From NCBI GenBank assembly GCA_003584005.1, contig QXHL01000018.1, positions 1-60,463 on the forward strand: 60,463 nucleotides of DNA, read 5' to 3'. Below are positions 1-60,463 of this stretch, in pieces (the first letter of the stretch is position 1; each line of letters opens with the position of its first letter). Below the pieces are notes generated by a model that was not told the DNA's origin, did no database searches, and saw nothing but the letters and a program-made list of their open reading frames with translations. This DNA comes from Alicyclobacillaceae bacterium I2511 (GTDB taxonomy: Bacteria; Bacillota; Bacilli; Alicyclobacillales; Alicyclobacillaceae). Position numbers and translations under genes: made by a program.

Positions 1-318
1 CCATCATCCAGCCCCCTGCAACCGGCTGTGGGTGTAACAGACGACTATAAGCCTGCCAGAGGATGACCAGTGCAATCACAATCCTATGTAGTCCCTAGCA
101 AAGCAGTAACCCGCAAACACGTGCCGCATCCTTACCGATATGGAAGACGGGCGAGTGAAACTCAAGCCAACTTTGAAATCAGGTGCACCCTTTTAGTGTG
201 TGTCCGGAAAGGGGTCTGGTCAGGCCCCTTTTTGGACAACCTCTTTTATCTTCTCTCGCCCGTCTATTCGGTACTTGAACCTTCTGTGTCCTATACCCAC
301 TCAGGAACCCTGTGCATG
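1..318. other. left-edge stretch without a complete gene
   Basis: From the window edge, frame 1 on the + strand is open to a TGA at 64-66, so the last 21 codons of a gene cut by the edge may lie here; they are too few to identify. Bases 67-200 show no gene or RNA family I recognise. The stretch closes with the strong hairpin at 201-238 and then meets the 3' end of the leftward TSUP gene. Confidence 0.3.
201..238 (+). terminator. strong hairpin, probable terminator
   Basis: TGTCC pairs with GGACA and AAAGGGG with CCCCTTT, extending to about 18 paired positions around a very small loop. Two positions are G-U pairs (GG opposite TT) only in the + strand transcript, so the structure is more stable when read rightward. 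The 3' arm is T-rich. It would end a transcript entering from the left edge. Confidence 0.6.
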
Positions 319-1065
319 TTATAGTACGGGGATAATCATCTTAACGGCTACGCCAACTAACAACAGACCATAAAACCACTTGACCCAAGTGGGCTTGGCA
401 CGGTTGGCCATGAACCAAGAACCCAGTAGTGAAGCGACAATGACAGACAAGATGGTTATTGTCAGTAACCCCGCTTGAATGGACATATGTGCGGTATGTC
501 CAAGGAATCCTGAGAAACTGGAAAAGGTGACAATGTAAGCAGTCGTCGCTGCAGCCTCTTTCGTTTTATAACCAATCCACATCAGTAAAGGACCAATGAT
601 AAACCCGCCGCCAATGCCTAGCATCCCGCCTAGAAACCCAGCCAAGCCAGCCACAATACTGCCAATGATGGCCCGTTGGGTGACAGACATAGTCATTTCC
701 TTATCTGGACGGTTTGCTACCCAGAGGGTCCGAACGGCCGCAATCAAAACCATGATTGCAAACAGAATTAGTAACAAACGGTTCGGTACGTAACGGGCCA
801 GCAAAGCACCAATAGGTGCCATAATCAAGGCACTCAAGGCCATTGGCAAGCCACCCTTCCAGTCCACCAAGTGCTTTTTACCATAGGGAATAAGGGCAAT
901 CAGGGTATTCAAACCGTTGAGCAGTAGCCCTAAAGGAATCACCACATCTTTAAGTCCAAATCCCAACCAGTGAAAAATAGGCACATACAGCATGCCCCCG
1001 CCCAGTCCTAGCATCGAGAAAACGAAGGACACAACAAAAATTAAAATTCCAGACCAGATTAGCAT
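319..1065 (-). CDS. TSUP family (TauE/SafE-like) membrane exporter
   Basis: Integral membrane protein of about 249 residues with some eight hydrophobic segments. Two glycine-rich repeat motifs, GLGGGMLYVPIF near the N-terminus and GIGGGFIIGPLLMW in the middle, mark the two homologous halves typical of the family, whose members move sulfite, sulfonates or other organic anions. The frame is open to 1155, but the ATG at 1065 is preferred because it begins the first membrane segment and follows a GAGGGAG element; the extra upstream residues are polar and unlike the family. The substrate cannot be read from the sequence and no sulfur genes adjoin it. Confidence 0.85.
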   Translation of the reverse strand: MLIWSGILIFVVSFVFSMLGLGGGMLYVPIFHWLGFGLKDVVIPLGLLLNGLNTLIALIPYGKKHLVDWKGGLPMALSALIMAPIGALLARYVPNRLLLILFAIMVLIAAVRTLWVANRPDKEMTMSVTQRAIIGSIVAGLAGFLGGMLGIGGGFIIGPLLMWIGYKTKEAAATTAYIVTFSSFSGFLGHTAHMSIQAGLLTITILSVIVASLLGSWFMANRAKPTWVKWFYGLLLVGVAVKMIIPVL

Positions 1066-1549
1066 CGCTAAATTCACTCCCTCGTAAGTTCTAAAATTTG
1101 TATCGATTGACCTGTATTGAATAGCTGATTTGTTGATTGCATAGTCAATATACAACGTCGCTTTTAAGTTTTCAAGTGGTTATGGGTTATTTTTTAAAAT
1201 TTTATCCCTACAATAGAGATTAACTAATCAAGTAAAATGCCCCGTTTTTAACGTAGGTGTGCACAGTTCCTCATCCCTTTTCTCACATCACTCAAACGAG
1301 TTCACTCGTGTGTTTCACCCCTCCTCATTCAAGGAACTTCTACAATGTTCGCAGAAAAATCTAAAACAATTCTTCACATGGGAAAAACAAATTTGCGCTG
1401 ATTCTCCGTTTAATGGACAGAACATTTGCTAAATCAATGATTTATTGGATATACCTATGGGTTTCCGGTGAATATACGCTGTTATATTTCCCAAAAATGA
1501 GGTAAAAATAAACCCAACTGGTGTGAAATTTAAATTTTGATTTTGGAGA
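1066..1549. other. intergenic region between TSUP gene and FmdE-like gene
   Basis: AT-rich, gene-free. The only clear structure is a small inverted repeat, ACGAGT-TC-ACTCGT, at 1296-1309, which could be an operator for either divergent gene. No riboswitch is recognised. Confidence 0.4.
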
Positions 1550-1578
1550 TTGACCATTCTATCTATAATGGCTATACT
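1550..1578 (+). promoter_or_regulatory. sigma-A type promoter of the FmdE-like gene
   Basis: TTGACC at 1550-1555, 17-base spacer, TATACT at 1573-1578. Transcription would start near 1585, about 45 bases before the Shine-Dalgarno AAGGAGG at 1629-1635. Confidence 0.6.
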
Positions 1579-1643
1579 GGAAACAGGAACTTCACCAGCC
1601 TTGCATGAAAAATTCATGTGAGGGACACAAGGAGGAAACAATA

Positions 1644-2294
1644 GTGATTGAATTAGAAAACGAAACTAAAGTGACTGACGAAGAACTCAAAGGAGCCCAA
1701 TTCTTTCATGGCCACAAGTGCCCTGCCATGCCCCAGGGTTTACGGGCGGGTCATCTGGCCATGGATATTCTCGGCGTGCAACGGGCCCGCACTGGCGGCG
1801 AGTTGATGATGATTGTAGAAATTGGCGACAACCACTTCTCTGGTTGCCTCGCAGATGGTCTGCAGTACTCCACCGGCTGCACCTTCGGCAAAAGCAATAT
1901 TATCAAAAAGCCCCTGGGCAAGTTTGCATTCACACTCATTGACCCTAAAACACAGCGCGCCGTTCGCGTTTCTGCCAAACATGACCGCATGAAACAGTGT
2001 TTGACCATGCCCTTTTTCGACGAACGCCGCAAAGGAATTCCCCCCTATGATTTAGACCCAGGTGTCGTGGACCCGTTGATTGAGGACACCCTGACACGGG
2101 ACTGGCAGGAAATGTTTGATGTCATCCTGTATGAAAATTATCCAGTGACTAAGGCGGGCGAAACTTTCGAGGCGGTGCAGTGTCAGGATTGCAAAGAATT
2201 GGTTGTGACCCAGTATGCGCAGCAACTGAACGGTGAATGGTATTGTCAGACCTGTTTTGATGCCCGAACACACCGCGGCGCACAGCAACAATAA
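1644..2294 (+). CDS. FmdE family protein with C-terminal zinc ribbon
   Basis: Protein of 216 residues. The N-terminal two thirds match the FmdE domain (named for subunit E of molybdenum formylmethanofuran dehydrogenase): a HGHKCPAMPQGLRAG stretch, then a Cys-containing SGCLADGLQYSTGCTFGKSN segment. The C-terminus has two CxxC pairs (CQDC and CQTC) forming a zinc ribbon. The GTG start at 1644 lies 8 bases after AAGGAGG. FmdE proteins occur widely in bacteria lacking methanogenesis and are often associated with molybdenum or formate enzymes, but no such enzyme is encoded nearby, so the role here is open. Confidence 0.85.
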   Translation: MIELENETKVTDEELKGAQFFHGHKCPAMPQGLRAGHLAMDILGVQRARTGGELMMIVEIGDNHFSGCLADGLQYSTGCTFGKSNIIKKPLGKFAFTLIDPKTQRAVRVSAKHDRMKQCLTMPFFDERRKGIPPYDLDPGVVDPLIEDTLTRDWQEMFDVILYENYPVTKAGETFEAVQCQDCKELVVTQYAQQLNGEWYCQTCFDARTHRGAQQQ

Positions 2295-2490
2295 TTAAAA
2301 ACGAGCGGGTCATTGATACCAGGCGGCCCCATTCAAATCAAGGATTCAGAACGAAGGTGCCCACACTTCCTATGAAATGACACTGAAAACCATGGCGAAG
2401 CGGATATGGGCACCCCCTGTATCGGAACCGTTGCAGACAAATAGAGGGTTCATCATTCACGCATAAATTAGAGCTGGGAGTGGGTAGAAC

Positions 2491-3894
2491 ATGGAAAAAT
2501 TGCATTTTGACGTGGCCACACTGGGTGGTGGCCCTGGGGCCACTCCAGGAGCTCAACTGCTGGCGCGAGCAGGCAAAAAGGTGGCCATCATTGAACAGGG
2601 AGAAGGTTTGGGCGGCACCTGTCTATTTGAAGGCTGCATTCCCTCCAAAATCTTTCTTGAAACCGCCAGTCGCCTTCACGCCCTCACACAAGATGCAGAG
2701 TTTGGTATTACAGGAGCACAATGTGAAGGGATTGATTTGCCTCGATTGCGCCAACGCAAGGCAGAAATTCTGGCGGCACGTGTTCAGGGGGCCAATCAGT
2801 CCTGTTCCCACTTGGGCATCACAATGATTCATGGCACGGCCGACTTTGCGAGTCCACATGTACTAAGAGTGCACCGTACAGGTTTGGAAGATCTCCTAGT
2901 AGAAGCAGATTTCCTTTTAGTATCTCCAGGCTCCACCTCCTCCACACTGCACATTGTCGGTGCAGAGGACCCACAAATCTGGACCAGTGCTGACGCCCTG
3001 CGGATGGACCTGATTCCAAGCACCTTAACCATCATTGGCGGCGGTTACATCGGTTGTGAACTGGCCACCTTGTTCAGCCGTTTTGGCACAAAGGTTCACA
3101 TTTTGGAGGCCGCACCCCGCCTGTTACTCACCGAAGACCCCGGAATTTCTCAGACCTTGGCACAGTTCTGGCAACAGCAAAATGCCGGCATTGCGGTCGA
3201 CTTAAATGTGGATATTCAAGCCATTCGTCACATTTCCGAGGACCGCTGGGAGCTCAATTACCAGGATTCGGAGGGGAACTTCCACAATCTAGAGAGCCAG
3301 CGCGTGTTAATGGCCGTCGGACGCAAGCCGAACACCAGTGGACTGTCCTTTGACAAGGCAGGTTTGAGTCTGGGAACGCACGGGGAAGTGCCGGTAAATG
3401 ACTTTTATCAGACCCAGGTTCCCCACATTTATGCCCCTGGCGATGCTAATGGTCGCATCATGCTGGCACATGCGGCCACTCGCCAAGCCCAATTGGCCGC
3501 CCTTCACCTGCTGGGGCGTGTCACATCGCCAACACCTTTAGTGGTCCCCCATGTCATCTTCACCGCACCCGAAATTGCCGCCGTCGGTGCTGACAGTCGT
3601 AGCTTGACAGAACACCCACAGTGGCGTTTGGTGCGTTGGAACTATGCACAAGACGCGCGGGCCCGAATTGTTGGGGACTTAAGCGGATTTGCCCAATTGG
3701 TGTGGGACCCCACTTCTCGAGAATTGAAGGGACTACAGGTGATGGGAAAAGGAGCTGGCGAAATGGTGGAAGAAGCCACCTATGTCCTTACACACCAGGG
3801 CACCGTGGACAGCATGGTGCAAACCATTCATCCCCACCCCACCCTCAATGAGGTGGTCAGCGAGTTGGCTGGCTTCACCGTTGCCGAGGCGTGA
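2491..3894 (+). CDS. dihydrolipoamide-dehydrogenase-like flavoprotein disulfide reductase
   Basis: 467 residues, the normal length for class I pyridine-nucleotide disulfide oxidoreductases. FAD site GGGPGA near residue 12, redox-active disulfide in GGTCLFEGCIPSK (residues 41-53), NAD site GGGYIGCELATLFSRFG near 182, FAD site YAPGDANGRIMLAHAA near 313, and C-terminal HPHPTLNE carrying the catalytic His-Glu pair. GGTCLFEGC replaces the usual GGTCLNVGC, and the FAD loop is atypical (GGGPGATPGA). It is the only E3 candidate in the window; the E1/E2 genes at 52.7-56.5 kb lack their own. It lies 30 bases before the GH130 gene on the same strand. It could also serve a different substrate (mercuric- or CoA-disulfide-like). 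Confidence 0.85.
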   Translation: MEKLHFDVATLGGGPGATPGAQLLARAGKKVAIIEQGEGLGGTCLFEGCIPSKIFLETASRLHALTQDAEFGITGAQCEGIDLPRLRQRKAEILAARVQGANQSCSHLGITMIHGTADFASPHVLRVHRTGLEDLLVEADFLLVSPGSTSSTLHIVGAEDPQIWTSADALRMDLIPSTLTIIGGGYIGCELATLFSRFGTKVHILEAAPRLLLTEDPGISQTLAQFWQQQNAGIAVDLNVDIQAIRHISEDRWELNYQDSEGNFHNLESQRVLMAVGRKPNTSGLSFDKAGLSLGTHGEVPVNDFYQTQVPHIYAPGDANGRIMLAHAATRQAQLAALHLLGRVTSPTPLVVPHVIFTAPEIAAVGADSRSLTEHPQWRLVRWNYAQDARARIVGDLSGFAQLVWDPTSRELKGLQVMGKGAGEMVEEATYVLTHQGTVDSMVQTIHPHPTLNEVVSELAGFTVAEA

Positions 3895-3926
3895 GCGAAT
3901 GATTATCACAGCAAAGAGGACAGGTG

Positions 3927-4892
3927 ATGGACATGGAGGAAGTTCGTGCAAATACAAAAATTTTTTCTACCGTAAAACCCAGATTAACTTTGCATCGGCT
4001 GGCGTTTGATCCCTTGCTCCAGCCTGTCCCCAGCCATACCTGGGAGACGTCTGCCGTTTTCAACCCAGCGGTAGCAGTCCGTGAGGACCGAACCGTCCTA
4101 CTTTACCGGACTTCTGACCTGCCCTTTACCGATGCACATGGAAAAACCACTCACTACACCTCCTCCATCGGTTATGCAGAATCGACGGACGGGTTGCATT
4201 TTTCGCGGCGACCCGAGCCCGTATTTCAAGGCAACGCCGCATATGAGATTCGTGGCGTGGAAGACCCCCGTGTTGTCTGGTTAGAGGACCATTACTGGAT
4301 GACTTACACCGCCTTCGGGGGACGTCACGCAGGCGATTGGCACATTGCGTTGACAGAGTCAAAAGACCTCATTCACTGGGAAAACCACCGAATTTTATTG
4401 CGTGGTACCGACAAAGATGGGGCCCTACTGCCCGCCCGCCCCCATGGTGAATACTTTCTATTTCATCGACGCGATCCCGATATTTGGCTTTGCCACACAG
4501 CTGACTTGAAACACTTTCATGACCACCGAGTCATTCTATCCCCCATCGGAGATCAGTGGGAAGCCGTCAAGGTAGGAATCGCGGGTCCACCGCTGGAAAC
4601 AGAGCACGGCTGGCTCTTACTCTATCACGCCGTCGACAAAAATCACGTCTATCGTCTAGGGGCCGCCCTGTTAGATAAAGAAAACCCTTACCACGTGTTG
4701 TCAAGACTGTCCTACCCCATCCTAGAACCGGAACTTCCTTGGGAAAAAAATGGTCTTGTGCCCAATGTGGTTTTTTCTTGTGGCGCACGCCCCACCGAGG
4801 ACGGTCTATGGGTCTACTACGGTGGCGCCGATACGGTCATTGGAATTGCCTTTGCTACATGGGCGGAGATTGAATTGGCACTTGTTCCATGA
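3927..4892 (+). CDS. glycoside hydrolase family 130 phosphorylase/hydrolase
   Basis: About 321 residues forming a five-bladed beta-propeller family. NPAVAVREDRTVLLYR near the N-terminus and RGVEDPRVVWLEDHYWMTYTAF in the first third are hallmarks; the Asp of EDPR belongs to the active site. Family members phosphorolyse or hydrolyse beta-mannosides. ATG 3927 sits 6 bases after AGAGGA; an overlapping GTG at 3924 and an ATG at 3933 are alternatives. It is followed at once by a GT4 glycosyltransferase, a pairing suggesting that the two make and turn over a mannose-containing oligosaccharide (inference). Confidence 0.85.
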   Translation: MDMEEVRANTKIFSTVKPRLTLHRLAFDPLLQPVPSHTWETSAVFNPAVAVREDRTVLLYRTSDLPFTDAHGKTTHYTSSIGYAESTDGLHFSRRPEPVFQGNAAYEIRGVEDPRVVWLEDHYWMTYTAFGGRHAGDWHIALTESKDLIHWENHRILLRGTDKDGALLPARPHGEYFLFHRRDPDIWLCHTADLKHFHDHRVILSPIGDQWEAVKVGIAGPPLETEHGWLLLYHAVDKNHVYRLGAALLDKENPYHVLSRLSYPILEPELPWEKNGLVPNVVFSCGARPTEDGLWVYYGGADTVIGIAFATWAEIELALVP

Positions 4893-5034
4893 CATTGTAG
4901 CGTTTTAAAATGCTTGGCTAGCTCGGAGTCTAAAGTTCCCATCTGGCGATAGTTCGACCATTTACTTTCACTTGTCTGATAGACTGGCACAATGTCAATG
5001 CACGGACCTGTGTACAGCAAAGGGGGAGTTGGAC

Positions 5035-6228
5035 ATGTCCCGGGTAGCCTTCATTAGCACGTATCCTCCCCGGCGGTGCGGAATTGGCACCTACACGGAG
5101 CACTTGCGGCAATCCTTAAATCAATCGATGCCCCATCCCTTGGGCCACCCTGTGGTGGTCCTAACCAACCCTGAAGACAAAACTCCAGAACACCCTTTGT
5201 ACTGGCTACTGCCCACACACCGGCGAGAATCCTACCGAGAAATGGCACAGCGGCTGAATCAAAGCGATGTGTCGGTGGTTTCCTTACAACACGAGTTTGG
5301 AATTTTCGGGGGTGACGCTGGGGAGTTTATCCTGGAATTGACCGACGCTTTAAAAAAGCCGCTAGTCACCACGTTTCACACCGTATTTGAAGTTCCCGAG
5401 CAACCCTACTGGCGGGTTCAACAGGCACTGGTGGAACGTAGCGATGCCCTCGTGGTCATGAGTCCAACAGCAGTGAATTACCTCCGCAAAGCGTTTGCGG
5501 TTCCTGCCGCGAAACTCGTTTACATTCCCCACGGTGCACCTGTGCCTGTTGCAAAACAGCGAGCGGAATTCAGGGAACAATTAGGATGGAACCATCTCCA
5601 GGTCGTGTTAACGTTTGGACTGCTGAATCGGGGCAAAGGCATAGAACTGATTCTCCGGGCATTGCCACAAGTGGTAAACCAGGTTCACAACCTGCTCTAC
5701 GTGGTTGCCGGGCAAACACACCCTGGGGTTCTGCGCTATGAAGGAGAAGCTTACCGACGAGAACTGGTTACCTTAGCTCAAACTTTAGGTGTAACCCGCC
5801 ACATGCAGATGATGGACCAGTATTTTACGGAAGAGGACTTGGTGCATCTCATTACATCCTGTGATTTGTATGTAACACCTTACCCAGGGATGACTCAAAT
5901 TACAAGCGGAACCCTAGCCTATGCGGTGGGCCTGGGCCGTCCAGTTTTGAGCACACCCTACGTGTATGCCAAAGACTTGTTGAAAGATCACCCGGAATGG
6001 TTAATTTCCTACAAAGACACGGCTGTTTGGGTAGAACAGTTGACGAGGTTATTCACACACACCCATTTATTGGAACGTCAATCACAAGAGATATCACGAA
6101 TAGGTCGGGGGATGCAATGGCCCCAAGTCGCCCAGCGCTACACACAAATTTTTCGCCAGGCGGAGGACAGAAGAAATACTCGTGCTCCTATTATTGATGA
6201 GGGAAAGTACATGGGGGCGCAGAAATAG
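5035..6228 (+). CDS. GT4 family glycosyltransferase
   Basis: 397 residues, GT-B fold. N-terminal STYPPRRCGIGTYTEHL is the acceptor-side loop; TFGLLNRGKGIELILRALP at about residue 195 is the nucleotide-sugar domain linker; PYPGMTQITSGTLAYA around residue 283 replaces the common E-x7-E donor motif in a way seen in GT4 enzymes of this subfamily. The frame is open from 4972, but ATG 5035 follows AGGGGGAG by 6 bases and starts the Rossmann strand (MSRVAFISTYPP). It lies 142 bases after the GH130 gene on the same strand and probably acts in the same pathway. Cytoplasmic, no signal peptide. Confidence 0.85.
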   Translation: MSRVAFISTYPPRRCGIGTYTEHLRQSLNQSMPHPLGHPVVVLTNPEDKTPEHPLYWLLPTHRRESYREMAQRLNQSDVSVVSLQHEFGIFGGDAGEFILELTDALKKPLVTTFHTVFEVPEQPYWRVQQALVERSDALVVMSPTAVNYLRKAFAVPAAKLVYIPHGAPVPVAKQRAEFREQLGWNHLQVVLTFGLLNRGKGIELILRALPQVVNQVHNLLYVVAGQTHPGVLRYEGEAYRRELVTLAQTLGVTRHMQMMDQYFTEEDLVHLITSCDLYVTPYPGMTQITSGTLAYAVGLGRPVLSTPYVYAKDLLKDHPEWLISYKDTAVWVEQLTRLFTHTHLLERQSQEISRIGRGMQWPQVAQRYTQIFRQAEDRRNTRAPIIDEGKYMGAQK

Positions 6229-6289
6229 ACACTTCCATCGTACCAAGTTGACTCTTTCGGCCTGTGCTCAGGTTCCATAAGCACCAAAC

Positions 6290-6720
6290 TGAGACCGTCG
6301 AATCCGTCAGCTTTTTCATACCCTTGACTCGCCCTGCGGGGAGGTTGGGTTTTTCAGGGAAGAACAAGAGCGGGCCCCCACCTGCCCGCAGGATTGGGGA
6401 GGCAGCTCCTTAGTGAAAGAAGCACCGATTTATTTGACTCTGGAAATAAGGGTCCGCCAGTCGCTAAATCATCAAATATCGAGGGATGAACCGCAAATAA
6501 GGGTGTGAAAGTCGTCTATTGCACGTTTTCCCACCGTGTTTGCACCGATTTTGCTGAAATAAGGGCCTGGCGGACGTCTATTGATGCGAAAAGTGGCTTG
6601 AAAAACTCCATAAGCGTCCTCTGGCCCCTTATTTGAGACCGTCGAATCCGTCCCCAAGAGAATCCTAACTGGGGGGTATAAATTGCAGAAGAAACCCTTA
6701 TATGGAACGTGAATGTCCTA
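6290..6720 (+). repeat. dispersed non-coding repeat, copy A
   Basis: About 430 bases that match 36269-36692 in reverse orientation almost end to end, 60355-60463 in the same orientation and, weakly, 26743-26990 in reverse. It contains AATAAGGG at three places, an inverted pair TCCGCCAG/CTGGCGGA, and an 18-base direct repeat (GAGACCGTCGAATCCGTC) at 6291-6308 and 6635-6652. It has no conserved reading frame. It fills the space between the GT4 gene and the nucleotidyltransferase-like gene. Confidence 0.85.
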
Positions 6721-6777
6721 CGAAAGTTAGTGTATCAACAGGCTCAAACTAGTGCTTAAATACCTTTTTGCAAACGC

Positions 6778-7074
6778 TTATAGCGATTGTGCCCCTTCTA
6801 AAACCTTCTCTTTCCATTCACCCCGCAGCACCTGTTCTGAAATAATATTCACCCTGCAATGTAACAGTTCTTCCAATTCCAATTGTAAAGGAACATAGCT
6901 TATGAAATCGCTTTCATTTCCTTCAAAGGATATTAATAATTCTAAATCAAAATTGAACTGTTTCTCGCCCCTCCGATGAGGACCCGCTATTTTAACCCCG
7001 TGCACGCCATATGTGTTTACAATGTTGAGTATCTCATCACGATGAGTAAAAATTTCCTGTGTTGTTACACTCAT
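6778..7074 (-). CDS. MNT-domain nucleotidyltransferase-like protein, altered active site
   Basis: 98 residues with the pattern of minimal nucleotidyltransferases of toxin-antitoxin type: GVHGVKIAGPHRRGE, then FNFDLELLISFEG, then LQLELEELLHCRVNII. The family motif is GS-x-RGE ... SD-x-D; here GS is GP and the second Asp of the D-x-D pair is Glu, so metal and nucleotide handling may be changed. Usual partners are HEPN toxins; none is adjacent on either side. ATG 7074 follows AAGGGGTG. A three-unit tandem repeat (7100-7140) lies just upstream. It may be an orphan antitoxin or a decayed copy. Confidence 0.65.
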   Translation of the reverse strand: MSVTTQEIFTHRDEILNIVNTYGVHGVKIAGPHRRGEKQFNFDLELLISFEGNESDFISYVPLQLELEELLHCRVNIISEQVLRGEWKEKVLEGAQSL

Positions 7075-7099
7075 ACTTGCGCACCCCTTTTCCTTAATG

Positions 7100-7140
7100 T
7101 TAAATCAAGAATTTTAAATCAAGAATCTTAAATTAAGATT
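7100..7140. repeat. 3 x 14-bp tandem repeat
   Basis: TTAAATCAAGAATT, TTAAATCAAGAATC and the shorter TTAAATTAAGATT stand head to tail 25 bases upstream of the nucleotidyltransferase-like gene, in its promoter region. No spacers, so not a CRISPR array. Confidence 0.8.
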
Positions 7141-7253
7141 ACGCGAATTTGCTTTTAATTTCAAGAACTTAAAACCACTTCACCCTGTCCAAACTCCTGT
7201 TTATTACTCCTATCTCGACGGAACAGATCCATGGTCACAATTTCCACTTAATT

Positions 7254-8159
7254 CTAACTGGGGTTCTTTGCAACTGAACCATACAATACGACTGCCTCCT
7301 TGCGGCTGGATAGGAAAGCCCAAATTGCAACACCAAACAAGACTATGACTGCCAAGAAAAATCCAGCCCCTAGATTATGCAAATTATGAATGTGAATGGG
7401 CGTGACCAACGCAAGTGAATTGAGCACCCCTGGCCAAAGAATTCCAAGCGCTGCCACCAAAATGAAGCCCACCCCGCCCCCTGCCAACGTCCGAGCACTC
7501 ATTTTCCGAGCCACATATACCCGTGCTTTGGCGGAAAGTTTACGGCGAGCCATCCAAGCGCCAAACAAGCTGCCAAGAATGATTTGCATGACCATTGTTC
7601 CTAGTCCGAATAGTGCTCCAGGAACCCAGCCCACCCAAGCATTCGGCATATCCGGAGAAAGCGCCGTATAGATGATAATTGCAAAAGCTCCCACACCCCA
7701 TCCTGCAATAAACCCGTGTACCAGGGGCATATACTTAGGCATTGGTGTAGGTTCTTGCTGAACTGCTGCTGCAGTTAACGCCGTCTGATGAGAGTGTCTA
7801 TGAAAGGACAGCAGGTGCCAACTATTTCCTTTGCGTAATACGTACAGACCTGAAAATAGCATGACCAGCCCCACAACGGCGTATACTTCGAAACCCCAGC
7901 GTGTCGCCAATTGAAATCCTACCAGTGCAAAGAAGGCCAGTTCCGAAGCAATGGCTCGCTGTAAAGTGAACGCCAAAGAAAACAAAAATCCAGCCTTCAT
8001 GCCCCCCTTGCTCGAATAACTGCCGACAGAATAACTAAAAGTGATGGGCCATGTATGCTCATCCGGTGTCACACCATGGACCATTCCCAGTAAAAACGCT
8101 GTAATCACCGCTGCTAATACTGGAATATGCCCTGTCGGATTCCATAAATTCAGTCCCAT
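7254..8159 (-). CDS. NicO/UreH-type metal permease, candidate zinc-regulated transporter
   Basis: 301 residues with about seven to eight membrane segments. HGVTPDEHTWPITFSYSVG in the first segment resembles the H-x4-D-H metal motif of nickel/cobalt permeases, but with one residue inserted before the second His (H-x4-D-E-H). A His-containing hydrophilic loop (SFHRHSHQT) follows the third hydrophobic region, and HIHNLHNLG near the C-terminus adds more histidines. It is divergent from a Zur-type repressor, and its promoter (TTGACG-17-TATGAT, 8244 to 8216) is overlain by a Zur-like box. The context favours zinc, or another divalent metal, as substrate; direction of transport is unknown. Confidence 0.7.
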   Translation of the reverse strand: MGLNLWNPTGHIPVLAAVITAFLLGMVHGVTPDEHTWPITFSYSVGSYSSKGGMKAGFLFSLAFTLQRAIASELAFFALVGFQLATRWGFEVYAVVGLVMLFSGLYVLRKGNSWHLLSFHRHSHQTALTAAAVQQEPTPMPKYMPLVHGFIAGWGVGAFAIIIYTALSPDMPNAWVGWVPGALFGLGTMVMQIILGSLFGAWMARRKLSAKARVYVARKMSARTLAGGGVGFILVAALGILWPGVLNSLALVTPIHIHNLHNLGAGFFLAVIVLFGVAIWAFLSSRKEAVVLYGSVAKNPS

Positions 8160-8181
8160 CTTTCACACCTCACATGGTACA

Positions 8182-8198
8182 TTCGTATTCATTACGGA
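8182..8198. promoter_or_regulatory. second Zur-like box
   Basis: TTCGTATTCATTACGGA agrees with the Bacillus Zur box core ATCGTAATnATTACGAT at 13 positions, counting the free centre base. It lies between the permease promoter and its start codon, where a bound repressor would block elongation. Confidence 0.5.
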
Positions 8199-8215
8199 TA
8201 TCTTTCTGTAAACTA

Positions 8216-8244
8216 ATCATAATCATTACGATCTAATTCGTCAA
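8216..8244 (-). promoter_or_regulatory. permease promoter overlapped by a Zur-like box
   Basis: On the minus strand TTGACG (8244-8239), a 17-base spacer and TATGAT (8221-8216) form a good sigma-A promoter for the permease. The 17-base near-palindrome ATCATAATCATTACGAT at 8216-8232 differs by one base from ATCGTAATnATTACGAT, the known Zur operator core in Bacillus, and covers the -10 and half the spacer. It may also act on the divergent repressor gene. Confidence 0.7.
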
Positions 8245-8290
8245 TCCCGCGGTATGATATAAAGTAGAGGTGTAAAAAGGGGACCTTCAC

Positions 8291-8773
8291 ATGGAGAAAG
8301 AGGAATTTTATAAAAATCTGCAACTCAAGGGATATCGTCTCACACAACGTCGCCAAGAGATAATTGATTATCTGTTCACATTTCCAAATCGTTACATTGC
8401 AGCCCGAGAAATCATTGAATATTTACAGTCCAAGCACGCAACCCTCAGCTTCGAGACGGTTTATCGCAACTTGCATACACTGCGCGATGAAGGTCTGCTT
8501 GTTGAATTGCAGTTTGGCACAGAGGCACATTACCGCATTCCCTGTACCATCGCCCATCATCACCATTTTGTATGTCTTGCCTGTGGTCGAACATATGCCC
8601 TCCTCAGCTGCCCAATGTCCACAATAAAAGACTTTCCCGAGGGTTTTGAGATCTTATATCATCGATTTGAGATATTTGGGCTCTGTGCAGATTGTCAAAA
8701 AGCGGAACAACCTACCCTTGTGAACGCATTAATATCCAATCAAGTTGATGCAAACCTCTCCAAGCGGGAATGA
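8291..8773 (+). CDS. zur: Fur family repressor, Zur type
   Basis: 160 residues. N-terminal winged helix (YRLTQRRQEIIDYL ... SFETVYRNLHTLRDEGLL), then HHHHFVCLACG, CP and GLCADC. The two CxxC pairs form the structural zinc site and the His run the sensory site. The sequence around HHHHFVCLACG...CPM and the C-terminal HRFEIFGLCADCQ is closer to Zur than to Fur or PerR. It is divergent from a NicO-type permease with two Zur-like boxes between, consistent with autoregulation and zinc control. Start ATG 8291 follows AAAAAGGGGA. Confidence 0.85.
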   Translation: MEKEEFYKNLQLKGYRLTQRRQEIIDYLFTFPNRYIAAREIIEYLQSKHATLSFETVYRNLHTLRDEGLLVELQFGTEAHYRIPCTIAHHHHFVCLACGRTYALLSCPMSTIKDFPEGFEILYHRFEIFGLCADCQKAEQPTLVNALISNQVDANLSKRE

Positions 8774-8943
8774 GATCTGCCTTCCTCCATTCACGCTACG
8801 CGGCTACCTTCGGTGAGAACAGGAGTCCCCCGCCCTGCCCTGCCACGCTCGCCTAGACTGTCCAAGTGGTACAATACGGGTGTGTCTTAGCATTCTTTGT
8901 AAACCCTGTGTACAATGAACTTGGCTGTGAGGGGGTTGCGGTA

Positions 8944-9831
8944 TTGCCAAACGACTCGATTATTTCTCGACGGTGGATGCAGATTCTTTTGGGGATTGTT
9001 TGGCTGGTGGACGGATTGTTGCAGCTGAAACCCCAGATGTTCACCAAGGCCTTTGTCAATCAGGTCCTGCTGTCAGTGTCGCAATCACAACCGGTCTGGA
9101 TTGCCCATGGAATGACTGTTGTTGCCCACTGGATTGCCCCTAATATTCAAGGGTGGAATCTGCTCTTTGCCCTCATTCAACTCGCCCTTGGGGTGGCCCT
9201 AATTCTAAACATCCTGCCACGGCTCACTTTAATAGCTAGTTTTGTTTGGATGCTGGTGGTATGGGGATTTGGAGAAGGATTTGGTGCCCTATTCACCGGA
9301 CAATCTTCGGCCCTAACGGGTGCCCCTGGGGCCGTATTGTTATACGGACTTATTGGCATATCGGTATGGCCTGACAAAAATGGGCAGATTCGTTGGAGGC
9401 GACAGGGAGTCCTATTTGCCCATTGGTCTTTGGTTATTTTATGGCTGATGAACGCGCTTTTACAATTCCAACCTGCTTACTTGTCTAACCCCCACTTAGT
9501 TGGATCTACCTTGACACCTTGGTTGGCCAACTGGATTGGAGCCAGCGGGGTGCTCATCTCTGTGATTTTGGGAATTGTGCAACTCCTCCTTGCAGGTTGG
9601 ATTGCAAGTCGTCGCGCACCCCACTCGGCTTTGTGGGCCTCTATCATTTTATCGTTTTTGTTCTGGTGGCTTGGCCAGGGATTTGGACAAATCTTCACCC
9701 CACTGGCTACAGATTTCAACTCAGGTCTCCTCTATATCTTGCTTTCTTTTTGTGCTTGGCCCAGGACCACAGCACAACGGTCTTATGGACAAGTCGGGAC
9801 GACTTTGACAAATCCCCCCCGGCTGGTATAA
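8944..9831 (+). CDS. membrane protein with two homologous halves, function unknown
   Basis: About 295 residues with eight predicted membrane segments. The two halves repeat one another: each begins with WLVDGLLQLKP-like / WLMNALLQFQP-like sequence, has a central long helix, then a GFGEGFGALFTG / GQGFGQIFTP loop, and ends ISVWP / CAWP. This points to an internal duplication. The frame opens at 8866, but the TTG at 8944 follows GAGGGGG by 8 bases and lies downstream of a candidate promoter (TTAGCA-18-TACAAT, 8887-8916). Its stop codon lies inside the -10 element of the ileS promoter. I do not recognise a characterised family; the look is DoxX-like. Confidence 0.65.
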   Translation: MPNDSIISRRWMQILLGIVWLVDGLLQLKPQMFTKAFVNQVLLSVSQSQPVWIAHGMTVVAHWIAPNIQGWNLLFALIQLALGVALILNILPRLTLIASFVWMLVVWGFGEGFGALFTGQSSALTGAPGAVLLYGLIGISVWPDKNGQIRWRRQGVLFAHWSLVILWLMNALLQFQPAYLSNPHLVGSTLTPWLANWIGASGVLISVILGIVQLLLAGWIASRRAPHSALWASIILSFLFWWLGQGFGQIFTPLATDFNSGLLYILLSFCAWPRTTAQRSYGQVGTTLTNPPRLV

Positions 9832-9832
9832 T
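9805..9832 (+). promoter_or_regulatory. consensus sigma-A promoter of ileS
   Basis: TTGACA at 9805-9810, 16-base spacer, TATAAT at 9827-9832: both hexamers are perfect. The TAA stop of the preceding gene is part of the -10. The leader to the ileS start is only about 50 bases, leaving no room for a T-box. Confidence 0.8.
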
Positions 9833-9890
9833 GCTCTACACGTAAATTGTGCATCGGATTCGGTTTTGGAGCAGTCGGGAGGAAAAATAA

Positions 9891-12800
9891 ATGGTTCAAA
9901 AAGTGGATGCCAAGGAATCTGCCAATACTCGGGAACAGCGCGTGCTGACGTTTTGGAAAGACCACGACGTATTTATGGAAAGTGAGCGTATTCGAGAGGG
10001 ACGGCCTGAGTTTGTTTTTTATGAAGGTCCCCCCACAGCCAATGGCAAGCCACACCCCGGCCACGTGCTTACCCGAATTATGAAGGACGTGTACCTGCGT
10101 TACCGCACCATGAAAGGGTATCACGTGTTCCGCAAGGCTGGTTGGGACACTCACGGGCTCCCTGTGGAAATCGAAGTAGAAAAGAAATTTGGCATCAGCG
10201 GAAAAAATCAGATCCAGAAATTCGGCGTAGAGAAATTTATTCAAGCCTGTCGAGAGAGCGTATTCACTTATGAAAAAACTTGGCGGGAGTTGACAGAGCG
10301 CCTGGGTTATTGGGTTGACTTAGATAATCCCTACATGACTCTCACAGACGACTACATCGAGTCCGTATGGAACCTACTCAAGCTGATTTACGACAAGGGT
10401 TTGTTGTATCAGGGGCACCGTGTCAGCCCCTACTGCCCGCACTGTGAAACCACCCTGTCCAGCCACGAGGTGGCCCAGGGCTACAAGGATGTCAAGGACT
10501 TGACGGTGACCGCCAAATTTAGGGTCACCCTCCCAACCCCACAGACACCCACCTTTATTCTCGCTTGGACCACCACCCCCTGGACCCTGCTCAGCAATGT
10601 GGCGTTGGCAGTTAATCCAGATTTGACGTATGTGCGGATTCACTCTGCAGCACACCAGGAAGACTACTGGGTAACAGAAGGACTGAAGGACCATTTTTTG
10701 CACGAAGGCGATTGGGTGGTAGAGTCACAGCCGGGCACCCATCTGCTGGGTTGGACCTATGCCCCGCTGTTTCCCTACGTAACCCTGGCGGGTTCCAAAC
10801 ACATCGTAGTGCCTTCCGGCCACGTCACCGCTGATTCTGGCACCGGCATCGTGCATATGTCTCCGGCTCACGGTGAGGATGACTATCGAGTGTGCCGGGA
10901 AAACGGGATTGTGTTTGTCAATTTCGTCGATGAAACCGGCCATTTTACGGTGGACGTTAAAGACTTTGCGGGACGCTTTGTCAGAGACGAGTCCACCAAT
11001 GTGGACATTGTCAAGGTCCTTGCTAAGAGTAATCTGGTCTATGAAAAATTCCGTCAAGAACACGCCTATCCACACTGTTGGCGATGTGATACGCCACTCT
11101 TGTATTACGCTATTGACAGTTGGTTCATCCGCACCACCGCTGTAAAGGATTTGATGTTAGAAAACTCCAACCAAGTCCACTGGATTCCCGACCACATTCG
11201 CGAAGGTCGAATGGGAAACTTTTTAGAAAACTTGGTGGATTGGAACCTGTCTCGTAGCCGCTACTGGGGAACACCCCTACCAATTTGGGTCTGCGACACC
11301 TGTGGCAAACAACAGTTCATCGGATCGAAAGCAGAGTTAATGGAAAAAGCAGGTCGCTTACCTACGGAACTACACAAGCCCTACATCGACGACATCACTT
11401 TCGCTTGCAATTGTGGCGGCACCTTACACCGGGTACCAGAGGTCATTGATGTCTGGTTCGACTCCGGCAGCATGCCCTTTGCCCAACTCCACTACCCGTT
11501 TGAGCACAATCAGGAATTTCAAAAACTGTACCCGGCAGACTACATCACTGAAGCCATTGATCAGACCCGAGGATGGTTTTACAGTCTGCTGGCCATCTCC
11601 ACCTTAGTGCAAGGCCGGGCCCCTTATAAAACAGTGCTAGTCCTCGGACACGTGATGGACGAGGAAGGCAAGAAAATGTCCAAATCCAAGGGCAACGTCA
11701 TTGACCCATTTGAGGCTTTCGACAAACACGGTGCAGATGCCCTGCGTTACTACTTTTTGTCCAACACACAACCCTGGAACTCCCAACGTTTTTACCACAA
11801 GGCGGTTTCCGAGGCGAAGTCCAAGTTTGTCGACCTATTGCAAAACGTGCATGCCTTTTATGCCCTGTACGGAGAAATTGATCACTTCAACCCACAGGAC
11901 CACCACGTGCCGGTGAACGAGCGTCCGCTTATGGACCGCTGGATTCTAGCCCGTCTCAACGATACTCTGGCTAAGGCGGACGCCGCATATGAGCGTTACG
12001 ATGGCACAGGTGCCGCCCGCTTAGTCCAATCCCTGCTGGACGATTTGTCCACATGGTACATCCGCCGCAACCGAGATAGATTTTGGGCCTCTGGAATGGA
12101 ACAAGACAAAGCGGCCGCTTTCCTCACACTGTCAGAAGTTCTCAAAGGGGTGTCCCTGATGATTGCCCCCATCACTCCATTTTTGGCCGAGGACCTCTAC
12201 CAAAATACCGTACGTCCAGGCCAACCTAATGCGCCTGTGAGTGTGCACCTGTGCGACTTCCCAGGGGTGGACCAAGCACTCATAGACAATACCCTACTGA
12301 TGGAAATGGACGAGGTACTCCACGCCGTCGAAATGGGGCGGTACCTGCGCAACGAAAGTAAGATGAAAACTCGCCAGCCCCTGTCCACACTGTACCTGAG
12401 CCTTGAGAATGAGGCAGTGCTGCGCAAGTTTGTCGATGTCATTGCAGACGAGTTGAATGTTAAGGCCGTGCGCTTTGTCGCGTTGGACGAAGTGGCCGCC
12501 CCCCAACTGTACCTGAACCTGGCCGCTGTAGGTAAAGACTATGGCAAACAGGTTCCGAGACTTAACAAAGCCGCTAAGCAGGCTACGCCAGAGCAAATTC
12601 AATCCTTTCGAGAACGCGGCGAAGTTTTTTTGGAAGGCCAGCGCATTGGCAAGGAACATGCTGAATTACACTACCAGCCTCGATTCCAGGGCCTCGTATC
12701 TGTGGACAACCGTGGCTTTGTGGGCTTAGACACCGAACTAACTCCAGAACTAGTGGAAGAAGGATTTGTCCGCGAGATGGTGTCCAAGATGCAGATGATG

Positions 12801-13022
12801 CGTAAGGAAGTTAATTACCACGTCATGGACCGAGTAGCCTTCAACGTTCAGGGCGACGGAGACCTGTTGATGGTGTTGCGACGGCATCAAGAAAGCATCA
12901 TTAAAACTGTTTTGGTGCGTCAGTTCACCTTCGATCCGGTAGATGTAGCCAAACTCCGCGGTGATTTAACCAAAGACTGGGATGTCAACGGCAAACCGCT
13001 GACGCTGACCGTCCAGGCATGA
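9891..13022 (+). CDS. ileS: isoleucyl-tRNA synthetase, type 2
   Basis: 1043 residues; charges tRNA-Ile in the cytoplasm. HPGH (residues 55-58) and KMSKS (about 595-599) are the class I signatures; YEGPPTANGKPHPGH and GKNQIQKFGVEKFIQ mark the IleS2 subtype, which resembles eukaryotic enzymes and is known in other bacteria for mupirocin tolerance. The HIGH motif here keeps the canonical order, so the hyper-resistant motif swap reported for some IleS2 enzymes is absent. There is no C-terminal zinc finger of the IleS1 type. ATG 9891 follows GGGAGGA. It has its own consensus promoter and a terminator at 13047. Confidence 0.95.
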   Translation: MVQKVDAKESANTREQRVLTFWKDHDVFMESERIREGRPEFVFYEGPPTANGKPHPGHVLTRIMKDVYLRYRTMKGYHVFRKAGWDTHGLPVEIEVEKKFGISGKNQIQKFGVEKFIQACRESVFTYEKTWRELTERLGYWVDLDNPYMTLTDDYIESVWNLLKLIYDKGLLYQGHRVSPYCPHCETTLSSHEVAQGYKDVKDLTVTAKFRVTLPTPQTPTFILAWTTTPWTLLSNVALAVNPDLTYVRIHSAAHQEDYWVTEGLKDHFLHEGDWVVESQPGTHLLGWTYAPLFPYVTLAGSKHIVVPSGHVTADSGTGIVHMSPAHGEDDYRVCRENGIVFVNFVDETGHFTVDVKDFAGRFVRDESTNVDIVKVLAKSNLVYEKFRQEHAYPHCWRCDTPLLYYAIDSWFIRTTAVKDLMLENSNQVHWIPDHIREGRMGNFLENLVDWNLSRSRYWGTPLPIWVCDTCGKQQFIGSKAELMEKAGRLPTELHKPYIDDITFACNCGGTLHRVPEVIDVWFDSGSMPFAQLHYPFEHNQEFQKLYPADYITEAIDQTRGWFYSLLAISTLVQGRAPYKTVLVLGHVMDEEGKKMSKSKGNVIDPFEAFDKHGADALRYYFLSNTQPWNSQRFYHKAVSEAKSKFVDLLQNVHAFYALYGEIDHFNPQDHHVPVNERPLMDRWILARLNDTLAKADAAYERYDGTGAARLVQSLLDDLSTWYIRRNRDRFWASGMEQDKAAAFLTLSEVLKGVSLMIAPITPFLAEDLYQNTVRPGQPNAPVSVHLCDFPGVDQALIDNTLLMEMDEVLHAVEMGRYLRNESKMKTRQPLSTLYLSLENEAVLRKFVDVIADELNVKAVRFVALDEVAAPQLYLNLAAVGKDYGKQVPRLNKAAKQATPEQIQSFRERGEVFLEGQRIGKEHAELHYQPRFQGLVSVDNRGFVGLDTELTPELVEEGFVREMVSKMQMMRKEVNYHVMDRVAFNVQGDGDLLMVLRRHQESIIKTVLVRQFTFDPVDVAKLRGDLTKDWDVNGKPLTLTVQA

Positions 13023-13046
13023 ACGGGTTCAATCCGACACTGTCGA

Positions 13047-13092
13047 GCCCAGATTTCGGAAATCCCTCTTTGAGGGACTCTGAAATCTGGGC
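13047..13092 (+). terminator. two-tier hairpin after ileS
   Basis: GCCCAGATTTC (13047-13057) pairs with GAAATCTGGGC (13082-13092), and inside it TCCCTC pairs with GAGGGA. It lies 25 bases after the ileS stop; no strong T tract follows. Confidence 0.65.
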
Positions 13093-13113
13093 CTCTCCGT
13101 AGGCCGCTGTTTC

Positions 13114-13175
13114 GGAGACCGTCCTGTTGATACCTGGAGACCGTCCTGTTGGTACCTGGAGACCGTCGTGTTGGG
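13114..13175. repeat. 22-bp tandem repeat, about 2.8 units
   Basis: Units start at 13114, 13136 and 13158 and read GGAGACCGTCCTGTTGRTAC plus CT; the third is cut after 18 bases. The GAGACCGTC core is also the core of the direct repeat that brackets dispersed-repeat copy A (6291, 6635), which hints at a shared origin. Confidence 0.85.
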
Positions 13176-13215
13176 GCCTATTGTTTTTGATGTCTAACAC
13201 CACGATGTGCGTGAT

Positions 13216-14838
13216 TTACTCCTCTCGCTGTGCGATTCCGTACTGCTCGCGCAGGGAGCGCTTGGAAAACTTGCCCACACTAGTTTTGGGAATCTCTTCG
13301 ATAAACACGAAGGTTTCTGGAATCCACCATTTGGCCACTCGCTGTTCCAAAAAGGATTGTAACTCCGCCGCCGTGACACTGCCTTTTGCCTCATTTCGCA
13401 AAACCACAAAAGCCCGTGGCCGCTCCTGCCATCGCACATCTGGGACACCCACGACTGCGGCCTCTGCCACACCCGGGTGCGCCATCAGGGCATTTTCTAG
13501 ATCTACCGAGGAAATCCATTCACCGCCACTTTTAATAAGGTCCTTGGTGCGGTCCACCACCTGCAGATACCCGTTACTATCCATGACAGCGATGTCCCCC
13601 GTGCGAAACCAGCCCTCTGTAAAAGCCCCCTCTGTTTTTCCTGGATTTTTATAATACTCATTGATAATCCACGGTCCTCGTAACCATAATTCACCCATTG
13701 CCTGGCCATCATGAACCACCTCTTGGCCATCTGTTCCAACCAGTTTCATCTCTAATCCTGGCAACAACAGCCCCGTCTTGGTGCGTAATTTATAACGCTC
13801 CAAACCCCTCAAATTTTGTAAAGCTGCTTTTGGCAGATTAATGAATGTTACTGGACTGGTTTCCGTCTGCCCATACCCCTGGTACAACCGGACGCCCAGT
13901 TCCTCTTCAAATGCTTGAGACAGTGCGGTGGGCAAGGCGGCGCCCCCGGACAGCAGATAGCGAACGTGGCTGAAATCGTACTGTCCAGGGTGCTGGCGAA
14001 TGTGTTGCAATACCCCCATCCAAATAGTAGGTACCCCAGCACTTAAAGTGACTTTTTCATTCTCTATGAGATCACAGTATACCCCCGCAGTGGGTCGGGC
14101 ACCTGGATAGACCTGTGTGGCCCCAGCCCAGGTGTCAATATAGGGACGTCCCCAGGCATTCACGTGAAACATCGGTACAATCGGTAGGGTCACATCCTCC
14201 TCGCGAGTTCCCAGTTCCCCTGTCATGCAGGCTAAACAATGAAGAAACAGTCCTCGGTGTGAGTAGACAACGCCCTTAGGGTCCCCTGTGGTGGCCGAGG
14301 TATAGCCAATAATGGCCGGATCATTTTCGTCAAAATCCGGGAAGTCGTAAACCCCATCTGCGGCCGCTAGCAGGTCTTCATACAGCACCGCGTGTGGTAG
14401 CTTCGTATCTGGCAGATGGGGCTGGTCTGTCATGATGACAAAGGTGTGCACAGAGGGAATCTCACTGGCAATCGACTCAATGACGGGAAGCAGGTCCTCG
14501 TCCACAAACAGAACTCGGTCCTCCGCGTGACGAATGGTGTAAACTAACTGTTCTCGAAACAAGCGTATGTTTACCGTGTGCAATACCCGGTGTGACAAAG
14601 GGACGGCAAAATACAATTCCAGGTGTCTGTGATTATTCCAGGCAAAGGATGCCACGTGCTCTTGTTCCCCAACCCCTAGTGCTGTTAAGGCGTTGGCGAG
14701 GCGGCACACCCGCACATGCAACTCCTGGTACGTATAGCGGAAAACCCTAGAGTAATCTCTACTGATGACCTCCTTCTCTGGAAAAACTGTGTAAGCGCGA
14801 TAGAGAACATTTTTTAACAGCAGAGGAAAGTCCATCAT
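13216..14838 (-). CDS. long-/medium-chain acyl-CoA ligase (AMP-binding)
   Basis: 540 residues, ANL superfamily; activates a carboxylic acid to its CoA thioester with ATP. IGYTSATTGDPKGVVYSHR near residue 180 is the P-loop motif, with Ala where most members have Gly (TSGTTG). GYGQTETSP near 326 and WFRTGDIAVMDSNGYLQVVDRTKDLIKSGGEWIS around 415-450 complete the adenylation signatures; the C-terminal KTSVGKFSKRSLRE carries the catalytic Lys. It stands alone, convergent with ileS and divergent from the PHA cluster, so it may feed acyl-CoA to PHA or beta-oxidation (inference). Second codon is also ATG. Confidence 0.9.
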   Translation of the reverse strand: MMDFPLLLKNVLYRAYTVFPEKEVISRDYSRVFRYTYQELHVRVCRLANALTALGVGEQEHVASFAWNNHRHLELYFAVPLSHRVLHTVNIRLFREQLVYTIRHAEDRVLFVDEDLLPVIESIASEIPSVHTFVIMTDQPHLPDTKLPHAVLYEDLLAAADGVYDFPDFDENDPAIIGYTSATTGDPKGVVYSHRGLFLHCLACMTGELGTREEDVTLPIVPMFHVNAWGRPYIDTWAGATQVYPGARPTAGVYCDLIENEKVTLSAGVPTIWMGVLQHIRQHPGQYDFSHVRYLLSGGAALPTALSQAFEEELGVRLYQGYGQTETSPVTFINLPKAALQNLRGLERYKLRTKTGLLLPGLEMKLVGTDGQEVVHDGQAMGELWLRGPWIINEYYKNPGKTEGAFTEGWFRTGDIAVMDSNGYLQVVDRTKDLIKSGGEWISSVDLENALMAHPGVAEAAVVGVPDVRWQERPRAFVVLRNEAKGSVTAAELQSFLEQRVAKWWIPETFVFIEEIPKTSVGKFSKRSLREQYGIAQREE

Positions 14839-15176
14839 TGTCAGTATCCGCTCCTTTTGCCAATTCCAAATTCAGCATAAATCGAACACATCAAATCTAT
14901 TGAATAAACTAAAAACAGTGCGCGCACTTTTACAATGAAAATTATCATGAATACGTTTTCAATCTAATTCCTAAAAACAGCACTTGAGGAAATTAGCCAT
15001 AGCACAACCAGACTATAATATTCTTAACACTCCGTCAACATCTCGCGATTACTTTTGAGGGGAATGCAGAAGGGAAGTCGCGGAAATAGTCACCAAACTA
15101 GTACTTAACCGTTTAAGAAATTCCCAATCGTCTATCCTTCAAAAAATGAAGAATGGGTTGTAGCATTGTTTATCTT

Positions 15177-15197
15177 ATAGATGTAAAATACATATAT
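15177..15197. promoter_or_regulatory. candidate PhaQ operator upstream of the first SDR gene
   Basis: Arms ATAGATGTA and TACATATAT flank a central AAA (8 of 9 positions complementary). The same palindrome occurs at 16161-16181, ahead of phaQ itself. A -10 like TAAAAT (15184-15189) lies within it. The 475-base stretch 14839-15313 holds nothing else I can name. Confidence 0.65.
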
Positions 15198-15313
15198 CAG
15201 TGAAAGTTGTCCTTTTAAAAAGCTTAACCCTGTTGGAGGACACTGACTTCCAACAGCACTCAGTTTGGGGAAAATACTCCCGGAAAGAACGGGGTGGAAA
15301 GGACTGATAGTGA

Positions 15314-16051
15314 TTGACCAAGGACCAAGTGGTGGTAATCACTGGGGCGGCAAATGGCATTGGGAGAGAAACTGCCCGACTGTTTGCGGCCGAAGGGGCC
15401 AAGTTGATTCTAGTGGACGTGCTCGATGACGAGGGAATGAAACTTCGTAACGAATTGGATCAAACAGGGTCATCCGTAAAATATGTGCACGCCGATGTCA
15501 GTCAACTTACGGAAGTTTTGCACTTCGTGAATACGGCCACAACCGCCTTCGGCGGTATTGACGTGCTCATTAACAACGCCGGCATCACGAAAGATGGGTT
15601 TCTGACAAAGATGGACCCTGTAACATGGGCAGCAGTGATTGCTGTGAACCTGACAGGGGTGATGTACTGCACACAGCAAGTGGCAAAAGTCATGGTAGAA
15701 AAGCACAGCGGCGTGATTCTCAACGCAACTTCCGTCGTTGCCACATTCGGAAACCTTGGTCAAACAAGTTATTCTGCTGCGAAAGCTGGAATTATTGGAA
15801 TGACCAAAACGTGGGCCAAGGAATTAGGGCCTAGAGGAATTCGAGTGAACGCTGTGGCTCCGGGATTTGTGCACACCCGCATGACTGCTGCGGTTCCAGA
15901 CAAGGTATTAGAACAGATGGCAAAACGAACTCCTCTGGGAAGATTAGCAATGCCGATGGAAGTGGCCAAAGTCTATCGCTTTCTTGCCTCAGAAGACGCA
16001 AGTTATGTTAATGGGGCCATTATAGCGGTGGACGGGGGCTTGACAATTTAA
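15314..16051 (+). CDS. SDR family oxidoreductase (3-oxoacyl/acetoacetyl-CoA reductase-like)
   Basis: 245 residues of the FabG/PhaB type: TGAANGIG cofactor loop (residues 11-18), NNAG (about 90), catalytic Ser-Tyr-Lys with YSAAKAG (about 156), and C-terminal VDGGLTI. NADPH-dependent reduction of a 3-ketoacyl-CoA to the R-hydroxyacyl-CoA is the likely reaction. The start is a TTG at 15314, 10 bases after AAAGGA. It shares a promoter palindrome with phaQ and so probably belongs to the PHA regulon; phaB proper lies at 18317, making this a second reductase. Confidence 0.85.
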   Translation: MTKDQVVVITGAANGIGRETARLFAAEGAKLILVDVLDDEGMKLRNELDQTGSSVKYVHADVSQLTEVLHFVNTATTAFGGIDVLINNAGITKDGFLTKMDPVTWAAVIAVNLTGVMYCTQQVAKVMVEKHSGVILNATSVVATFGNLGQTSYSAAKAGIIGMTKTWAKELGPRGIRVNAVAPGFVHTRMTAAVPDKVLEQMAKRTPLGRLAMPMEVAKVYRFLASEDASYVNGAIIAVDGGLTI

Positions 16052-16144
16052 GAATGGATAGCAAAGACCTCAGAGAATACCTCGACTCGATTCACAATTT
16101 AACGGTTACACGTGCATTTAGAGGATAAAATAATCTAATCAATA

Positions 16145-16181
16145 TTGACCCTTGTTGATGATAGGTGTAAAATACATCTAT
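16145..16181 (+). promoter_or_regulatory. phaQ promoter with embedded operator
   Basis: TTGACC (16145-16150), 17-base spacer and TAAAAT (16168-16173) form the promoter. The palindrome ATAGGTGTA-AAA-TACATCTAT at 16161-16181 covers the -10, as expected of an autorepressed gene. The start codon follows some 20 bases later. Confidence 0.75.
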
Positions 16182-16199
16182 CAAGAATCAGTGGTGATA

Positions 16200-16643
16200 A
16201 TGATGGTGAATGAACATGACGCTTTGGGAAAAGCACCGAAGAATTTTCTCGTTCCATATATTTTGTTGATTCTTCGTGAGGTTCCCGTCCATGGTTACGA
16301 GTTAATTCAACGCTTAACAGTACTGGGATTCCCAGGAGTAGATCGCGGCAATGTTTATCGAATGCTACGTCAACTTGAACAAGATCATTACGTTCAGTCC
16401 ACTTGGAGTACTGCATCAGCCGGACCTGCAAAACGCGAATATTCTTTGACAGAATCAGGTGAGGCGTATCTTCACATCTACGCCGACGAGTTAGAACGAT
16501 ATCAGTCTATGCTCAGCCAGTTTTTCCGGATGTATGGTAGCTTTGTCCAGCTGTACAATCCGTTCTTTGGAACACCCGCAGATTCACCAGAAAATCCTGA
16601 AAAAAAGTCCATCAGGAGGAATGATGAAGATGATCCAACCTAA
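16200..16643 (+). CDS. phaQ: PhaQ, PadR-family PHA-responsive repressor
   Basis: 147 residues. PadR winged helix: FLVPYILLILREVPVHGYELIQRL, then GNVYRMLRQLEQDHYVQS and KREYSLTESGEAYL. Length and neighbours match PhaQ of Bacillus megaterium, known to repress its own operon and to be released by PHA granules. Two ATG codons (16200, 16203) are possible starts; the ribosome site is weak, which fits low expression. The frame is open further upstream, but those codons overlap the promoter palindrome. Its stop overlaps the start of phaP. Confidence 0.85.
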   Translation: MMVNEHDALGKAPKNFLVPYILLILREVPVHGYELIQRLTVLGFPGVDRGNVYRMLRQLEQDHYVQSTWSTASAGPAKREYSLTESGEAYLHIYADELERYQSMLSQFFRMYGSFVQLYNPFFGTPADSPENPEKKSIRRNDEDDPT

Positions 16644-17187
16644 CCCAAATGTAAAAAAAGTTGAAAAGTCCACCGAATCTGTCGAATATCTGTTTAATAC
16701 TGCCTGGAAAAGCTATAATGACCGGGTGGCTGAGACTGAAAAATTTCTTCAACAACGGGAATCAGATTATATCAAATCTATTTCGGAGACCCGCAAATTT
16801 CTCGGTGAGACACGAAAAAATGCAGAGGGATTTACACGAGATTTGTGGAGTGAAAATCAAAAAATATTTAATGAATTTGGGAAAGCCGGACAAACGGAAG
16901 CTTTGAACAAGACATCCGGTGATTCGCTCTCCTCGATGGATGAGTTCTTGCAACGGTACCAGGAGTTGGCCTGGACTCCTTGGCGGTCGCTTGTGGAATT
17001 CAGTGAGGCTACTGAAGAACGATGGGAAGATGCCAATCGGCAGGCAATCAAACAGGCTCAAGATCAACGCAAATCCTTAACAGATACAATGCAGCAATTC
17101 CAAACAGCCGCACATAAATTCCAATCACAGTTCCTACAGACTTGGATGGGCCCTCTGCACACAGTCACCACGCCTGGAAAAGAATAA
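16624..17187 (+). CDS. phaP: PhaP-like phasin
   Basis: About 187 residues, almost entirely amphipathic helix with heptad-like patterning and no membrane segment; rich in Glu, Lys and Gln. Phasins coat PHA granules. The identification rests on position (immediately after phaQ, as in B. megaterium), length and composition. ATG codons at 16621, 16624 and 16630 compete; AGGAGG at 16614-16619 favours 16624 or 16630. The gene overlaps the end of phaQ by about 20 bases, so the two are probably translationally coupled. Confidence 0.8.
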   Translation: MKMIQPNPNVKKVEKSTESVEYLFNTAWKSYNDRVAETEKFLQQRESDYIKSISETRKFLGETRKNAEGFTRDLWSENQKIFNEFGKAGQTEALNKTSGDSLSSMDEFLQRYQELAWTPWRSLVEFSEATEERWEDANRQAIKQAQDQRKSLTDTMQQFQTAAHKFQSQFLQTWMGPLHTVTTPGKE

Positions 17188-17222
17188 AATTAACCCCCTG
17201 TATTTCACTGCCTGTCACACAC

Positions 17223-17270
17223 AAAAAAAAAAAAAAAAACACCCACCCAGGTACGCATTCTGTACCTGGG
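17223..17270. terminator. hairpin flanked by a 17-base A tract
   Basis: CCCAGGTAC (17246-17254) pairs with GTACCTGGG (17262-17270) across a 7-base loop, 58 bases after phaP. On the + strand it is followed only by GCTTTGT, but on the minus strand it is followed by 17 T (the A tract 17223-17239), so it is a better terminator leftward. No leftward gene lies nearby. Confidence 0.65.
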
Positions 17271-17775
17271 GCTTTGTCTGCTTGAATAGTTTTGTCACTT
17301 TATTCTCTCGTTCATCGCAAATCAGAAGGCTGTATTCCATCTGCAGGGCTTCCTTTTAAAGGTTCATAGTATAGTGAAGTCATCGATGATTATTCGAGTG
17401 ATTCGTCCAATCGAGCTAGCCAGATATTATTCTAATAGTTGTATAAGTTTAACAGTTCACTTATGCATATAAAATTTAACGTTTGAATGCTGAACACACA
17501 GTTCGACACTTTGATTCGACATTATTAGACAGAATGTTTTGTTATAATTATTTGCATGAATATCTTCCCCACATAGACATGTTGGAGTTTAAGTCAGGCT
17601 TTGTATCCTAAAGTGCTTATTGCAAGTGAAGATAGAATGTTGTTTACGCTGTTGCATACCATGGAGAGGTGGCCCAATTGTTACGGCCACACCACTCTTT
17701 ACATAGGAGTTGCAGTGCAAAGCCATGGTTGTGAAGGGATGGTCCAGCAAAGAAAAACAAAAAATTAGAGGAGTG
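17271..17775. other. gene-free region ahead of phaR
   Basis: AT-rich, 505 bases. A TATAAT at 17543-17548 is a candidate -10 for phaR but lacks a convincing -35. No copy of the PhaQ palindrome was found here, unlike the two upstream promoter regions. Confidence 0.4.
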
Positions 17776-18222
17776 ATGAACTTGTCTATCAATTACACAG
17801 ACCCGTTTGCAGCATGGAAAAAGGTTTATGAACAAGCAGAACCAAAGTATTCAGAGATTTTACAACAATTTCTCACCAGCGACTCATACTCACTCATTTC
17901 AGCACAGTTGATGGGCCTGTTTATGCAAACAGAACAACTGTTTGCCAAAAACATGGAATCCCTCTTGGAACAATACCACGTACCATCGGTCAAGGATATT
18001 GAACGTCTAGCGGAATTACTTGTTAACGTCGACGACAAACTAGATCAAATTGAAGAAAAGATGTTCAAATTAGATCAAAAATTCGATGCTCTTTCCAGCA
18101 ATGCTGTGACAATCGAATCCTCAAGATCACTGAGCTCCAAGGAAGAGCCAGGAACCACCAGCCACCGTTCTCCAAAAGAAACAGGTAAAGTCTCCGTCAA
18201 TCGAGATGATGCGAAACAATAG
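17776..18222 (+). CDS. phaR: PhaR, subunit of class IV PHA synthase
   Basis: 148 residues. N-terminal YTDPFAAWKKVYEQAEPKYSEILQQF resembles PhaR, the small subunit needed for activity of PhaC in Bacillus. The centre (LAELLVNVDDKLDQIEEKMFKLDQKFDAL) is a coiled coil; the last 40 residues are polar and probably disordered. The start is uncertain: ATG 17776 is only 2 bases after GAGGAG, whereas the TTG at 17782 has ideal spacing. Followed by phaB and phaC in the order known from B. megaterium. Confidence 0.85.
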   Translation: MNLSINYTDPFAAWKKVYEQAEPKYSEILQQFLTSDSYSLISAQLMGLFMQTEQLFAKNMESLLEQYHVPSVKDIERLAELLVNVDDKLDQIEEKMFKLDQKFDALSSNAVTIESSRSLSSKEEPGTTSHRSPKETGKVSVNRDDAKQ

Positions 18223-18316
18223 CAGGGCACAGTCGATTTGTAATGTGTCAAAGAGTCCTGCCACACCTTTCACCTCATTTTCCCAAAAAAATAAACCAAA
18301 ATGGAGGAATAGACCC

Positions 18317-19090
18317 ATGGCGTTACTCGAAGGAAACCTGGTGCAAAGCAAACCCTTATTGGGAAAGGTGGCCCTGGTGACTGGAGCCTCACGGGGGATT
18401 GGATTAAACGTGGCCAGAGAACTTTCTCGGTACGGAGCCATCACAGTGGTCAATTTCAACAGTAGCGCAGATAAGGCAGAAGAATTGGCAGCAGAACTTT
18501 CGCGGGACCATGTTGAAGCATCCGCAATTCAGGCGGATGTTTCTAAATCCGAGGATGTCTACAGGCTCACCCAAGAAATTTTGGACCGCTATGAACGTGT
18601 CGATATTGTGGTTAATAACGCTGGAATCACACGTGATTCGCGCTTTTTGAGCATGAGTCTGGAACAGTGGAATGAAGTTTTGCACACAAATTTGACAGGT
18701 ATTTTTCATATCACTCAGAACTTGTTGCCTTCCATGATTGAGCACAACTACGGCCGAATCATCAATATATCTTCAATCATCGCTCAAACAGGTGGATTCG
18801 GCCAAGTCAATTACTCTGCAGCAAAGGCTGGGATTTTGGGGCTAACAAAATCTCTTGCTCTGGAAACCGTCAAGTATAACATCACGGTGAATACGGTCTG
18901 CCCAGGTTTTATCTTGACCGATATGGTGGCTGCAGTCCCAGAAAAAGTTCAAGAAAAAATTAAATCGAAAATTCCAATGGGCAGATTTGGCACCCCACAA
19001 GAAGTAGCGAATGTGGTTCGCTTCTTGGCAGTAGATGGAGATTACATTACAGGCCAGTGCATTAATGTAAACGGCGGTTTGTATATGTAA
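18317..19090 (+). CDS. phaB: PhaB, NADPH-dependent acetoacetyl-CoA reductase
   Basis: 257 residues. TGASRGIG cofactor loop (residues 23-30), NNAGITRDSRFLSMSLEQWNEVLHTNLTG, catalytic YSAAKAG (about 166), CPGFILTDMVAAVPEKV and C-terminal NVNGGLYM are close to PhaB. Reduces acetoacetyl-CoA to R-3-hydroxybutyryl-CoA for the synthase. ATG 18317 is 9 bases after GGAGG; the frame runs on upstream into phaR and those codons are discarded. It lies 94 bases after phaR. Confidence 0.9.
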   Translation: MALLEGNLVQSKPLLGKVALVTGASRGIGLNVARELSRYGAITVVNFNSSADKAEELAAELSRDHVEASAIQADVSKSEDVYRLTQEILDRYERVDIVVNNAGITRDSRFLSMSLEQWNEVLHTNLTGIFHITQNLLPSMIEHNYGRIINISSIIAQTGGFGQVNYSAAKAGILGLTKSLALETVKYNITVNTVCPGFILTDMVAAVPEKVQEKIKSKIPMGRFGTPQEVANVVRFLAVDGDYITGQCINVNGGLYM

Positions 19091-19216
19091 CGTAAGTTTC
19101 CTATTACTTTTCTATCACTTTACTTTCCTTTAGAATCTAGACAAATAACACAAACAGCCGGTAAACCGAGGAGTTTGCCGGTAATGTGTCATTTACACAA
19201 CAGGGAGGATGGAAAT

Positions 19217-20335
19217 TTGGCAATGGAAGAATTTTGGGAACCGTTGTGGAACTCTACCATCAATCTACAAGACCGTTGGCAGACCCTTGCACAGGACTGG
19301 CAAACTTCTCAGGCAAATCCTTGGGCCCGCTATGAAAAAGTTTCTGAAACATTGGGCAAGGCCGAACCGGTGACAGGGCAAACCCCGAAGCGCGTTATTT
19401 GGAAGAAAAACAAAACCAGGCTTTACCGATTTGAATTACCGGACGTCACACCCACCCAAAAAACACCTGTATTCATGTTGTATGCTATGATTAATAAACC
19501 GTATATTCTCGACATGGAACCAGGAAACTCTTATGTCGAGTACTTGCTCAAAAAAGGGTTTGTGGTCTATATGCTAGATTGGGGGGTTGCAGGACAGGAA
19601 GATAAACAGAACGGCTTTCCAGAATACTTATTTGATTACCTGGCTAAGGCGATTCAACGAACCCTGTGGGATTCAGGAAGTACACAGATCCACATGTTTG
19701 CGTATTGTATGGGGGGCACTATGGGGGCCTTATATACCGCTCTATTCCCACAACACGTTAAAAATCTTGTCTTATTGGCTGCTCCTATTGACTTCAGACA
19801 CGCCCCTTTATATAACGCCTGGTTACGTCAAGAGTACTTTGACGTCGATAAATTGGTCGATACATTCGGAAACATCCCCCCCGAGGTCATCGACTTTGGC
19901 AATAAGATGCTAAAACCACTCAGCAACTTTGTGAATTCGTGGCTATCTCTGTTTGAACGAGTGCAAGATGAACGCTTTGTGCACACATGGCGCGTACTAA
20001 ACAAATGGGTTAACGATGGCACTCCATTTCCTGGAGAAGCTTATCGACAATGGATTCGTGATTTTTACCAGGATAATAAGCTCATTCAAAAACAGCTGAT
20101 AATGCGGGGCCGGACGGTTGATCTTAGCCAAATTGAGTGCCCCGTTTTACTGTTGACCGCTGAACATGACCACATTGTTCCACCCCCGCAAACACACGCT
20201 TTACTCGAACACATTCAAAGCACTGATATTTTAGAACATTCTTATCCCGTCGGGCACGTGAGTTTGGTTTACGGGGGAATGGCTACGAAACATGTGTATC
20301 CCGATACTGCAAGTTGGCTGGCAGAGCGGGACTGA
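19217..20335 (+). CDS. phaC: PhaC, class IV polyhydroxyalkanoate synthase
   Basis: About 372 residues, alpha/beta hydrolase. The lipase-like box is AYCMGGTMG with the catalytic Cys near residue 164; the catalytic Asp lies in TAEHDHIVPP and the His in VGHVSLVYGG. VFMLYAMINKPYILDMEPGNS and DTFGNIPPEVIDFGNKMLKP are conserved in Bacillus PhaC. It polymerises R-3-hydroxyacyl-CoA with PhaR at the granule surface. TTG 19217 is 8 bases after GGAGG; ATG 19223 is the alternative. It follows phaB by 126 bases. Confidence 0.95.
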   Translation: MAMEEFWEPLWNSTINLQDRWQTLAQDWQTSQANPWARYEKVSETLGKAEPVTGQTPKRVIWKKNKTRLYRFELPDVTPTQKTPVFMLYAMINKPYILDMEPGNSYVEYLLKKGFVVYMLDWGVAGQEDKQNGFPEYLFDYLAKAIQRTLWDSGSTQIHMFAYCMGGTMGALYTALFPQHVKNLVLLAAPIDFRHAPLYNAWLRQEYFDVDKLVDTFGNIPPEVIDFGNKMLKPLSNFVNSWLSLFERVQDERFVHTWRVLNKWVNDGTPFPGEAYRQWIRDFYQDNKLIQKQLIMRGRTVDLSQIECPVLLLTAEHDHIVPPPQTHALLEHIQSTDILEHSYPVGHVSLVYGGMATKHVYPDTASWLAERD

Positions 20336-20446
20336 GCCCCATAGTAGATAACCCGTCCATGGGGATTTACTTCCCCCTGCAAAAACAGGTATCCTGACAT
20401 CAGACCCCTGTCACACGGGGCAGTTGCACCTACGAGGAGTGACACC

Positions 20447-21439
20447 ATGCATCGCCTACTGCTCATTGCCACTGGCGGAACCATTGCCTCCGTGCAGAGC
20501 CATCACGGGCTGACTCCAGGAATTGGCGCTTTAGAACTAGAGACCTACCTGGGTCAACTTTCACATCAATGCAGCACAGATAGTATGAACCTGTTTCATA
20601 TTGACAGCACCAATATGCAACCCGAGTACTGGGTGAAAATTGCAGAAACCGTAGCGGCCCAATATGACCGCTACGACGGATTTATCATCACACATGGAAC
20701 TGATACATTGGCATACACTGCGGCAGCCCTGTCCTACATGCTCGCAGACATCGACAAACCCGTGATTGTGACCGGATCACAAGTCCCCTTCACATACCAG
20801 AAAAGTGATGCCCAGCGAAATTTACTCGACGCAGCACGCATGGCCTGTGAACCTATGGGGGGGGTCTATGTGGTTTTCGACGGCCATGTAATTGCTGGAA
20901 CACGGGCCGTAAAAATCCGGACAAAAAGCTTCGACGCCTTTGAAAGCATCAACTATCCGGACATCGCCACCGTGGATAATTCAGGAGATATCCACTATCA
21001 TATACCTATTCCCCAATCCCACCGGCCACTTTCCCTGGACACGTCGTTGTGTCCGGACGTGTTTTTGTTAAAACTGCACCCTGGCACCAAACCAGAGCTC
21101 TTCTCCGCCCTAATGCCCCTGTACAAAGGGATTGTGATTGAAAGCTTTGGCAACGGGGGCATTCCATTTTTGGAAAGAAACCTTCTCCCCCCCATTGAAG
21201 CCTGTGTCAAAGCAGGCATCGCCGTGGTGGTGACCACACAGTGCTTGCAGGAGGGTGAAGACTTGAGCTTATATGAAGTAGGACGAAGAGTGGCCGAAAA
21301 CGACCGAGTCATCCTTTCCAAAGACATGAATACAGAGGCCATTGTTCCCAAACTCATGTGGGCCCTGGGACAGACCTCGGACTTGTTCGAAGTCAAACAC
21401 ATCATGGAGACCGCAATGGCGCACGACGCTTCATTTTGA
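20447..21439 (+). CDS. type I L-asparaginase
   Basis: 330 residues. IATGGTIAS (residues 7-15) and [18 protein letters not shown] (about 83) carry the two catalytic Thr, with Asp and Lys following in the second motif region ([13 protein letters not shown]). Converts asparagine to aspartate and ammonia. No signal peptide, so cytoplasmic. GAGGAG precedes ATG 20447. The 110-base gap from phaC holds short GGGG/CCCC hairpins but no clear terminator. Confidence 0.9.
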
Positions 21440-21455
21440 AGTGTGACTTTCCGTA

Positions 21456-21498
21456 CGGGAAACATTCGTACATGAATTTTCTGTACGAATGTTTCCCG
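21456..21498. terminator. perfect 17-bp hairpin after the asparaginase gene
   Basis: CGGGAAACATTCGTACA (21456-21472) pairs perfectly with its complement at 21482-21498 around a 9-base loop (TGAATTTTC). No T tract follows on either strand. It stands between the asparaginase stop and the Ogt start. Confidence 0.5.
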
Positions 21499-21526
21499 AG
21501 TTGCCCAGAAAGTGAGGGGACATTCC

Positions 21527-22048
21527 TTGGAGACCCCGGTATATTGGAGCGTTTTGGAACATCAGGACTGGACATTACACTTGGCAGCCACAAACAGTGG
21601 TTTGTGTTGCATCACACTGCCCAGTGAATCGCTTGATAGTCTGATGGAGTGGATACATCGCCATATCCCCAATGCAGATATCCTCCGCGATGACGAAGCC
21701 CTGCGCCCCTACGCCCAGCAACTTCACGAATACTTCGCCGGATACCGCACAGAATTCACCCTTGCCCTTGACCTGCGTGGCACGCCGTTTCAACGCTCGG
21801 TGTGGCTACAACTGAAAAGTGTCCCCTATGGTGAGACCGCGTCGTACTCGGACCTTGCCCAAGGCGTTGGCCGACCGACGGCAGTGCGCGCCGTGGGTGC
21901 TGCCAATGGCGCCAATCCCCTTCCTATTGTTTTGCCCTGCCACCGGGTGATTGGAAAAAATGGCCAGCTCACTGGTTATCGTGGTGGTCTCGATGTGAAG
22001 GAAAGGTTGCTGCGCTTGGAGTCTTCTGCACGCCCCGCTATGTCTTAA
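21527..22048 (+). CDS. ogt: methylated-DNA-[protein]-cysteine S-methyltransferase
   Basis: 173 residues; repairs O6-alkylguanine by irreversible transfer to its own Cys. The active site PCHRVIG and the RAVGAANGANPLP helix before it are diagnostic. The frame opens at a GTG (21512), but the TTG at 21527 lies 7 bases after GAGGGG and gives the usual N-terminus, so I prefer it. Short N-terminal ribonuclease-like domain, as in Ogt; no Ada domain. Confidence 0.9.
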   Translation: METPVYWSVLEHQDWTLHLAATNSGLCCITLPSESLDSLMEWIHRHIPNADILRDDEALRPYAQQLHEYFAGYRTEFTLALDLRGTPFQRSVWLQLKSVPYGETASYSDLAQGVGRPTAVRAVGAANGANPLPIVLPCHRVIGKNGQLTGYRGGLDVKERLLRLESSARPAMS

Positions 22049-22531
22049 ACTTTATTAAAAACCACGGCAAAAATTTCTTGACATGAATCGCCGGATTTGC
22101 CTTTTTTCTTACTCGAAAATATCTTGAAGGTTTATAGCCAGTCCCTCAAAGAGGCTCACCGTAACCGTATCGTGGTTGCTGTAGACCGATGGAAACAAGT
22201 TGACCCCTTCCATATTGACTACTTCCGTATTGACCACCTCCGTGATCGTTATACCCTCGCCGATGTTCCCAGTGTCACAGTGCAATCACTTTTACCTTAA
22301 GTGGGGAAACAGGCCTAGAATACCCGCTGCCGCCATCTGAACAGCAATAATGGCCAAGAGTAACCGTTCAGCTTGTCCCCGTCGCCTCATTGTCCCCCAC
22401 CGATGGGTGGGTATTTGTGAGGCAAATTTACAATGTGCGGGCGTTGGCGGACGCGAGTATGTGATAAGATGGCAACAATGAATAGTCTTGAATAGGTGGA
22501 TATGGAAACCCTCTAGGAGGAGCAGACGAAG
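22049..22531. other. intergenic region with one small candidate gene
   Basis: Apart from the minus-strand small reading frame at 22292-22390, a + strand frame up to 22300 encodes a helix-rich segment (SLKEAHRNRIVVAVDRW) but lacks a start with a ribosome site; it may be a remnant. GAGGAG before 22532 belongs to the amidase. Confidence 0.35.
22292..22390 (-). CDS. small single-span membrane protein candidate
   Basis: 32 residues: a basic start (MRRRGQAER) followed by one hydrophobic helix (LLLAIIAVQMAAAGILGLF), the shape of bacterial small membrane proteins. ATG 22390 is preceded by GGTGGGGG, though only a few bases separate them. It is not similar to anything I can name and could be a chance frame. 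Confidence 0.35.
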   Translation of the reverse strand: MRRRGQAERLLLAIIAVQMAAAGILGLFPHLR

Positions 22532-24031
22532 ATGACGGCACAGCAGCACACGCAGGCGTCCCCAGAATGGTCGGATGGCCCGGGATTGCAGGAGGCTACC
22601 GTGGAACACCTGCAGACATTGATGGAACAAGGAGAAACCACCGCCGCGGACATTGTTCAGGGGTACCTGTTGCGCATCGCCGCAAACAACCATGCCGGCA
22701 GTGAAATCAACGCGGTGCTCGAGGTGAACCCGGATGCCCTGCAAATTGCGGAATCGTTAGATGCGGAGCGCCAGGCTCGCGGTCCTCGCGGCCCCTTGCA
22801 CGGCATTCCTGTCCTCCTCAAGGACAATATCGACACTGGCGACAAACTACACACCAGTGCAGGTTCACTCGCCCTGGCCAATTCGCAGGCGTTGGCGGAC
22901 GCGTTTTTGGTGGAGAAATTGCGACAGGCGGGCGCAATTATTCTGGGTAAAGCCAACATGACCGAATGGGCTAACTTCATGACAGAGGGTATGCCCAATG
23001 GGTACAGCTCCCGTGGGGGCCAGGTCAAAAATCCGTATGGTCCGGGAAAGCTGGACGTGGGCGGGTCCAGCTCCGGATCGGCTGCGGCGGTGGCGGCTAA
23101 CTTCGTCCCGTTGGCGGTGGGGACAGAGACCTCCGGTTCTATTCTCAGCCCCGCTGCCAGCAACTCTGTCGTAGGCATTAAACCCACCCTGGGACTGGTG
23201 AGCCGCAGTGGCCTCATCCCCATCGCCCACAGCCAGGACACGGCAGGCCCCTTGGCGCGAACGGTGCGCGACGCCTTATGGTTGCTGGCGGGCATGGCCG
23301 GTGTGGACCCACGAGATGTTGTCACCCGTGCATCTGCGCCACTCCATCCTGGGCATTGGATTGCGGAGCTTAGCACAGATGCGCTGCAGGGAAAACGCAT
23401 TGGCGTCCCCCGGGAACCTTTCTACACCGACCTATCCCAGGCGCAACTGCGCGTGATGGACGAGGCTGTTTTGGTTCTGCAGGACTTGGGTGCCCAGGTG
23501 GTGGACCCGTTACCCTATCCAGACTTATCCGTGATTCAAAACCATACCGTTTTGCTGTATGAATTTAAACCAGACCTCAACGCCTACTTGGCCAGGCTCA
23601 GTGCCGAAGTGTCGGCGCATTCTCTGCAGGAGATTGTGGAGTTCAATCGCCAACACCCCCAACAGTGCCTGCGCTACGGCCAAACCCTGTTGTCCAGCGC
23701 AAACCTCACCACAGGTACGCTGACCGAGTCGAAATATCTGCAGTCCCTGGCAAAAGACCGATACTTCGCACGGAAAATTGGGATGGATCACGTTCTGGCA
23801 CAACACCACCTGGACGCGTTGCTGTTTCCCTCCAATCATGGTGCTGCCATTCCCGCAAAGGCGGGGTATCCTTCTATCACAGTCCCCGGAGGAAGGGCGG
23901 GTGCGGATGGAATTCCGGTGGGAATTACATTTACCGGTACAGCTTGGAGCGAACCCACCCTAGCGGCAATGGCTTACGCGTTCGAACAGGCCACCCACCA
24001 CCGCGCGGCCCCTTCCACGACACAGGACTAG
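22532..24031 (+). CDS. amidase signature family hydrolase
   Basis: 499 residues of the GatA-like amidase fold. Catalytic Lys in LLKDNI (about residue 95), the Ser-cisSer-Lys signature stretch with GGSSSGSAAAVAANF (about 172-186) and TETSGSILSPA. Family enzymes hydrolyse small amides; LEVNPDALQIAESLDAER and HGIPVLLKDNIDTGD are typical of stand-alone amidases rather than the tRNA amidotransferase, and no gatB or gatC adjoins. ATG 22532 follows GGAGGAG. Adjacent asparaginase suggests a nitrogen-scavenging theme (inference). Confidence 0.9.
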   Translation: MTAQQHTQASPEWSDGPGLQEATVEHLQTLMEQGETTAADIVQGYLLRIAANNHAGSEINAVLEVNPDALQIAESLDAERQARGPRGPLHGIPVLLKDNIDTGDKLHTSAGSLALANSQALADAFLVEKLRQAGAIILGKANMTEWANFMTEGMPNGYSSRGGQVKNPYGPGKLDVGGSSSGSAAAVAANFVPLAVGTETSGSILSPAASNSVVGIKPTLGLVSRSGLIPIAHSQDTAGPLARTVRDALWLLAGMAGVDPRDVVTRASAPLHPGHWIAELSTDALQGKRIGVPREPFYTDLSQAQLRVMDEAVLVLQDLGAQVVDPLPYPDLSVIQNHTVLLYEFKPDLNAYLARLSAEVSAHSLQEIVEFNRQHPQQCLRYGQTLLSSANLTTGTLTESKYLQSLAKDRYFARKIGMDHVLAQHHLDALLFPSNHGAAIPAKAGYPSITVPGGRAGADGIPVGITFTGTAWSEPTLAAMAYAFEQATHHRAAPSTTQD

Positions 24032-24054
24032 GGCGCCAGATCTGGCGGGAAACC

Positions 24055-24085
24055 TTGACAAATGAGGCTGTCTTAGTGTTACAAT
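24055..24085 (+). promoter_or_regulatory. promoter of the c-di-AMP riboswitch leader
   Basis: TTGACA (24055-24060), 19-base spacer, TACAAT (24080-24085), just after a perfect palindrome CGCCAGATCTGGCG (24034-24047) at the end of the amidase gene. It would give a leader of about 570 bases. Confidence 0.55.
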
Positions 24086-24169
24086 GATATAGTAAGTTAA
24101 AGAATTGCTCACAGAATTTTCTAAAACCCAATCTTCAAATTCCACAAGACAGTCTAGGGAAGGGCCTAA

Positions 24170-24338
24170 TTTTGCACCCTGCTTGGCAAGTACGGCGGGG
24201 CGAAAACGGGGGATCCAACTATTTGGGGTGAATTGTGGATTTGCGCCCGCAAATCCACATAGGCAGGGTCAGGACTTTAGATAGTCATGACTTGAAATGA
24301 ATGATATGCCGAATCCGACAGCTAACCTCGTAGGCGAA
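24170..24338 (+). promoter_or_regulatory. c-di-AMP riboswitch (ydaO/yuaA class)
   Basis: Conserved blocks in the right order: CGGGGGATCCAA (24207-24218), TTGGGGTGAATT (24223-24234), an 11-bp variable hairpin (24234-24259), ATAGGCAGGGT (24259-24269), and CCGAATCCGACAGCTAACC (24309-24327) followed by TCGTAGGCG. TTTGC (24171-24175) can pair with GCGAA to close P1. In characterised members, c-di-AMP binding turns expression off; targets are mostly potassium and osmolyte transporters and wall enzymes. Here it precedes the HAD phosphatase/mtlD pair. Between 24338 and 24664 a GCTTGTT/AACAAGC stem (24347-24414) and a CATCTAC/GTAGATG hairpin (24482-24505) could form the expression platform, but I cannot fix a terminator. 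Confidence 0.88.
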
Positions 24339-24664
24339 TACTAATGGCTTGTTCGTTATCCTTCTTATGCAGTGCTTCATCATACACTGTCCCTTGGATT
24401 TCGTTCAAACAAGCACCCAAACAACTGAAAATTGCGCACGGTAAATTCTAACTATTAATTTTTTCCTATTGTCTTTTCATGCATCTACGTTTCCTTGAGT
24501 AGATGTCTCTAGTCCAGGAGGGACTTCATTAAAAACCGAGTGCTCTTCTGATGTATTTAGTTTTGCCCATGAACCAAGACAACCTATGTGAAGGAAGACT
24601 CCATCTCGTACATCAGGTGGGGAGACCCCATTCAAGCAAATTTAGAATTTGAGAGGAGAAACCG

Positions 24665-25360
24665 ATGATTAAAGCTATCGTGTTTGATTTTGATGGTACG
24701 GTGATTGACACAGAAACCGCGTGGTATGTTGCGTTTCGGGATGCCTACCGAAAATATGACGTGGAATTAACCCTAAAACAATACTCCGAATGTATCGGTA
24801 CAAGCTTGCATTCCTTTAACCCGTATGATTATTTGGTCACACATCTTCACCTTCCCATTGATCTAGATGAATTCCGAAAATCGGTCAAAGAGTATCATAC
24901 CAAACTGATGGAAACCGAGAATGTACGTCCTGGCATCGTTGATTTCTTGAAGTTAGCGAAACAAAAAGAGCTCAAGGTGGGGCTTGCCTCGAGCTCCGTA
25001 TCAACCTGGGTGAATAGTTTTTTGAGTAAATTGGATTTGCTCTCTTATTTCGACTGTGTTCGCACCTCAGACCATGTGAGCCATGTCAAACCAGACCCCC
25101 AATTATATCTGCAAACGTTGGACTGTTTAGGAGTTAAACCACACGAGGGAATTGCTATTGAAGATTCTCCTAATGGGGCCAAAGCAGCGGTGGCGGCAGG
25201 ACTGTACTGTGTGGTTGTTCCTAATTCCATTACAAAGTATCTCCAATTTGGTCCCGTCCATCAAAGGGCAGATTCCTTAAGCGATCTCGATTTTGATGGG
25301 TTGCTCCAACAAAGTTCTCAACTTAAATCTGAGCTGTCCTACGAAAGGGGACCTTTCTAA
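24665..25360 (+). CDS. HAD family phosphatase, probable mannitol-1-phosphatase
   Basis: 231 residues of the beta-phosphoglucomutase-like HAD subfamily. Motif I DFDGTVIDTE (residues 8-17; nucleophile Asp8), motif II SSSVS (about 111-115), motif III Lys in HVKPDP (about 141), and EDSPNG for motif IV. Cap domain is helical. It overlaps mtlD by one base (TAATG), so the two are co-translated; with no PTS present, dephosphorylation of mannitol-1-phosphate is the likely job (inference from context). GAGAGGAG precedes ATG 24665. Confidence 0.85.
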   Translation: MIKAIVFDFDGTVIDTETAWYVAFRDAYRKYDVELTLKQYSECIGTSLHSFNPYDYLVTHLHLPIDLDEFRKSVKEYHTKLMETENVRPGIVDFLKLAKQKELKVGLASSSVSTWVNSFLSKLDLLSYFDCVRTSDHVSHVKPDPQLYLQTLDCLGVKPHEGIAIEDSPNGAKAAVAAGLYCVVVPNSITKYLQFGPVHQRADSLSDLDFDGLLQQSSQLKSELSYERGPF

Positions 25361-26517
25361 TGAAAGTTGTCCATTTTGGTGCGGGAAATATCGGCAGAGG
25401 ATTCATCGGATTGCTGTTATCACAATCCGGTTACAATGTTTGTTTCATTACGCGCAATCCTGTCAAGATATCGCTCCTGCAGCAAAGAAAACAATACACG
25501 GTAACGTTGGCCAATGAAAGTGAAGATTCCGTCACCGTGAACAACGTAACGGCCATCAATATTCGGAACCACGAAGAAGTAATCAAAGCTGTCGCCGAGG
25601 CCGATTTAGTCACAACAGCGGTGGGAGTCAGCGCTTTAAAGAACATCGCCGAGCTGATAGCGAGGGGCATTAAGCGACGTTTGCAACAAAACCCGAGACC
25701 ATTGAACGTAATTGCCTGCGAAAATGCCATTCGGGCCAGTTCCAAATTAAAAAAATTGGTGTACCCAAAGTTATCCCCAGAATTGCATGCTGTTGCGGAA
25801 CAATTCATTGGGTTCCCCAGTTCGGTTGTGGACCGGATTGTTCCCACTCAGAATTCTAAAGACCCCCTGAAAGTTAGGGTGGAACCTTTTTATGAATGGA
25901 TACTTGAACGGCCAGAGATGAAGGGGAACCTCCCTGAAATTGCAGCAATTCACTACGTGGATTCGCTCGATCCATATATTGAACGCAAGCTATTCACGGT
26001 GAACACAGGTCATTGTAGCGCAGCTTACCTGGGTTACATTGAAGGCTACCAAACCATTCAAGAAGTGATGCGAAACCCCAAGATACGCGAAAAAGTATGC
26101 CGGGTCCTGCAGGAGACGGGGGAACTGCTGATTAAAAAGTATCACTTTGACAAAGATCAGCACAGTCGGTATATTCAAAAGGTTTTGCATCGATTTTCGA
26201 ACCAAAGTTTGACAGACAAAATTGTTCGGGTGGGTCGCAACCCCATTCAAAAGCTATCGCCTAATGAACGCCTCGTGCGTCCATCGATGCAGGCGTATGA
26301 AAATGGGTTGGATACTCCCAATTTGAACTCCGTCATGGCGGCGGCCCTCCTGTTTGATTACAATCAAGACGATCAGGCAACGGAGCTTCAGACAACCATT
26401 GAGCATGATGGAGTGCAATCCGCCATCACAACATTCACGGGAATTCCAAACAGGCATCCTCTTCATAAAAAGGTGCTTTCAAAATACCGGACCCTTTTGG
26501 CCATTCAATCCCATTAA
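25360..26517 (+). CDS. mtlD: mannitol-1-phosphate 5-dehydrogenase
   Basis: 385 residues. N-terminal VVHFGAGNIGRGFIG is the NAD-binding loop; VVDRIVPTQ (about 155) and KLFTVNTGHCSAAYLGYIEG (about 210-229, catalytic Lys and His) are characteristic. Interconverts fructose-6-phosphate and mannitol-1-phosphate. Usual Bacillus mtlD genes sit with mannitol PTS genes; here the only partner is a HAD phosphatase, which favours synthesis of mannitol from fructose-6-phosphate. Under the c-di-AMP riboswitch. A fused phosphatase-dehydrogenase doing this is known from Acinetobacter. Confidence 0.93.
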   Translation: MKVVHFGAGNIGRGFIGLLLSQSGYNVCFITRNPVKISLLQQRKQYTVTLANESEDSVTVNNVTAINIRNHEEVIKAVAEADLVTTAVGVSALKNIAELIARGIKRRLQQNPRPLNVIACENAIRASSKLKKLVYPKLSPELHAVAEQFIGFPSSVVDRIVPTQNSKDPLKVRVEPFYEWILERPEMKGNLPEIAAIHYVDSLDPYIERKLFTVNTGHCSAAYLGYIEGYQTIQEVMRNPKIREKVCRVLQETGELLIKKYHFDKDQHSRYIQKVLHRFSNQSLTDKIVRVGRNPIQKLSPNERLVRPSMQAYENGLDTPNLNSVMAAALLFDYNQDDQATELQTTIEHDGVQSAITTFTGIPNRHPLHKKVLSKYRTLLAIQSH

Positions 26518-26742
26518 GTCCCATGCGCCAATGGAACTGCACCAAATAAACCTGTACAGGCGTATGGACCTGCACAATGGCGGTTGACGTTGCCGAGGGC
26601 AATCCCACCGTCGCACCCACATACTGCAATTGTGGTGCTTTTAATTTGATAATTGGTTGGACTGTGCACTTCTCCGGAGGTTGTCATCACTGCGGCACCC
26701 ACCCAGACCTTATCCCCATTGCACTTGCTGCACCGTTTTCTG

Positions 26743-26990
26743 CCACATTTTCTGCCGCGAGGGTGCGTCCTAAAGGAGAAATAAGATGCCACAGGTCGCT
26801 TATAAGCCTTTTCAAGCCGAGGTTTAGACAAATAGGGTACCGCCAAGCCCTTATTCCAGCAAATTCAGCCTAAAAACCGCATGCAAACCTACAATAAGGG
26901 ATTCTCACACCTCTATTTATCCTTCATCTCTCGAAATTCGACGATTAGACGACTGGGAGACCCTTAATTCTAGCACCGCAGAAATTGCCC
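26743..26990 (-). repeat. dispersed non-coding repeat, diverged copy D
   Basis: Read in reverse, it follows copy A from the block with CTAATCGTCGAATTTCGAG through GGAATAAGGGCTTGGCGG to AAGCGACCTG, with many substitutions. It covers about 250 bases of the 430-base unit. It lies in the 590-base gene-free interval between mtlD and the PadR gene (26518-27106), which otherwise shows nothing I can name. Confidence 0.65.
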
Positions 26991-27106
26991 CTCACATCTG
27001 CTCCTTTCATACAAAATTTTCCTTACCTAGTTTAGAGCACAGGTGAAAGTTCTGAAGGTTCCGGTGCTAGCCTCTAAGGAAATCCACGTCGCCGTTGAGA
27101 CCCGCT

Positions 27107-27664
27107 TTACTGAACTGTTTTCTCATCCGTCGAACTCTGCAATTGGGCGGCGATTCGCTCCAACCAATCAACCTCCAATTGCATATGCAAAAGTCGGTGT
27201 TCCAAGGAAAGTTGAATGCCTGCGGCGTGCGAATGTGAAAGACCTTTTTGGAACAGGTTCATCTGCTCTTGCAACCGCTGCAACCGCTGTTGCAGGTGGT
27301 GTGCCACCTCGTCCTTTGGCAGGTGATCTAAAAACATCAGTCCTACGTCGCCTTTGTAAATGGGTGAGTCGGGATGTTCCAAGTTTTGTCGCAAAAGACT
27401 TTGGAATTGTTCTATTCCTTCGGGAGTGATGGAATAGACTTTGCGAGGGGGACGATTGCCCGCTTGCTCGGTGTGAACCGTTACGAAACCGGACAGGGCC
27501 ATTCGATCCAGCAGGACATAGGCAGTGGCTTTTTTTATTTCTGTTACATACAATAAATTTTTTTCAATGAAGTCATTGATCTGATACCCGTGTGCACTTT
27601 GTGCCATCAAAATTCCCAATAGCAAAAGAGAACGTTCATCTATCACATCATTTCCGCCCTTCAT
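27107..27664 (-). CDS. PadR family transcriptional regulator
   Basis: About 185 residues: winged helix (RSLLLLGILMAQSAHGYQINDFIEKN ... TAYVLLDRMALSGFVTVHTE ... RKVYSITPEGIEQF) and a long C-terminal helical region of the Vir_act_alpha type (LQQRLQRLQEQMNLF) for dimerisation. It lies 32 bases after an MFS exporter on the same strand and probably controls it. The start is unsure: GTG 27667, ATG 27664 or a GTG at 27646 that follows AAGGGCGG. A direct repeat of GGAAATGATGTGAT spans the start region and could be its operator. Confidence 0.85.
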   Translation of the reverse strand: MKGGNDVIDERSLLLLGILMAQSAHGYQINDFIEKNLLYVTEIKKATAYVLLDRMALSGFVTVHTEQAGNRPPRKVYSITPEGIEQFQSLLRQNLEHPDSPIYKGDVGLMFLDHLPKDEVAHHLQQRLQRLQEQMNLFQKGLSHSHAAGIQLSLEHRLLHMQLEVDWLERIAAQLQSSTDEKTVQ

Positions 27665-27696
27665 CACATCATTTCCACACTTTCAAGGATTCCCTT

Positions 27697-28893
27697 TTAT
27701 ATCGATTTTAAGGGATATTCAATTGCCGCCCATTTTGTGGAACGATGATAGGCCACCAACAAACTGATGGCGGCAAAACTGATAAGTGCCACGATGAAAT
27801 AGGGCAAATTAGGATGCAGTTCGTACAGTGCCGTAGCCATTAAGGGCCCCACCACACGCGCCAGATTGTCCATCGAGGACAGCAGGCCGTTGGCCAACCC
27901 TTGACCAACCTGCGCCTTTTTGGTGATTAAAGAAGACAAAGGGGGGCGAATAGACGTGTTGCCCACACTGAACAGAGTAATGAACAAAGTGGCATTCCAA
28001 AAATTAGTTGATGCCAGAACACTGAGCAATCCCACGCCAGAGAGTGCCAGACCCACATACAAAGCCGGTAGCTCTTTGCCGTGCTTCACGAAGCGTGGCA
28101 GGATGCCCCCTTGAAACAGGGCGGCTACCACTCCAGAGAAAAAGAACATTCCACCAATCTGCGTTGCCGTGGCGTGAATCCGCAGCATTTCGAAATACTG
28201 AAAGGTCCCCTCTAAGGAAGTCACAGCCAATTGACTGAAAAACCCAACCAGGTAGAGGTATCTGAGGGGGCCGGAAAAAGCGGCCCAGCGCGTTTTTGGT
28301 ATGGGTAAAGCAGAACTCTCCCCGCGCTCACCCCCCCTGACTGGAGGTGGTGGATTGTGCAGCGCAACCGCTCCCCACGCCGCATTGGCCAGCGCCAGTG
28401 CACTGGCGACAAAGAAAGGAACACTGACACCAAAGTGGGACAGCAACCCACCAACTCCGGGACCGATGATGAACCCCATTCCGATGGATGCACCCGCCAG
28501 CGCCATCCCGTGTGTTCGTTCCTGTGGAGTGGTTACCTCAGCGATGTAGGCCATGGCTGTTGCTGTAACAGCCCCCGAAAATCCACCTCCAATAATGCGT
28601 GCCACATACATCAACCAGAGTATGTGCTGCGCCAAGCCAAACAACAGAAAGCTCAGGGCAAAGCCAACTAAGCCCGTAAGGATGACCCGTTTTCGACCTA
28701 TACGATCAGACAGAATACCCCACGCTGGGGCAGTCACGAAAGCCACCGCAGAATAGACGGCCAGCATCACTCCCAATTGAAAGGGAGCCGCTCCCACCTG
28801 TTTGACCATCAGCGGCAAAACGGGAATGATGAGGCCAAAGCCGATGAAGACGGTGACCAACATCATCAAAATAACACGCAATCTTTTAAACAT
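27697..28893 (-). CDS. MFS multidrug exporter, TetA-like
   Basis: 398 residues with 12 membrane segments. Motif A GILSDRIGRKRVI between helices 2 and 3 and a motif-C-like GIGMGFIIGPGVGGLL in helix 5 mark a drug:proton antiporter (DHA1). ATG 28893 follows GAGGTGA. The downstream PadR gene, a family that often represses exporters, suggests inducible drug efflux. Substrate unknown. Confidence 0.9.
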   Translation of the reverse strand: MFKRLRVILMMLVTVFIGFGLIIPVLPLMVKQVGAAPFQLGVMLAVYSAVAFVTAPAWGILSDRIGRKRVILTGLVGFALSFLLFGLAQHILWLMYVARIIGGGFSGAVTATAMAYIAEVTTPQERTHGMALAGASIGMGFIIGPGVGGLLSHFGVSVPFFVASALALANAAWGAVALHNPPPPVRGGERGESSALPIPKTRWAAFSGPLRYLYLVGFFSQLAVTSLEGTFQYFEMLRIHATATQIGGMFFFSGVVAALFQGGILPRFVKHGKELPALYVGLALSGVGLLSVLASTNFWNATLFITLFSVGNTSIRPPLSSLITKKAQVGQGLANGLLSSMDNLARVVGPLMATALYELHPNLPYFIVALISFAAISLLVAYHRSTKWAAIEYPLKSI

Positions 28894-29215
28894 TGATTGG
28901 TTTCACCTCAACCTAAATCTATAAGTTAACAAATTCAACCCTAAAAATAACTGATTACGAGTTTGTTGCCGAAAATGATAACATCCTCCGGCAATAGTCA
29001 ATCATAACTAATTATAACCGGATTATATTATACATGATTAGATTGGGCAAGAAAATAACGTCTCTATTCAAACGCGGATTCCGATGATTTCCACGAGGAG
29101 CTATCTTTATAATTAACTTTGAGCAGAATCATCCTTAGAAATAGGGGGTTGTAAAGCCTGCGATAAGACACGAAGTAGCCGTGAAACCCGAACACAAATG
29201 TAGAAAGACTCCATT
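28894..29215. other. promoter region of the MFS/PadR pair
   Basis: Very AT-rich, with several leftward TATAAT-like hexamers between 28990 and 29040 but no single clear promoter. No repeat copy or RNA recognised. Confidence 0.3.
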
Positions 29216-29401
29216 TCAGTGGACGAACCACAACCACACCAAGCTGGTGGGCAGTAGGATGCCGTTGGCCACAACGCTGGTTTTTTTGTGCTGTATTAGT
29301 TCCTGGCGAATAAGAATGGCATATCCGACCAAAAGTCCAACGGTAACTAAGGTACGAAACTTGTCGCTTCTTCCACCGCCAGTCGCGATGGCCTTCTTCA
29401 T
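29216..29401 (-). CDS. small membrane protein, function unknown
   Basis: 61 residues: basic N-terminus (MKKAIATGGGRSDKFR), a hydrophobic helix (TLVTVGLLVGYAILI), a polar hinge (RQELIQHKKTS) and a second hydrophobic stretch ending LVWLWFVH. AAAGGAAGTG lies upstream of ATG 29401. No family recognised; the coding signal is fair because the hydrophobic pattern and ribosome site agree. Confidence 0.5.
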   Translation of the reverse strand: MKKAIATGGGRSDKFRTLVTVGLLVGYAILIRQELIQHKKTSVVANGILLPTSLVWLWFVH

Positions 29402-29806
29402 CGCTCACACTTCCTTTGCGCGCGATTCCACATAGTTGCGTCAGGTGTCTCCACTTCTAAAAGAGTGGCCTCACGGCTTTTAAACGTCTGCAACAGTTAG
29501 TCTATTACGATCTCCGCGATAAGTTCGGGCTAATGGGGACTCAATTTGGGACCCATTTGGACTCCTGTTGCGCCAAGAGAGCCTGGCTTGCAAACTCACC
29601 AATAGGCCATGATGCCTCCATCTAGGTGCTCAGCCCACTGTCTCTTGCACCAACCAAGGTTTTTGAGAGACAACGTCAAGTATTATGTCATGACAGATTG
29701 AATGTCTTTCATTTGCGCCGGGGCAGAACCCGCATTCAAATAAACGTCGCTATTGCCCAGTGTCACCATCGCCAAAATTAGTGAAAACTGAGCGTTTATT
29801 ATCAGA
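29402..29806. other. gene-free region
   Basis: No reading frame with a ribosome site, no copy of the dispersed repeat and no RNA family recognised. It leads into the transposase remnant. Confidence 0.3.
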
Positions 29807-29950
29807 CTAATGAACATGATCCGGCATGACTTCCAACTCAATCACTTCTGCCAGGGGATGATCTACAAGCTGCTGAATGATTTCTTTGAGCCGTTCATCC
29901 ACACCCCTTACATTAGCGCTTCTTTCGCACCATCAAACCACAATGCGTAT
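29807..29950 (-). pseudogene. remnant of IS200/IS605-type transposase TnpA
   Basis: Read leftward, 29905-29807 encodes GVDERLKEIIQQLVDHPLAE then VIELEVMPDHVH and a stop, matching the middle of TnpA, including the HxH metal site of the Y1 transposase (PDHVH). Upstream, in a shifted frame, YHKYALWFDGAKEALM resembles the N-terminal strand. The catalytic Tyr region is absent. The remnant abuts the 3' end of the slipin gene. Confidence 0.7.
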
Positions 29951-29963
29951 TTGTGGTAAGTAG

Positions 29964-30803
29964 TTATCTATCCAATGTTGAATCCTCATTTTGAGGAACT
30001 ATTTTGGCTACTTCTGCAGCTAAGGGTTCCGATGGGGGGGTAACACCTGCCACTGGCCCAAAGGCTCGCAACATATCGGTTAATTCTGTGGGCAAAAACA
30101 GCAGCGTGTTTTGGTCCGATTTCACCGCTTCGAGTAACACATTCAGTCCCCTTAAGCGAAACGCGACTGGGGAGTTTTCATACAAAAGTGCGGCTTTCAC
30201 GTATTCCTCGGCCGCAACCACTTCCGCCTCACCATAAATTCGCCGGGCTCCTTTCTCTGCCTCGGCTTGTGCCTTACGGCTCAAAACATCCTGCAGTGAA
30301 GAGGGAATTTCTAAATCGCGAATTTGCACATTTTGGACTTCAATTCCCCAGGAGGTGGCCCGTTCACGAATCAACTCGGCAATCCTATCATCAATTTTTT
30401 GTTGGTCTGAAAGCAAAGTTTCTAGATCACTTCGGCTCACAATGTCCCGTAGCGATGACTGGGCGGCCAAATCAATGGTTTCTCGATAATTTTTCACTTC
30501 AAGGGCTGCACGCTTCACATCGGATACTTTCCAAAACATAACCGCCAACAATGTCACAGGAACCTTATCCCTGGACAAAGTGCCTTCTGTGCGGAATTCA
30601 GTGGTGGTGATGCGTTTGTCAATAATGGTGGCACGCTGGACAAACGAATACACCATATGAATTCCTGGCTTTCTAATGCCCACGAAACGTCCCAAGGTGA
30701 AGACCAACATTTCATCCCACTGTTTTACAATCCGGATGGATGAAAAAAAATAAAGAACCACAATTACAACGACTATCGCAAGTCCTGTCGATAGAATGGG
30801 CAT
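29964..30803 (-). CDS. slipin, SPFH/band 7 membrane protein
   Basis: 279 residues: one N-terminal membrane segment (LSTGLAIVVVIVVLYFF), then the SPFH domain (QWDEMLVFTLGRFVGIRKPGIHMV ... LRDIVSRSDLETLLSDQQKI ... VQIRDLEIP) and a helical, Ala/Glu-rich stretch (QAEAEKGARRIYGEAEVVAAEEY) that oligomerises. Bacterial slipins organise membrane microdomains and often pair with an NfeD protease-like protein; none is adjacent here. The C-terminal tail after residue 250 is short and acidic. Confidence 0.9.
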   Translation of the reverse strand: MPILSTGLAIVVVIVVLYFFSSIRIVKQWDEMLVFTLGRFVGIRKPGIHMVYSFVQRATIIDKRITTTEFRTEGTLSRDKVPVTLLAVMFWKVSDVKRAALEVKNYRETIDLAAQSSLRDIVSRSDLETLLSDQQKIDDRIAELIRERATSWGIEVQNVQIRDLEIPSSLQDVLSRKAQAEAEKGARRIYGEAEVVAAEEYVKAALLYENSPVAFRLRGLNVLLEAVKSDQNTLLFLPTELTDMLRAFGPVAGVTPPSEPLAAEVAKIVPQNEDSTLDR

Positions 30804-31017
30804 TGATTCTCCTCCTGTTCCAATCCTTTACTTCTAGCATAGCCATTTCACAATTTATCACAACCCCAGTATCGTTCTTGAAAATGTGGACCCCTTTTGT
30901 CCGTAGTTGTCACATTTTCCAACCCTGCATCGTCAATTCCTACGAATCGATTGGATTTATGATTCAATACGCGTGGGGACACACTAGGCTGTGGTCCACA
31001 TGAAGGAGAGACATTCC

Positions 31018-32328
31018 ATGAAATTGAAATTTACGCGAAAAATGACATATCACACCGTAATCAGTGCAGGTTTAGTTTCCGCCCTTCTAACGGGCTGCAA
31101 TACCCCTTCAGCCATCCCACCGTCGTCCCCGAATTCGTCGGCCAGCGGCGGCACTTCGCCATCGACCAACACCACCAACTCCACGGAAACGGGGTTGGGT
31201 GCAGGGGTGGGAACCAGCAATACCCCCGTCTCGACGCCAAGCACCAGCGCCTCGACTTCGTCAAGCGGCAGTAGTTCAGCGGGAAGTTCTACGGCTTCCA
31301 TCCCATCCAGCCCGACGAATTCCCAAGGAAGTGTCACGGTGGTGGCTGAGCCTGCGCAAATGATTCTCTATGCGCCGATGGTTTGGGCGCTCAATACGGT
31401 GCACGTGACGGGACATTTATCCAATGGGACGACGACGGCCGTGATGGTGGAAGCTGTCACGGCGAACGGTGGAGTAGTGGCATCTGACAAGGTGAACACC
31501 ACATCCAACGGATCATTTACCGCAAATTTATATTTACCAGACAATGGGCCTGCAAACTTGGCCTTCAAAGCCTACGGTGGTGGCACGGCCGCCAGTACAG
31601 GGGTGTTTTATTTCAACGCGATCCCGTTGGTGCAAGGCACCCCTGCGGTATTTAGCGAGGTGCGCGTCAGTGCACAGCAAATGGGGACCGACTTCCCCGT
31701 TTGGACGCCCACTTGGCTGCCCCAATCCATCACCTCGACGCCGCAAAGCCAACCCGCATATTCGGCCAACTTGGCAGCCAAATCTTTTACCTACACGGCG
31801 GACATTTTCGCCACCCCCCGCGCCTACCCAATCAATGACAGTGCATTGAACACCCCTACGCCCATCGAGATTGCGCAAATCGGTGGCCAGTCCTTTGCCA
31901 GTGCGAAGGCGGCCGAGCAGCAAATGATGTACGGCTTGCAACAGACGTTTGCCCAGACACTCCCCAGCGGCACCCTATCATTGGGCAATCTCAGTGGAGT
32001 AACCTACACCACACCCACACCAGCCATTTTGTGGCATGAGGGAAAGTGGACGCTTGTTGTTCAGGGTCCTGTTCCGCAGGTCAATCGGACAGAGGCCCAA
32101 GCCATCGTCCGCATCCTCAACCAGGTCTACCTGCCCCCCACCAATGGACTGGTTTTTGTGCAAAACACCACTTCTGTGAACAACACACAGTCCGCAGTGA
32201 CAGAGGTATCCTTTATTCAGGGGAGTGACCTGTACACCGTCGGCACCCAAACAGGACAAATTTACAATGCGCTGGTAATGGCGGCTTCCAGTCATAGACA
32301 CATTTCCGGCGTGCATGGCATTTCTTAA
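31018..32328 (+). CDS. surface lipoprotein with Ser/Thr-rich linker
   Basis: 436 residues. Signal peptide with lipobox LLTGC (Cys about residue 27), then a linker of about 75 residues made almost wholly of Ser, Thr, Pro and Gly, then an immunoglobulin-like segment (VTVVAEPAQMILYAPMVW ... NGSFTANLYLPDNGPANLAF) and a C-terminal domain ending in WHEGKWTLVVQGPVPQVNR and a region resembling sporulation/GerMN-type repeats only loosely. ATG 31018 is 7 bases after AAGGAGAG, better than the ATG at 31000-31002 or GTG 30991. Low-complexity linkers of this kind span the wall. Function unknown. Confidence 0.75.
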   Translation: MKLKFTRKMTYHTVISAGLVSALLTGCNTPSAIPPSSPNSSASGGTSPSTNTTNSTETGLGAGVGTSNTPVSTPSTSASTSSSGSSSAGSSTASIPSSPTNSQGSVTVVAEPAQMILYAPMVWALNTVHVTGHLSNGTTTAVMVEAVTANGGVVASDKVNTTSNGSFTANLYLPDNGPANLAFKAYGGGTAASTGVFYFNAIPLVQGTPAVFSEVRVSAQQMGTDFPVWTPTWLPQSITSTPQSQPAYSANLAAKSFTYTADIFATPRAYPINDSALNTPTPIEIAQIGGQSFASAKAAEQQMMYGLQQTFAQTLPSGTLSLGNLSGVTYTTPTPAILWHEGKWTLVVQGPVPQVNRTEAQAIVRILNQVYLPPTNGLVFVQNTTSVNNTQSAVTEVSFIQGSDLYTVGTQTGQIYNALVMAASSHRHISGVHGIS

Positions 32329-32401
32329 TTCAGTCAATGCCTAAGATTTTATCTATTCATTCCTATTAATTCTATGATTATCATAAGCAGGCAGGGTACA
32401 A

Positions 32402-33253
32402 CTACTTTTTGCGCATCATCGCACTCAGTTGATCCCAATCCTCTGGGTTGAGGGTGCTAAGCTCGTTAAATTCTCCGGCCCCTTGTAACCATTCTCCACC
32501 ATCGATTGTAACTACTTCTCCATTGATATAACCCGCTTCATCAGACACTAAAAACGCCGCTAAATTGGCGAGTTCGCTCATAGTCCCAGTTCTATGAAGG
32601 GGAACGCGGTTCATCAGACGTTCTCCTATTTGTGCGGACGGCACCAAGCGCGACCATGCACCTTCCGTTGGAAACATGCCTGGGGCAATCGCGACTTGGC
32701 GAATTCCATATTTAGCCCATTCAACTGCGAGCGATCTCGTGAGAGATAGAACCCCCGCCTTTGCCACCGCAGAAGGAACCACAAAACCTGATCCAGCACC
32801 AGACGACGCATAATTTGTCACAATATTAAGCATGGTGCCGCTTTGTTTTTGATCAATCCATCGCTTTCCTAGTTCAAGGGTCGCATAAAATGTGCCATGT
32901 AGTACAATGTTTAAAATAGCATCGACAGCGCGTACCGATAGACGCTCCGTGGGGCTAATAAAGTTCCCAGCAGCATTATTTACCAAAATATCAACCTTAC
33001 CATAGTGTGCATAGATTGCGTCAAACAATTCCGCAACCTGAATCGGATCCCGGACATCACACGTTTTGTAGAATACCTCGCCGCCGTCTTTTGTCATTTC
33101 TTGTGCAGCCGTTTGTAAAACTTCTTCACGGCGACTGGCAATGGCCAACTTTGCTCCTAATTGAAGATATCTTTCACCCACGGCTCGTCCTAATCCCGTT
33201 CCACCACCCGTGATGACAATGACCTTATTTTGCAATAAATCCCTTCGAAACAT
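32402..33253 (-). CDS. fadH: SDR family 2,4-dienoyl-CoA reductase-like
   Basis: About 283 residues. TGGGTGLG cofactor loop, NNAAGNFISPTERLS, then SGAGSGFVVPSAVAKAGVLS where the usual Tyr of YxxxK is replaced, as in the DECR/FadH branch, and INGEVVTIDGGEWL. It reduces 2,4-dienoyl-CoA esters in degradation of unsaturated fatty acids. ATG 33253 starts the Rossmann strand and follows GAGGGAGAG; the frame is open to an ATG at 33295. It lies directly after the DinB-like gene on the same strand. Confidence 0.85.
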   Translation of the reverse strand: MFRRDLLQNKVIVITGGGTGLGRAVGERYLQLGAKLAIASRREEVLQTAAQEMTKDGGEVFYKTCDVRDPIQVAELFDAIYAHYGKVDILVNNAAGNFISPTERLSVRAVDAILNIVLHGTFYATLELGKRWIDQKQSGTMLNIVTNYASSGAGSGFVVPSAVAKAGVLSLTRSLAVEWAKYGIRQVAIAPGMFPTEGAWSRLVPSAQIGERLMNRVPLHRTGTMSELANLAAFLVSDEAGYINGEVVTIDGGEWLQGAGEFNELSTLNPEDWDQLSAMMRKK

Positions 33254-33297
33254 CTGATGTCCACTCTCCCTCAACTCGTTTAAATCCACCCTCATCC

Positions 33298-33759
33298 CTA
33301 CAGTAAATATCTGATTTTCCCAATTTGAATGTCGGCTTTAATGAAATTCTCATAGGTTACTGGAGAATCCGCCATTCTCCGCAACATCGTTAGCTGACCC
33401 ACATGCGTGATGGCGTCCGCTAAAGGGCCTTGGACTAGTTGCTGCCAAGTGATATCCCCTGTTTTTGATTCTATGAATACCTGGTCCAATTTTTCTAGAA
33501 CACCGTAAAATCGATCCACTTCCCATTCCCACGTTCCACTGGAAAATTCATAATTATCCCCATCATCCTTGGGTTCCAACAGCGAATGCGCATAAGTTAA
33601 TACACGAGACATGTGTCTTAGTATTTCAATCGGAGTGCGTACATCCTTTCCGATAACCAACTCTGGAAAGTTCGAAGGTGCGTTTGAAAAAGCCTGTGTG
33701 GCACGATAAGCAAGGGTGGCCAGTAGGTGCCTTAACAGCACATTATTCGACGTACTCAT
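33298..33759 (-). CDS. DinB superfamily protein
   Basis: 153 residues, four-helix bundle. Helix 2 contains EILRHMSRVLTYAHSLL and the last part DAITHVGQLTMLRRMADSPV; the His residues of these helices are the likely metal ligands of the DinB/YfiT fold. Some members are thiol transferases or stress proteins, most are uncharacterised. Its stop is 2 bases from the upstream ATG of the FadH-like frame, so the two are probably co-transcribed. Confidence 0.75.
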   Translation of the reverse strand: MSTSNNVLLRHLLATLAYRATQAFSNAPSNFPELVIGKDVRTPIEILRHMSRVLTYAHSLLEPKDDGDNYEFSSGTWEWEVDRFYGVLEKLDQVFIESKTGDITWQQLVQGPLADAITHVGQLTMLRRMADSPVTYENFIKADIQIGKIRYLL

Positions 33760-33936
33760 CCCCTTCTTCGTTGAAATTGAGCTAAAGATGCTGCATCGGC
33801 TGTTTCAATCATTGTTTCATTATAGTTTACTGCACATAACAAATGTAGGGATTTTCTGAATATGCATTAACTGTTTTTGATTGTCTCACACCCGGTGTGC
33901 AAACTTATTATTTTGCCACCTAATTACGAGTCAAAT

Positions 33937-34492
33937 ATGAATGCCCTACAGTTTATTAAATCCACCACCAAAGCACGTAACCTGGACTGTCAATTTCAAC
34001 AGGAAGATGCGTACCTATACGCTACAACAGAACAGTACGCGAAACAGATTGAGAAAGAATACCACGCATATCAGAGGCTTAATATCCCTGGAGCGCTCGT
34101 CGACAGTATCCCGTTTGCTGTGAATGTACAAAATGCCCTTGTGAGGAGAGAACAAGGGCAATTCCATCCGCTTCGATTTTTGACCGCACTTGTGGACCGC
34201 ATGGTGAAAAATGGGGTGCCTATCTACGAAGGCACCACGGCCATTAAAGTGTGTCAATACCCAACTGATTAAAGGAAAGTTTGAGATACTCCCCCGTAAC
34301 GTGGACGATTTGAGCCCGGGTGAAGGGGGCGTAGTTACCTATGAAGATGAACGCGCTGGGGCTTACAAAGATGATGAAGGAAAAGCCTTTATCGTAGACA
34401 CAACATGTACACACCTGGGATGTGAAACAGTTTGGAACGAAGGGGACGTTGTGGAAGGCCCTGCAGAAAGAACCTTGAAAAGGCTCATATAG
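33937..34492 (+). pseudogene. eroded DAO-Rieske oxidoreductase (YhfW type)
   Basis: From 33937 the frame encodes FQQEDAYLYATTEQYAKQIE through REQGQFHPLRFLTALVDRM, the middle of the FAD-dependent DAO domain; about 100 N-terminal residues are missing. Near 34260 the match jumps by one frame to GKFEILPRNVDDLSPGEGG and the Rieske half-site CTHLGC, omitting the rest of the FAD domain. The second half-site (CPCHGS) is missing, yet the family C-terminus returns as VVEGPAERTLKRLI. At least three deletions and a frameshift: a dead gene. Confidence 0.8.
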
Positions 34493-34502
34493 AGGTTGTC
34501 CA

Positions 34503-34647
34503 AAACGGGGTCCGCAAATCGGAACGCGAGTCTAAACGCGAGTCTACTTAATGTAATTATTAGTAAACCCATTAAGTAATTATTCCCATGCTCCTTTTTC
34601 CACCTTTTTGTGGGTGAGGACGATGAAATACTGCACGGACCCCGTTT
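34503..34647. mobile_element. 145-bp MITE-like element with 12-bp terminal inverted repeats
   Basis: AAACGGGGTCCG (34503-34514) is repeated inverted and perfectly at 34636-34647. Inside lies a 12-bp tandem duplication, AACGCGAGTCTA at 34523 and 34535, and AT-rich sequence without a gene. It follows directly on the DAO-Rieske pseudogene. No target duplication is evident. A remote fragment with a helix-turn-helix look (34740-34840, SVVQKLENEGLL) follows but cannot be assigned. Confidence 0.5.
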
Positions 34648-34844
34648 AAGGCGATCTGAATTTGTGAACCACAACCCTCTGATGGTTCAGTATCCAGAGT
34701 CAATAACAAAAATTCAATATCTGTCCAGGTGCTATCAAGGTCAGTGGTTCAAAAACTAGAAAACGAAGGCTTATTACGTAGTAACATTATCCCAAAACGT
34801 CATCGGATTTCCAACACTATTTTCGTTCGTCGAAAAGACGAGTT

Positions 34845-35969
34845 TCAAGGGAGCTTGGAAAGTGTCTCCACCCATTGCGTCGCATCCAAAGACCCCCAGC
34901 CTGTACAGGCATCCCATCCAGGCACGGCATCATAGCCCACCACCCCATTAAACGTGTTGTTGCCACGAACAATATCCCGAAACCCCAGGGACAACTCCTG
35001 TTGGTAAATAATTTGAGTGACACCCGAAAGGGGTGAGCGCCCCGTTTCAGCGCGCAGTTGGTTGACCAGGGTCAGCAATGCCGCAAACACCGGGGTGCTG
35101 ACCGAGGTGCCGCCAACAACTGCTGGTTGCCCCTGAAAAACAATTTGATATCCAGTGGCAGGATCCGCGTTCAAAGCGACGTCGGGAATCCCGCGTGTCG
35201 ACAATTTTAAAGCCGTCTGATATTCGGGGGTGCAAAACACATTACTAACCCCTCCGCCTGTGGCTCCACCATTTTGCGGACCCAAATAGGTCCAAGCCAT
35301 TTCTGAACCATCCGGTTGCAAAGAAGTGCCCCCCACAGCCACTGCGGCAGGACTTGTAGCTGGAGCGTCCGTGTGGCGAATCGGATCGCCATTTAATCGA
35401 TGCATTCCATAGGCACCCTGGTCGCCTGTGGCAACACATACCGTGACCCCTTTGGCATCCAATTGGGCAATCAGATCTGCCCATTTTTGTACTGCCATCG
35501 CGCCAAAAGTTGCCTCGGCATCGCCGTAAGAAATAGACAAAACACTTGGGTGATAGGTGGTATCTTCTAAAATGTACTGCAAGACCTGCGCCATCGACTG
35601 GGCAAATTCTGCGTAGGTATTACCGGCACTCGCCTCATATATCAGGATGTGTGCCTGCGGCGCGAGAGCCCCCAGCCACTGTAAATCGAGGGAAGCTTCC
35701 TCATCCTGTGGTTGGACACCGCGGTCATTGCGCGTTCCGTCTACTGAAACAAAGGTCACCTGTGGTGTGGAAATTTGATGGGACTGCCAGAAAAGTTCCG
35801 CACTGGTCAGACTATATCCGTTGGAAAACTCCAGAATTCCCACCTGCTGCCCCCGTCCTGTCAAATGGCTGGGAAAATGGTAGAGGCGCTGAATGTCTTG
35901 CGGAAAATACCCCTGTCCCTGATTCGGTACAACTTCGCCATTCGCCAAAATGAAGTGTTTGCGCAACAC
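34845..35969 (-). CDS. sedolisin (S53) serine-carboxyl peptidase without prodomain
   Basis: 374 residues matching mature kumamolisin end to end. Catalytic Glu91 and Asp95 (EASLD), oxyanion Asp183 (ATGDQGA, usually SAGDSGS) and nucleophile Ser289 (GGTSVSTP). C-terminal FRDIVRGNN ... GYDAVPGWDACTGWGS forms the calcium site. Known sedolisins carry a prodomain of about 190 residues and a signal peptide; this one has neither. The GTG at 35969 lies 8 bases after GGAGG, so the short form looks real rather than truncated by a wrong start. Sedolisins work at acid pH. It may act in the cytoplasm or after lysis. Confidence 0.9.
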   Translation of the reverse strand: MLRKHFILANGEVVPNQGQGYFPQDIQRLYHFPSHLTGRGQQVGILEFSNGYSLTSAELFWQSHQISTPQVTFVSVDGTRNDRGVQPQDEEASLDLQWLGALAPQAHILIYEASAGNTYAEFAQSMAQVLQYILEDTTYHPSVLSISYGDAEATFGAMAVQKWADLIAQLDAKGVTVCVATGDQGAYGMHRLNGDPIRHTDAPATSPAAVAVGGTSLQPDGSEMAWTYLGPQNGGATGGGVSNVFCTPEYQTALKLSTRGIPDVALNADPATGYQIVFQGQPAVVGGTSVSTPVFAALLTLVNQLRAETGRSPLSGVTQIIYQQELSLGFRDIVRGNNTFNGVVGYDAVPGWDACTGWGSLDATQWVETLSKLP

Positions 35970-36028
35970 AGCCGTCGCCTCCGATGAGATCTTTCCCGAG
36001 TGGGATGATTCAATATTCTAAAATAACG

Positions 36029-36127
36029 TCACAACACATGCGCGTTCATCCCGACAGATACCGCTGTCCACGCCACCACCATCAGTGCGGTTAGCTTCAC
36101 CGCCCAGTCAAAACGATCCACTTTCAT
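36029..36127 (-). CDS. 32-residue membrane protein
   Basis: MKVDRFDWAVKLTALMVVAW continues as one hydrophobic helix to TAVSVGMNAHVL. AGGAGGGGGAG ends 3 bases before ATG 36127, and an upstream 16-bp palindrome (36150-36165) sits where an operator would. It is just upstream of, and on the same strand as, the sedolisin gene (60 bases apart), so both may share a transcript. Function unknown. Confidence 0.55.
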   Translation of the reverse strand: MKVDRFDWAVKLTALMVVAWTAVSVGMNAHVL

Positions 36128-36149
36128 CGGCTCCCCCTCCTCCCTAGTA

Positions 36150-36165
36150 AATCTCCATGGAGATT
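36150..36165. promoter_or_regulatory. perfect 16-bp palindrome, candidate operator
   Basis: AATCTCCATGGAGATT is its own complement. It lies 22 bases upstream of the small membrane protein start and just downstream of a leftward TAGAAT that may be a -10, the place for a repressor site. Confidence 0.45.
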
Positions 36166-36268
36166 ATTCTATGCCGTCTTCCTTGAATTCACATACAAAA
36201 AACAAAACCCGCGCCGTACGAAAAAATCAAGCGCAGCGCCGTCCAGCGCGTTGATTCACAGGGTTTCG

Positions 36269-36692
36269 TAGGACATTTACATTCCCTATAGGAGTTTCTT
36301 CTGAAAATTATACCCCTCATTTAGGATTCTCTTGGGAATTGAATCGACAGTCTCAAATAAGGGGCCCCAGGTCGCTTATAGGGGTTTTCAAGCCACTTTC
36401 CGCATAAATAGGCGTTCGCCAGGCCCTTATTTCAGCAAATCCGGGGCAAACACGGTGGAAAAACGTGCAATAGGCGACTTTCACACCCTTATTTTCGTTT
36501 CCTCCCTCGTTATTTGATGATTTAGCGACTGGGGGACGCTTAATTCCAGAACCGTAAAAATCGGTCCCCCCCACACTAATAAGGGCCTCCCCAATCCTTC
36601 GGACAGATGGGGGCCCACTCCTCCCTGAAAAACCTAAAACTCTCCCGCAGAGCGAGTCTAGGTCTGAAGGAACGGAGTGAAGCGACGGTCTC
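36269..36692 (-). repeat. dispersed non-coding repeat, copy B
   Basis: Reverse orientation relative to copy A; matches it nearly end to end, from TAGGACATT (36269) through the TTCTCTTGGG, AAATAAGGGGCC, GCCAGGCCCTTATTTCAGCA and TGATGATTTAGCGACTGG blocks to GACGGTCTCA (36683-36692). Substitutions are scattered, and a few small gaps occur. It fills most of the interval between the sedolisin locus and the aldolase gene. Confidence 0.85.
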
Positions 36693-36863
36693 ATTGCAGT
36701 GCCTATTGCCGTGGCCTTGACATATATGTTTTTCACAGTATACTGTTGTATGCAGTATGGTGACTCCGGCATCAGTAGTTCACATGGACTAGCCATCTCC
36801 GACTCAGGACAAAATTTGTGACAAAGTACAGTAAATCATTCCTGGACGGTAAGTTAATTCGTT

Positions 36864-36914
36864 CCAATCATGTAACTTAACCAATCATGGAACTCAACCA
36901 ATCATGGAACTTAA
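36864..36914. repeat. 3 x 17-bp tandem repeat ahead of the aldolase gene
   Basis: CCAATCATGTAACTTAA, CCAATCATGGAACTCAA and CCAATCATGGAACTTAA stand head to tail, and the third runs straight into CCAAGGAGG, the ribosome site. No spacers. A site for a DNA-binding regulator or an RNA feature is possible. Confidence 0.85.
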
Positions 36915-36930
36915 CCAAGGAGGAAATTCG

Positions 36931-37599
36931 ATGGCGTGGCTGGAAATATCGCAGGCAAAGCAGGAATTAATCCGTGTTGCAAGCATGTTGCGGGATTCCG
37001 GAGTGATGTTCCGTGGCGAGCACGCCAATCTGTCCGCACGTGTGGCGGACGATAGAATGGTGTTAACACGGGGTGGCAATGTCGCCCACTTGGATGAAAG
37101 CAGCTTTGCGCTTGTGCAACTAGACGGCAAAGTTTTGGAGGGTGAAATAGCCCCCGCTCAGGCCGAAATTGTTGAAATGCATGCGGCGGTTTACCGTGCC
37201 CGGGCGCAGGTGGGCAGTGTTATTCACACCCACGCGCCACACGCCACAGCCTTTGCGGTGGCACACCAATCCATTCCTGTGGTATATGAACCCTTGATGC
37301 GTTTTGGCATCACCGCACCTGTGCCCGTGGTTCCATGGGCACCCCGAGGATCTGCGGCATCTGTAGCTGGAATCATTGCAGCCGTGCAGGCCAACCCCGG
37401 AATTTCTGCGGTTCTTTTAGCCAATCATGGTGTGCTGGCGTTTGCCGCCAATCCGACCCAAACTGCCCAACTCCTGGCCACCCTGGACGAGGCGGCGGAG
37501 TTGATTTTGGCGGCCCGACAACTCGGCGGGGAACAGCCCCTTCCCGAGGCCGCCTTCGAGCAAATTCGAGAAGCCATGCGAGCCTTTGCGACAAAGTAA
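36931..37599 (+). CDS. class II aldolase/adducin family protein
   Basis: 222 residues of the fuculose/ribulose-phosphate aldolase fold. HTHAPHATAFA (about residue 102) gives two zinc His, NHGVLAFA the third, and AEIVEMHAAVY the catalytic Glu. NLSAR and TRGGNVAHLD bind phosphate in the family. The substrate is not clear; no sugar kinase or isomerase adjoins. ATG 36931 follows AAGGAGG. Confidence 0.85.
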   Translation: MAWLEISQAKQELIRVASMLRDSGVMFRGEHANLSARVADDRMVLTRGGNVAHLDESSFALVQLDGKVLEGEIAPAQAEIVEMHAAVYRARAQVGSVIHTHAPHATAFAVAHQSIPVVYEPLMRFGITAPVPVVPWAPRGSAASVAGIIAAVQANPGISAVLLANHGVLAFAANPTQTAQLLATLDEAAELILAARQLGGEQPLPEAAFEQIREAMRAFATK

Positions 37600-37654
37600 C
37601 TGGGCAAGCGAGTGAAACATCTTGCAACTTTACGCAGTGGACAAATTATGCAAC

Positions 37655-37695
37655 AGACTCGCAGCCACCCCCCCATTGAGGGTGTCTGCGAGTCT
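37655..37695 (+). terminator. long hairpin between aldolase and PadR genes
   Basis: AGACTCGCAG (37655-37664) pairs with CTGCGAGTCT (37686-37695); inside, CACCC pairs with GGGTG. Only CAGTTT follows, so it may end aldolase transcripts inefficiently. It ends 10 bases before the PadR Shine-Dalgarno. Confidence 0.6.
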
Positions 37696-37718
37696 CAGTT
37701 TGGTTGGAGGTCCTGCTT

Positions 37719-38090
37719 GTGGCACTGAACTCAAAACAAACCCGGCACCTGCCGGCATTCCTTTTGCTGTTTCTTAACGATGGCCCAGCACACGGCGGAA
37801 TTTTGTGGTCCCGCATGGCCGAACTTGTTCCTTCTGTATGGAACGTGGATACCGGAGCCGTGTATCGCGTGCTACGAGATCTGGAGGCGCGAGGTGCAGT
37901 AAACTCGCATTGGGACACGCAAGGCGCAGGACCAGCCAAGCGGGTGTATGTGATAACCCCCATGGGCCGAGAGGAATTGCAGGAATGGTATCAGGATATT
38001 CTTGCCCGCAAACGGAGTCTGGATTTTTTCATCCATAAATATGAGCACCCACCAGAAGGTCCAACAAGCGAGGGGAGGGGTTCCATTTGA
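37719..38090 (+). CDS. PadR family transcriptional regulator
   Basis: 123 residues. Winged helix with LPAFLLLFLNDGPAHGGILWSRM, DTGAVYRVLRDLEARGAV and GPAKRVYVITPMGREELQEW. Short C-terminal helix, so the PhaQ-like small type. GTG 37719 lies 8 bases after GGAGG. Its stop TGA overlaps the TTG start of the DHA2 exporter, so the two are translated together and the exporter is its probable target. Confidence 0.85.
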   Translation: MALNSKQTRHLPAFLLLFLNDGPAHGGILWSRMAELVPSVWNVDTGAVYRVLRDLEARGAVNSHWDTQGAGPAKRVYVITPMGREELQEWYQDILARKRSLDFFIHKYEHPPEGPTSEGRGSI

Positions 38091-39592
38091 GTCACGCGCA
38101 CACTGTCCAAGGCACCACCCTGTGCCCACAGGGACGGCCATCCGAAAACCAGCCATCCGATTCCGAGAGACTGCCTTCCCAAGTGCTGAGCCCCGCCCAC
38201 CGATGGCTGGTTTTCGGCACCGTCGTGATGGGGGCCTTCATGGTTAATGTGGACGCCAGCATTGTCAATGTAGCCCTACCGGTCCTGCAAGCGGCCTACC
38301 ATGCCAGTGCGGACGTGTTGCAGTGGGTCATCTCCGGTTATCTGTTGGTGATTACCGCAATACTCCCGGGAATTGGCGGACTTTCGGACAGAGTCAATCG
38401 CAAATGGGTCTTTGTTGTGGGAGTAGGGCTGTTTAGCTTCGGATCAGCCCTGTGCGGCATGGCCGGGGGAATGGACAGCCTGATTGCATACCGCATGATT
38501 CAAGCCTTGGGGGGGGCCATTATTATGGGGAATGTTATGTCCATCGTTGCCAGTACATTCCCCGTTGGGCAACGTGGCAAACCCTTGGGTTTCATCAGTA
38601 GCGTAGTGGCCGCAGGCACCATTGTCGGGCCAGCCTTGGGAGGTGTGATGATTGCCGCCTACGGTTGGCGATCCATATTTTGGGTTAACGTCCCCATCGG
38701 GATTTTAGCCATGGTCTTGAGTTCCATCTTTTTAGGCAATTTGTCTTCCGGACGTGGATTGCGTGGGTTTGCCTGGGGTGGTGCAGTGTGGTTCGCCCTC
38801 GCCATGATGACCCTACTGCTATTTGTGTCCAACGGCCACACCTGGGGTTGGCTGAGCCTGCAAGCCCTCTTGATTGCCGGGGTCAGTGTCGTCACGTGGT
38901 CTGTATTTATTGTCCACTCATTGCGGACGGCCCATCCCTTGATTGAAATCAGTCTGTTTAAATCTTCCCGGTTTACGGTCGGTAATTTGGCTGGAATGCT
39001 AACGTATATGTTGATGATGTTCCCAGGTTTTATGCTCCCCCTGTTTTTGCGCATCGTGTTGAATGAACCGATTGCACACGTGGGTTGGCTATTGATGTCC
39101 CAAGCCCTCGCCATGATTGTCGTGGCCCCTGTCGGAGGCTGGATTGCCGACCACCATGGCAGTGACCCGCCAGCCTTCGTGGGTATGGTAGTAGTTGCCA
39201 TTTCCCTGGTCTGGATGGCCACTTTCCACATCGGGACAAGTCCCTGGTCTGTAGTCTTAGCGCAGGGTGTGTTTGGAGTGGGGAACGGCTTGTTTCAGTC
39301 ACCCAACAATGTCTCCATTTTAGAAACCGTCCCTGTGGAAAAGACGGGGTTGACCGGCAGTTTAATGGCCACCATCCGCAACTTTGGTCGCGTTTTCGGC
39401 GTCGCCTTTGTCGTCTTGCTCCTGCAGTCCGCCTCTGGATTAGACCTCACCGCCAAAGGCTTAGATAAAGCAATGCCGCCGGTATTTATCACAGGCGCCG
39501 TTTTAGCCGTACTGGCAGCCCTGTTGGTGGGCCTGCGAACCCTGCTGTCCCAGCGTTACTTGGGTACATCCGTAACGGGAGTCCCCAAGTAA
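38087..39592 (+). CDS. MFS exporter of the DHA2 (EmrB/QacA) family
   Basis: 501 residues with 14 membrane segments. NVDASIVNVALPVLQ in helix 1, LSDRVNRKWVFVVG (motif A), GTIVGPALGGVM in helix 5 (motif C) and WRSIFWVNVPIGILA are characteristic. The N-terminus has a polar stretch of about 35 residues before helix 1. The TTG start sits inside TTGA, sharing the PadR stop. GAGGGGAGGGG precedes it. Proton-driven drug efflux is likely; substrate unknown. Confidence 0.9.
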   Translation: MSHAHTVQGTTLCPQGRPSENQPSDSERLPSQVLSPAHRWLVFGTVVMGAFMVNVDASIVNVALPVLQAAYHASADVLQWVISGYLLVITAILPGIGGLSDRVNRKWVFVVGVGLFSFGSALCGMAGGMDSLIAYRMIQALGGAIIMGNVMSIVASTFPVGQRGKPLGFISSVVAAGTIVGPALGGVMIAAYGWRSIFWVNVPIGILAMVLSSIFLGNLSSGRGLRGFAWGGAVWFALAMMTLLLFVSNGHTWGWLSLQALLIAGVSVVTWSVFIVHSLRTAHPLIEISLFKSSRFTVGNLAGMLTYMLMMFPGFMLPLFLRIVLNEPIAHVGWLLMSQALAMIVVAPVGGWIADHHGSDPPAFVGMVVVAISLVWMATFHIGTSPWSVVLAQGVFGVGNGLFQSPNNVSILETVPVEKTGLTGSLMATIRNFGRVFGVAFVVLLLQSASGLDLTAKGLDKAMPPVFITGAVLAVLAALLVGLRTLLSQRYLGTSVTGVPK

Positions 39593-39637
39593 TGCACTTG
39601 GTAATGCCCCTGGAAACGCCTCTGGAAATGCCCCTTG
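39590..39637. repeat. 4 x 12-bp imperfect tandem repeat starting at the MFS stop codon
   Basis: TAATGCACTTGG, TAATGCCCCTGG, AAACGCCTCTGG and AAATGCCCCTTG follow each other; the first TAA is the stop codon of the DHA2 exporter. Confidence 0.8.
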
Positions 39638-39660
39638 CGCTCAAACCCGCGTCAGCCGAC

Positions 39661-42600
39661 TCACGCCATCACCACCAGCAAATCCCCCGGTTTCACACTG
39701 TCTCCAGGCTGGCAGCAGACCTCTTGGACCACACCATCAACGGTGGACTGGACCTGCATCTCCATTTTCATGGCCTCAGTGACCACTAAAAAGTCGCCCT
39801 TGCACACCGAGTCCCCTGGTTTGACTGTGACCGACACCACAGTCCCTGGCATCAAAGCGCCAATTTCCTTCGGATTGGTGGGAGAGGCCTTGCGCTGTAC
39901 AATCCGGTCACCAGCTGTGGTCTTGTCCAATACTTCAATTTCCCGTGGCTGACCATTGAGTTCAAAAAACACCGTGCGAGTTCCATCCGCATGGACCCCG
40001 CCAATAGACAACAGCTTAATAATTAAAGTTTTGCCCGGTTCCAGTGAAAGTGTGGTCTCCTCCCCAGGGGTCAACCCGTAAAGATAGGTTGGCGTGTCCA
40101 GTACAGACAAATCGCTGTACTGTGCCTCCGACTCAAACAAATCCAAAGTTACTTGCGGGTACAACGCGTAAGACAATAGGTCTTCTTCCCGCGGTTGTTC
40201 GCCAATGCGCTCCGCAAGCTTTACCCGCTCCCCCACAAAGTCCACCGATGGTAAACTGACACCAGGACGGTCTGACAGGGGGGAACGCCCTTTTAACACC
40301 CCTTGTTGCAGCCAGTCTGGAAACCCGCCATACGGCTGCCCCATCAACCCCATGAAGTAGTCCACCATTGAGGCAGGAAAATCCAAGGAATTTATCCGTT
40401 CCCTCAAAGTTTCAGGAGTTAACTGATTTTGCACCATGAATAGTGCAAAATCCCCCACCATCTTAGAGGAAGGTGTGACTTTTACAATATCACCCAGTAT
40501 ATTGTTGGCCTGACGATAGGCTTCCTTGACAGCCTCCCATTGATTTCCAATCCCCAGGGCCTGTGCCTGCTCCCTCAGGTTGCTGTACTGACCTCCCGGC
40601 ATCTCAAAACGATATACATCCGCTGTCGAGGTGGTCAACCCACTTTCAAAAGCCTTATAGTAAGTTCTTACAACCTCCCAGTAATCTGTGAGCTTCTGTA
40701 GATTCCCCAAATCATCCGGAATTTCTCGATCCGTTCGTTCCAAGGCAGCCCCTAGCGAGTTCCAACTGGGTTGGGAGGTTCCCCCAGCCATCGCGCTGAT
40801 GGCCACATCCACCACGTTTACTCCAGCCTCGACAGCCTTTAAGTAAGTCCCCATACCGTTGCCACTGGTATCATGGGTGTGCAGGTGGATGGGAAGACTG
40901 ACGTGATTGCGCAGGGCTTTCACCAGTTCAGTGGCCGCATAGGGCTTGAGCAAGCCAGCCATGTCTTTGATGGCCAATACCTGTGCACCCGCTCGCTCCA
41001 GTTCCTGGGCCAACTTGACATAGTAGTTTAGGTTGTATTTGCTACGGCTGGGATTCAGAATATCCCCCGTGTAGCAAATGGCCGCCTCAGCAATTTTCCC
41101 GGCGCTACGAACCTCGTCAAGGGCCAGTTGCATGTTAGGCAGCCAGTTGAGACTGTCAAAAATGCGAAATATGTCAATCCCGTTGTCCGCCGCTCGACGG
41201 ACAAATCTCTGCACGACATTGTCTGGATAGTTCTTGTAACCTACCGCATTGGCACCCCGCAACAACATTTGAAACAAAATGTTGGGAATGGCCGCGCGCA
41301 AAGCTGATAATCGGTCCCAGGGATCTTCGCGTAAAAAACGCATACTGGCGTCAAACGTTGCTCCGCCCCACATTTCCATGGAAAACAAGTTGCTCCCATA
41401 GTGTGCAGTGGCCTCGGCAATGGCCAAAAGGTCTTTCGTGCGCACCCGCGTAGCCAGCAAAGATTGGTGGGCGTCCCGGAAAGTGGTATCTGTCAACCAC
41501 AGACGGTGGCTATCGTGAAGGAAACGCAAAAATTCTGTTGTCCCCATTTCCTTTAGCAAATCTCTACTTCCACGCGGCACCTTGGTCCCGTAGGAGAAAT
41601 GTGGAATCGGAGCAGGCTGAAATCTTGGCTTGACTTGAATTCCCTTACCGCCAAGGCCATTGATGGACACCTCACCAATATAACGCAGCAGCTTGGTAGC
41701 CCGGTCTCGGCGCTGACGGAAGTAAAACAATTCCGGATGGGTGTCGATGAAATTTACATCGCAGTCCCCTTCCAGGAACTGCGGATGACGCACAACGTTT
41801 TCTAAAAACGGGATGTTGGTCTTCACCCCGCGAATGCGAAACTCCTCCAAAGCCCTGGACATTTTTGCAGCGGCTGCTGTGAAACGCAGTCCAGAGGCGG
41901 TGATTTTCACCAATAGTGAATCATAGTAAGGTAAAATGCGGGCCCCCGTATACCCATTTCCGGCATCTAGACGGATGCCAAAACCGACTGCAGAGCGATA
42001 GGCCAAGATGCGACCGATGTCTGGCAGAAACCCGTTTTGAGGGTCTTCGGTGGTGACACGGCACTGAATTGCGTACCCCCGCGTTTGCACCGCATCTTGT
42101 GTCGGGATGCCGATGTCCGGCGAAGAAAGTGGTTCACCCTCGGCAATGCGGATTTGGGCCTGGACAATGTCTACCCCGGTAATCATCTCAGTGACCGTGT
42201 GTTCCACCTGTACACGAGGATTCACTTCAATGAAGTAAAACTCCCCCTCCGGGGTGAGCAAAAACTCCACCGTCCCAGCGTTCACATAACCCACATTTTG
42301 CATGAGGTGTACAGCAGTGTTGCAGATGTCTTCACGCAAATCCACTGGCAACTGGGAGGGGGCCATCTCCACCACCTTTTGGTGACGGCGTTGGATGGAA
42401 CAATCCCGCTCATACAGGTGAACCAAATTCCCCTGGTTGTCTCCTAAAATTTGTACCTCAATGTGTTTCGGAGACTCGATATATTTTTCCACATACACGC
42501 TGGCCTGGCCAAAGGACGACTGTGCCTCAGAGGTGGCGCGGGTAAAGGCCTCCACCAGGTCCGCCTCACACTTCACTTCCCGCATCCCCCGCCCCCCGCC

Positions 42601-43092
42601 GCCGGACACAGCCTTAATCATCACCGGGTACCCCACGCGGCTGGAAAACTCCCTTGCCCCTGCGAGATCCACTGGACCTTCCGTGCCGGGGACCACGGGA
42701 ATCCCCGCCGCGATGGCTACACTACGGGCACTGACCTTGTCGCCAAACATGGCCAAGTGTTCTGGTTTCGGACCAATAAAAGCCAATCCCGCCACCGCAC
42801 AGGCCTCCGCAAAATCCTCAGATTCAGACAAAAATCCGTATCCCGGGTGGATGGCGTCACAACCGCTGCGTTGCGCCACTTCAATAATCGTTTCAATATC
42901 TAAGTAGGCCTGTACTGGCCCCATGCCCGAGCCAATCAAATAAGCCTCATCGGCCTTATAGCGATGCAGTGACAGGTTGTCCTCTTTGGTATACACCGCC
43001 ACGGTCTGTATTCCCAATTCGGTGCAGGCCCGGCAAATGCGAATGGCCACCTCGCCCCGATTAGCCGCAAGAATTTTGTGGAATCTTGACAC
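39661..43092 (-). CDS. pycA: pyruvate carboxylase
   Basis: 1143 residues, full length. N-terminal biotin carboxylase (ANRGEVAIRI; ATP-grasp GGGGRGMREV; about 1-450), carboxyltransferase (DTTFRDAHQSLLATRVRT near 540; metal HLHTHDTSGNG near 745), tetramerisation region, and biotinyl domain with Lys1109 in EAMKMEMQ. It makes oxaloacetate from pyruvate and bicarbonate. The start is GTG 43092, 8 bases after GGAGG. Its promoter lies at 43149-43122. Allosteric acetyl-CoA control is usual in the family. Confidence 0.97.
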   Translation of the reverse strand: MSRFHKILAANRGEVAIRICRACTELGIQTVAVYTKEDNLSLHRYKADEAYLIGSGMGPVQAYLDIETIIEVAQRSGCDAIHPGYGFLSESEDFAEACAVAGLAFIGPKPEHLAMFGDKVSARSVAIAAGIPVVPGTEGPVDLAGAREFSSRVGYPVMIKAVSGGGGRGMREVKCEADLVEAFTRATSEAQSSFGQASVYVEKYIESPKHIEVQILGDNQGNLVHLYERDCSIQRRHQKVVEMAPSQLPVDLREDICNTAVHLMQNVGYVNAGTVEFLLTPEGEFYFIEVNPRVQVEHTVTEMITGVDIVQAQIRIAEGEPLSSPDIGIPTQDAVQTRGYAIQCRVTTEDPQNGFLPDIGRILAYRSAVGFGIRLDAGNGYTGARILPYYDSLLVKITASGLRFTAAAAKMSRALEEFRIRGVKTNIPFLENVVRHPQFLEGDCDVNFIDTHPELFYFRQRRDRATKLLRYIGEVSINGLGGKGIQVKPRFQPAPIPHFSYGTKVPRGSRDLLKEMGTTEFLRFLHDSHRLWLTDTTFRDAHQSLLATRVRTKDLLAIAEATAHYGSNLFSMEMWGGATFDASMRFLREDPWDRLSALRAAIPNILFQMLLRGANAVGYKNYPDNVVQRFVRRAADNGIDIFRIFDSLNWLPNMQLALDEVRSAGKIAEAAICYTGDILNPSRSKYNLNYYVKLAQELERAGAQVLAIKDMAGLLKPYAATELVKALRNHVSLPIHLHTHDTSGNGMGTYLKAVEAGVNVVDVAISAMAGGTSQPSWNSLGAALERTDREIPDDLGNLQKLTDYWEVVRTYYKAFESGLTTSTADVYRFEMPGGQYSNLREQAQALGIGNQWEAVKEAYRQANNILGDIVKVTPSSKMVGDFALFMVQNQLTPETLRERINSLDFPASMVDYFMGLMGQPYGGFPDWLQQGVLKGRSPLSDRPGVSLPSVDFVGERVKLAERIGEQPREEDLLSYALYPQVTLDLFESEAQYSDLSVLDTPTYLYGLTPGEETTLSLEPGKTLIIKLLSIGGVHADGTRTVFFELNGQPREIEVLDKTTAGDRIVQRKASPTNPKEIGALMPGTVVSVTVKPGDSVCKGDFLVVTEAMKMEMQVQSTVDGVVQEVCCQPGDSVKPGDLLVVMA

Positions 43093-43121
43093 TTGTCAGA
43101 CCTCCAACAATTTTTCTGTCT

Positions 43122-43149
43122 ATCATATCACAGACGGTGCTTGTGCCAA
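43122..43149 (-). promoter_or_regulatory. promoter of pycA
   Basis: On the minus strand TTGGCA (43149-43144), 16-base spacer, TATGAT (43127-43122), about 30 bases before the GTG start. Confidence 0.6.
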
Positions 43150-43261
43150 AGGACCGGATTTTGTCACTCAAACAGGCGGATACCCTTGCACTTGACATTC
43201 ATTTGTGCGTGTAATAAAGGAGGAGAAATGTTACCCAGACTTGACGAGGGGGAGAATTGTC

Positions 43262-43507
43262 ATGGCCGCAACCGTCGCTTCTGCACAAAGATATAAGTTT
43301 ATTGAATTTTTCTTCGCCGATAATCCTTTGGTTCATGAAACCGCGTACGGCAGCAATAGTTCTGTGGGTTACTTTATTCAGGGGTGCAGCAACCGTGGGG
43401 TACAACCTCTGTCAGAAATTAGTTTCCAAAGTTTAGAGGAACTAAACGCATTCGTGAAAGACTGGCATGAACAAAATCCTCACATCCACTCTACACACTT
43501 AAGTTGA
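43262..43507 (+). CDS. small conserved-looking hypothetical protein
   Basis: 81 residues, soluble, beginning MAATVASAQRYKFIEFF and containing FIQGCSNRGVQPLSEISFQS. No domain recognised. ATG 43262 lies 8 bases after GAGGGGGA; the frame is open to 43205. A second ribosome site (AAGGAGGAG, 43217-43225) serves a 22-codon frame, 43228-43296, that overlaps this start and could be a leader peptide. A perfect hairpin follows the stop. Divergent from pycA. Confidence 0.6.
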   Translation: MAATVASAQRYKFIEFFFADNPLVHETAYGSNSSVGYFIQGCSNRGVQPLSEISFQSLEELNAFVKDWHEQNPHIHSTHLS

Positions 43508-43511
43508 ACTT

Positions 43512-43537
43512 GTGGGTAGCGCTTTTGCGCTACCCAC
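43512..43537 (+). terminator. perfect 11-bp hairpin
   Basis: GTGGGTAGCGC, loop TTTT, GCGCTACCCAC, 4 bases after the stop of the small gene. The symmetric stem could also end the leftward riboflavin operon. No T tract. Confidence 0.65.
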
Positions 43538-43614
43538 CCGTAAGATAGCCCGCTGTTCTCAAGTTTGTAATGCATCCTGCTAATACCTAAAATTTATGTT
43601 CTGCCACACGACTT

Positions 43615-43666
43615 CCTACTGTTTTAGACTCTTACTGTTCCAAATTCCTACTGTTTCAGACTCTTA
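43615..43666. repeat. 16-bp tandem repeat across the ribH stop codon
   Basis: CCTACTGTTTTAGACT, CTTACTGTTCCAAATT, CCTACTGTTTCAGACT and a partial CTTA. The ribH stop (CTA on this strand, 43648-43650) is inside the third unit; copies 43613-43634 and 43645-43666 differ at one base of 22. Confidence 0.8.
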
Positions 43667-44121
43667 GCAAGGTTGCTCATTTCAATCGCCGCTGTCGCCG
43701 CATCCCAGCCCTTGTTACCCCCCTTCGTCCCCGACCGTTCAATCGCCTGCTCAATGCTATCTGTGGTCAACACTCCAAAAATCACCGGTGTCCCACTGGC
43801 CAGAGAAACCTGTGCCACCCCTTTGGCCACCTCGGCGGCCACATAGTCAAAGTGTGGCGTAGCACCGCGAATCACCGCACCCAGAGCAATCACCGCATCG
43901 TAGCGACTGGATTCTGCCATCTGCTTGGCCGCCCAGGGAATTTCATAGGCCCCCGGTACCCATGCCACCGTCACATCCGCCTCTTCCACCCCATGACGGC
44001 GCAACGCATCCAGTGCACCGCTGAGTAGATGACTCGTGACAAACTCGTTAAAACGGCCTACCACAATCCCGATGCGCAGTCCTTGTCCCAGCAATTTACC
44101 TTCGAGTATTTGAACACCCAT
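43648..44121 (-). CDS. ribH: 6,7-dimethyl-8-ribityllumazine synthase
   Basis: 157 residues. [21 protein letters not shown] at the N-terminus binds the substrate; [12 protein letters not shown] and [21 protein letters not shown] are strongly conserved, with the catalytic His in the latter. Joins the pyrimidine and dihydroxybutanone phosphate to make lumazine; forms icosahedral shells in Bacillus with riboflavin synthase. Last gene of the rib operon, 33 bases after ribBA. Confidence 0.95.
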
Positions 44122-44154
44122 TATGACAAACTCCCCCTCATATTATGTGTTTTG

Positions 44155-45345
44155 CTACAGGTGCAATAAATGCCCCATTTTCTGCTTTTTCGTCCACAGG
44201 TAATTTTCGTTATGCGGATTGCTTTCAATCTCCAAGGGCACCCGTTCCACAACCTCCAACCCGTGACCCTCAATTCCCTTCACCTTACGAGGATTGTTGG
44301 TCAACAGTCGCATTTTGCGAACACCCAGGTCATACAAAATTTGTGCGCCAATCCCATAGTCCCGCAAATCAGCCGGAAAGCCCAGGCGGTGATTGGCCTC
44401 CACAGTGTCTGCCCCCTCGTCTTGCAAAGCATAGGCGCGAATTTTGTTGAGCAGACCAATGCCGCGTCCCTCTTGACGCAGGTACAGTAACACCCCGCTT
44501 CCTTCCTCGTCAATCTGACGCAAAGCTGCATGCAATTGTGATCCGCAGTCACAGCGCAAGGATCCAAAGGCGTCCCCTGTCAGACATTCCGAGTGCACGC
44601 GAACCAGCATGGGATCTGCCGTGACCTCCCCACGGATTAACGCAATGTGTTCTTTGTCATCCAATAAATTAGTGTATACCACAGCCCGAAAGTTCCCAAA
44701 GTGTGTGGGTAACTCTGCTTCCGCCTCTCGTCTCACCAACAACTCTTGGGATTTTCGATAGGCAATCAAATCCGCGATGGACACCACTTTTAACCCGTTT
44801 TCTGCAGCAATTGCCTCCAATTGGGGCAAACGGGCCATCGTCCCGTCCTCATTGAGAATTTCACAGATGGCACCGACGGGGGACCCACCCGCAAGGGTGG
44901 CCAAGTCCACCGCTGCCTCCGTGTGACCCGCCCGCCGCAACACGCCGCCGGACTTGGCCACAAGCGGGAAAATATGACCCGGTTTGCGAAAATCCTCACC
45001 CGTAGAATCTTCCCGCACGATGGCGGCAATCGTCTGAGCGCGTTCGTAGGCGGAAATCCCAGTTTTGGTGTCAGCTTGGTCTATGGAAACAGTAAAGGCG
45101 GTGCCAAAGTTGTCGGTGTTGTGGGACACCATGTGGGACAACTGAAGACGGTCCGCACGCTCCGGTGTAATTGGCACACACAGCAAACCCCGCCCTTTGG
45201 TAATCATGAAGTTCACCACACTCGCGTCCGCATGCTCCCCCAAGGCCAAAAAATCGCCCTCGTTTTCCCGGTCCTCATCATCCACCACAATCACCACTCT
45301 GCCTGCCCGCAAATCTTTCAGTGCTTCCGGGATTGTTGCAAACAT
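44155..45345 (-). CDS. ribBA: bifunctional DHBP synthase / GTP cyclohydrolase II
   Basis: 396 residues. N-terminal RibB domain with [11 protein letters not shown] (metal site) and GHTEAAVDL (about 1-200); C-terminal RibA domain with [22 protein letters not shown] (zinc Cys) and [30 protein letters not shown] (about 205-396). The two open the riboflavin pathway from ribulose-5-phosphate and GTP. Operon spacing of 51 bases from ribE. Confidence 0.96.
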
Positions 45346-45369
45346 GACTCATTCCTTCTTTCCATGAGA

Positions 45370-45399
45370 ATAGAAAACAAACTAATAGAAAACAAACTA
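45370..45399. repeat. 2 x 15-bp tandem repeat at the ribE stop codon
   Basis: ATAGAAAACAAACTA at 45370-45384 and again, identical, at 45385-45399. On the coding strand each copy begins with TAG, and the first copy read is the ribE stop codon itself. Confidence 0.85.
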
Positions 45400-46041
45400 G
45401 CGGCTATACCCGTTACGCTGCAAAAAGTCCAGATTGACCGTTTCCCCGTCGCGGTTAGGCTGCAGTAATTGCTCCATGTATTTAGCCAACATATCCACTT
45501 CCAAATTAAGTGTATCCCCCACTCGAACGCGGGTCAGTGTGGTTTCGGAAGCCGTATGCGGAATGATGGAAACGCGAAAGCGGGTGGGAAGGATGTCCAT
45601 CACCGTCAGGCTCACCCCGTCCACACAAATAGAACCCTTTTCCGCAATATAGCGCATCAGGCTCGCCGGAGCATGCACAGTAATCACCACCGCCAGCCCA
45701 TCTTTGACCACCCCATCCACCGTCCCGGTGCCATCCACGTGGCCCGCCACAAAATGCCCCCCCAAGCGGTCTCCCGCTCGCAGGGCCCGTTCCAAATTAA
45801 CGGGACTGCCGGAGCGTAGCTGGCCTAAATTGGTGCGCCGCATGGTCTCCGGTACCGCCTCCACAGCAAAGCCCTTGGCATCCTGCTGGACCACTGTCAA
45901 GCAAGCCCCGTTAATTGCGATGCTGTCCCCCAGCTTCATGTCTGCCAGTACCTTTACTGCGCCAATGTGCAGCCGAGCCCCCTCTACTCCGACATCTGCC
46001 CGCATCAGTTTGCCCACTTCTTCCACCAACCCGGTAAACAC
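45397..46041 (-). CDS. ribE: riboflavin synthase, alpha chain
   Basis: About 214 residues in two similar beta-barrel halves: MFTGLVEEVGKL opens the first, and each half has a lumazine-binding motif (GDSIAINGACLTVV; GSICVDGVSLTVMD). Dismutates two lumazines to riboflavin. The GTG at 46041 (giving FTGLVEE) follows AAAGGGGTG and is preferred to the GTG at 46053. Lies 34 bases after ribD. Confidence 0.95.
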   Translation of the reverse strand: MFTGLVEEVGKLMRADVGVEGARLHIGAVKVLADMKLGDSIAINGACLTVVQQDAKGFAVEAVPETMRRTNLGQLRSGSPVNLERALRAGDRLGGHFVAGHVDGTGTVDGVVKDGLAVVITVHAPASLMRYIAEKGSICVDGVSLTVMDILPTRFRVSIIPHTASETTLTRVRVGDTLNLEVDMLAKYMEQLLQPNRDGETVNLDFLQRNGYSR

Positions 46042-46075
46042 GATGCCTGCCACCCCTTTTCATCTGCGGCTGTTC

Positions 46076-47281
46076 CTACAGAAGCTGGCGTCCAGCCGTT
46101 TCATTACAGTCCGCCGCCGGACGCGTGGGATACACCGGGTACCCCTCGAGGCGCAGGTCTTGTCCCACCGCCTGCCAGCACACCTCGCCCAATTCCACAG
46201 CCTCATCCATTCTCTGCACATCGCGACCCTTAAGCGCTGGCCGACCGCCGCCCAACAGTTTGGGGGCCACGTACGCCACCACCTTGTCCAGTAAACCCAT
46301 GGCAAACAAACTGGAAGCCAACCCAGTACCCGCCTCCACCAGCAAGCTATCCACCCCTGTGGCCGCCAGATGTGTCAGGACTTGCGCAATGTCCACCCGC
46401 TCCGTTTTATCTGTGGCCACAGGCACCACCTGGGCACCGGCCTGTTGCAAGTCCCACACCCTGTCCGCATAGGTTGTAATAGCCATGTCGGTGGTATAAA
46501 TCCGCGTTGCCCCGGGTTCTTTCAACAACTGTGCACTGGGCGGTGTGCGCAAGTGACTATCCAGAACCACCCGCAGGGGTTGCCGAAGCATTCCCAATGT
46601 CAATGTATCCTCCGCTGCCGAAACGTCCGTGTCCGTGATGATGGGGCGCACTGTCAGACGCGGGTTGTCGGCAAGCACTGTGCCCACCCCCACCATGATG
46701 GCGGAAAACTGGCGTCGCAGTTCCTGCACCGAAGCTCGGGCCTCAGGCCCCGTCACGTAGGCGCTGTCACCACTGATTGCCGCAATATAGCCATCCAGCG
46801 TCAGCGCTGTTTTCCACACCACAAAGGGCCGGGACTTTTGTGCCCAAGTGAAAAAGGTCTCGTTTTGGCGTCGTGCTGCAGCCGCCAAAACTCCCACATC
46901 CACCTGTACCCCCGCCTCTCGCAGGCGCAAAGTCCCTCCCCCCGCCACGTGGGGATTTGGGTCCAGATTCGCAATCACCACTCGCTGCACCCCGGCGTTC
47001 AACAACGCCTGTGTGCACGGGGGCGTTCGTCCGTGGTGGTTGCAGGGCTCTAGTGTGACATACACTGTCGCGTTGCGGGCGGCTTCACCCGCAGTCTGTA
47101 GCGCGTAAACCTCAGCATGGGGACCCCCGGGATATAGGTGGGCTCCCTGGCCCACCAAGCGTCCGTCCTTAACCACCACCGCCCCCACCAAGGGATTGGG
47201 TGCAGTCTGCCCCCGCGCGTTTTCCGCCAGTTGCAGCGCCATATTCATCCACCGCACATCCTCGCTGTACTGTGCATCCAC
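46076..47281 (-). CDS. ribD: bifunctional riboflavin deaminase/reductase
   Basis: About 401 residues. N-terminal deaminase with zinc site HAEVYAL and PCNHHGRTPPC; C-terminal reductase with KTALTLDGYIA and LLVEAGTGLASSLF. First gene of the operon. The GTG at 47281 is 7 bases after GGGGG; the frame is open to 47323 but those residues do not fit the family. A terminator and FMN riboswitch precede it. Confidence 0.95.
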   Translation of the reverse strand: MDAQYSEDVRWMNMALQLAENARGQTAPNPLVGAVVVKDGRLVGQGAHLYPGGPHAEVYALQTAGEAARNATVYVTLEPCNHHGRTPPCTQALLNAGVQRVVIANLDPNPHVAGGGTLRLREAGVQVDVGVLAAAARRQNETFFTWAQKSRPFVVWKTALTLDGYIAAISGDSAYVTGPEARASVQELRRQFSAIMVGVGTVLADNPRLTVRPIITDTDVSAAEDTLTLGMLRQPLRVVLDSHLRTPPSAQLLKEPGATRIYTTDMAITTYADRVWDLQQAGAQVVPVATDKTERVDIAQVLTHLAATGVDSLLVEAGTGLASSLFAMGLLDKVVAYVAPKLLGGGRPALKGRDVQRMDEAVELGEVCWQAVGQDLRLEGYPVYPTRPAADCNETAGRQLL

Positions 47282-47384
47282 AACCTTTCCCCCGTTCGTT
47301 TCATCGCCCTTTCCAGGACACACTGGAATTCTGCTGCAACAAACCCCTTACCCGCACTGTCAGACGCGTTTAAGTGGGCAATGC

Positions 47385-47423
47385 ACACAAAAAGCCCCGC
47401 AAAAGTTGCGGGGCTTTTTGTGT
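47385..47423 (-). terminator. riboswitch-controlled intrinsic terminator
   Basis: Perfect 18-bp stem, ACACAAAAAGCCCCGCAA with its complement, 3-base loop, T tracts built into both arms. It lies between the FMN aptamer and ribD, about 210 bases after the aptamer and 100 before the start codon, the place for FMN-dependent termination. Confidence 0.85.
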
Positions 47424-47636
47424 CGCCAAGCGTTTCCCATCGGTGGCCTACAGCCTTTCACTTCCCGTAGGACCAGTGATACAAACCCAAGCACACCCAG
47501 GGTCTGTAGCGTCTGCGCAGAAGTGTCCGTTGCCATAGGAGGTTCCCCACCAAATTGCCCATGCTAAACACGGCGCAAATATAGTGAGCAAACCCCGCAC
47601 AAAAAATGGACGGACTTACCGATGGTTCTCGTTGGC

Positions 47637-47848
47637 TCCCTCTTTCATCCGGACTATACCGTCGGTACTGGATTCACACCAGTTCCTGCCCATCTCCCCC
47701 GTCCTTGGAAACTGATTCGTCCTGCAACAACGAAACAGCCCCATACACCGGAGAAACCTTGGCTCGTGGACTTCGCCGCTCCCATAAGAACTGCGTCACC
47801 ACCGATCAGGAATTGGCCTCATGGCCTCACCCTGCCCCGAAGGATACA
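47637..47848 (-). promoter_or_regulatory. FMN riboswitch (RFN element)
   Basis: Read leftward: ATCCTTCGGGGCAGGGTGA, CTGATCGGTGGTGACG, AGTCCACGAG, CTGGTGTGAATCCAGTACCG, then ACGGTATAGTCCGGATGAAA and GAGGGAG, all the conserved RFN blocks in order. FMN binding is expected to favour the downstream terminator and shut off ribD-E-BA-H. A leftward TATAAT at 47875-47870 is the likely -10, placing the start of the transcript near 47863. Confidence 0.95.
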
Positions 47849-48036
47849 ACATCTATGCGGTTTTCAAGAATTATAAACAGACTTTAGTCTTACAGGTCTT
47901 AGTATGCTCCGAGGCCCGCAAAAAGGCAAGGACGCGGGAACCCTCCGCCCGCGCCAATCCATCCCCCCAAAAGCCAAGGCTAAGAGGTTTGTGGAACAGA
48001 TGCAAAACACGCGGGTCAGGCGTAATAAAAAGAAAC

Positions 48037-48903
48037 TTAGACGCTTCGCCGATGCACCACACTTTCTGTTTCGTACAACACCTTTGAATAAGGGGGGACG
48101 CTGGCGGTCAACCAGGCATTGCTGCCAATCACACTGTCATGACCAATCACCGTATCTCCCCCTAACACTGTTGCGTTGGCGTACAGGACCACCCCATCCT
48201 CCACAGTGGGATGGCGTTTCGTTTTGCGCACCATGAACCCTTGCTCATCCCGGGGGAAAAACAGTGCCCCCAGGGTCACCCCCTGGTAAATACGCACGTG
48301 ATTGCCTACCAAAGTGGTTTCCCCAATGACAATGCCCGTGCCATGGTCAATCATGATGCTGTTGCCTAAAGTAGCGCCAGGATGAATGTCAATCCCCGTC
48401 AGGCTGTGCGCATGTTCGGTCATCATTCGCGGCAACAGCGGCACCTCCATGTTCCACAGCACATGGGCCACTCGGTAGACCATTAGTGCCAGCAACCCTG
48501 GGTATGTGAGGATGACCTCGTCATAGCCACTAGCTGCTGGATCGCCATTGTAGGTTTCCACCACATCTTCGTGGAGCAGTTGTTGGACCGCTGGCAACCC
48601 TTCCAGCATGTGGTCCGCCAATTCGTCTGCCGCAGCGACAGACTCTAATGTGCCAAATTTATCCGGGCAGCGTTGGAACATTGCACGGTGAATTTGTTCT
48701 GACAACAGACCGTGTAGTTGATTGATGCATCCCACAGCGCTAATGGGCTGTACCGGTTGAAAAAAGTTAGGCAGTAAGACCCACCGCAGTGCTTCAATCA
48801 TCTTTCGAATTTCTCCCGGCTCCGGGTGACAGGTTCGGCCCTGCTGATACCATTGGCCACTTTGCAAGGCCAATTTTTCGGCCACTTGTTGCCGATTATG
48901 CAC
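48037..48903 (-). CDS. cysE: serine O-acetyltransferase, EpsC type
   Basis: About 288 residues: helical N-terminal domain (about 1-140) and left-handed beta-helix of hexapeptide repeats with GIDIHPGATLGNSIMIDHGTG, GVTLGALFFPRD and HPTVEDGVVLYANATVLGG. The catalytic Asp-His pair falls in IMIDHGTG. Makes O-acetylserine for cysteine synthesis. GTG 48903 lies 9 bases after GAGGAG, preferred to the ATG at 48945. No cysK is adjacent. Confidence 0.9.
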   Translation of the reverse strand: MHNRQQVAEKLALQSGQWYQQGRTCHPEPGEIRKMIEALRWVLLPNFFQPVQPISAVGCINQLHGLLSEQIHRAMFQRCPDKFGTLESVAAADELADHMLEGLPAVQQLLHEDVVETYNGDPAASGYDEVILTYPGLLALMVYRVAHVLWNMEVPLLPRMMTEHAHSLTGIDIHPGATLGNSIMIDHGTGIVIGETTLVGNHVRIYQGVTLGALFFPRDEQGFMVRKTKRHPTVEDGVVLYANATVLGGDTVIGHDSVIGSNAWLTASVPPYSKVLYETESVVHRRSV

Positions 48904-49136
48904 TATCAGACACTCCTCTATAAAGATGCTTTCCACAATTCGCAAAAAAAGCTTGACTCATTTGGTAAAGTTGCTTACACATTCATCAGTATACTGCGTC
49001 GCGCAAATCGTTTCACCATGCAAATCTCCATTTTACGCCATGCTCTCCAGTGGGGAGCGTTTAAACCGGGCGTGTGCCCCGTGCCAGAGGAGTTCTGAAC
49101 CGTTTCAGACAACCCTGATAAAGAAATTTACGACAA

Positions 49137-49185
49137 AACAGAGGGAGTAGTTCGGTCTATAAGCCCACCGAATTGTCCCTCTGTT
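49137..49185 (-). terminator. two-tier hairpin between codY and cysE
   Basis: AACAGAGGGA (49137-49146) pairs with TCCCTCTGTT (49176-49185); inside, TTCGGT pairs with ACCGAA. Leftward the stem runs into TTTTG, so it can terminate codY transcripts. The rest of 48904-49315 has no T-box features that I can find. Confidence 0.65.
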
Positions 49186-49260
49186 GTGTGGCTCAAACTG
49201 CTGAGCCGATTTCCAAGCTTATAAAATTCCGGCTTGCAATATTCTTGTTTCCACGTTTTT

Positions 49261-49321
49261 GGCTTACCGCTTTGACTTACCGCTTTGACTTACCACCGCA
49301 CAAACCAACTTTGACTTACCG
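49261..49321. repeat. 13-bp repeats across the codY stop codon
   Basis: GGCTTACCGCTTT, GACTTACCGCTTT and GACTTACCACC run head to tail from 49261, and GACTTACCG recurs at 49313-49321, where TTA (49316-49318) is the codY stop. On the coding strand the unit is CGGTAAGTCAAAG, beginning with the last codon and stop. Confidence 0.8.
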
Positions 49322-50098
49322 TTCAAACTGGCGGGTAATTTCCTCTTCCACGTAAGGGTTGAGTACCCGTAGGTGGGTTCCCTTCATGCCTAGTGAGCGG
49401 CTCTCAATCGTGCCAGCACTCTCCAATTTGCGAATACTGTTGACAATCACGGAACGGGTCACGCCGTGTTCATCGGCAATCTGACTACTCACGACAATTC
49501 CATCGGACGACACTGACACAGCGTCCATCAAGTATTTCGCGGCTTGCAACTCAGAGAAGCTGAGTGATTCCACCGCCAAGTGGGCAAGCGAGCGCAGACG
49601 CCCCTCGTCATCCTTGCGTTGCTGCCGAGCGTGAACCACTTCCAGTGCAACGATGGTGGCACTGTACTCAGCAAGAATCATGTCTTCCTCGTCAAAAGGT
49701 TCCCCCGTACGTGCAAACACCAACGTCCCTTGCCGATCACGAGAACCAATAATGGGAGTAATTCCGATATACTTACTGCGGAACGACTCATTTTCCTCAG
49801 GTGAAAACACATAGAAGGGTTGTTTGTCCTGCAGATTCATGACCGTTTGGTCCACACGCGAAAGGTGTTTATTGAAATCGCCGGGGAAGCGCTCCTCCCG
49901 GGTGAGAATGTTCATCCACTCCTCGGTCAAAGAGTGTTCCTGGACCGCATAGCCCAGAATCTTGCCCTTGCGGCCGACGATGTACACGTTGCAGGCTATC
50001 ACTTTACTTAGGAAATCGGCCACATCATGGAAATCTACTTGATCATTGGAGGTTCTCAACAGTTGCCCGAGTTCTTGGACCTTGTCCAATAGTTTCAC
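49316..50098 (-). CDS. codY: GTP-sensing pleiotropic regulator CodY
   Basis: 260 residues. N-terminal GAF domain that binds branched-chain amino acids (VIACNVYIVGRKGKILGYAV), long linker helix, and C-terminal winged helix (SSQIADEHGVTRSVIVNSIRKLESAGTIESRSLGMKGT). Represses nitrogen and amino-acid genes during plenty. In Bacillus it follows codV-clpYQ; here it stands alone between cysE and a methyltransferase gene. Confidence 0.97.
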   Translation of the reverse strand: MKLLDKVQELGQLLRTSNDQVDFHDVADFLSKVIACNVYIVGRKGKILGYAVQEHSLTEEWMNILTREERFPGDFNKHLSRVDQTVMNLQDKQPFYVFSPEENESFRSKYIGITPIIGSRDRQGTLVFARTGEPFDEEDMILAEYSATIVALEVVHARQQRKDDEGRLRSLAHLAVESLSFSELQAAKYLMDAVSVSSDGIVVSSQIADEHGVTRSVIVNSIRKLESAGTIESRSLGMKGTHLRVLNPYVEEEITRQFER

Positions 50099-50311
50099 GT
50101 CACATTTCTCCTACCATTGATATTGGGCACAATACGCACTGAGTCCCTTGGATACTCTACCATATAACATTCTGAGGACTACAGAGCATTTTTAAACATT
50201 TTGTTACACAAAATTCCTAGCTCAAATGGACTATATTGCTAGTAATTCGACATCATTCCTGCAATTCCTGCAAGTCAATCCAATTTGCTGATGATTTTCT
50301 GGTCTGTTCTG

Positions 50312-50947
50312 CTAGCGTTTGCGAATTCTCGTAATTTCCATCAACCCCTCCAGCATGGGCACCCTCTCTAACACCTCACCCCCGACACTCTCTGCCACAT
50401 CCCCGGCTCGCTGACAGTGCAACCCATCGTAACGTGCCATCGCCGTTGCGAGGGACAACAAACTGTCTCTGTCGAAGTCAATCAACCCGTGGTGATGACA
50501 GTAAGTCTGCGCAGACCAGGGATTCATTTCTGACGAAGGGTCCAAAATTACCGCTTGTCCATCCTGTTTCGTCACCCGCAATACCTCTGCCAAGGGTTGC
50601 ACTGGATTGGCAAACATAAACATCAAATTCAAACACAGGGTCTTGTCAAACTTTCCATCTGAAAAGGGTAACTCCACAATGTTGCCCACGGCAAAAGCCG
50701 CATTGTGCAGCCGATAGCCCTTCGCCACAAAGCGAGCCCGTTCCACCATCTTTGCAGAAACATCCACCCCTGTGACGGATTCGGTAAGATGTGCCAATTG
50801 CATGGTAAACCGCCCAGTGGCACACCCCACTTCTAACAGCTCGTCATCCTGGCGAATCCCCAACCAGTAAATCAAGGTTCGCTGCAGGTCCCGATGCCAC
50901 TGAGTTTGCCCAATCCTGTCAAAAAAATCTACTGGATCAGTGACCAT
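50312..50947 (-). CDS. class I SAM-dependent methyltransferase
   Basis: 211 residues. LLEVGCATGRFTMQLA (about residue 37) is motif I, TGVDVSAKMVERAR motif II, and AFAVGNIVELPFSDGKFDKTLCLNLMFMF motif IV, of the UbiE/Methyltransf_11 type. Methyl acceptor unknown. ATG 50947 follows AAGGAGGAG; the frame is open to 51070. Divergent from the CPA2 antiporter. Confidence 0.8.
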   Translation of the reverse strand: MVTDPVDFFDRIGQTQWHRDLQRTLIYWLGIRQDDELLEVGCATGRFTMQLAHLTESVTGVDVSAKMVERARFVAKGYRLHNAAFAVGNIVELPFSDGKFDKTLCLNLMFMFANPVQPLAEVLRVTKQDGQAVILDPSSEMNPWSAQTYCHHHGLIDFDRDSLLSLATAMARYDGLHCQRAGDVAESVGGEVLERVPMLEGLMEITRIRKR

Positions 50948-51088
50948 CTCCACTCCTCCTTGCCCTCGCATGGAGCCTGTCCGACACATAGGCCTGTCTG
51001 CCCATTCATACACATGAAGATAGCTGTGGCAAGTCCCGCCGGTGTCTGCCCCGGTTTGCCCCGCGAGCATATCCTTGGAGGGCGAGGT

Positions 51089-52255
51089 ATGAGCAGCACA
51101 GTACAGGTTTTTTTGTGGATTATTGCCGCCTCTTTTTTCTTTTCTAGCCTGCTTTCGTCCATTCCCAAGGTGACCATTCCCACTGCGGTTTCTTACATTT
51201 TATTTGGCATCGTATTACGCCTGTGGGTTCCCCTTACCCTCCGAGAACAGCAGTGGCTTTTGCACATGGGAGAAGTTGGTCTGTTGTACCTGATGTTTAT
51301 GTCTGGTCTGGAAATCAATTTAAGCCAACTGCAAAAAAGGGGAAAGTTCGGACCTTTCCACCAATCCTTACAGATGCTCGGGCCCACATTGTGGCTGAGT
51401 CTGTTGGGCGGCTTTACCCTCGCACTGGTTGTACCAGAACACCCCAACCCTTGGCTCATCACACTGCTCTTGTGTTCCACTTCCCTGGGTATCGTCCTAC
51501 CGGTACTCAAAGAGGCAGATTTGTTGCAGACCGACGAAGGTCAAACCCTGCTGCTGTACTCCCTTTGGACAGACCTTGGTGTCCTTATTCTGGCGGCTCT
51601 TTTATTGAGCCTGCATACCTCCAACCCATGGAAAAATGTCGGTTGGACTGTCCTCACTGTGATTCTAGCCGTTGCACTGTACGGACTGCTCATGGGTTTG
51701 CGCAGACTGCCAACCATACGCGTCCGGGTAGGAGACTTGGAACACCGCACCCGCGGAATCATCGCTACCGTAGCCGCCTTTGGAGCTTTGGCAGACTGGG
51801 TAGGGGGACAACCCATTCTGGCCAGTTTTCTTGTTGGCATTGTCATCTCGCTTGTTCCTTTTGCCTTTAAACCGCTTCTCAAGCAGGCTTTTTACGCCAT
51901 TGGTTACAGCTTTCTAATTCCAATTTATTTTATTTCCGTAGGCATGGACCTTAACCCGGAACAGTTTGCACACCTTTCCACTTGGTTGCAAATTCCGTTA
52001 TGGATTCTAATTGCATTCGCCGTCAAACTGGCCGCTGTATGGCCGCTGCGCCGCACCTACGGTCTGTTCCCCACACTGGCTGCTGGCATTCTCAGCTCGG
52101 CCCGGTTAAGCCTCGTTGTGGTCCTTGCCGACGCCGGCGCCAAAGCAGGAATGCTGAGACCACAAACTGCGGATACCCTGGTGGTATTTTCCGTCCTTAC
52201 CAGCCTGTTTGCACCCCCATTGTTCATGTGGATCCGCAGAAAACCGCAAACCTGA
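51089..52255 (+). CDS. CPA2 family cation:proton antiporter
   Basis: 388 residues with about 12 membrane segments; FGIVLRLW, EVGLLYLMFMSGLEINLSQL and SFLVGIVISLVPF are family patterns, and ISVGMDLNPEQF follows the discontinuous helix. No RCK/TrkA regulatory domain is attached. Exchanges Na+ or K+ for protons; relevant to pH homeostasis if the host is acidophilic (inference). ATG 51089 follows GGAGGGCGAGG; upstream codons overlap the divergent methyltransferase gene. Confidence 0.85.
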   Translation: MSSTVQVFLWIIAASFFFSSLLSSIPKVTIPTAVSYILFGIVLRLWVPLTLREQQWLLHMGEVGLLYLMFMSGLEINLSQLQKRGKFGPFHQSLQMLGPTLWLSLLGGFTLALVVPEHPNPWLITLLLCSTSLGIVLPVLKEADLLQTDEGQTLLLYSLWTDLGVLILAALLLSLHTSNPWKNVGWTVLTVILAVALYGLLMGLRRLPTIRVRVGDLEHRTRGIIATVAAFGALADWVGGQPILASFLVGIVISLVPFAFKPLLKQAFYAIGYSFLIPIYFISVGMDLNPEQFAHLSTWLQIPLWILIAFAVKLAAVWPLRRTYGLFPTLAAGILSSARLSLVVVLADAGAKAGMLRPQTADTLVVFSVLTSLFAPPLFMWIRRKPQT

Positions 52256-52279
52256 ATTTGCGATTATTTCAGTCCAGTC

Positions 52280-52594
52280 CTATACAGAACCATCCTTGCC
52301 CTCTTCCATGCGCTGTAACACCGTTTGGTAACCGTCGGAACCGTAGTGCAAACAACGCTTGACGCGACTGATGGTAGCTGTGCTGGCACCGGTACCCAGT
52401 TCAATCTGGTGGTAAGTGTCCCCCCGCCGCAACATTCGCGCTACCTCCAGCCGTTGAGCCAGCGACTTGATTTCCCCAACCGTGCACAAGTCATCGAAAA
52501 AGCGGTAACATTCGTCCACATTTTGCAACGATAAAACAGCCGTAAACAGACGGTCCACGGCCTCATCCCGCAGTTTATCTAGGGTCACTCTCAT
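52280..52594 (-). CDS. TrpR-like protein YerC/YecD
   Basis: 104 residues, all helical, with helix-turn-helix RRGDTYHQIELGTGASTATISRVKRCLHYG and LCTVGEIKSLAQRLEVARML before it. Typical of YerC, a small Firmicutes relative of the Trp repressor whose targets are largely uncharacterised. Converges with the antiporter gene, 24 bases apart. Confidence 0.85.
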   Translation of the reverse strand: MRVTLDKLRDEAVDRLFTAVLSLQNVDECYRFFDDLCTVGEIKSLAQRLEVARMLRRGDTYHQIELGTGASTATISRVKRCLHYGSDGYQTVLQRMEEGKDGSV

Positions 52595-52723
52595 TCACCC
52601 TTTGCATGGACCGGATGGGCAACTTATTTTATCGTACCACACCACCCACCCGCTTGCATCGAGCCTGTAGGCAGGGAGCCAACCAACTTTGGCACCCACA
52701 CCCGGCAGACCCCCTGCTTTCAG

Positions 52724-52775
52724 CTGTCCAGTCCGTGAAGTTCCAACATCTGTCCTGTCAGTGAAGTTCCAGCAT
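52724..52775. repeat. 2 x 26-bp tandem repeat across the E2 stop codon
   Basis: 52724-52749 and 52750-52775 differ at 3 of 26 positions (core GTGAAGTTCCARCAT). The stop codon of the E2 gene (TCA on this strand, 52758-52760) is inside the second copy, so the first repeats its last codons downstream of the gene. Confidence 0.8.
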
Positions 52776-54281
52776 CAATACTTCCGGGTGCTCAATCAAG
52801 TTGCGAATGTGATTCATAAACCGTACCGAGGACGCCCCATCAATCACCCGGTGGTCAAAAGACAAAGACAGTGTAACCACATCCCGAATAACCACCTGTT
52901 CTGCCACGGCCACAGGCTTGCGCTGAATTTGGTGTACCGCAAGTATTCCAATTTCAGGGTAATTGATAATGGGTGTCGCAAACAGCCCCCCAATCGGCCC
53001 CAGATTGGTAATGGTAAATGTGCTGCCACGCAAATCATCGTGACTCAGCGTGCGGTCCCTGGCTCCGTGCGTAAGGCGGGCAATTTCCTCACCCAATTCC
53101 CGCAGACTGGACAAATCCGCATGGCGCACCACGGGCACAAACAGGCCATCAGGTGTGTCCACCGCTATCCCAATGTGGTAATCCGGCAACAGCACAATTT
53201 CTTGTGCTTCTTCGTCCAAGCGGGCATTGAAGTATGGAAATGCCTTGAGGGCAGACACCACGGCCTTAATAAAAAAGGGCAAGTAGCTAAGACGTTGCCC
53301 CTCATTGGCCAAGACCTCGTTCCAGCGTTGCCGCAAGGCCACCAGACGCGTGGCATCACAATCGTCAAATGCGGTCACATGGGGGGCTGCAAAAAAAGAG
53401 CGTTTCACATGTTCCGCAGTCGCCCTGCGAATACCGCGAAAAGGCACGCGGGTTGGATTGCTGTCCGGTCCATCCTCAGGGCGGGAGGCCTGCAGGAGTT
53501 GCCATGGGGCTGCATCCACCTCTTCGTCCCGCAAATTTGTCCCTCTCAGCAATCGGGCCCCCGGCCGTTCAGTTTGCTGCACCGCAGACCACAGCAGAGA
53601 GTCCTCCGCCTGGCGCAGATGTTCTTCCACACCGCTTCCACCCCGGCTACTGCGTCCCCCGACAGGAATCGGACTGGCAGGCGATCCATGTGCTGCGAGG
53701 TGATGATCAATATCCGATTTGAGAATACGCCCACCGGGACCTGTGCCTTGAACTTGGAGCAATGGCACACCCCGTTCTCGGGCATAGTAGCGCACCGCTG
53801 GGGTGGCCTTAGGTCTACGCAACAGTTGTACCCCCGGCGTCATTTCCCGTTCCACCACCACACTGGGAATCGACTGCAGGTCTATCCCCCCCTGCCGCAC
53901 TTGCGAACTTGCACGGTTGTTTCCCAAGTCAACCGTCTTTGCGGCCCTGACTCCCTTGTCATGGTTCGTCACCTGGTGTGTATGGGCCACAGTCGGATTT
54001 TCTTGATCCGGACCGCCGTCTGTGGACAGTCGTCCACTGCCCTCTGTTTCAATCACCACCAAGACGTCTCCCACTTTGGCAAGGGTCCCCGGGGGGGTGA
54101 CGATTTCCTGAATATGGCCGGTTGCTGGAACTGGCAATTCCACCAAGGCTTTGTCTGTCTGTACTTCCACCATTGGGTCAAATTCCAGGACCCGCTCCCC
54201 TTCTTGCACCAGCCAATTGACAATTTCCGCCTCATGAATGCCCTCACCCACATCAGGCAGCTGGAACTTCAAACTCGCCAT
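52758..54281 (-). CDS. 2-oxoacid dehydrogenase E2 acyltransferase
   Basis: 507 residues. Lipoyl domain (1-80; lipoyl Lys in [11 protein letters not shown]), linker, E1/E3-binding domain ([23 protein letters not shown], about 158-190), variable linker, and catalytic domain (about 270-507) with [10 protein letters not shown] near the C-terminus carrying the catalytic His and Asp. Transfers acyl groups to CoA. Context fits a pyruvate or branched-chain complex; which one cannot be decided. It is 132 bases after E1 beta, and that gap contains repeated ATCGAGTG/ATCATC sequence. Confidence 0.92.
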
Positions 54282-54413
54282 GATGATTTCACTCCCACCG
54301 CCGCAAAGTGCGTATCCCAGTACACCGTTTGGTTGGCTGATTCACTTAGATGATGATAATCCACTCGATTGTGATGATGTTTCACTCGATGATAACATTT
54401 TACTGGATTGCAA

Positions 54414-55394
54414 TTAATAGATCATCACCCGTTCAATTCCATTAACAATTCGTTGCGCTGTAGGTGCATGCCAATCCTCCAGTTGAAACAGTGGGGGTGG
54501 CACATCCCAACTGGCCACTCGTGTCACTGGGGCTTCCAAGTCCAATAGGCACTCTTCACCAACCCGAGCGGCGATTTCTGCCGCCAGACCCAATTGCAAG
54601 GTCGCCTCCTGTACCACCACAACGCGACCCGTCTTGTGCACTGAATTGAAGACTGCCTCCTCGTCCCATGGGGAAAGCGTGCGCAAGTCTAAAAGTTCAA
54701 TGCTCCAGCCCTTATCCCGTTCCAGTTGATGCACAACCTCTAAGGTTTCGCGCACCAAAGTTCCCCATGTCACAACAGTGACATCTTCGCCCACCTTCAC
54801 CAATTCGGCCTTCCCCAAGGGAACGGTGTAGTACGCTTCCGGGACCTCGGTGCGAAAGGCACGATAAATGCGCATGGGCTCCAGAAAAATGACCGGATCA
54901 GGGAATTCGATACTGGCCAGTAAAAGTCCTTTCGCATCATACGGATTCGAGGGCGCCACAACAGTCAACCCTGGTGTGTGTATGAAGTAAGCCTCGGTCG
55001 ATTCAGAATGCAGTTCCGGAGCGCGAATTCTGCCCCCAAAGGGTGCCCGGACAACCATCGGCAGTCCATAGTGTCCCTGGGAGCGCCAGCGCATGCGGGC
55101 AATATGTGCGACAACCTGCTGAAATCCAGGGTAAATGAAGCCGAGAAACTGGATCTCTGGAACAGGCCGCATACCATTGGCCGCCAGACCTACTGAGGCC
55201 CCGAGAATTCCTGATTCAGACAGGGGAGTGTCGACCACACGGTCCGCTCCAAACCGTTCCTGTAGACCTTCCGTGGCGCGAAACACCCCGCCATTGCGGC
55301 CCACATCCTCCCCTAACAATATCACGCGATTGTCTGCATCCAAGGCGCAGCGCAAGGCGTCCTGAACCGCTTGGACTAAAGTCAGCTGGCTCAT
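54414..55394 (-). CDS. 2-oxoacid dehydrogenase E1 beta subunit
   Basis: 326 residues. EDVGRNGGVFRATEGL near 30, DTPLSESGILGASVGLAANGMRPVPEIQF (about 55-83) and RAPFGGRIRAPELHSES (about 117) are standard. C-terminal transketolase domain with VTWGTLVRETL. Forms the TPP site with E1 alpha, whose stop it overlaps in ATGA. Confidence 0.94.
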   Translation of the reverse strand: MSQLTLVQAVQDALRCALDADNRVILLGEDVGRNGGVFRATEGLQERFGADRVVDTPLSESGILGASVGLAANGMRPVPEIQFLGFIYPGFQQVVAHIARMRWRSQGHYGLPMVVRAPFGGRIRAPELHSESTEAYFIHTPGLTVVAPSNPYDAKGLLLASIEFPDPVIFLEPMRIYRAFRTEVPEAYYTVPLGKAELVKVGEDVTVVTWGTLVRETLEVVHQLERDKGWSIELLDLRTLSPWDEEAVFNSVHKTGRVVVVQEATLQLGLAAEIAARVGEECLLDLEAPVTRVASWDVPPPLFQLEDWHAPTAQRIVNGIERVMIY

Positions 55395-56521
55395 TGTACA
55401 CCCCCTCTAGCCTGGGCCACTTCTTTTTCCAAAGCGGCTTTTTGGGCGCGCAACCGGGGTGGCAATTGTGCGTACACGTGTTCAAACAGGTCTGTGGGAC
55501 GGGCGGGTGGAGAACCCTCCATGACAGCCACTGCCTGAATCAATTTTTCTTGCACCTGGGCCTGCCACTGTTGCTCCTGGGCATCCCCCCACAGCCCCCA
55601 CTGACGTAGCCGACTGCCAAAGGACACCACCGGATCCTGCTGCCGCCAGCTCGCTAATTCCTCCTCTGTACGGTATTTCGTCGGGTCATCAGAGGTGGTG
55701 TGGGCCCCGTAACGGTAGGTCAACGCTTCAATCAGGGTAGGTCCCTGCCCCATCGCCGCCTTGGCAATGGCATCGCGGACCGCGCGGTACACGGCCAAGA
55801 CATCTCCCCCATCCACCCGCTGCCCGGAAAAGCCATAGGCTGCCGCCTTTTCGGCGAGCGTCTCGGTGGCCGTTTGACGGGACACAGGAAGACTGATGGC
55901 ATACTGATTGTTCTCACAGAAAAAAACCATCGGCAGTTGAAACACACCCGCGAAATTCATCGCCTCATGGAAATCCCCTTCAGAGGTCGCCCCATCGCCA
56001 AACATGGCCAAAGTGACCTGGTCTTTGTGCTGTAGTTTGGCCGCCCAGGCAATGCCTGCGGCGTGAGGCAATTGGGAGGCAATCGGAATTGCCAAGGGAA
56101 ACACCGACACACCCGCAGGAATTTGCAATCCCTCCAGACGTCCGTTCCAGTACAGCAACACAGAACTGACAGGAAAGCCTCGCAGCATCATCGCCCCTGA
56201 ATCACGGTAAGTAGGAACGAGAAAATCCCCTTCTCGCATTGCCTGAGCACTGCCCACCTGACAGGCCTCCTGGCCCTCCACCGGTGCATAGGTGCCCAAC
56301 CGTCCGGCCCGCTGTAGCCTTAGCAACCGCCTGTCAAATTCGCGAATAAAAACCATTTGCTTATAAAAGAACTGCAACAACTCCGGAGAAACATCCTGGG
56401 GTACAGAGGTTTCTGGATTTGCAGGAATTTGTTCTTTATTCACCGTCGAATCCCCCGTATTCTGCGTCATCGACGAGGCCTCATCCATCTTTGTCGGTGC
56501 CTCATCCACCTTTTTTGACAT
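55391..56521 (-). CDS. 2-oxoacid dehydrogenase E1 alpha subunit
   Basis: About 376 residues. TPP motif GDGATSEGDFHEAMNFA then CENNQYAIS (about 175-210); RYGAHTTSDDPTKYR carries the phosphate-loop His. QEACQVGSAQAMREGDFLVPTYRD is closer to the PdhA type than to AcoA. The N-terminus has a 45-residue polar extension with a near-repeat (VDEAPTKMDEAS). ATG 56521/56524 follow AAAGGAG; the frame opens at 56542. Lies about 60 bases after the hydroxyacyl-CoA dehydrogenase gene, in the same run. Confidence 0.93.
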   Translation of the reverse strand: MSKKVDEAPTKMDEASSMTQNTGDSTVNKEQIPANPETSVPQDVSPELLQFFYKQMVFIREFDRRLLRLQRAGRLGTYAPVEGQEACQVGSAQAMREGDFLVPTYRDSGAMMLRGFPVSSVLLYWNGRLEGLQIPAGVSVFPLAIPIASQLPHAAGIAWAAKLQHKDQVTLAMFGDGATSEGDFHEAMNFAGVFQLPMVFFCENNQYAISLPVSRQTATETLAEKAAAYGFSGQRVDGGDVLAVYRAVRDAIAKAAMGQGPTLIEALTYRYGAHTTSDDPTKYRTEEELASWRQQDPVVSFGSRLRQWGLWGDAQEQQWQAQVQEKLIQAVAVMEGSPPARPTDLFEHVYAQLPPRLRAQKAALEKEVAQARGGVQ

Positions 56522-56581
56522 CATCCCACTCCTTTTCAACACGATGATTCTCTATTTGTCCGCGCCAGCCTCAGCCATTCG

Positions 56582-58468
56582 TCACAGCCGTGCTGGCTGC
56601 CCACAGCCCACCGAATTGTGGCCTTGCAAAACAGACAAGTCCAGCACATCCGCCAATCCCATCTGTCGCAACAAAGGTGAGGGGCGATAGCGGTCTTCCC
56701 CCTGTTCCTGCCAAACAGCGGCCAGGGTGTAATAGACCGTAGACACACTGACAGTCTGTAGCCAAGTGAAAGGCCCCTGCGGCCAATGCGTCCCAAGACA
56801 CATACCTAGGTCCACGTCCGCCAGGCTAGCGGTACCTTCCCGATAGACCTCACAGGCTTCACTACAAAGCATCGCTAAAATCCGCATTTGTACGCCCCCG
56901 GCTCCATCGCGAACGGCGAAAGGCTGTCCACCCAGGGACCGAATCAAAGCTTGGGTCACGCCATCTACCCGTTTCATTTCCTCAGGGGTGTCTTGTCCGC
57001 AGCACTGTAACGGCACAGACCATTCCCAGGCCTGTGATTCCCCCGCTTGCGAGCGCAGGGGAAGGGATACCCAAAATCCTCGCAACCGTCCGGAATGCAC
57101 CAGCCAGCAAGCCCATTCTGTTGCCGAGGGACCCGCCAGCGAAGTGAGCAAAACGGTTTGTTCGCTAACCCCCCGCTCAACGGCCTGCAACTGTGCCCCC
57201 ACAACGTCCTTTTCGCCAGCGAAACTGGCCACCACCAATTGGGCCCTGTGTTCTCTGACGAAAGACTCCAGCGCTTCCATCCGTACATGTTTCGCCGCCT
57301 GGTCTGCCCTTGGTATCCCTTGGGGATACACCAAACCACAGGCTGCTTCCGCCACCCCCCGAACTTGTGCCAGCTGGGTGCAAAGGACACGGGCCAAGGG
57401 AGTATCTCCCACAACCACCGCCGTCGCCAATAGCGCATCCCCAGCAGACAAGCCGTTTGACAATCCAGCGGAGTTGCCGGTGGGGTGGCCGTCTGCCGGA
57501 TCGACTGGTGTGGAGTCTGTTAGGGTAAATTCTGACGAGGACGCCCCCACGCTGTCCGCAGGGACCGTTTCCGTGATGTGGAGGCGTTCTCCAAACTCGT
57601 TATATTGATAAAAACCCCGCCCGGTTTTTTTACCCAATCGGCCCGTGGCCACCATTTGCGCCTGTATAGGATGGGGACGAAACCGCGGCTCTTCATAAAA
57701 AGCGCGGTAAACAGACTGTGTGACATCAAAATTAACGTCGATACCAATTAAGTCCATCAGTTCAAACGGTCCCAATGGGAAGCCCAATCCCTGTCTCACT
57801 AAGGTATCCACCTGCTGCAAACCGGCCGTCCCTTCGCCCACCAACCGCAGGGCCTCGCCATAGAAGTTGCGAGCCACCCGGTTGACCACAAAACCCGGTG
57901 TGTCTTTACAGACAATTGGCTGTTTGCCAAACTCCCTTGCAAAGTTTAGGGCCTGTTTTAGGGTACTCGCATCTGTATCCTGCCCCACCACCACCTCTAC
58001 GAGTTGCATGATGGGTGCAGGGTTAAAAAAATGCAATCCAAGTACGCGTTCTGGATGTTGCAACACAGCCGCCAAGGCTGTCACTGAGAAAGATGAGGTA
58101 TTGCTGGCCAGCAGTGTGGTAGGTGTACACAGGACATCAAGCGCAGTAAAAAGTTCCCTTTTCAGTTCCATGCGCTCGGGCACCGCCTCAATGACAAGTT
58201 GGGCACCTACCAGCTCCTCCAACCGCGTCACCGTCTGCAAACGCTGGCGCGCGGAGGCTCCTTCTTCAATGCTAAACAGCGACTTCTCCACCCATCGGTC
58301 CAGCCTTTGGCCAATGCCCTGGCGTGCGCGTTCTAAGGCTGTGGACTGTGTGTCATACAAACGGACGGAAAAACCACTCTGCAGTGCGACTTGTGCAATT
58401 CCGGCTCCCATGGTGCCAGCCCCCACGACAGCAACGGTCCTGCTAGCCCTGTCTGTCCCTTCATTCAC
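56582..58468 (-). CDS. 3-hydroxyacyl-CoA dehydrogenase, tandem with a degenerate second half
   Basis: About 628 residues. First half (about 10-300): VVGAGTMGAGIAQVA, LASNTSSFSVTALA, LHFFNPAPIMQLVEVV with catalytic His, and CKDTPGFVVNRVARNFYGEAL. Second half (about 340-628) repeats the fold but its nucleotide loop is VVVGDTPLARVL, its LHFFNP counterpart is FWVSLPL, and the final segment (GGVQMRILAMLCSEACEVYREGTASLADVDLGM) copies the C-domain. The second copy therefore looks catalytically dead. GTG 58468 follows GAGGTGG by 8 bases; the frame is open to 58537. Oxidises 3-hydroxyacyl-CoA with NAD. Confidence 0.88.
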   Translation of the reverse strand: MNEGTDRASRTVAVVGAGTMGAGIAQVALQSGFSVRLYDTQSTALERARQGIGQRLDRWVEKSLFSIEEGASARQRLQTVTRLEELVGAQLVIEAVPERMELKRELFTALDVLCTPTTLLASNTSSFSVTALAAVLQHPERVLGLHFFNPAPIMQLVEVVVGQDTDASTLKQALNFAREFGKQPIVCKDTPGFVVNRVARNFYGEALRLVGEGTAGLQQVDTLVRQGLGFPLGPFELMDLIGIDVNFDVTQSVYRAFYEEPRFRPHPIQAQMVATGRLGKKTGRGFYQYNEFGERLHITETVPADSVGASSSEFTLTDSTPVDPADGHPTGNSAGLSNGLSAGDALLATAVVVGDTPLARVLCTQLAQVRGVAEAACGLVYPQGIPRADQAAKHVRMEALESFVREHRAQLVVASFAGEKDVVGAQLQAVERGVSEQTVLLTSLAGPSATEWACWLVHSGRLRGFWVSLPLRSQAGESQAWEWSVPLQCCGQDTPEEMKRVDGVTQALIRSLGGQPFAVRDGAGGVQMRILAMLCSEACEVYREGTASLADVDLGMCLGTHWPQGPFTWLQTVSVSTVYYTLAAVWQEQGEDRYRPSPLLRQMGLADVLDLSVLQGHNSVGCGQPARL

Positions 58469-58543
58469 TCCACATTCCACCTCTATTTTGCCGCTGTTTC
58501 GCTGCTGTTTCACTCCTATTTCGTCGCTGTTTTTCAAAGCATC

Positions 58544-59335
58544 CTAACGGCCGCGAAACCGAGTTTTACGCTTTTCCAGAAAGGCCTTGACACCGTCACG
58601 AAAATCTTCCGTTTGACTGGCCATTTCCTGCAACTGTGCCTCTCTCTCCAAGGCCACGGCCAAGGTTGCATTGGCGTTGTCGTACATGGCCTGCTTTGTC
58701 CAACGGTAGGCCAGGGTTGGCCCTTGCGCCAAGTTTCGAGCATAGGCCTGAACAACCGTTGCAAGTTGATCCGCAGGATACACGTGCTGAACCAATCCCC
58801 ATGCCTGAGCGGTAATTCCATCAATCACCTCACCACTCCAAGCCCACTCCACAGCTTTTGCCACGCCAATCGCTCGCGGCAAAAAATAACTGGTGCCAGA
58901 GTCAGGAACCAACCCAATGCGAGAAAAGGCGGTAGTAAACTTGGCGCTGTCCGCCGCGAAACGCAGATCACATGCCAGGGCTAACCCAAGGCCCGCACCG
59001 GCACAGGCCCCATTAATGGCAGCCAACACAGGGACTGGCATGGCATGCAATTTGCCAATCAAGGCATTGTATCTGTCCCGCACCAAATCCCCCAGGGAGG
59101 CGGCAGCGACGCTTTCATCAGTGGATGTCAAATCTGCTAAGTCCTGGCCGACGCAAAATCCACGCCCGGCTCCGGTAATCACCACCGCTCGTACCTCGTC
59201 GTCTGCGACAGCCTGTGCAAGTGCCTCATACAGCTGGACGTTCAAGGCCGCGTTAAAGGCATTCATCACCTGCGGACGGTTCAGGGTGAGGGTGGCCACA
59301 CCTTCATTCGTCGCGTACAGTACTGCTGGTTCCAT
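58544..59335 (-). CDS. enoyl-CoA hydratase/isomerase
   Basis: 263 residues, crotonase fold. RPQVMNAFNAALNVQLYEAL (first strand region), GAGRGFCVGQDLADL oxyanion loop, NGACAGAGLGLALACDLRFA second oxyanion stretch, and FSRIGLVPDSGTSYFLPR; the Asp of PDSG corresponds to the acid of PaaG-type isomerases rather than the two-Glu hydratases. ATG 59335 follows GGAGGTGGGG. It overlaps the end of the EthD gene by 32 bases. Confidence 0.9.
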   Translation of the reverse strand: MEPAVLYATNEGVATLTLNRPQVMNAFNAALNVQLYEALAQAVADDEVRAVVITGAGRGFCVGQDLADLTSTDESVAAASLGDLVRDRYNALIGKLHAMPVPVLAAINGACAGAGLGLALACDLRFAADSAKFTTAFSRIGLVPDSGTSYFLPRAIGVAKAVEWAWSGEVIDGITAQAWGLVQHVYPADQLATVVQAYARNLAQGPTLAYRWTKQAMYDNANATLAVALEREAQLQEMASQTEDFRDGVKAFLEKRKTRFRGR

Positions 59336-59669
59336 GGTCCCCACCTCCGAATGTTTCTACTTCTACATCTGCGAAGAAAATCTGGATATACTCCCCGGCA
59401 AACGCTTGTGCATCCTTCCCACTGGCCCTCCCTGAGGGAGATTTCAAAGCTGCCAACAACTGTTCCCGTTTGTCAAAATACATGTCCACCTGTAAAAACG
59501 GGTCTGCGGCAGTACCATCCCATGCAAACATACGATTGACTTCGAGTTTTAACAACCCCGGAAAGTTGCGCACCAAAGGTAGATGCACCATTTCGTAATG
59601 AGCCATAAAGGCGTCCACATCGGGAGGCCGTCTATATAAAGCAACCATTTTCACCAACTGTGTTTTCAT
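59304..59669 (-). CDS. EthD family ferredoxin-like protein
   Basis: 121 residues, alpha-beta dimeric barrel: MVALYRRPPDVDAFMAHYEMVHLPLVRNFPGLLKLEVNR with the conserved His of HYEMVH. Such proteins accompany phenylacetate or other aromatic/acyl-CoA degradation genes in Bacilli. Start at ATG 59669 or, giving the usual family N-terminus, ATG 59648. Coupled by overlap to the downstream enoyl-CoA hydratase gene. Confidence 0.85.
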   Translation of the reverse strand: MKTQLVKMVALYRRPPDVDAFMAHYEMVHLPLVRNFPGLLKLEVNRMFAWDGTAADPFLQVDMYFDKREQLLAALKSPSGRASGKDAQAFAGEYIQIFFADVEVETFGGGDHGTSSTVRDE

Positions 59670-59702
59670 CTCCCCGAATACTTTGTGGTCTGTCTTCGGC
59701 CA

Positions 59703-60113
59703 CTAGGACTCATACCCCGCCCATAAATCATGAAATCGTTCGTGCAACACCCGGTTTTGCAAAATTCTTTGTTCCACCTGTCCCTCACCAAGCAGCACTT
59801 GATTATTCCACACGGACACATAACAGACCACCCGGCCATTGTCTGTCACTTCGGTACAGACGGCCCGGGCTAACAACCTATCCCCCACGTGTGCCGGGTG
59901 CATATGGCGAACCTGCACACCCAGACCCACACCATCTTCATCTCCATCAAGATACGGCAGAATAACCCGCCTAGCAGCCCACTCCATGTGATAAACCATA
60001 GCCGCAGTTCCATATACCGAATGTACCAGCTTTCCGCCGAAGGCGGGAAACATGGACTCGGTCACCACGTCCTCCACCACTGCCGATGCCCCGGCCTGCA
60101 GCCCTTCCTTCAT
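59703..60113 (-). CDS. hotdog-fold thioesterase
   Basis: 136 residues of the fluoroacetyl-CoA thioesterase-like hotdog type: VVTESMFPAFGGKLVHSVYGTAAMVYHMEWAARRVI and VRHMHPAHVGDRLLARAVCTEVTDNGRVVCYVSVWN. Releases CoA from an acyl thioester. First gene of the leftward run; ATG 60113 follows AAAGGGGAG. Confidence 0.85.
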   Translation of the reverse strand: MKEGLQAGASAVVEDVVTESMFPAFGGKLVHSVYGTAAMVYHMEWAARRVILPYLDGDEDGVGLGVQVRHMHPAHVGDRLLARAVCTEVTDNGRVVCYVSVWNNQVLLGEGQVEQRILQNRVLHERFHDLWAGYES

Positions 60114-60167
60114 GACGCCACGCTCCCCTTTACTTCAGAATTAACAAACTCGGTCTGGGTGTATCTA

Positions 60168-60196
60168 GCATTGATGAATGCGTTTCCAAAAGGAAA
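60168..60196. promoter_or_regulatory. paired inverted repeats, candidate operator
   Basis: GCATT-GATG-AATGC (60168-60181) and TTTCC-AAAA-GGAAA (60183-60196) stand side by side 55 to 83 bases upstream of the thioesterase start, downstream of a leftward TAGAAT that may be its -10. A TetR-type repressor of acyl-CoA genes would suit, but none is encoded here. Confidence 0.4.
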
Positions 60197-60354
60197 TTCT
60201 TCTTTCTGTTATTCTACCTGAATTTTTGCGAAAAATTAATCGTGTTCAGTAATTTGTGGTCATATATGTACAAAATAGACACCCCACAGAGTGCAAAATC
60301 CTTGCGTGTGGCGCCTCGCTCGCTTAGCCGTTGGGGAAAATGAATGGGAAGTTT

Positions 60355-60463
60355 GGGGATGGGGGGGACCGATTTATACAGGCCTGGAAATAAGGGTCCC
60401 CCAGTCGCTAAATCATCAAATATAAAGGGATGAAACGCAAATAAGGGTGTGAAAGTCGTCTAT
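60355..60463 (+). repeat. dispersed non-coding repeat, copy C, cut by the window edge
   Basis: From GGGACCGATTTATAC through AAATAAGGGTCCCCCAGTCG, AAATCATCAAATAT and AAATAAGGGTGTGAAAGTCG it matches copies A and B base for base over most positions and continues off the edge. Same orientation as copy A. The preceding 60114-60354 contains only the thioesterase promoter region. Confidence 0.85.

Follow-up and report, generated by a model that had tools for sequence, protein, structure and literature searches.

The window analyzed here, 60,463 nucleotides of contig QXHL01000018.1 from Alicyclobacillaceae bacterium I2511, contains what is probably a mannitol biosynthesis operon gated by c-di-AMP, in which a riboswitch aptamer precedes a gene for a HAD-family phosphatase and the gene for a mannitol-1-phosphate 5-dehydrogenase, mtlD (Table 1). 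In the scheme that we favor, MtlD would use NADPH to reduce fructose-6-phosphate to mannitol-1-phosphate, from which the HAD enzyme would take off the phosphate, and mannitol would accumulate as a compatible solute. At high c-di-AMP, when potassium and turgor are sufficient, the bound aptamer would turn the operon off, and falling c-di-AMP would lead to the expression of the HAD and mtlD genes.

Table 1. Features of the putative mannitol operon and its leader (positions are those of the window)
Feature	Position	Strand	Basis or remark
Putative promoter	24055..24085	+	Sequence reading: TTGACA 24055-24060, 19-base spacer, extended -10 TGTTACAAT
c-di-AMP riboswitch aptamer (ydaO/yuaA, RF00379)	24153..24351	+	cmscan
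Leader between aptamer and HAD gene, 313 bases	24352..24664	+	No canonical terminator
Shine-Dalgarno GAGAGGAG of HAD gene	24651..24658	+	Sequence, position from folding
HAD-family phosphatase, 231 aa, proposed mannitol-1-phosphate phosphatase	24665..25360	+	PF13419 1.5e-36
mtlD, mannitol-1-phosphate 5-dehydrogenase, 385 aa, NADP-type T31/R32	25360..26517	+	NF002652, PF01232, PF08125

The ydaO-class aptamer proposed in the first-pass annotation was confirmed by a covariance search (cmscan, Rfam 15), in which the RF00379 model matched the plus strand with 69.4 bits (E 4.6e-14) relative to a gathering cut-off of 38 bits, and over its full length (1-134 of 134). All core blocks had been claimed to be present, and in the covariance alignment they are intact (CGGGGGA, GGGGUGAAU, UAGG and CCGAA..CCG.CAGCUAACCUCGUAGGCG) apart from a single substitution on the 5' side, GCCUAAU instead of GCCGAAU. 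By family the RNA is a genuine c-di-AMP aptamer, and ligand binding is predicted for it. It has in common with the RF00379 elements before kimA and ktrAB of B. subtilis the aptamer family, the conserved core and a place before genes of osmotic balance. It differs from the elements at known targets in that the pair it precedes is one of putative osmolyte synthesis, not of transport or the cell wall, and in that the usual terminator is missing from its leader.

Including the window's, the genome has nine RF00379 matches. The other eight lead kdp genes, an Opu-like ABC ATPase, LysM and NlpC-type cell-wall hydrolases, a KamA-like radical SAM protein and a protein without an assigned function. Given these nine switches and two diadenylate cyclase genes, c-di-AMP is probably made in this host, and the mtl pair fits an osmotic regulon because kdp, Opu-like and cell-wall genes are what the other switches mark. 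The same potassium, Opu-type transport and cell-wall genes speak against the view that mannitol is made for redox balance or carbon storage, with c-di-AMP tying the operon to growth state. We consider that view unlikely; it draws on the fact that most carriers of a HAD-mtlD pair have no riboswitch, so that mannitol synthesis in them is not tied to c-di-AMP, and a simple NADH sink is in addition contradicted by the NADP-type cofactor site described below.

Among the other switches, the one before the Opu-like ABC ATPase (L085, G000:C160:24745-24915, plus strand) stands ahead of a gene that appears split over two frames, possibly through a frameshift or an assembly error, and another (L080, G000:C33:63381-63536, minus strand) leads the KamA-like (lysine 2,3-aminomutase-like) gene. 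Derivatives of beta-lysine are osmolytes in some bacteria, and the switch-led KamA-like gene may represent a second osmolyte route under c-di-AMP control. In this genome it has no acetyltransferase gene as a neighbor. The window also contains an FMN riboswitch (47633-47848, minus strand, 74.8 bits) before ribD-like and ribE-like genes, which is ordinary.

With respect to the genes, two overlapping ones had been claimed, mtlD and then a HAD phosphatase. Profiles bore out both identities, and the overlap consists of one shared base (TAATG), but the order is the reverse, the HAD gene coming first. The MtlD, the only one that the genome encodes, lies above several equivalog cut-offs for mannitol-1-phosphate 5-dehydrogenase (M1PDH), the best being NF002652 (469.5 versus 356 bits), and the two mannitol dehydrogenase domains of Pfam are recognized in it. 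The catalytic residues of S. aureus M1PDH (Asn119, Lys200 and Asn205) are kept as N122, K210 and N215, as are two of the three arginines of its phosphate pocket (R283, R287 and R294); the position of Arg287 is taken by Gln297, where every other sequence compared has Arg. In the HAD protein all four motifs of the family are present (DFDGT at 8, SSS at 109, KPDP at 142 and EDSPNG at 166). Its top NCBIfam profile is the hexitol phosphatase HxpB (NF008087), and at 120 bits versus a cut-off of 191 it falls outside that equivalog and was not filed as HxpB; its substrate is therefore suggested rather than established. The likeness to E. coli HxpB, which we take to be the protein of PDB entry 1TE2 ('2-deoxyglucose-6-P phosphatase'), lies in this best profile match and the difference in the score below the cut-off; the E. 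coli gene is not known to be paired with mtlD. Close relatives of the HAD also occur in genomes without mtlD (G001, G027 and G256), for which reason we rejected the HAD as proof of mannitol specificity, and a HAD tree neither supported nor rejected a clade of mtlD-paired HADs. Such solitary relatives, the low HxpB score and Q297, which alters the phosphate pocket of MtlD, would all suit a HAD acting on some other sugar phosphate, the pair then making another polyol or only mannitol-1-phosphate. We judge this quite unlikely, in view of the M1PDH gene that adjoins the HAD gene in most of the relatives collected and of the MtlD score, which exceeds the M1PDH equivalog cut-off by more than 100 bits.

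The strongest new evidence for the synthetic direction, which it supports at the level of sequence, is the loss of Asp31 across the clade of HAD-linked MtlDs. This NAD-binding residue of classical NAD-specific MtlD is absent from the window protein, which has Thr31-Arg32. When 22 HAD-linked and 40 PTS-linked MtlDs were aligned, all 40 of the latter had Asp at position 31, and all 22 of the former had T, A, G or V there, never Asp, together with Arg32 and Lys36. In the larger set of pairs an Arg again follows position 31 wherever this can be read, and Lys36 is variable. Rossmann enzymes usually come to use NADP(H) by losing this Asp and having an Arg at the next position, and we read T/A/G/V31 with Arg32 as the signature of such a switch in the HAD-linked MtlDs. 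In S. aureus M1PDH, Asp31 is predicted to bind NAD, and a structure comparison superposes it on Asp69, an NAD-binding residue of the P. fluorescens enzyme (PMC6623548).

The HAD-linked MtlDs form one clade, separate from the MtlDs of PTS operons (support 100/99); a later, quick MtlD tree contained other rows, was rooted at the midpoint and was not designed to test this clade. Nearly all of the other MtlDs collected adjoin either PTS-type genes or a HAD gene, and in some genomes there is one of each kind (G143, G153, G193 and G376). The PTS operons with which Firmicutes catabolize mannitol (EII genes, a regulator and mtlD) contain a homologous MtlD, with ~35-57% identity, and the window differs from them in having no PTS genes, a replaced Asp31, a HAD partner and a place in the separate clade. 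No mannitol PTS gene had been seen nearby, and this can now be extended to the whole genome, in which the sole PF02378 EIIC belongs to a fructose PTS, being fused to a fructose-type EIIB and adjoining a 1-phosphofructokinase-like gene. Together with the loss of Asp31 in the HAD-linked clade, the absence of a mannitol PTS supports the earlier designation of the pair as mannitol-making. MtlD is chiefly familiar from operons for uptake, and PTS-linked examples are among those collected, which would accord with a catabolic pair serving mannitol from outside. Such a role is highly improbable here, where there is no mannitol PTS and where the phosphatase partner would reverse PTS phosphorylation; the split of HAD-linked and PTS-linked MtlDs into separate clades, with both kinds in several genomes, likewise argues against it.

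A known system that combines a HAD phosphatase with a mannitol-1-phosphate dehydrogenase is the bifunctional MtlD of Acinetobacter, in which mannitol is salt-induced and the osmolyte-making enzyme prefers NADPH (PMC6291793), a preference that is predicted also for the window MtlD. In Acinetobacter the two activities lie in one fused protein and in the window in two separate ones; the dehydrogenase of the window is of the classical short MtlD family and only distantly similar, and c-di-AMP riboswitch control is not described in the accessible text for the Acinetobacter enzyme. Against the fused Acinetobacter-type profile NF046057 the window proteins scored 68 and 87 bits, far from the cut-off of 800. 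Since both Acinetobacter domains are detectable but remote, the window pair is an analogue and not a split copy.

The arrangement is not confined to the window. Same-strand RF00379 aptamers were identified upstream of eight other HAD-mtlD pairs in eight other genomes, and with the window the switch-bearing pairs extend over nine genomes, four families and two orders. This survey, which the first-pass annotation had called for, lends support to its inference of direct c-di-AMP control over osmolyte synthesis. The order to which the window belongs was searched in 59 genomes, and four of them (G000, G038, G050 and G057) have a HAD-mtlD pair. In G050, which is of a different family, the pair is immediately preceded by an aptamer scoring 81.3 bits (L061), and the hairpin GCGCCCGC and flank GGCGAAUA that this aptamer shares with the window's suggest a common origin. 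Upstream of the pairs in G038 and G057 no riboswitch was found even at E up to 5, and hidden riboswitches at these two loci were rejected accordingly. The second order, to which G061 and Paenibacillus belong, contributed 395 genomes; with these and the earlier loci, 87 HAD-mtlD pairs were collected, a few of them duplicates. Seven pairs of this order have a same-strand RF00379 match upstream (L141, L142, L143, L177, L179, L190 and L203; 64.9-85.7 bits). The aptamer core motif is missing upstream of most of the 87 pairs; the switch-less pairs were screened by this motif and in part by the full Rfam model, so there are at least nine switch-bearing pairs. These nine require about four state changes on the MtlD tree (about four lineages), and the link between switch and pair has therefore been gained or lost several times. 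By our estimate, which assumes ~10 c-di-AMP switches per genome of several megabases, chance would place fewer than one switch within a few hundred bases upstream across all pairs. Searches of viral and plasmid collections found no close relative.

Genome G1125 has two HAD-mtlD pairs, of which L143 is preceded by a c-di-AMP riboswitch and L169 is not. Riboswitches on the opposite strand beside eight pairs (L104, L150, L153, L155, L176, L180, L189 and L201) were not counted as mtlD leaders, because three lead a KamA-like gene and the rest another gene or no clear one. In the former (L153, L176 and L201, all of the Paenibacillus order), the KamA-like gene with its switch lies beside HAD-mtlD on the other strand. 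In L104 (910-1049), L180 (463-601) and L189 (485-623), a complete aptamer with a strong terminator lies on the minus strand between HAD-mtlD and a chloride-channel gene; these aptamers point antisense into the ClC gene (typed in L104) and have no obvious gene of their own.

The leaders of these loci bear on how the switch would act. Behind the aptamer there are strong hairpins with U runs in L141, L142, L143, L177 and L203 and weaker terminator candidates in L179 and L190, and in L061 a strong terminator is placed nearer the gene. The seven second-order leaders have a conserved GAUGGGUC just 3' of the aptamer (GGUGGGUC in L203), which is complementary to an aptamer strand and also, by inspection, to the 5' arm of the terminator (GACCC or GGCCC). 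Read from the sequences, this architecture is that of a ligand-induced terminator, and the terminators in most second-order leaders are as expected for an OFF switch, so that the off state in most of these relatives would consist of premature termination at the hairpin just behind the aptamer. The earlier proposal that mannitol is made when c-di-AMP falls gains support from the relatives, most of whose leaders have terminators, but this direction is unreadable from the window leader itself, in which a search for a terminator found none that was convincing.

In the window leader, a U-rich tract at 24459-24467 (UUUUUUCCU) is predicted to pair with the Shine-Dalgarno region (~24654-24661; p ~0.95), and the predicted folding of the ribosome site was unchanged when the aptamer was set apart. 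Complementarity of the 3' strand of P1 to the downstream leader was no better than in shuffles for both the window and L061, and a P1-competing strand in the window leader was rejected on this basis. Of the other riboswitches in the genome, the one before kdp has a clear terminator, but several have none and lie right at the start codon, which makes non-terminator control plausible in the window. Our guess is translational control, which may act by masking of the Shine-Dalgarno sequence.

The main rival to translational control is a decoupling of the aptamer from the genes, in which the riboswitch would be vestigial, the aptamer having stayed and the switching element having been lost, with the genes expressed constitutively or from another promoter. 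The 313-base linker without a terminator is what such a history might leave behind, as are the weak P1, the odd core base and the lower score of the window aptamer than of the one in L061. We nevertheless regard decoupling as somewhat unlikely, given that the remaining core blocks are all intact, that control without a terminator has the genomic precedents just mentioned and that a promoter scan with spacers of 16-18 bases listed no sigma-70-like plus-strand site in the window leader. The perfect -35 element TTGACA at the start of the span given in the first-pass annotation and TGTTACAAT, inside which lies the -10 hexamer TACAAT (24080-24085), form a candidate promoter of the leader; it is missing from the scan list because its 19-base spacer exceeds the range of the scan. 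The preferred reading remains a c-di-AMP-gated operon. Counting against it are the window leader with no convincing terminator, the folding of the ribosome site that does not depend on the aptamer, the P1 result, Gln297 in MtlD, the many HAD-mtlD pairs that have no switch and the HAD relatives in genomes that have no mtlD.

The general idea that c-di-AMP controls the synthesis of osmolytes has been put forward before: PMC5986932 credits Nelson et al. (2013) with proposing riboswitch control of osmoprotectant synthesis in cyanobacteria, and a review names both osmoprotectant synthesis and transport (PMC7288161). The cyanobacterial switches, as that citation presents them, resemble the window's in the control of osmolyte synthesis and differ in the organisms. 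No paper in the literature collection searched linked c-di-AMP riboswitches to mannitol, and mannitol synthesis is likely a new target of this riboswitch.

Studies of c-di-AMP in Firmicutes center on cell-wall enzymes and on how potassium and osmolytes are transported. If our reading is true, osmolyte synthesis would be under direct c-di-AMP control, and the mannitol pool and the mRNA would move opposite to c-di-AMP. Residues 31-32 would then predict which mtlD genes in databases make and which degrade mannitol, a division that the MtlD profiles naming these proteins do not draw. We put it at about an even chance that the NADPH-dependent MtlD clade and the HAD phosphatase constitute an undescribed Gram-positive pathway for a compatible solute, gated by c-di-AMP riboswitches in several lineages of two orders, such that one messenger would set potassium uptake, solute uptake and osmolyte synthesis. 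With the arrangement recurring in relatives, it is probable that mannitol production in these cells is coupled to the signal for potassium and water balance.
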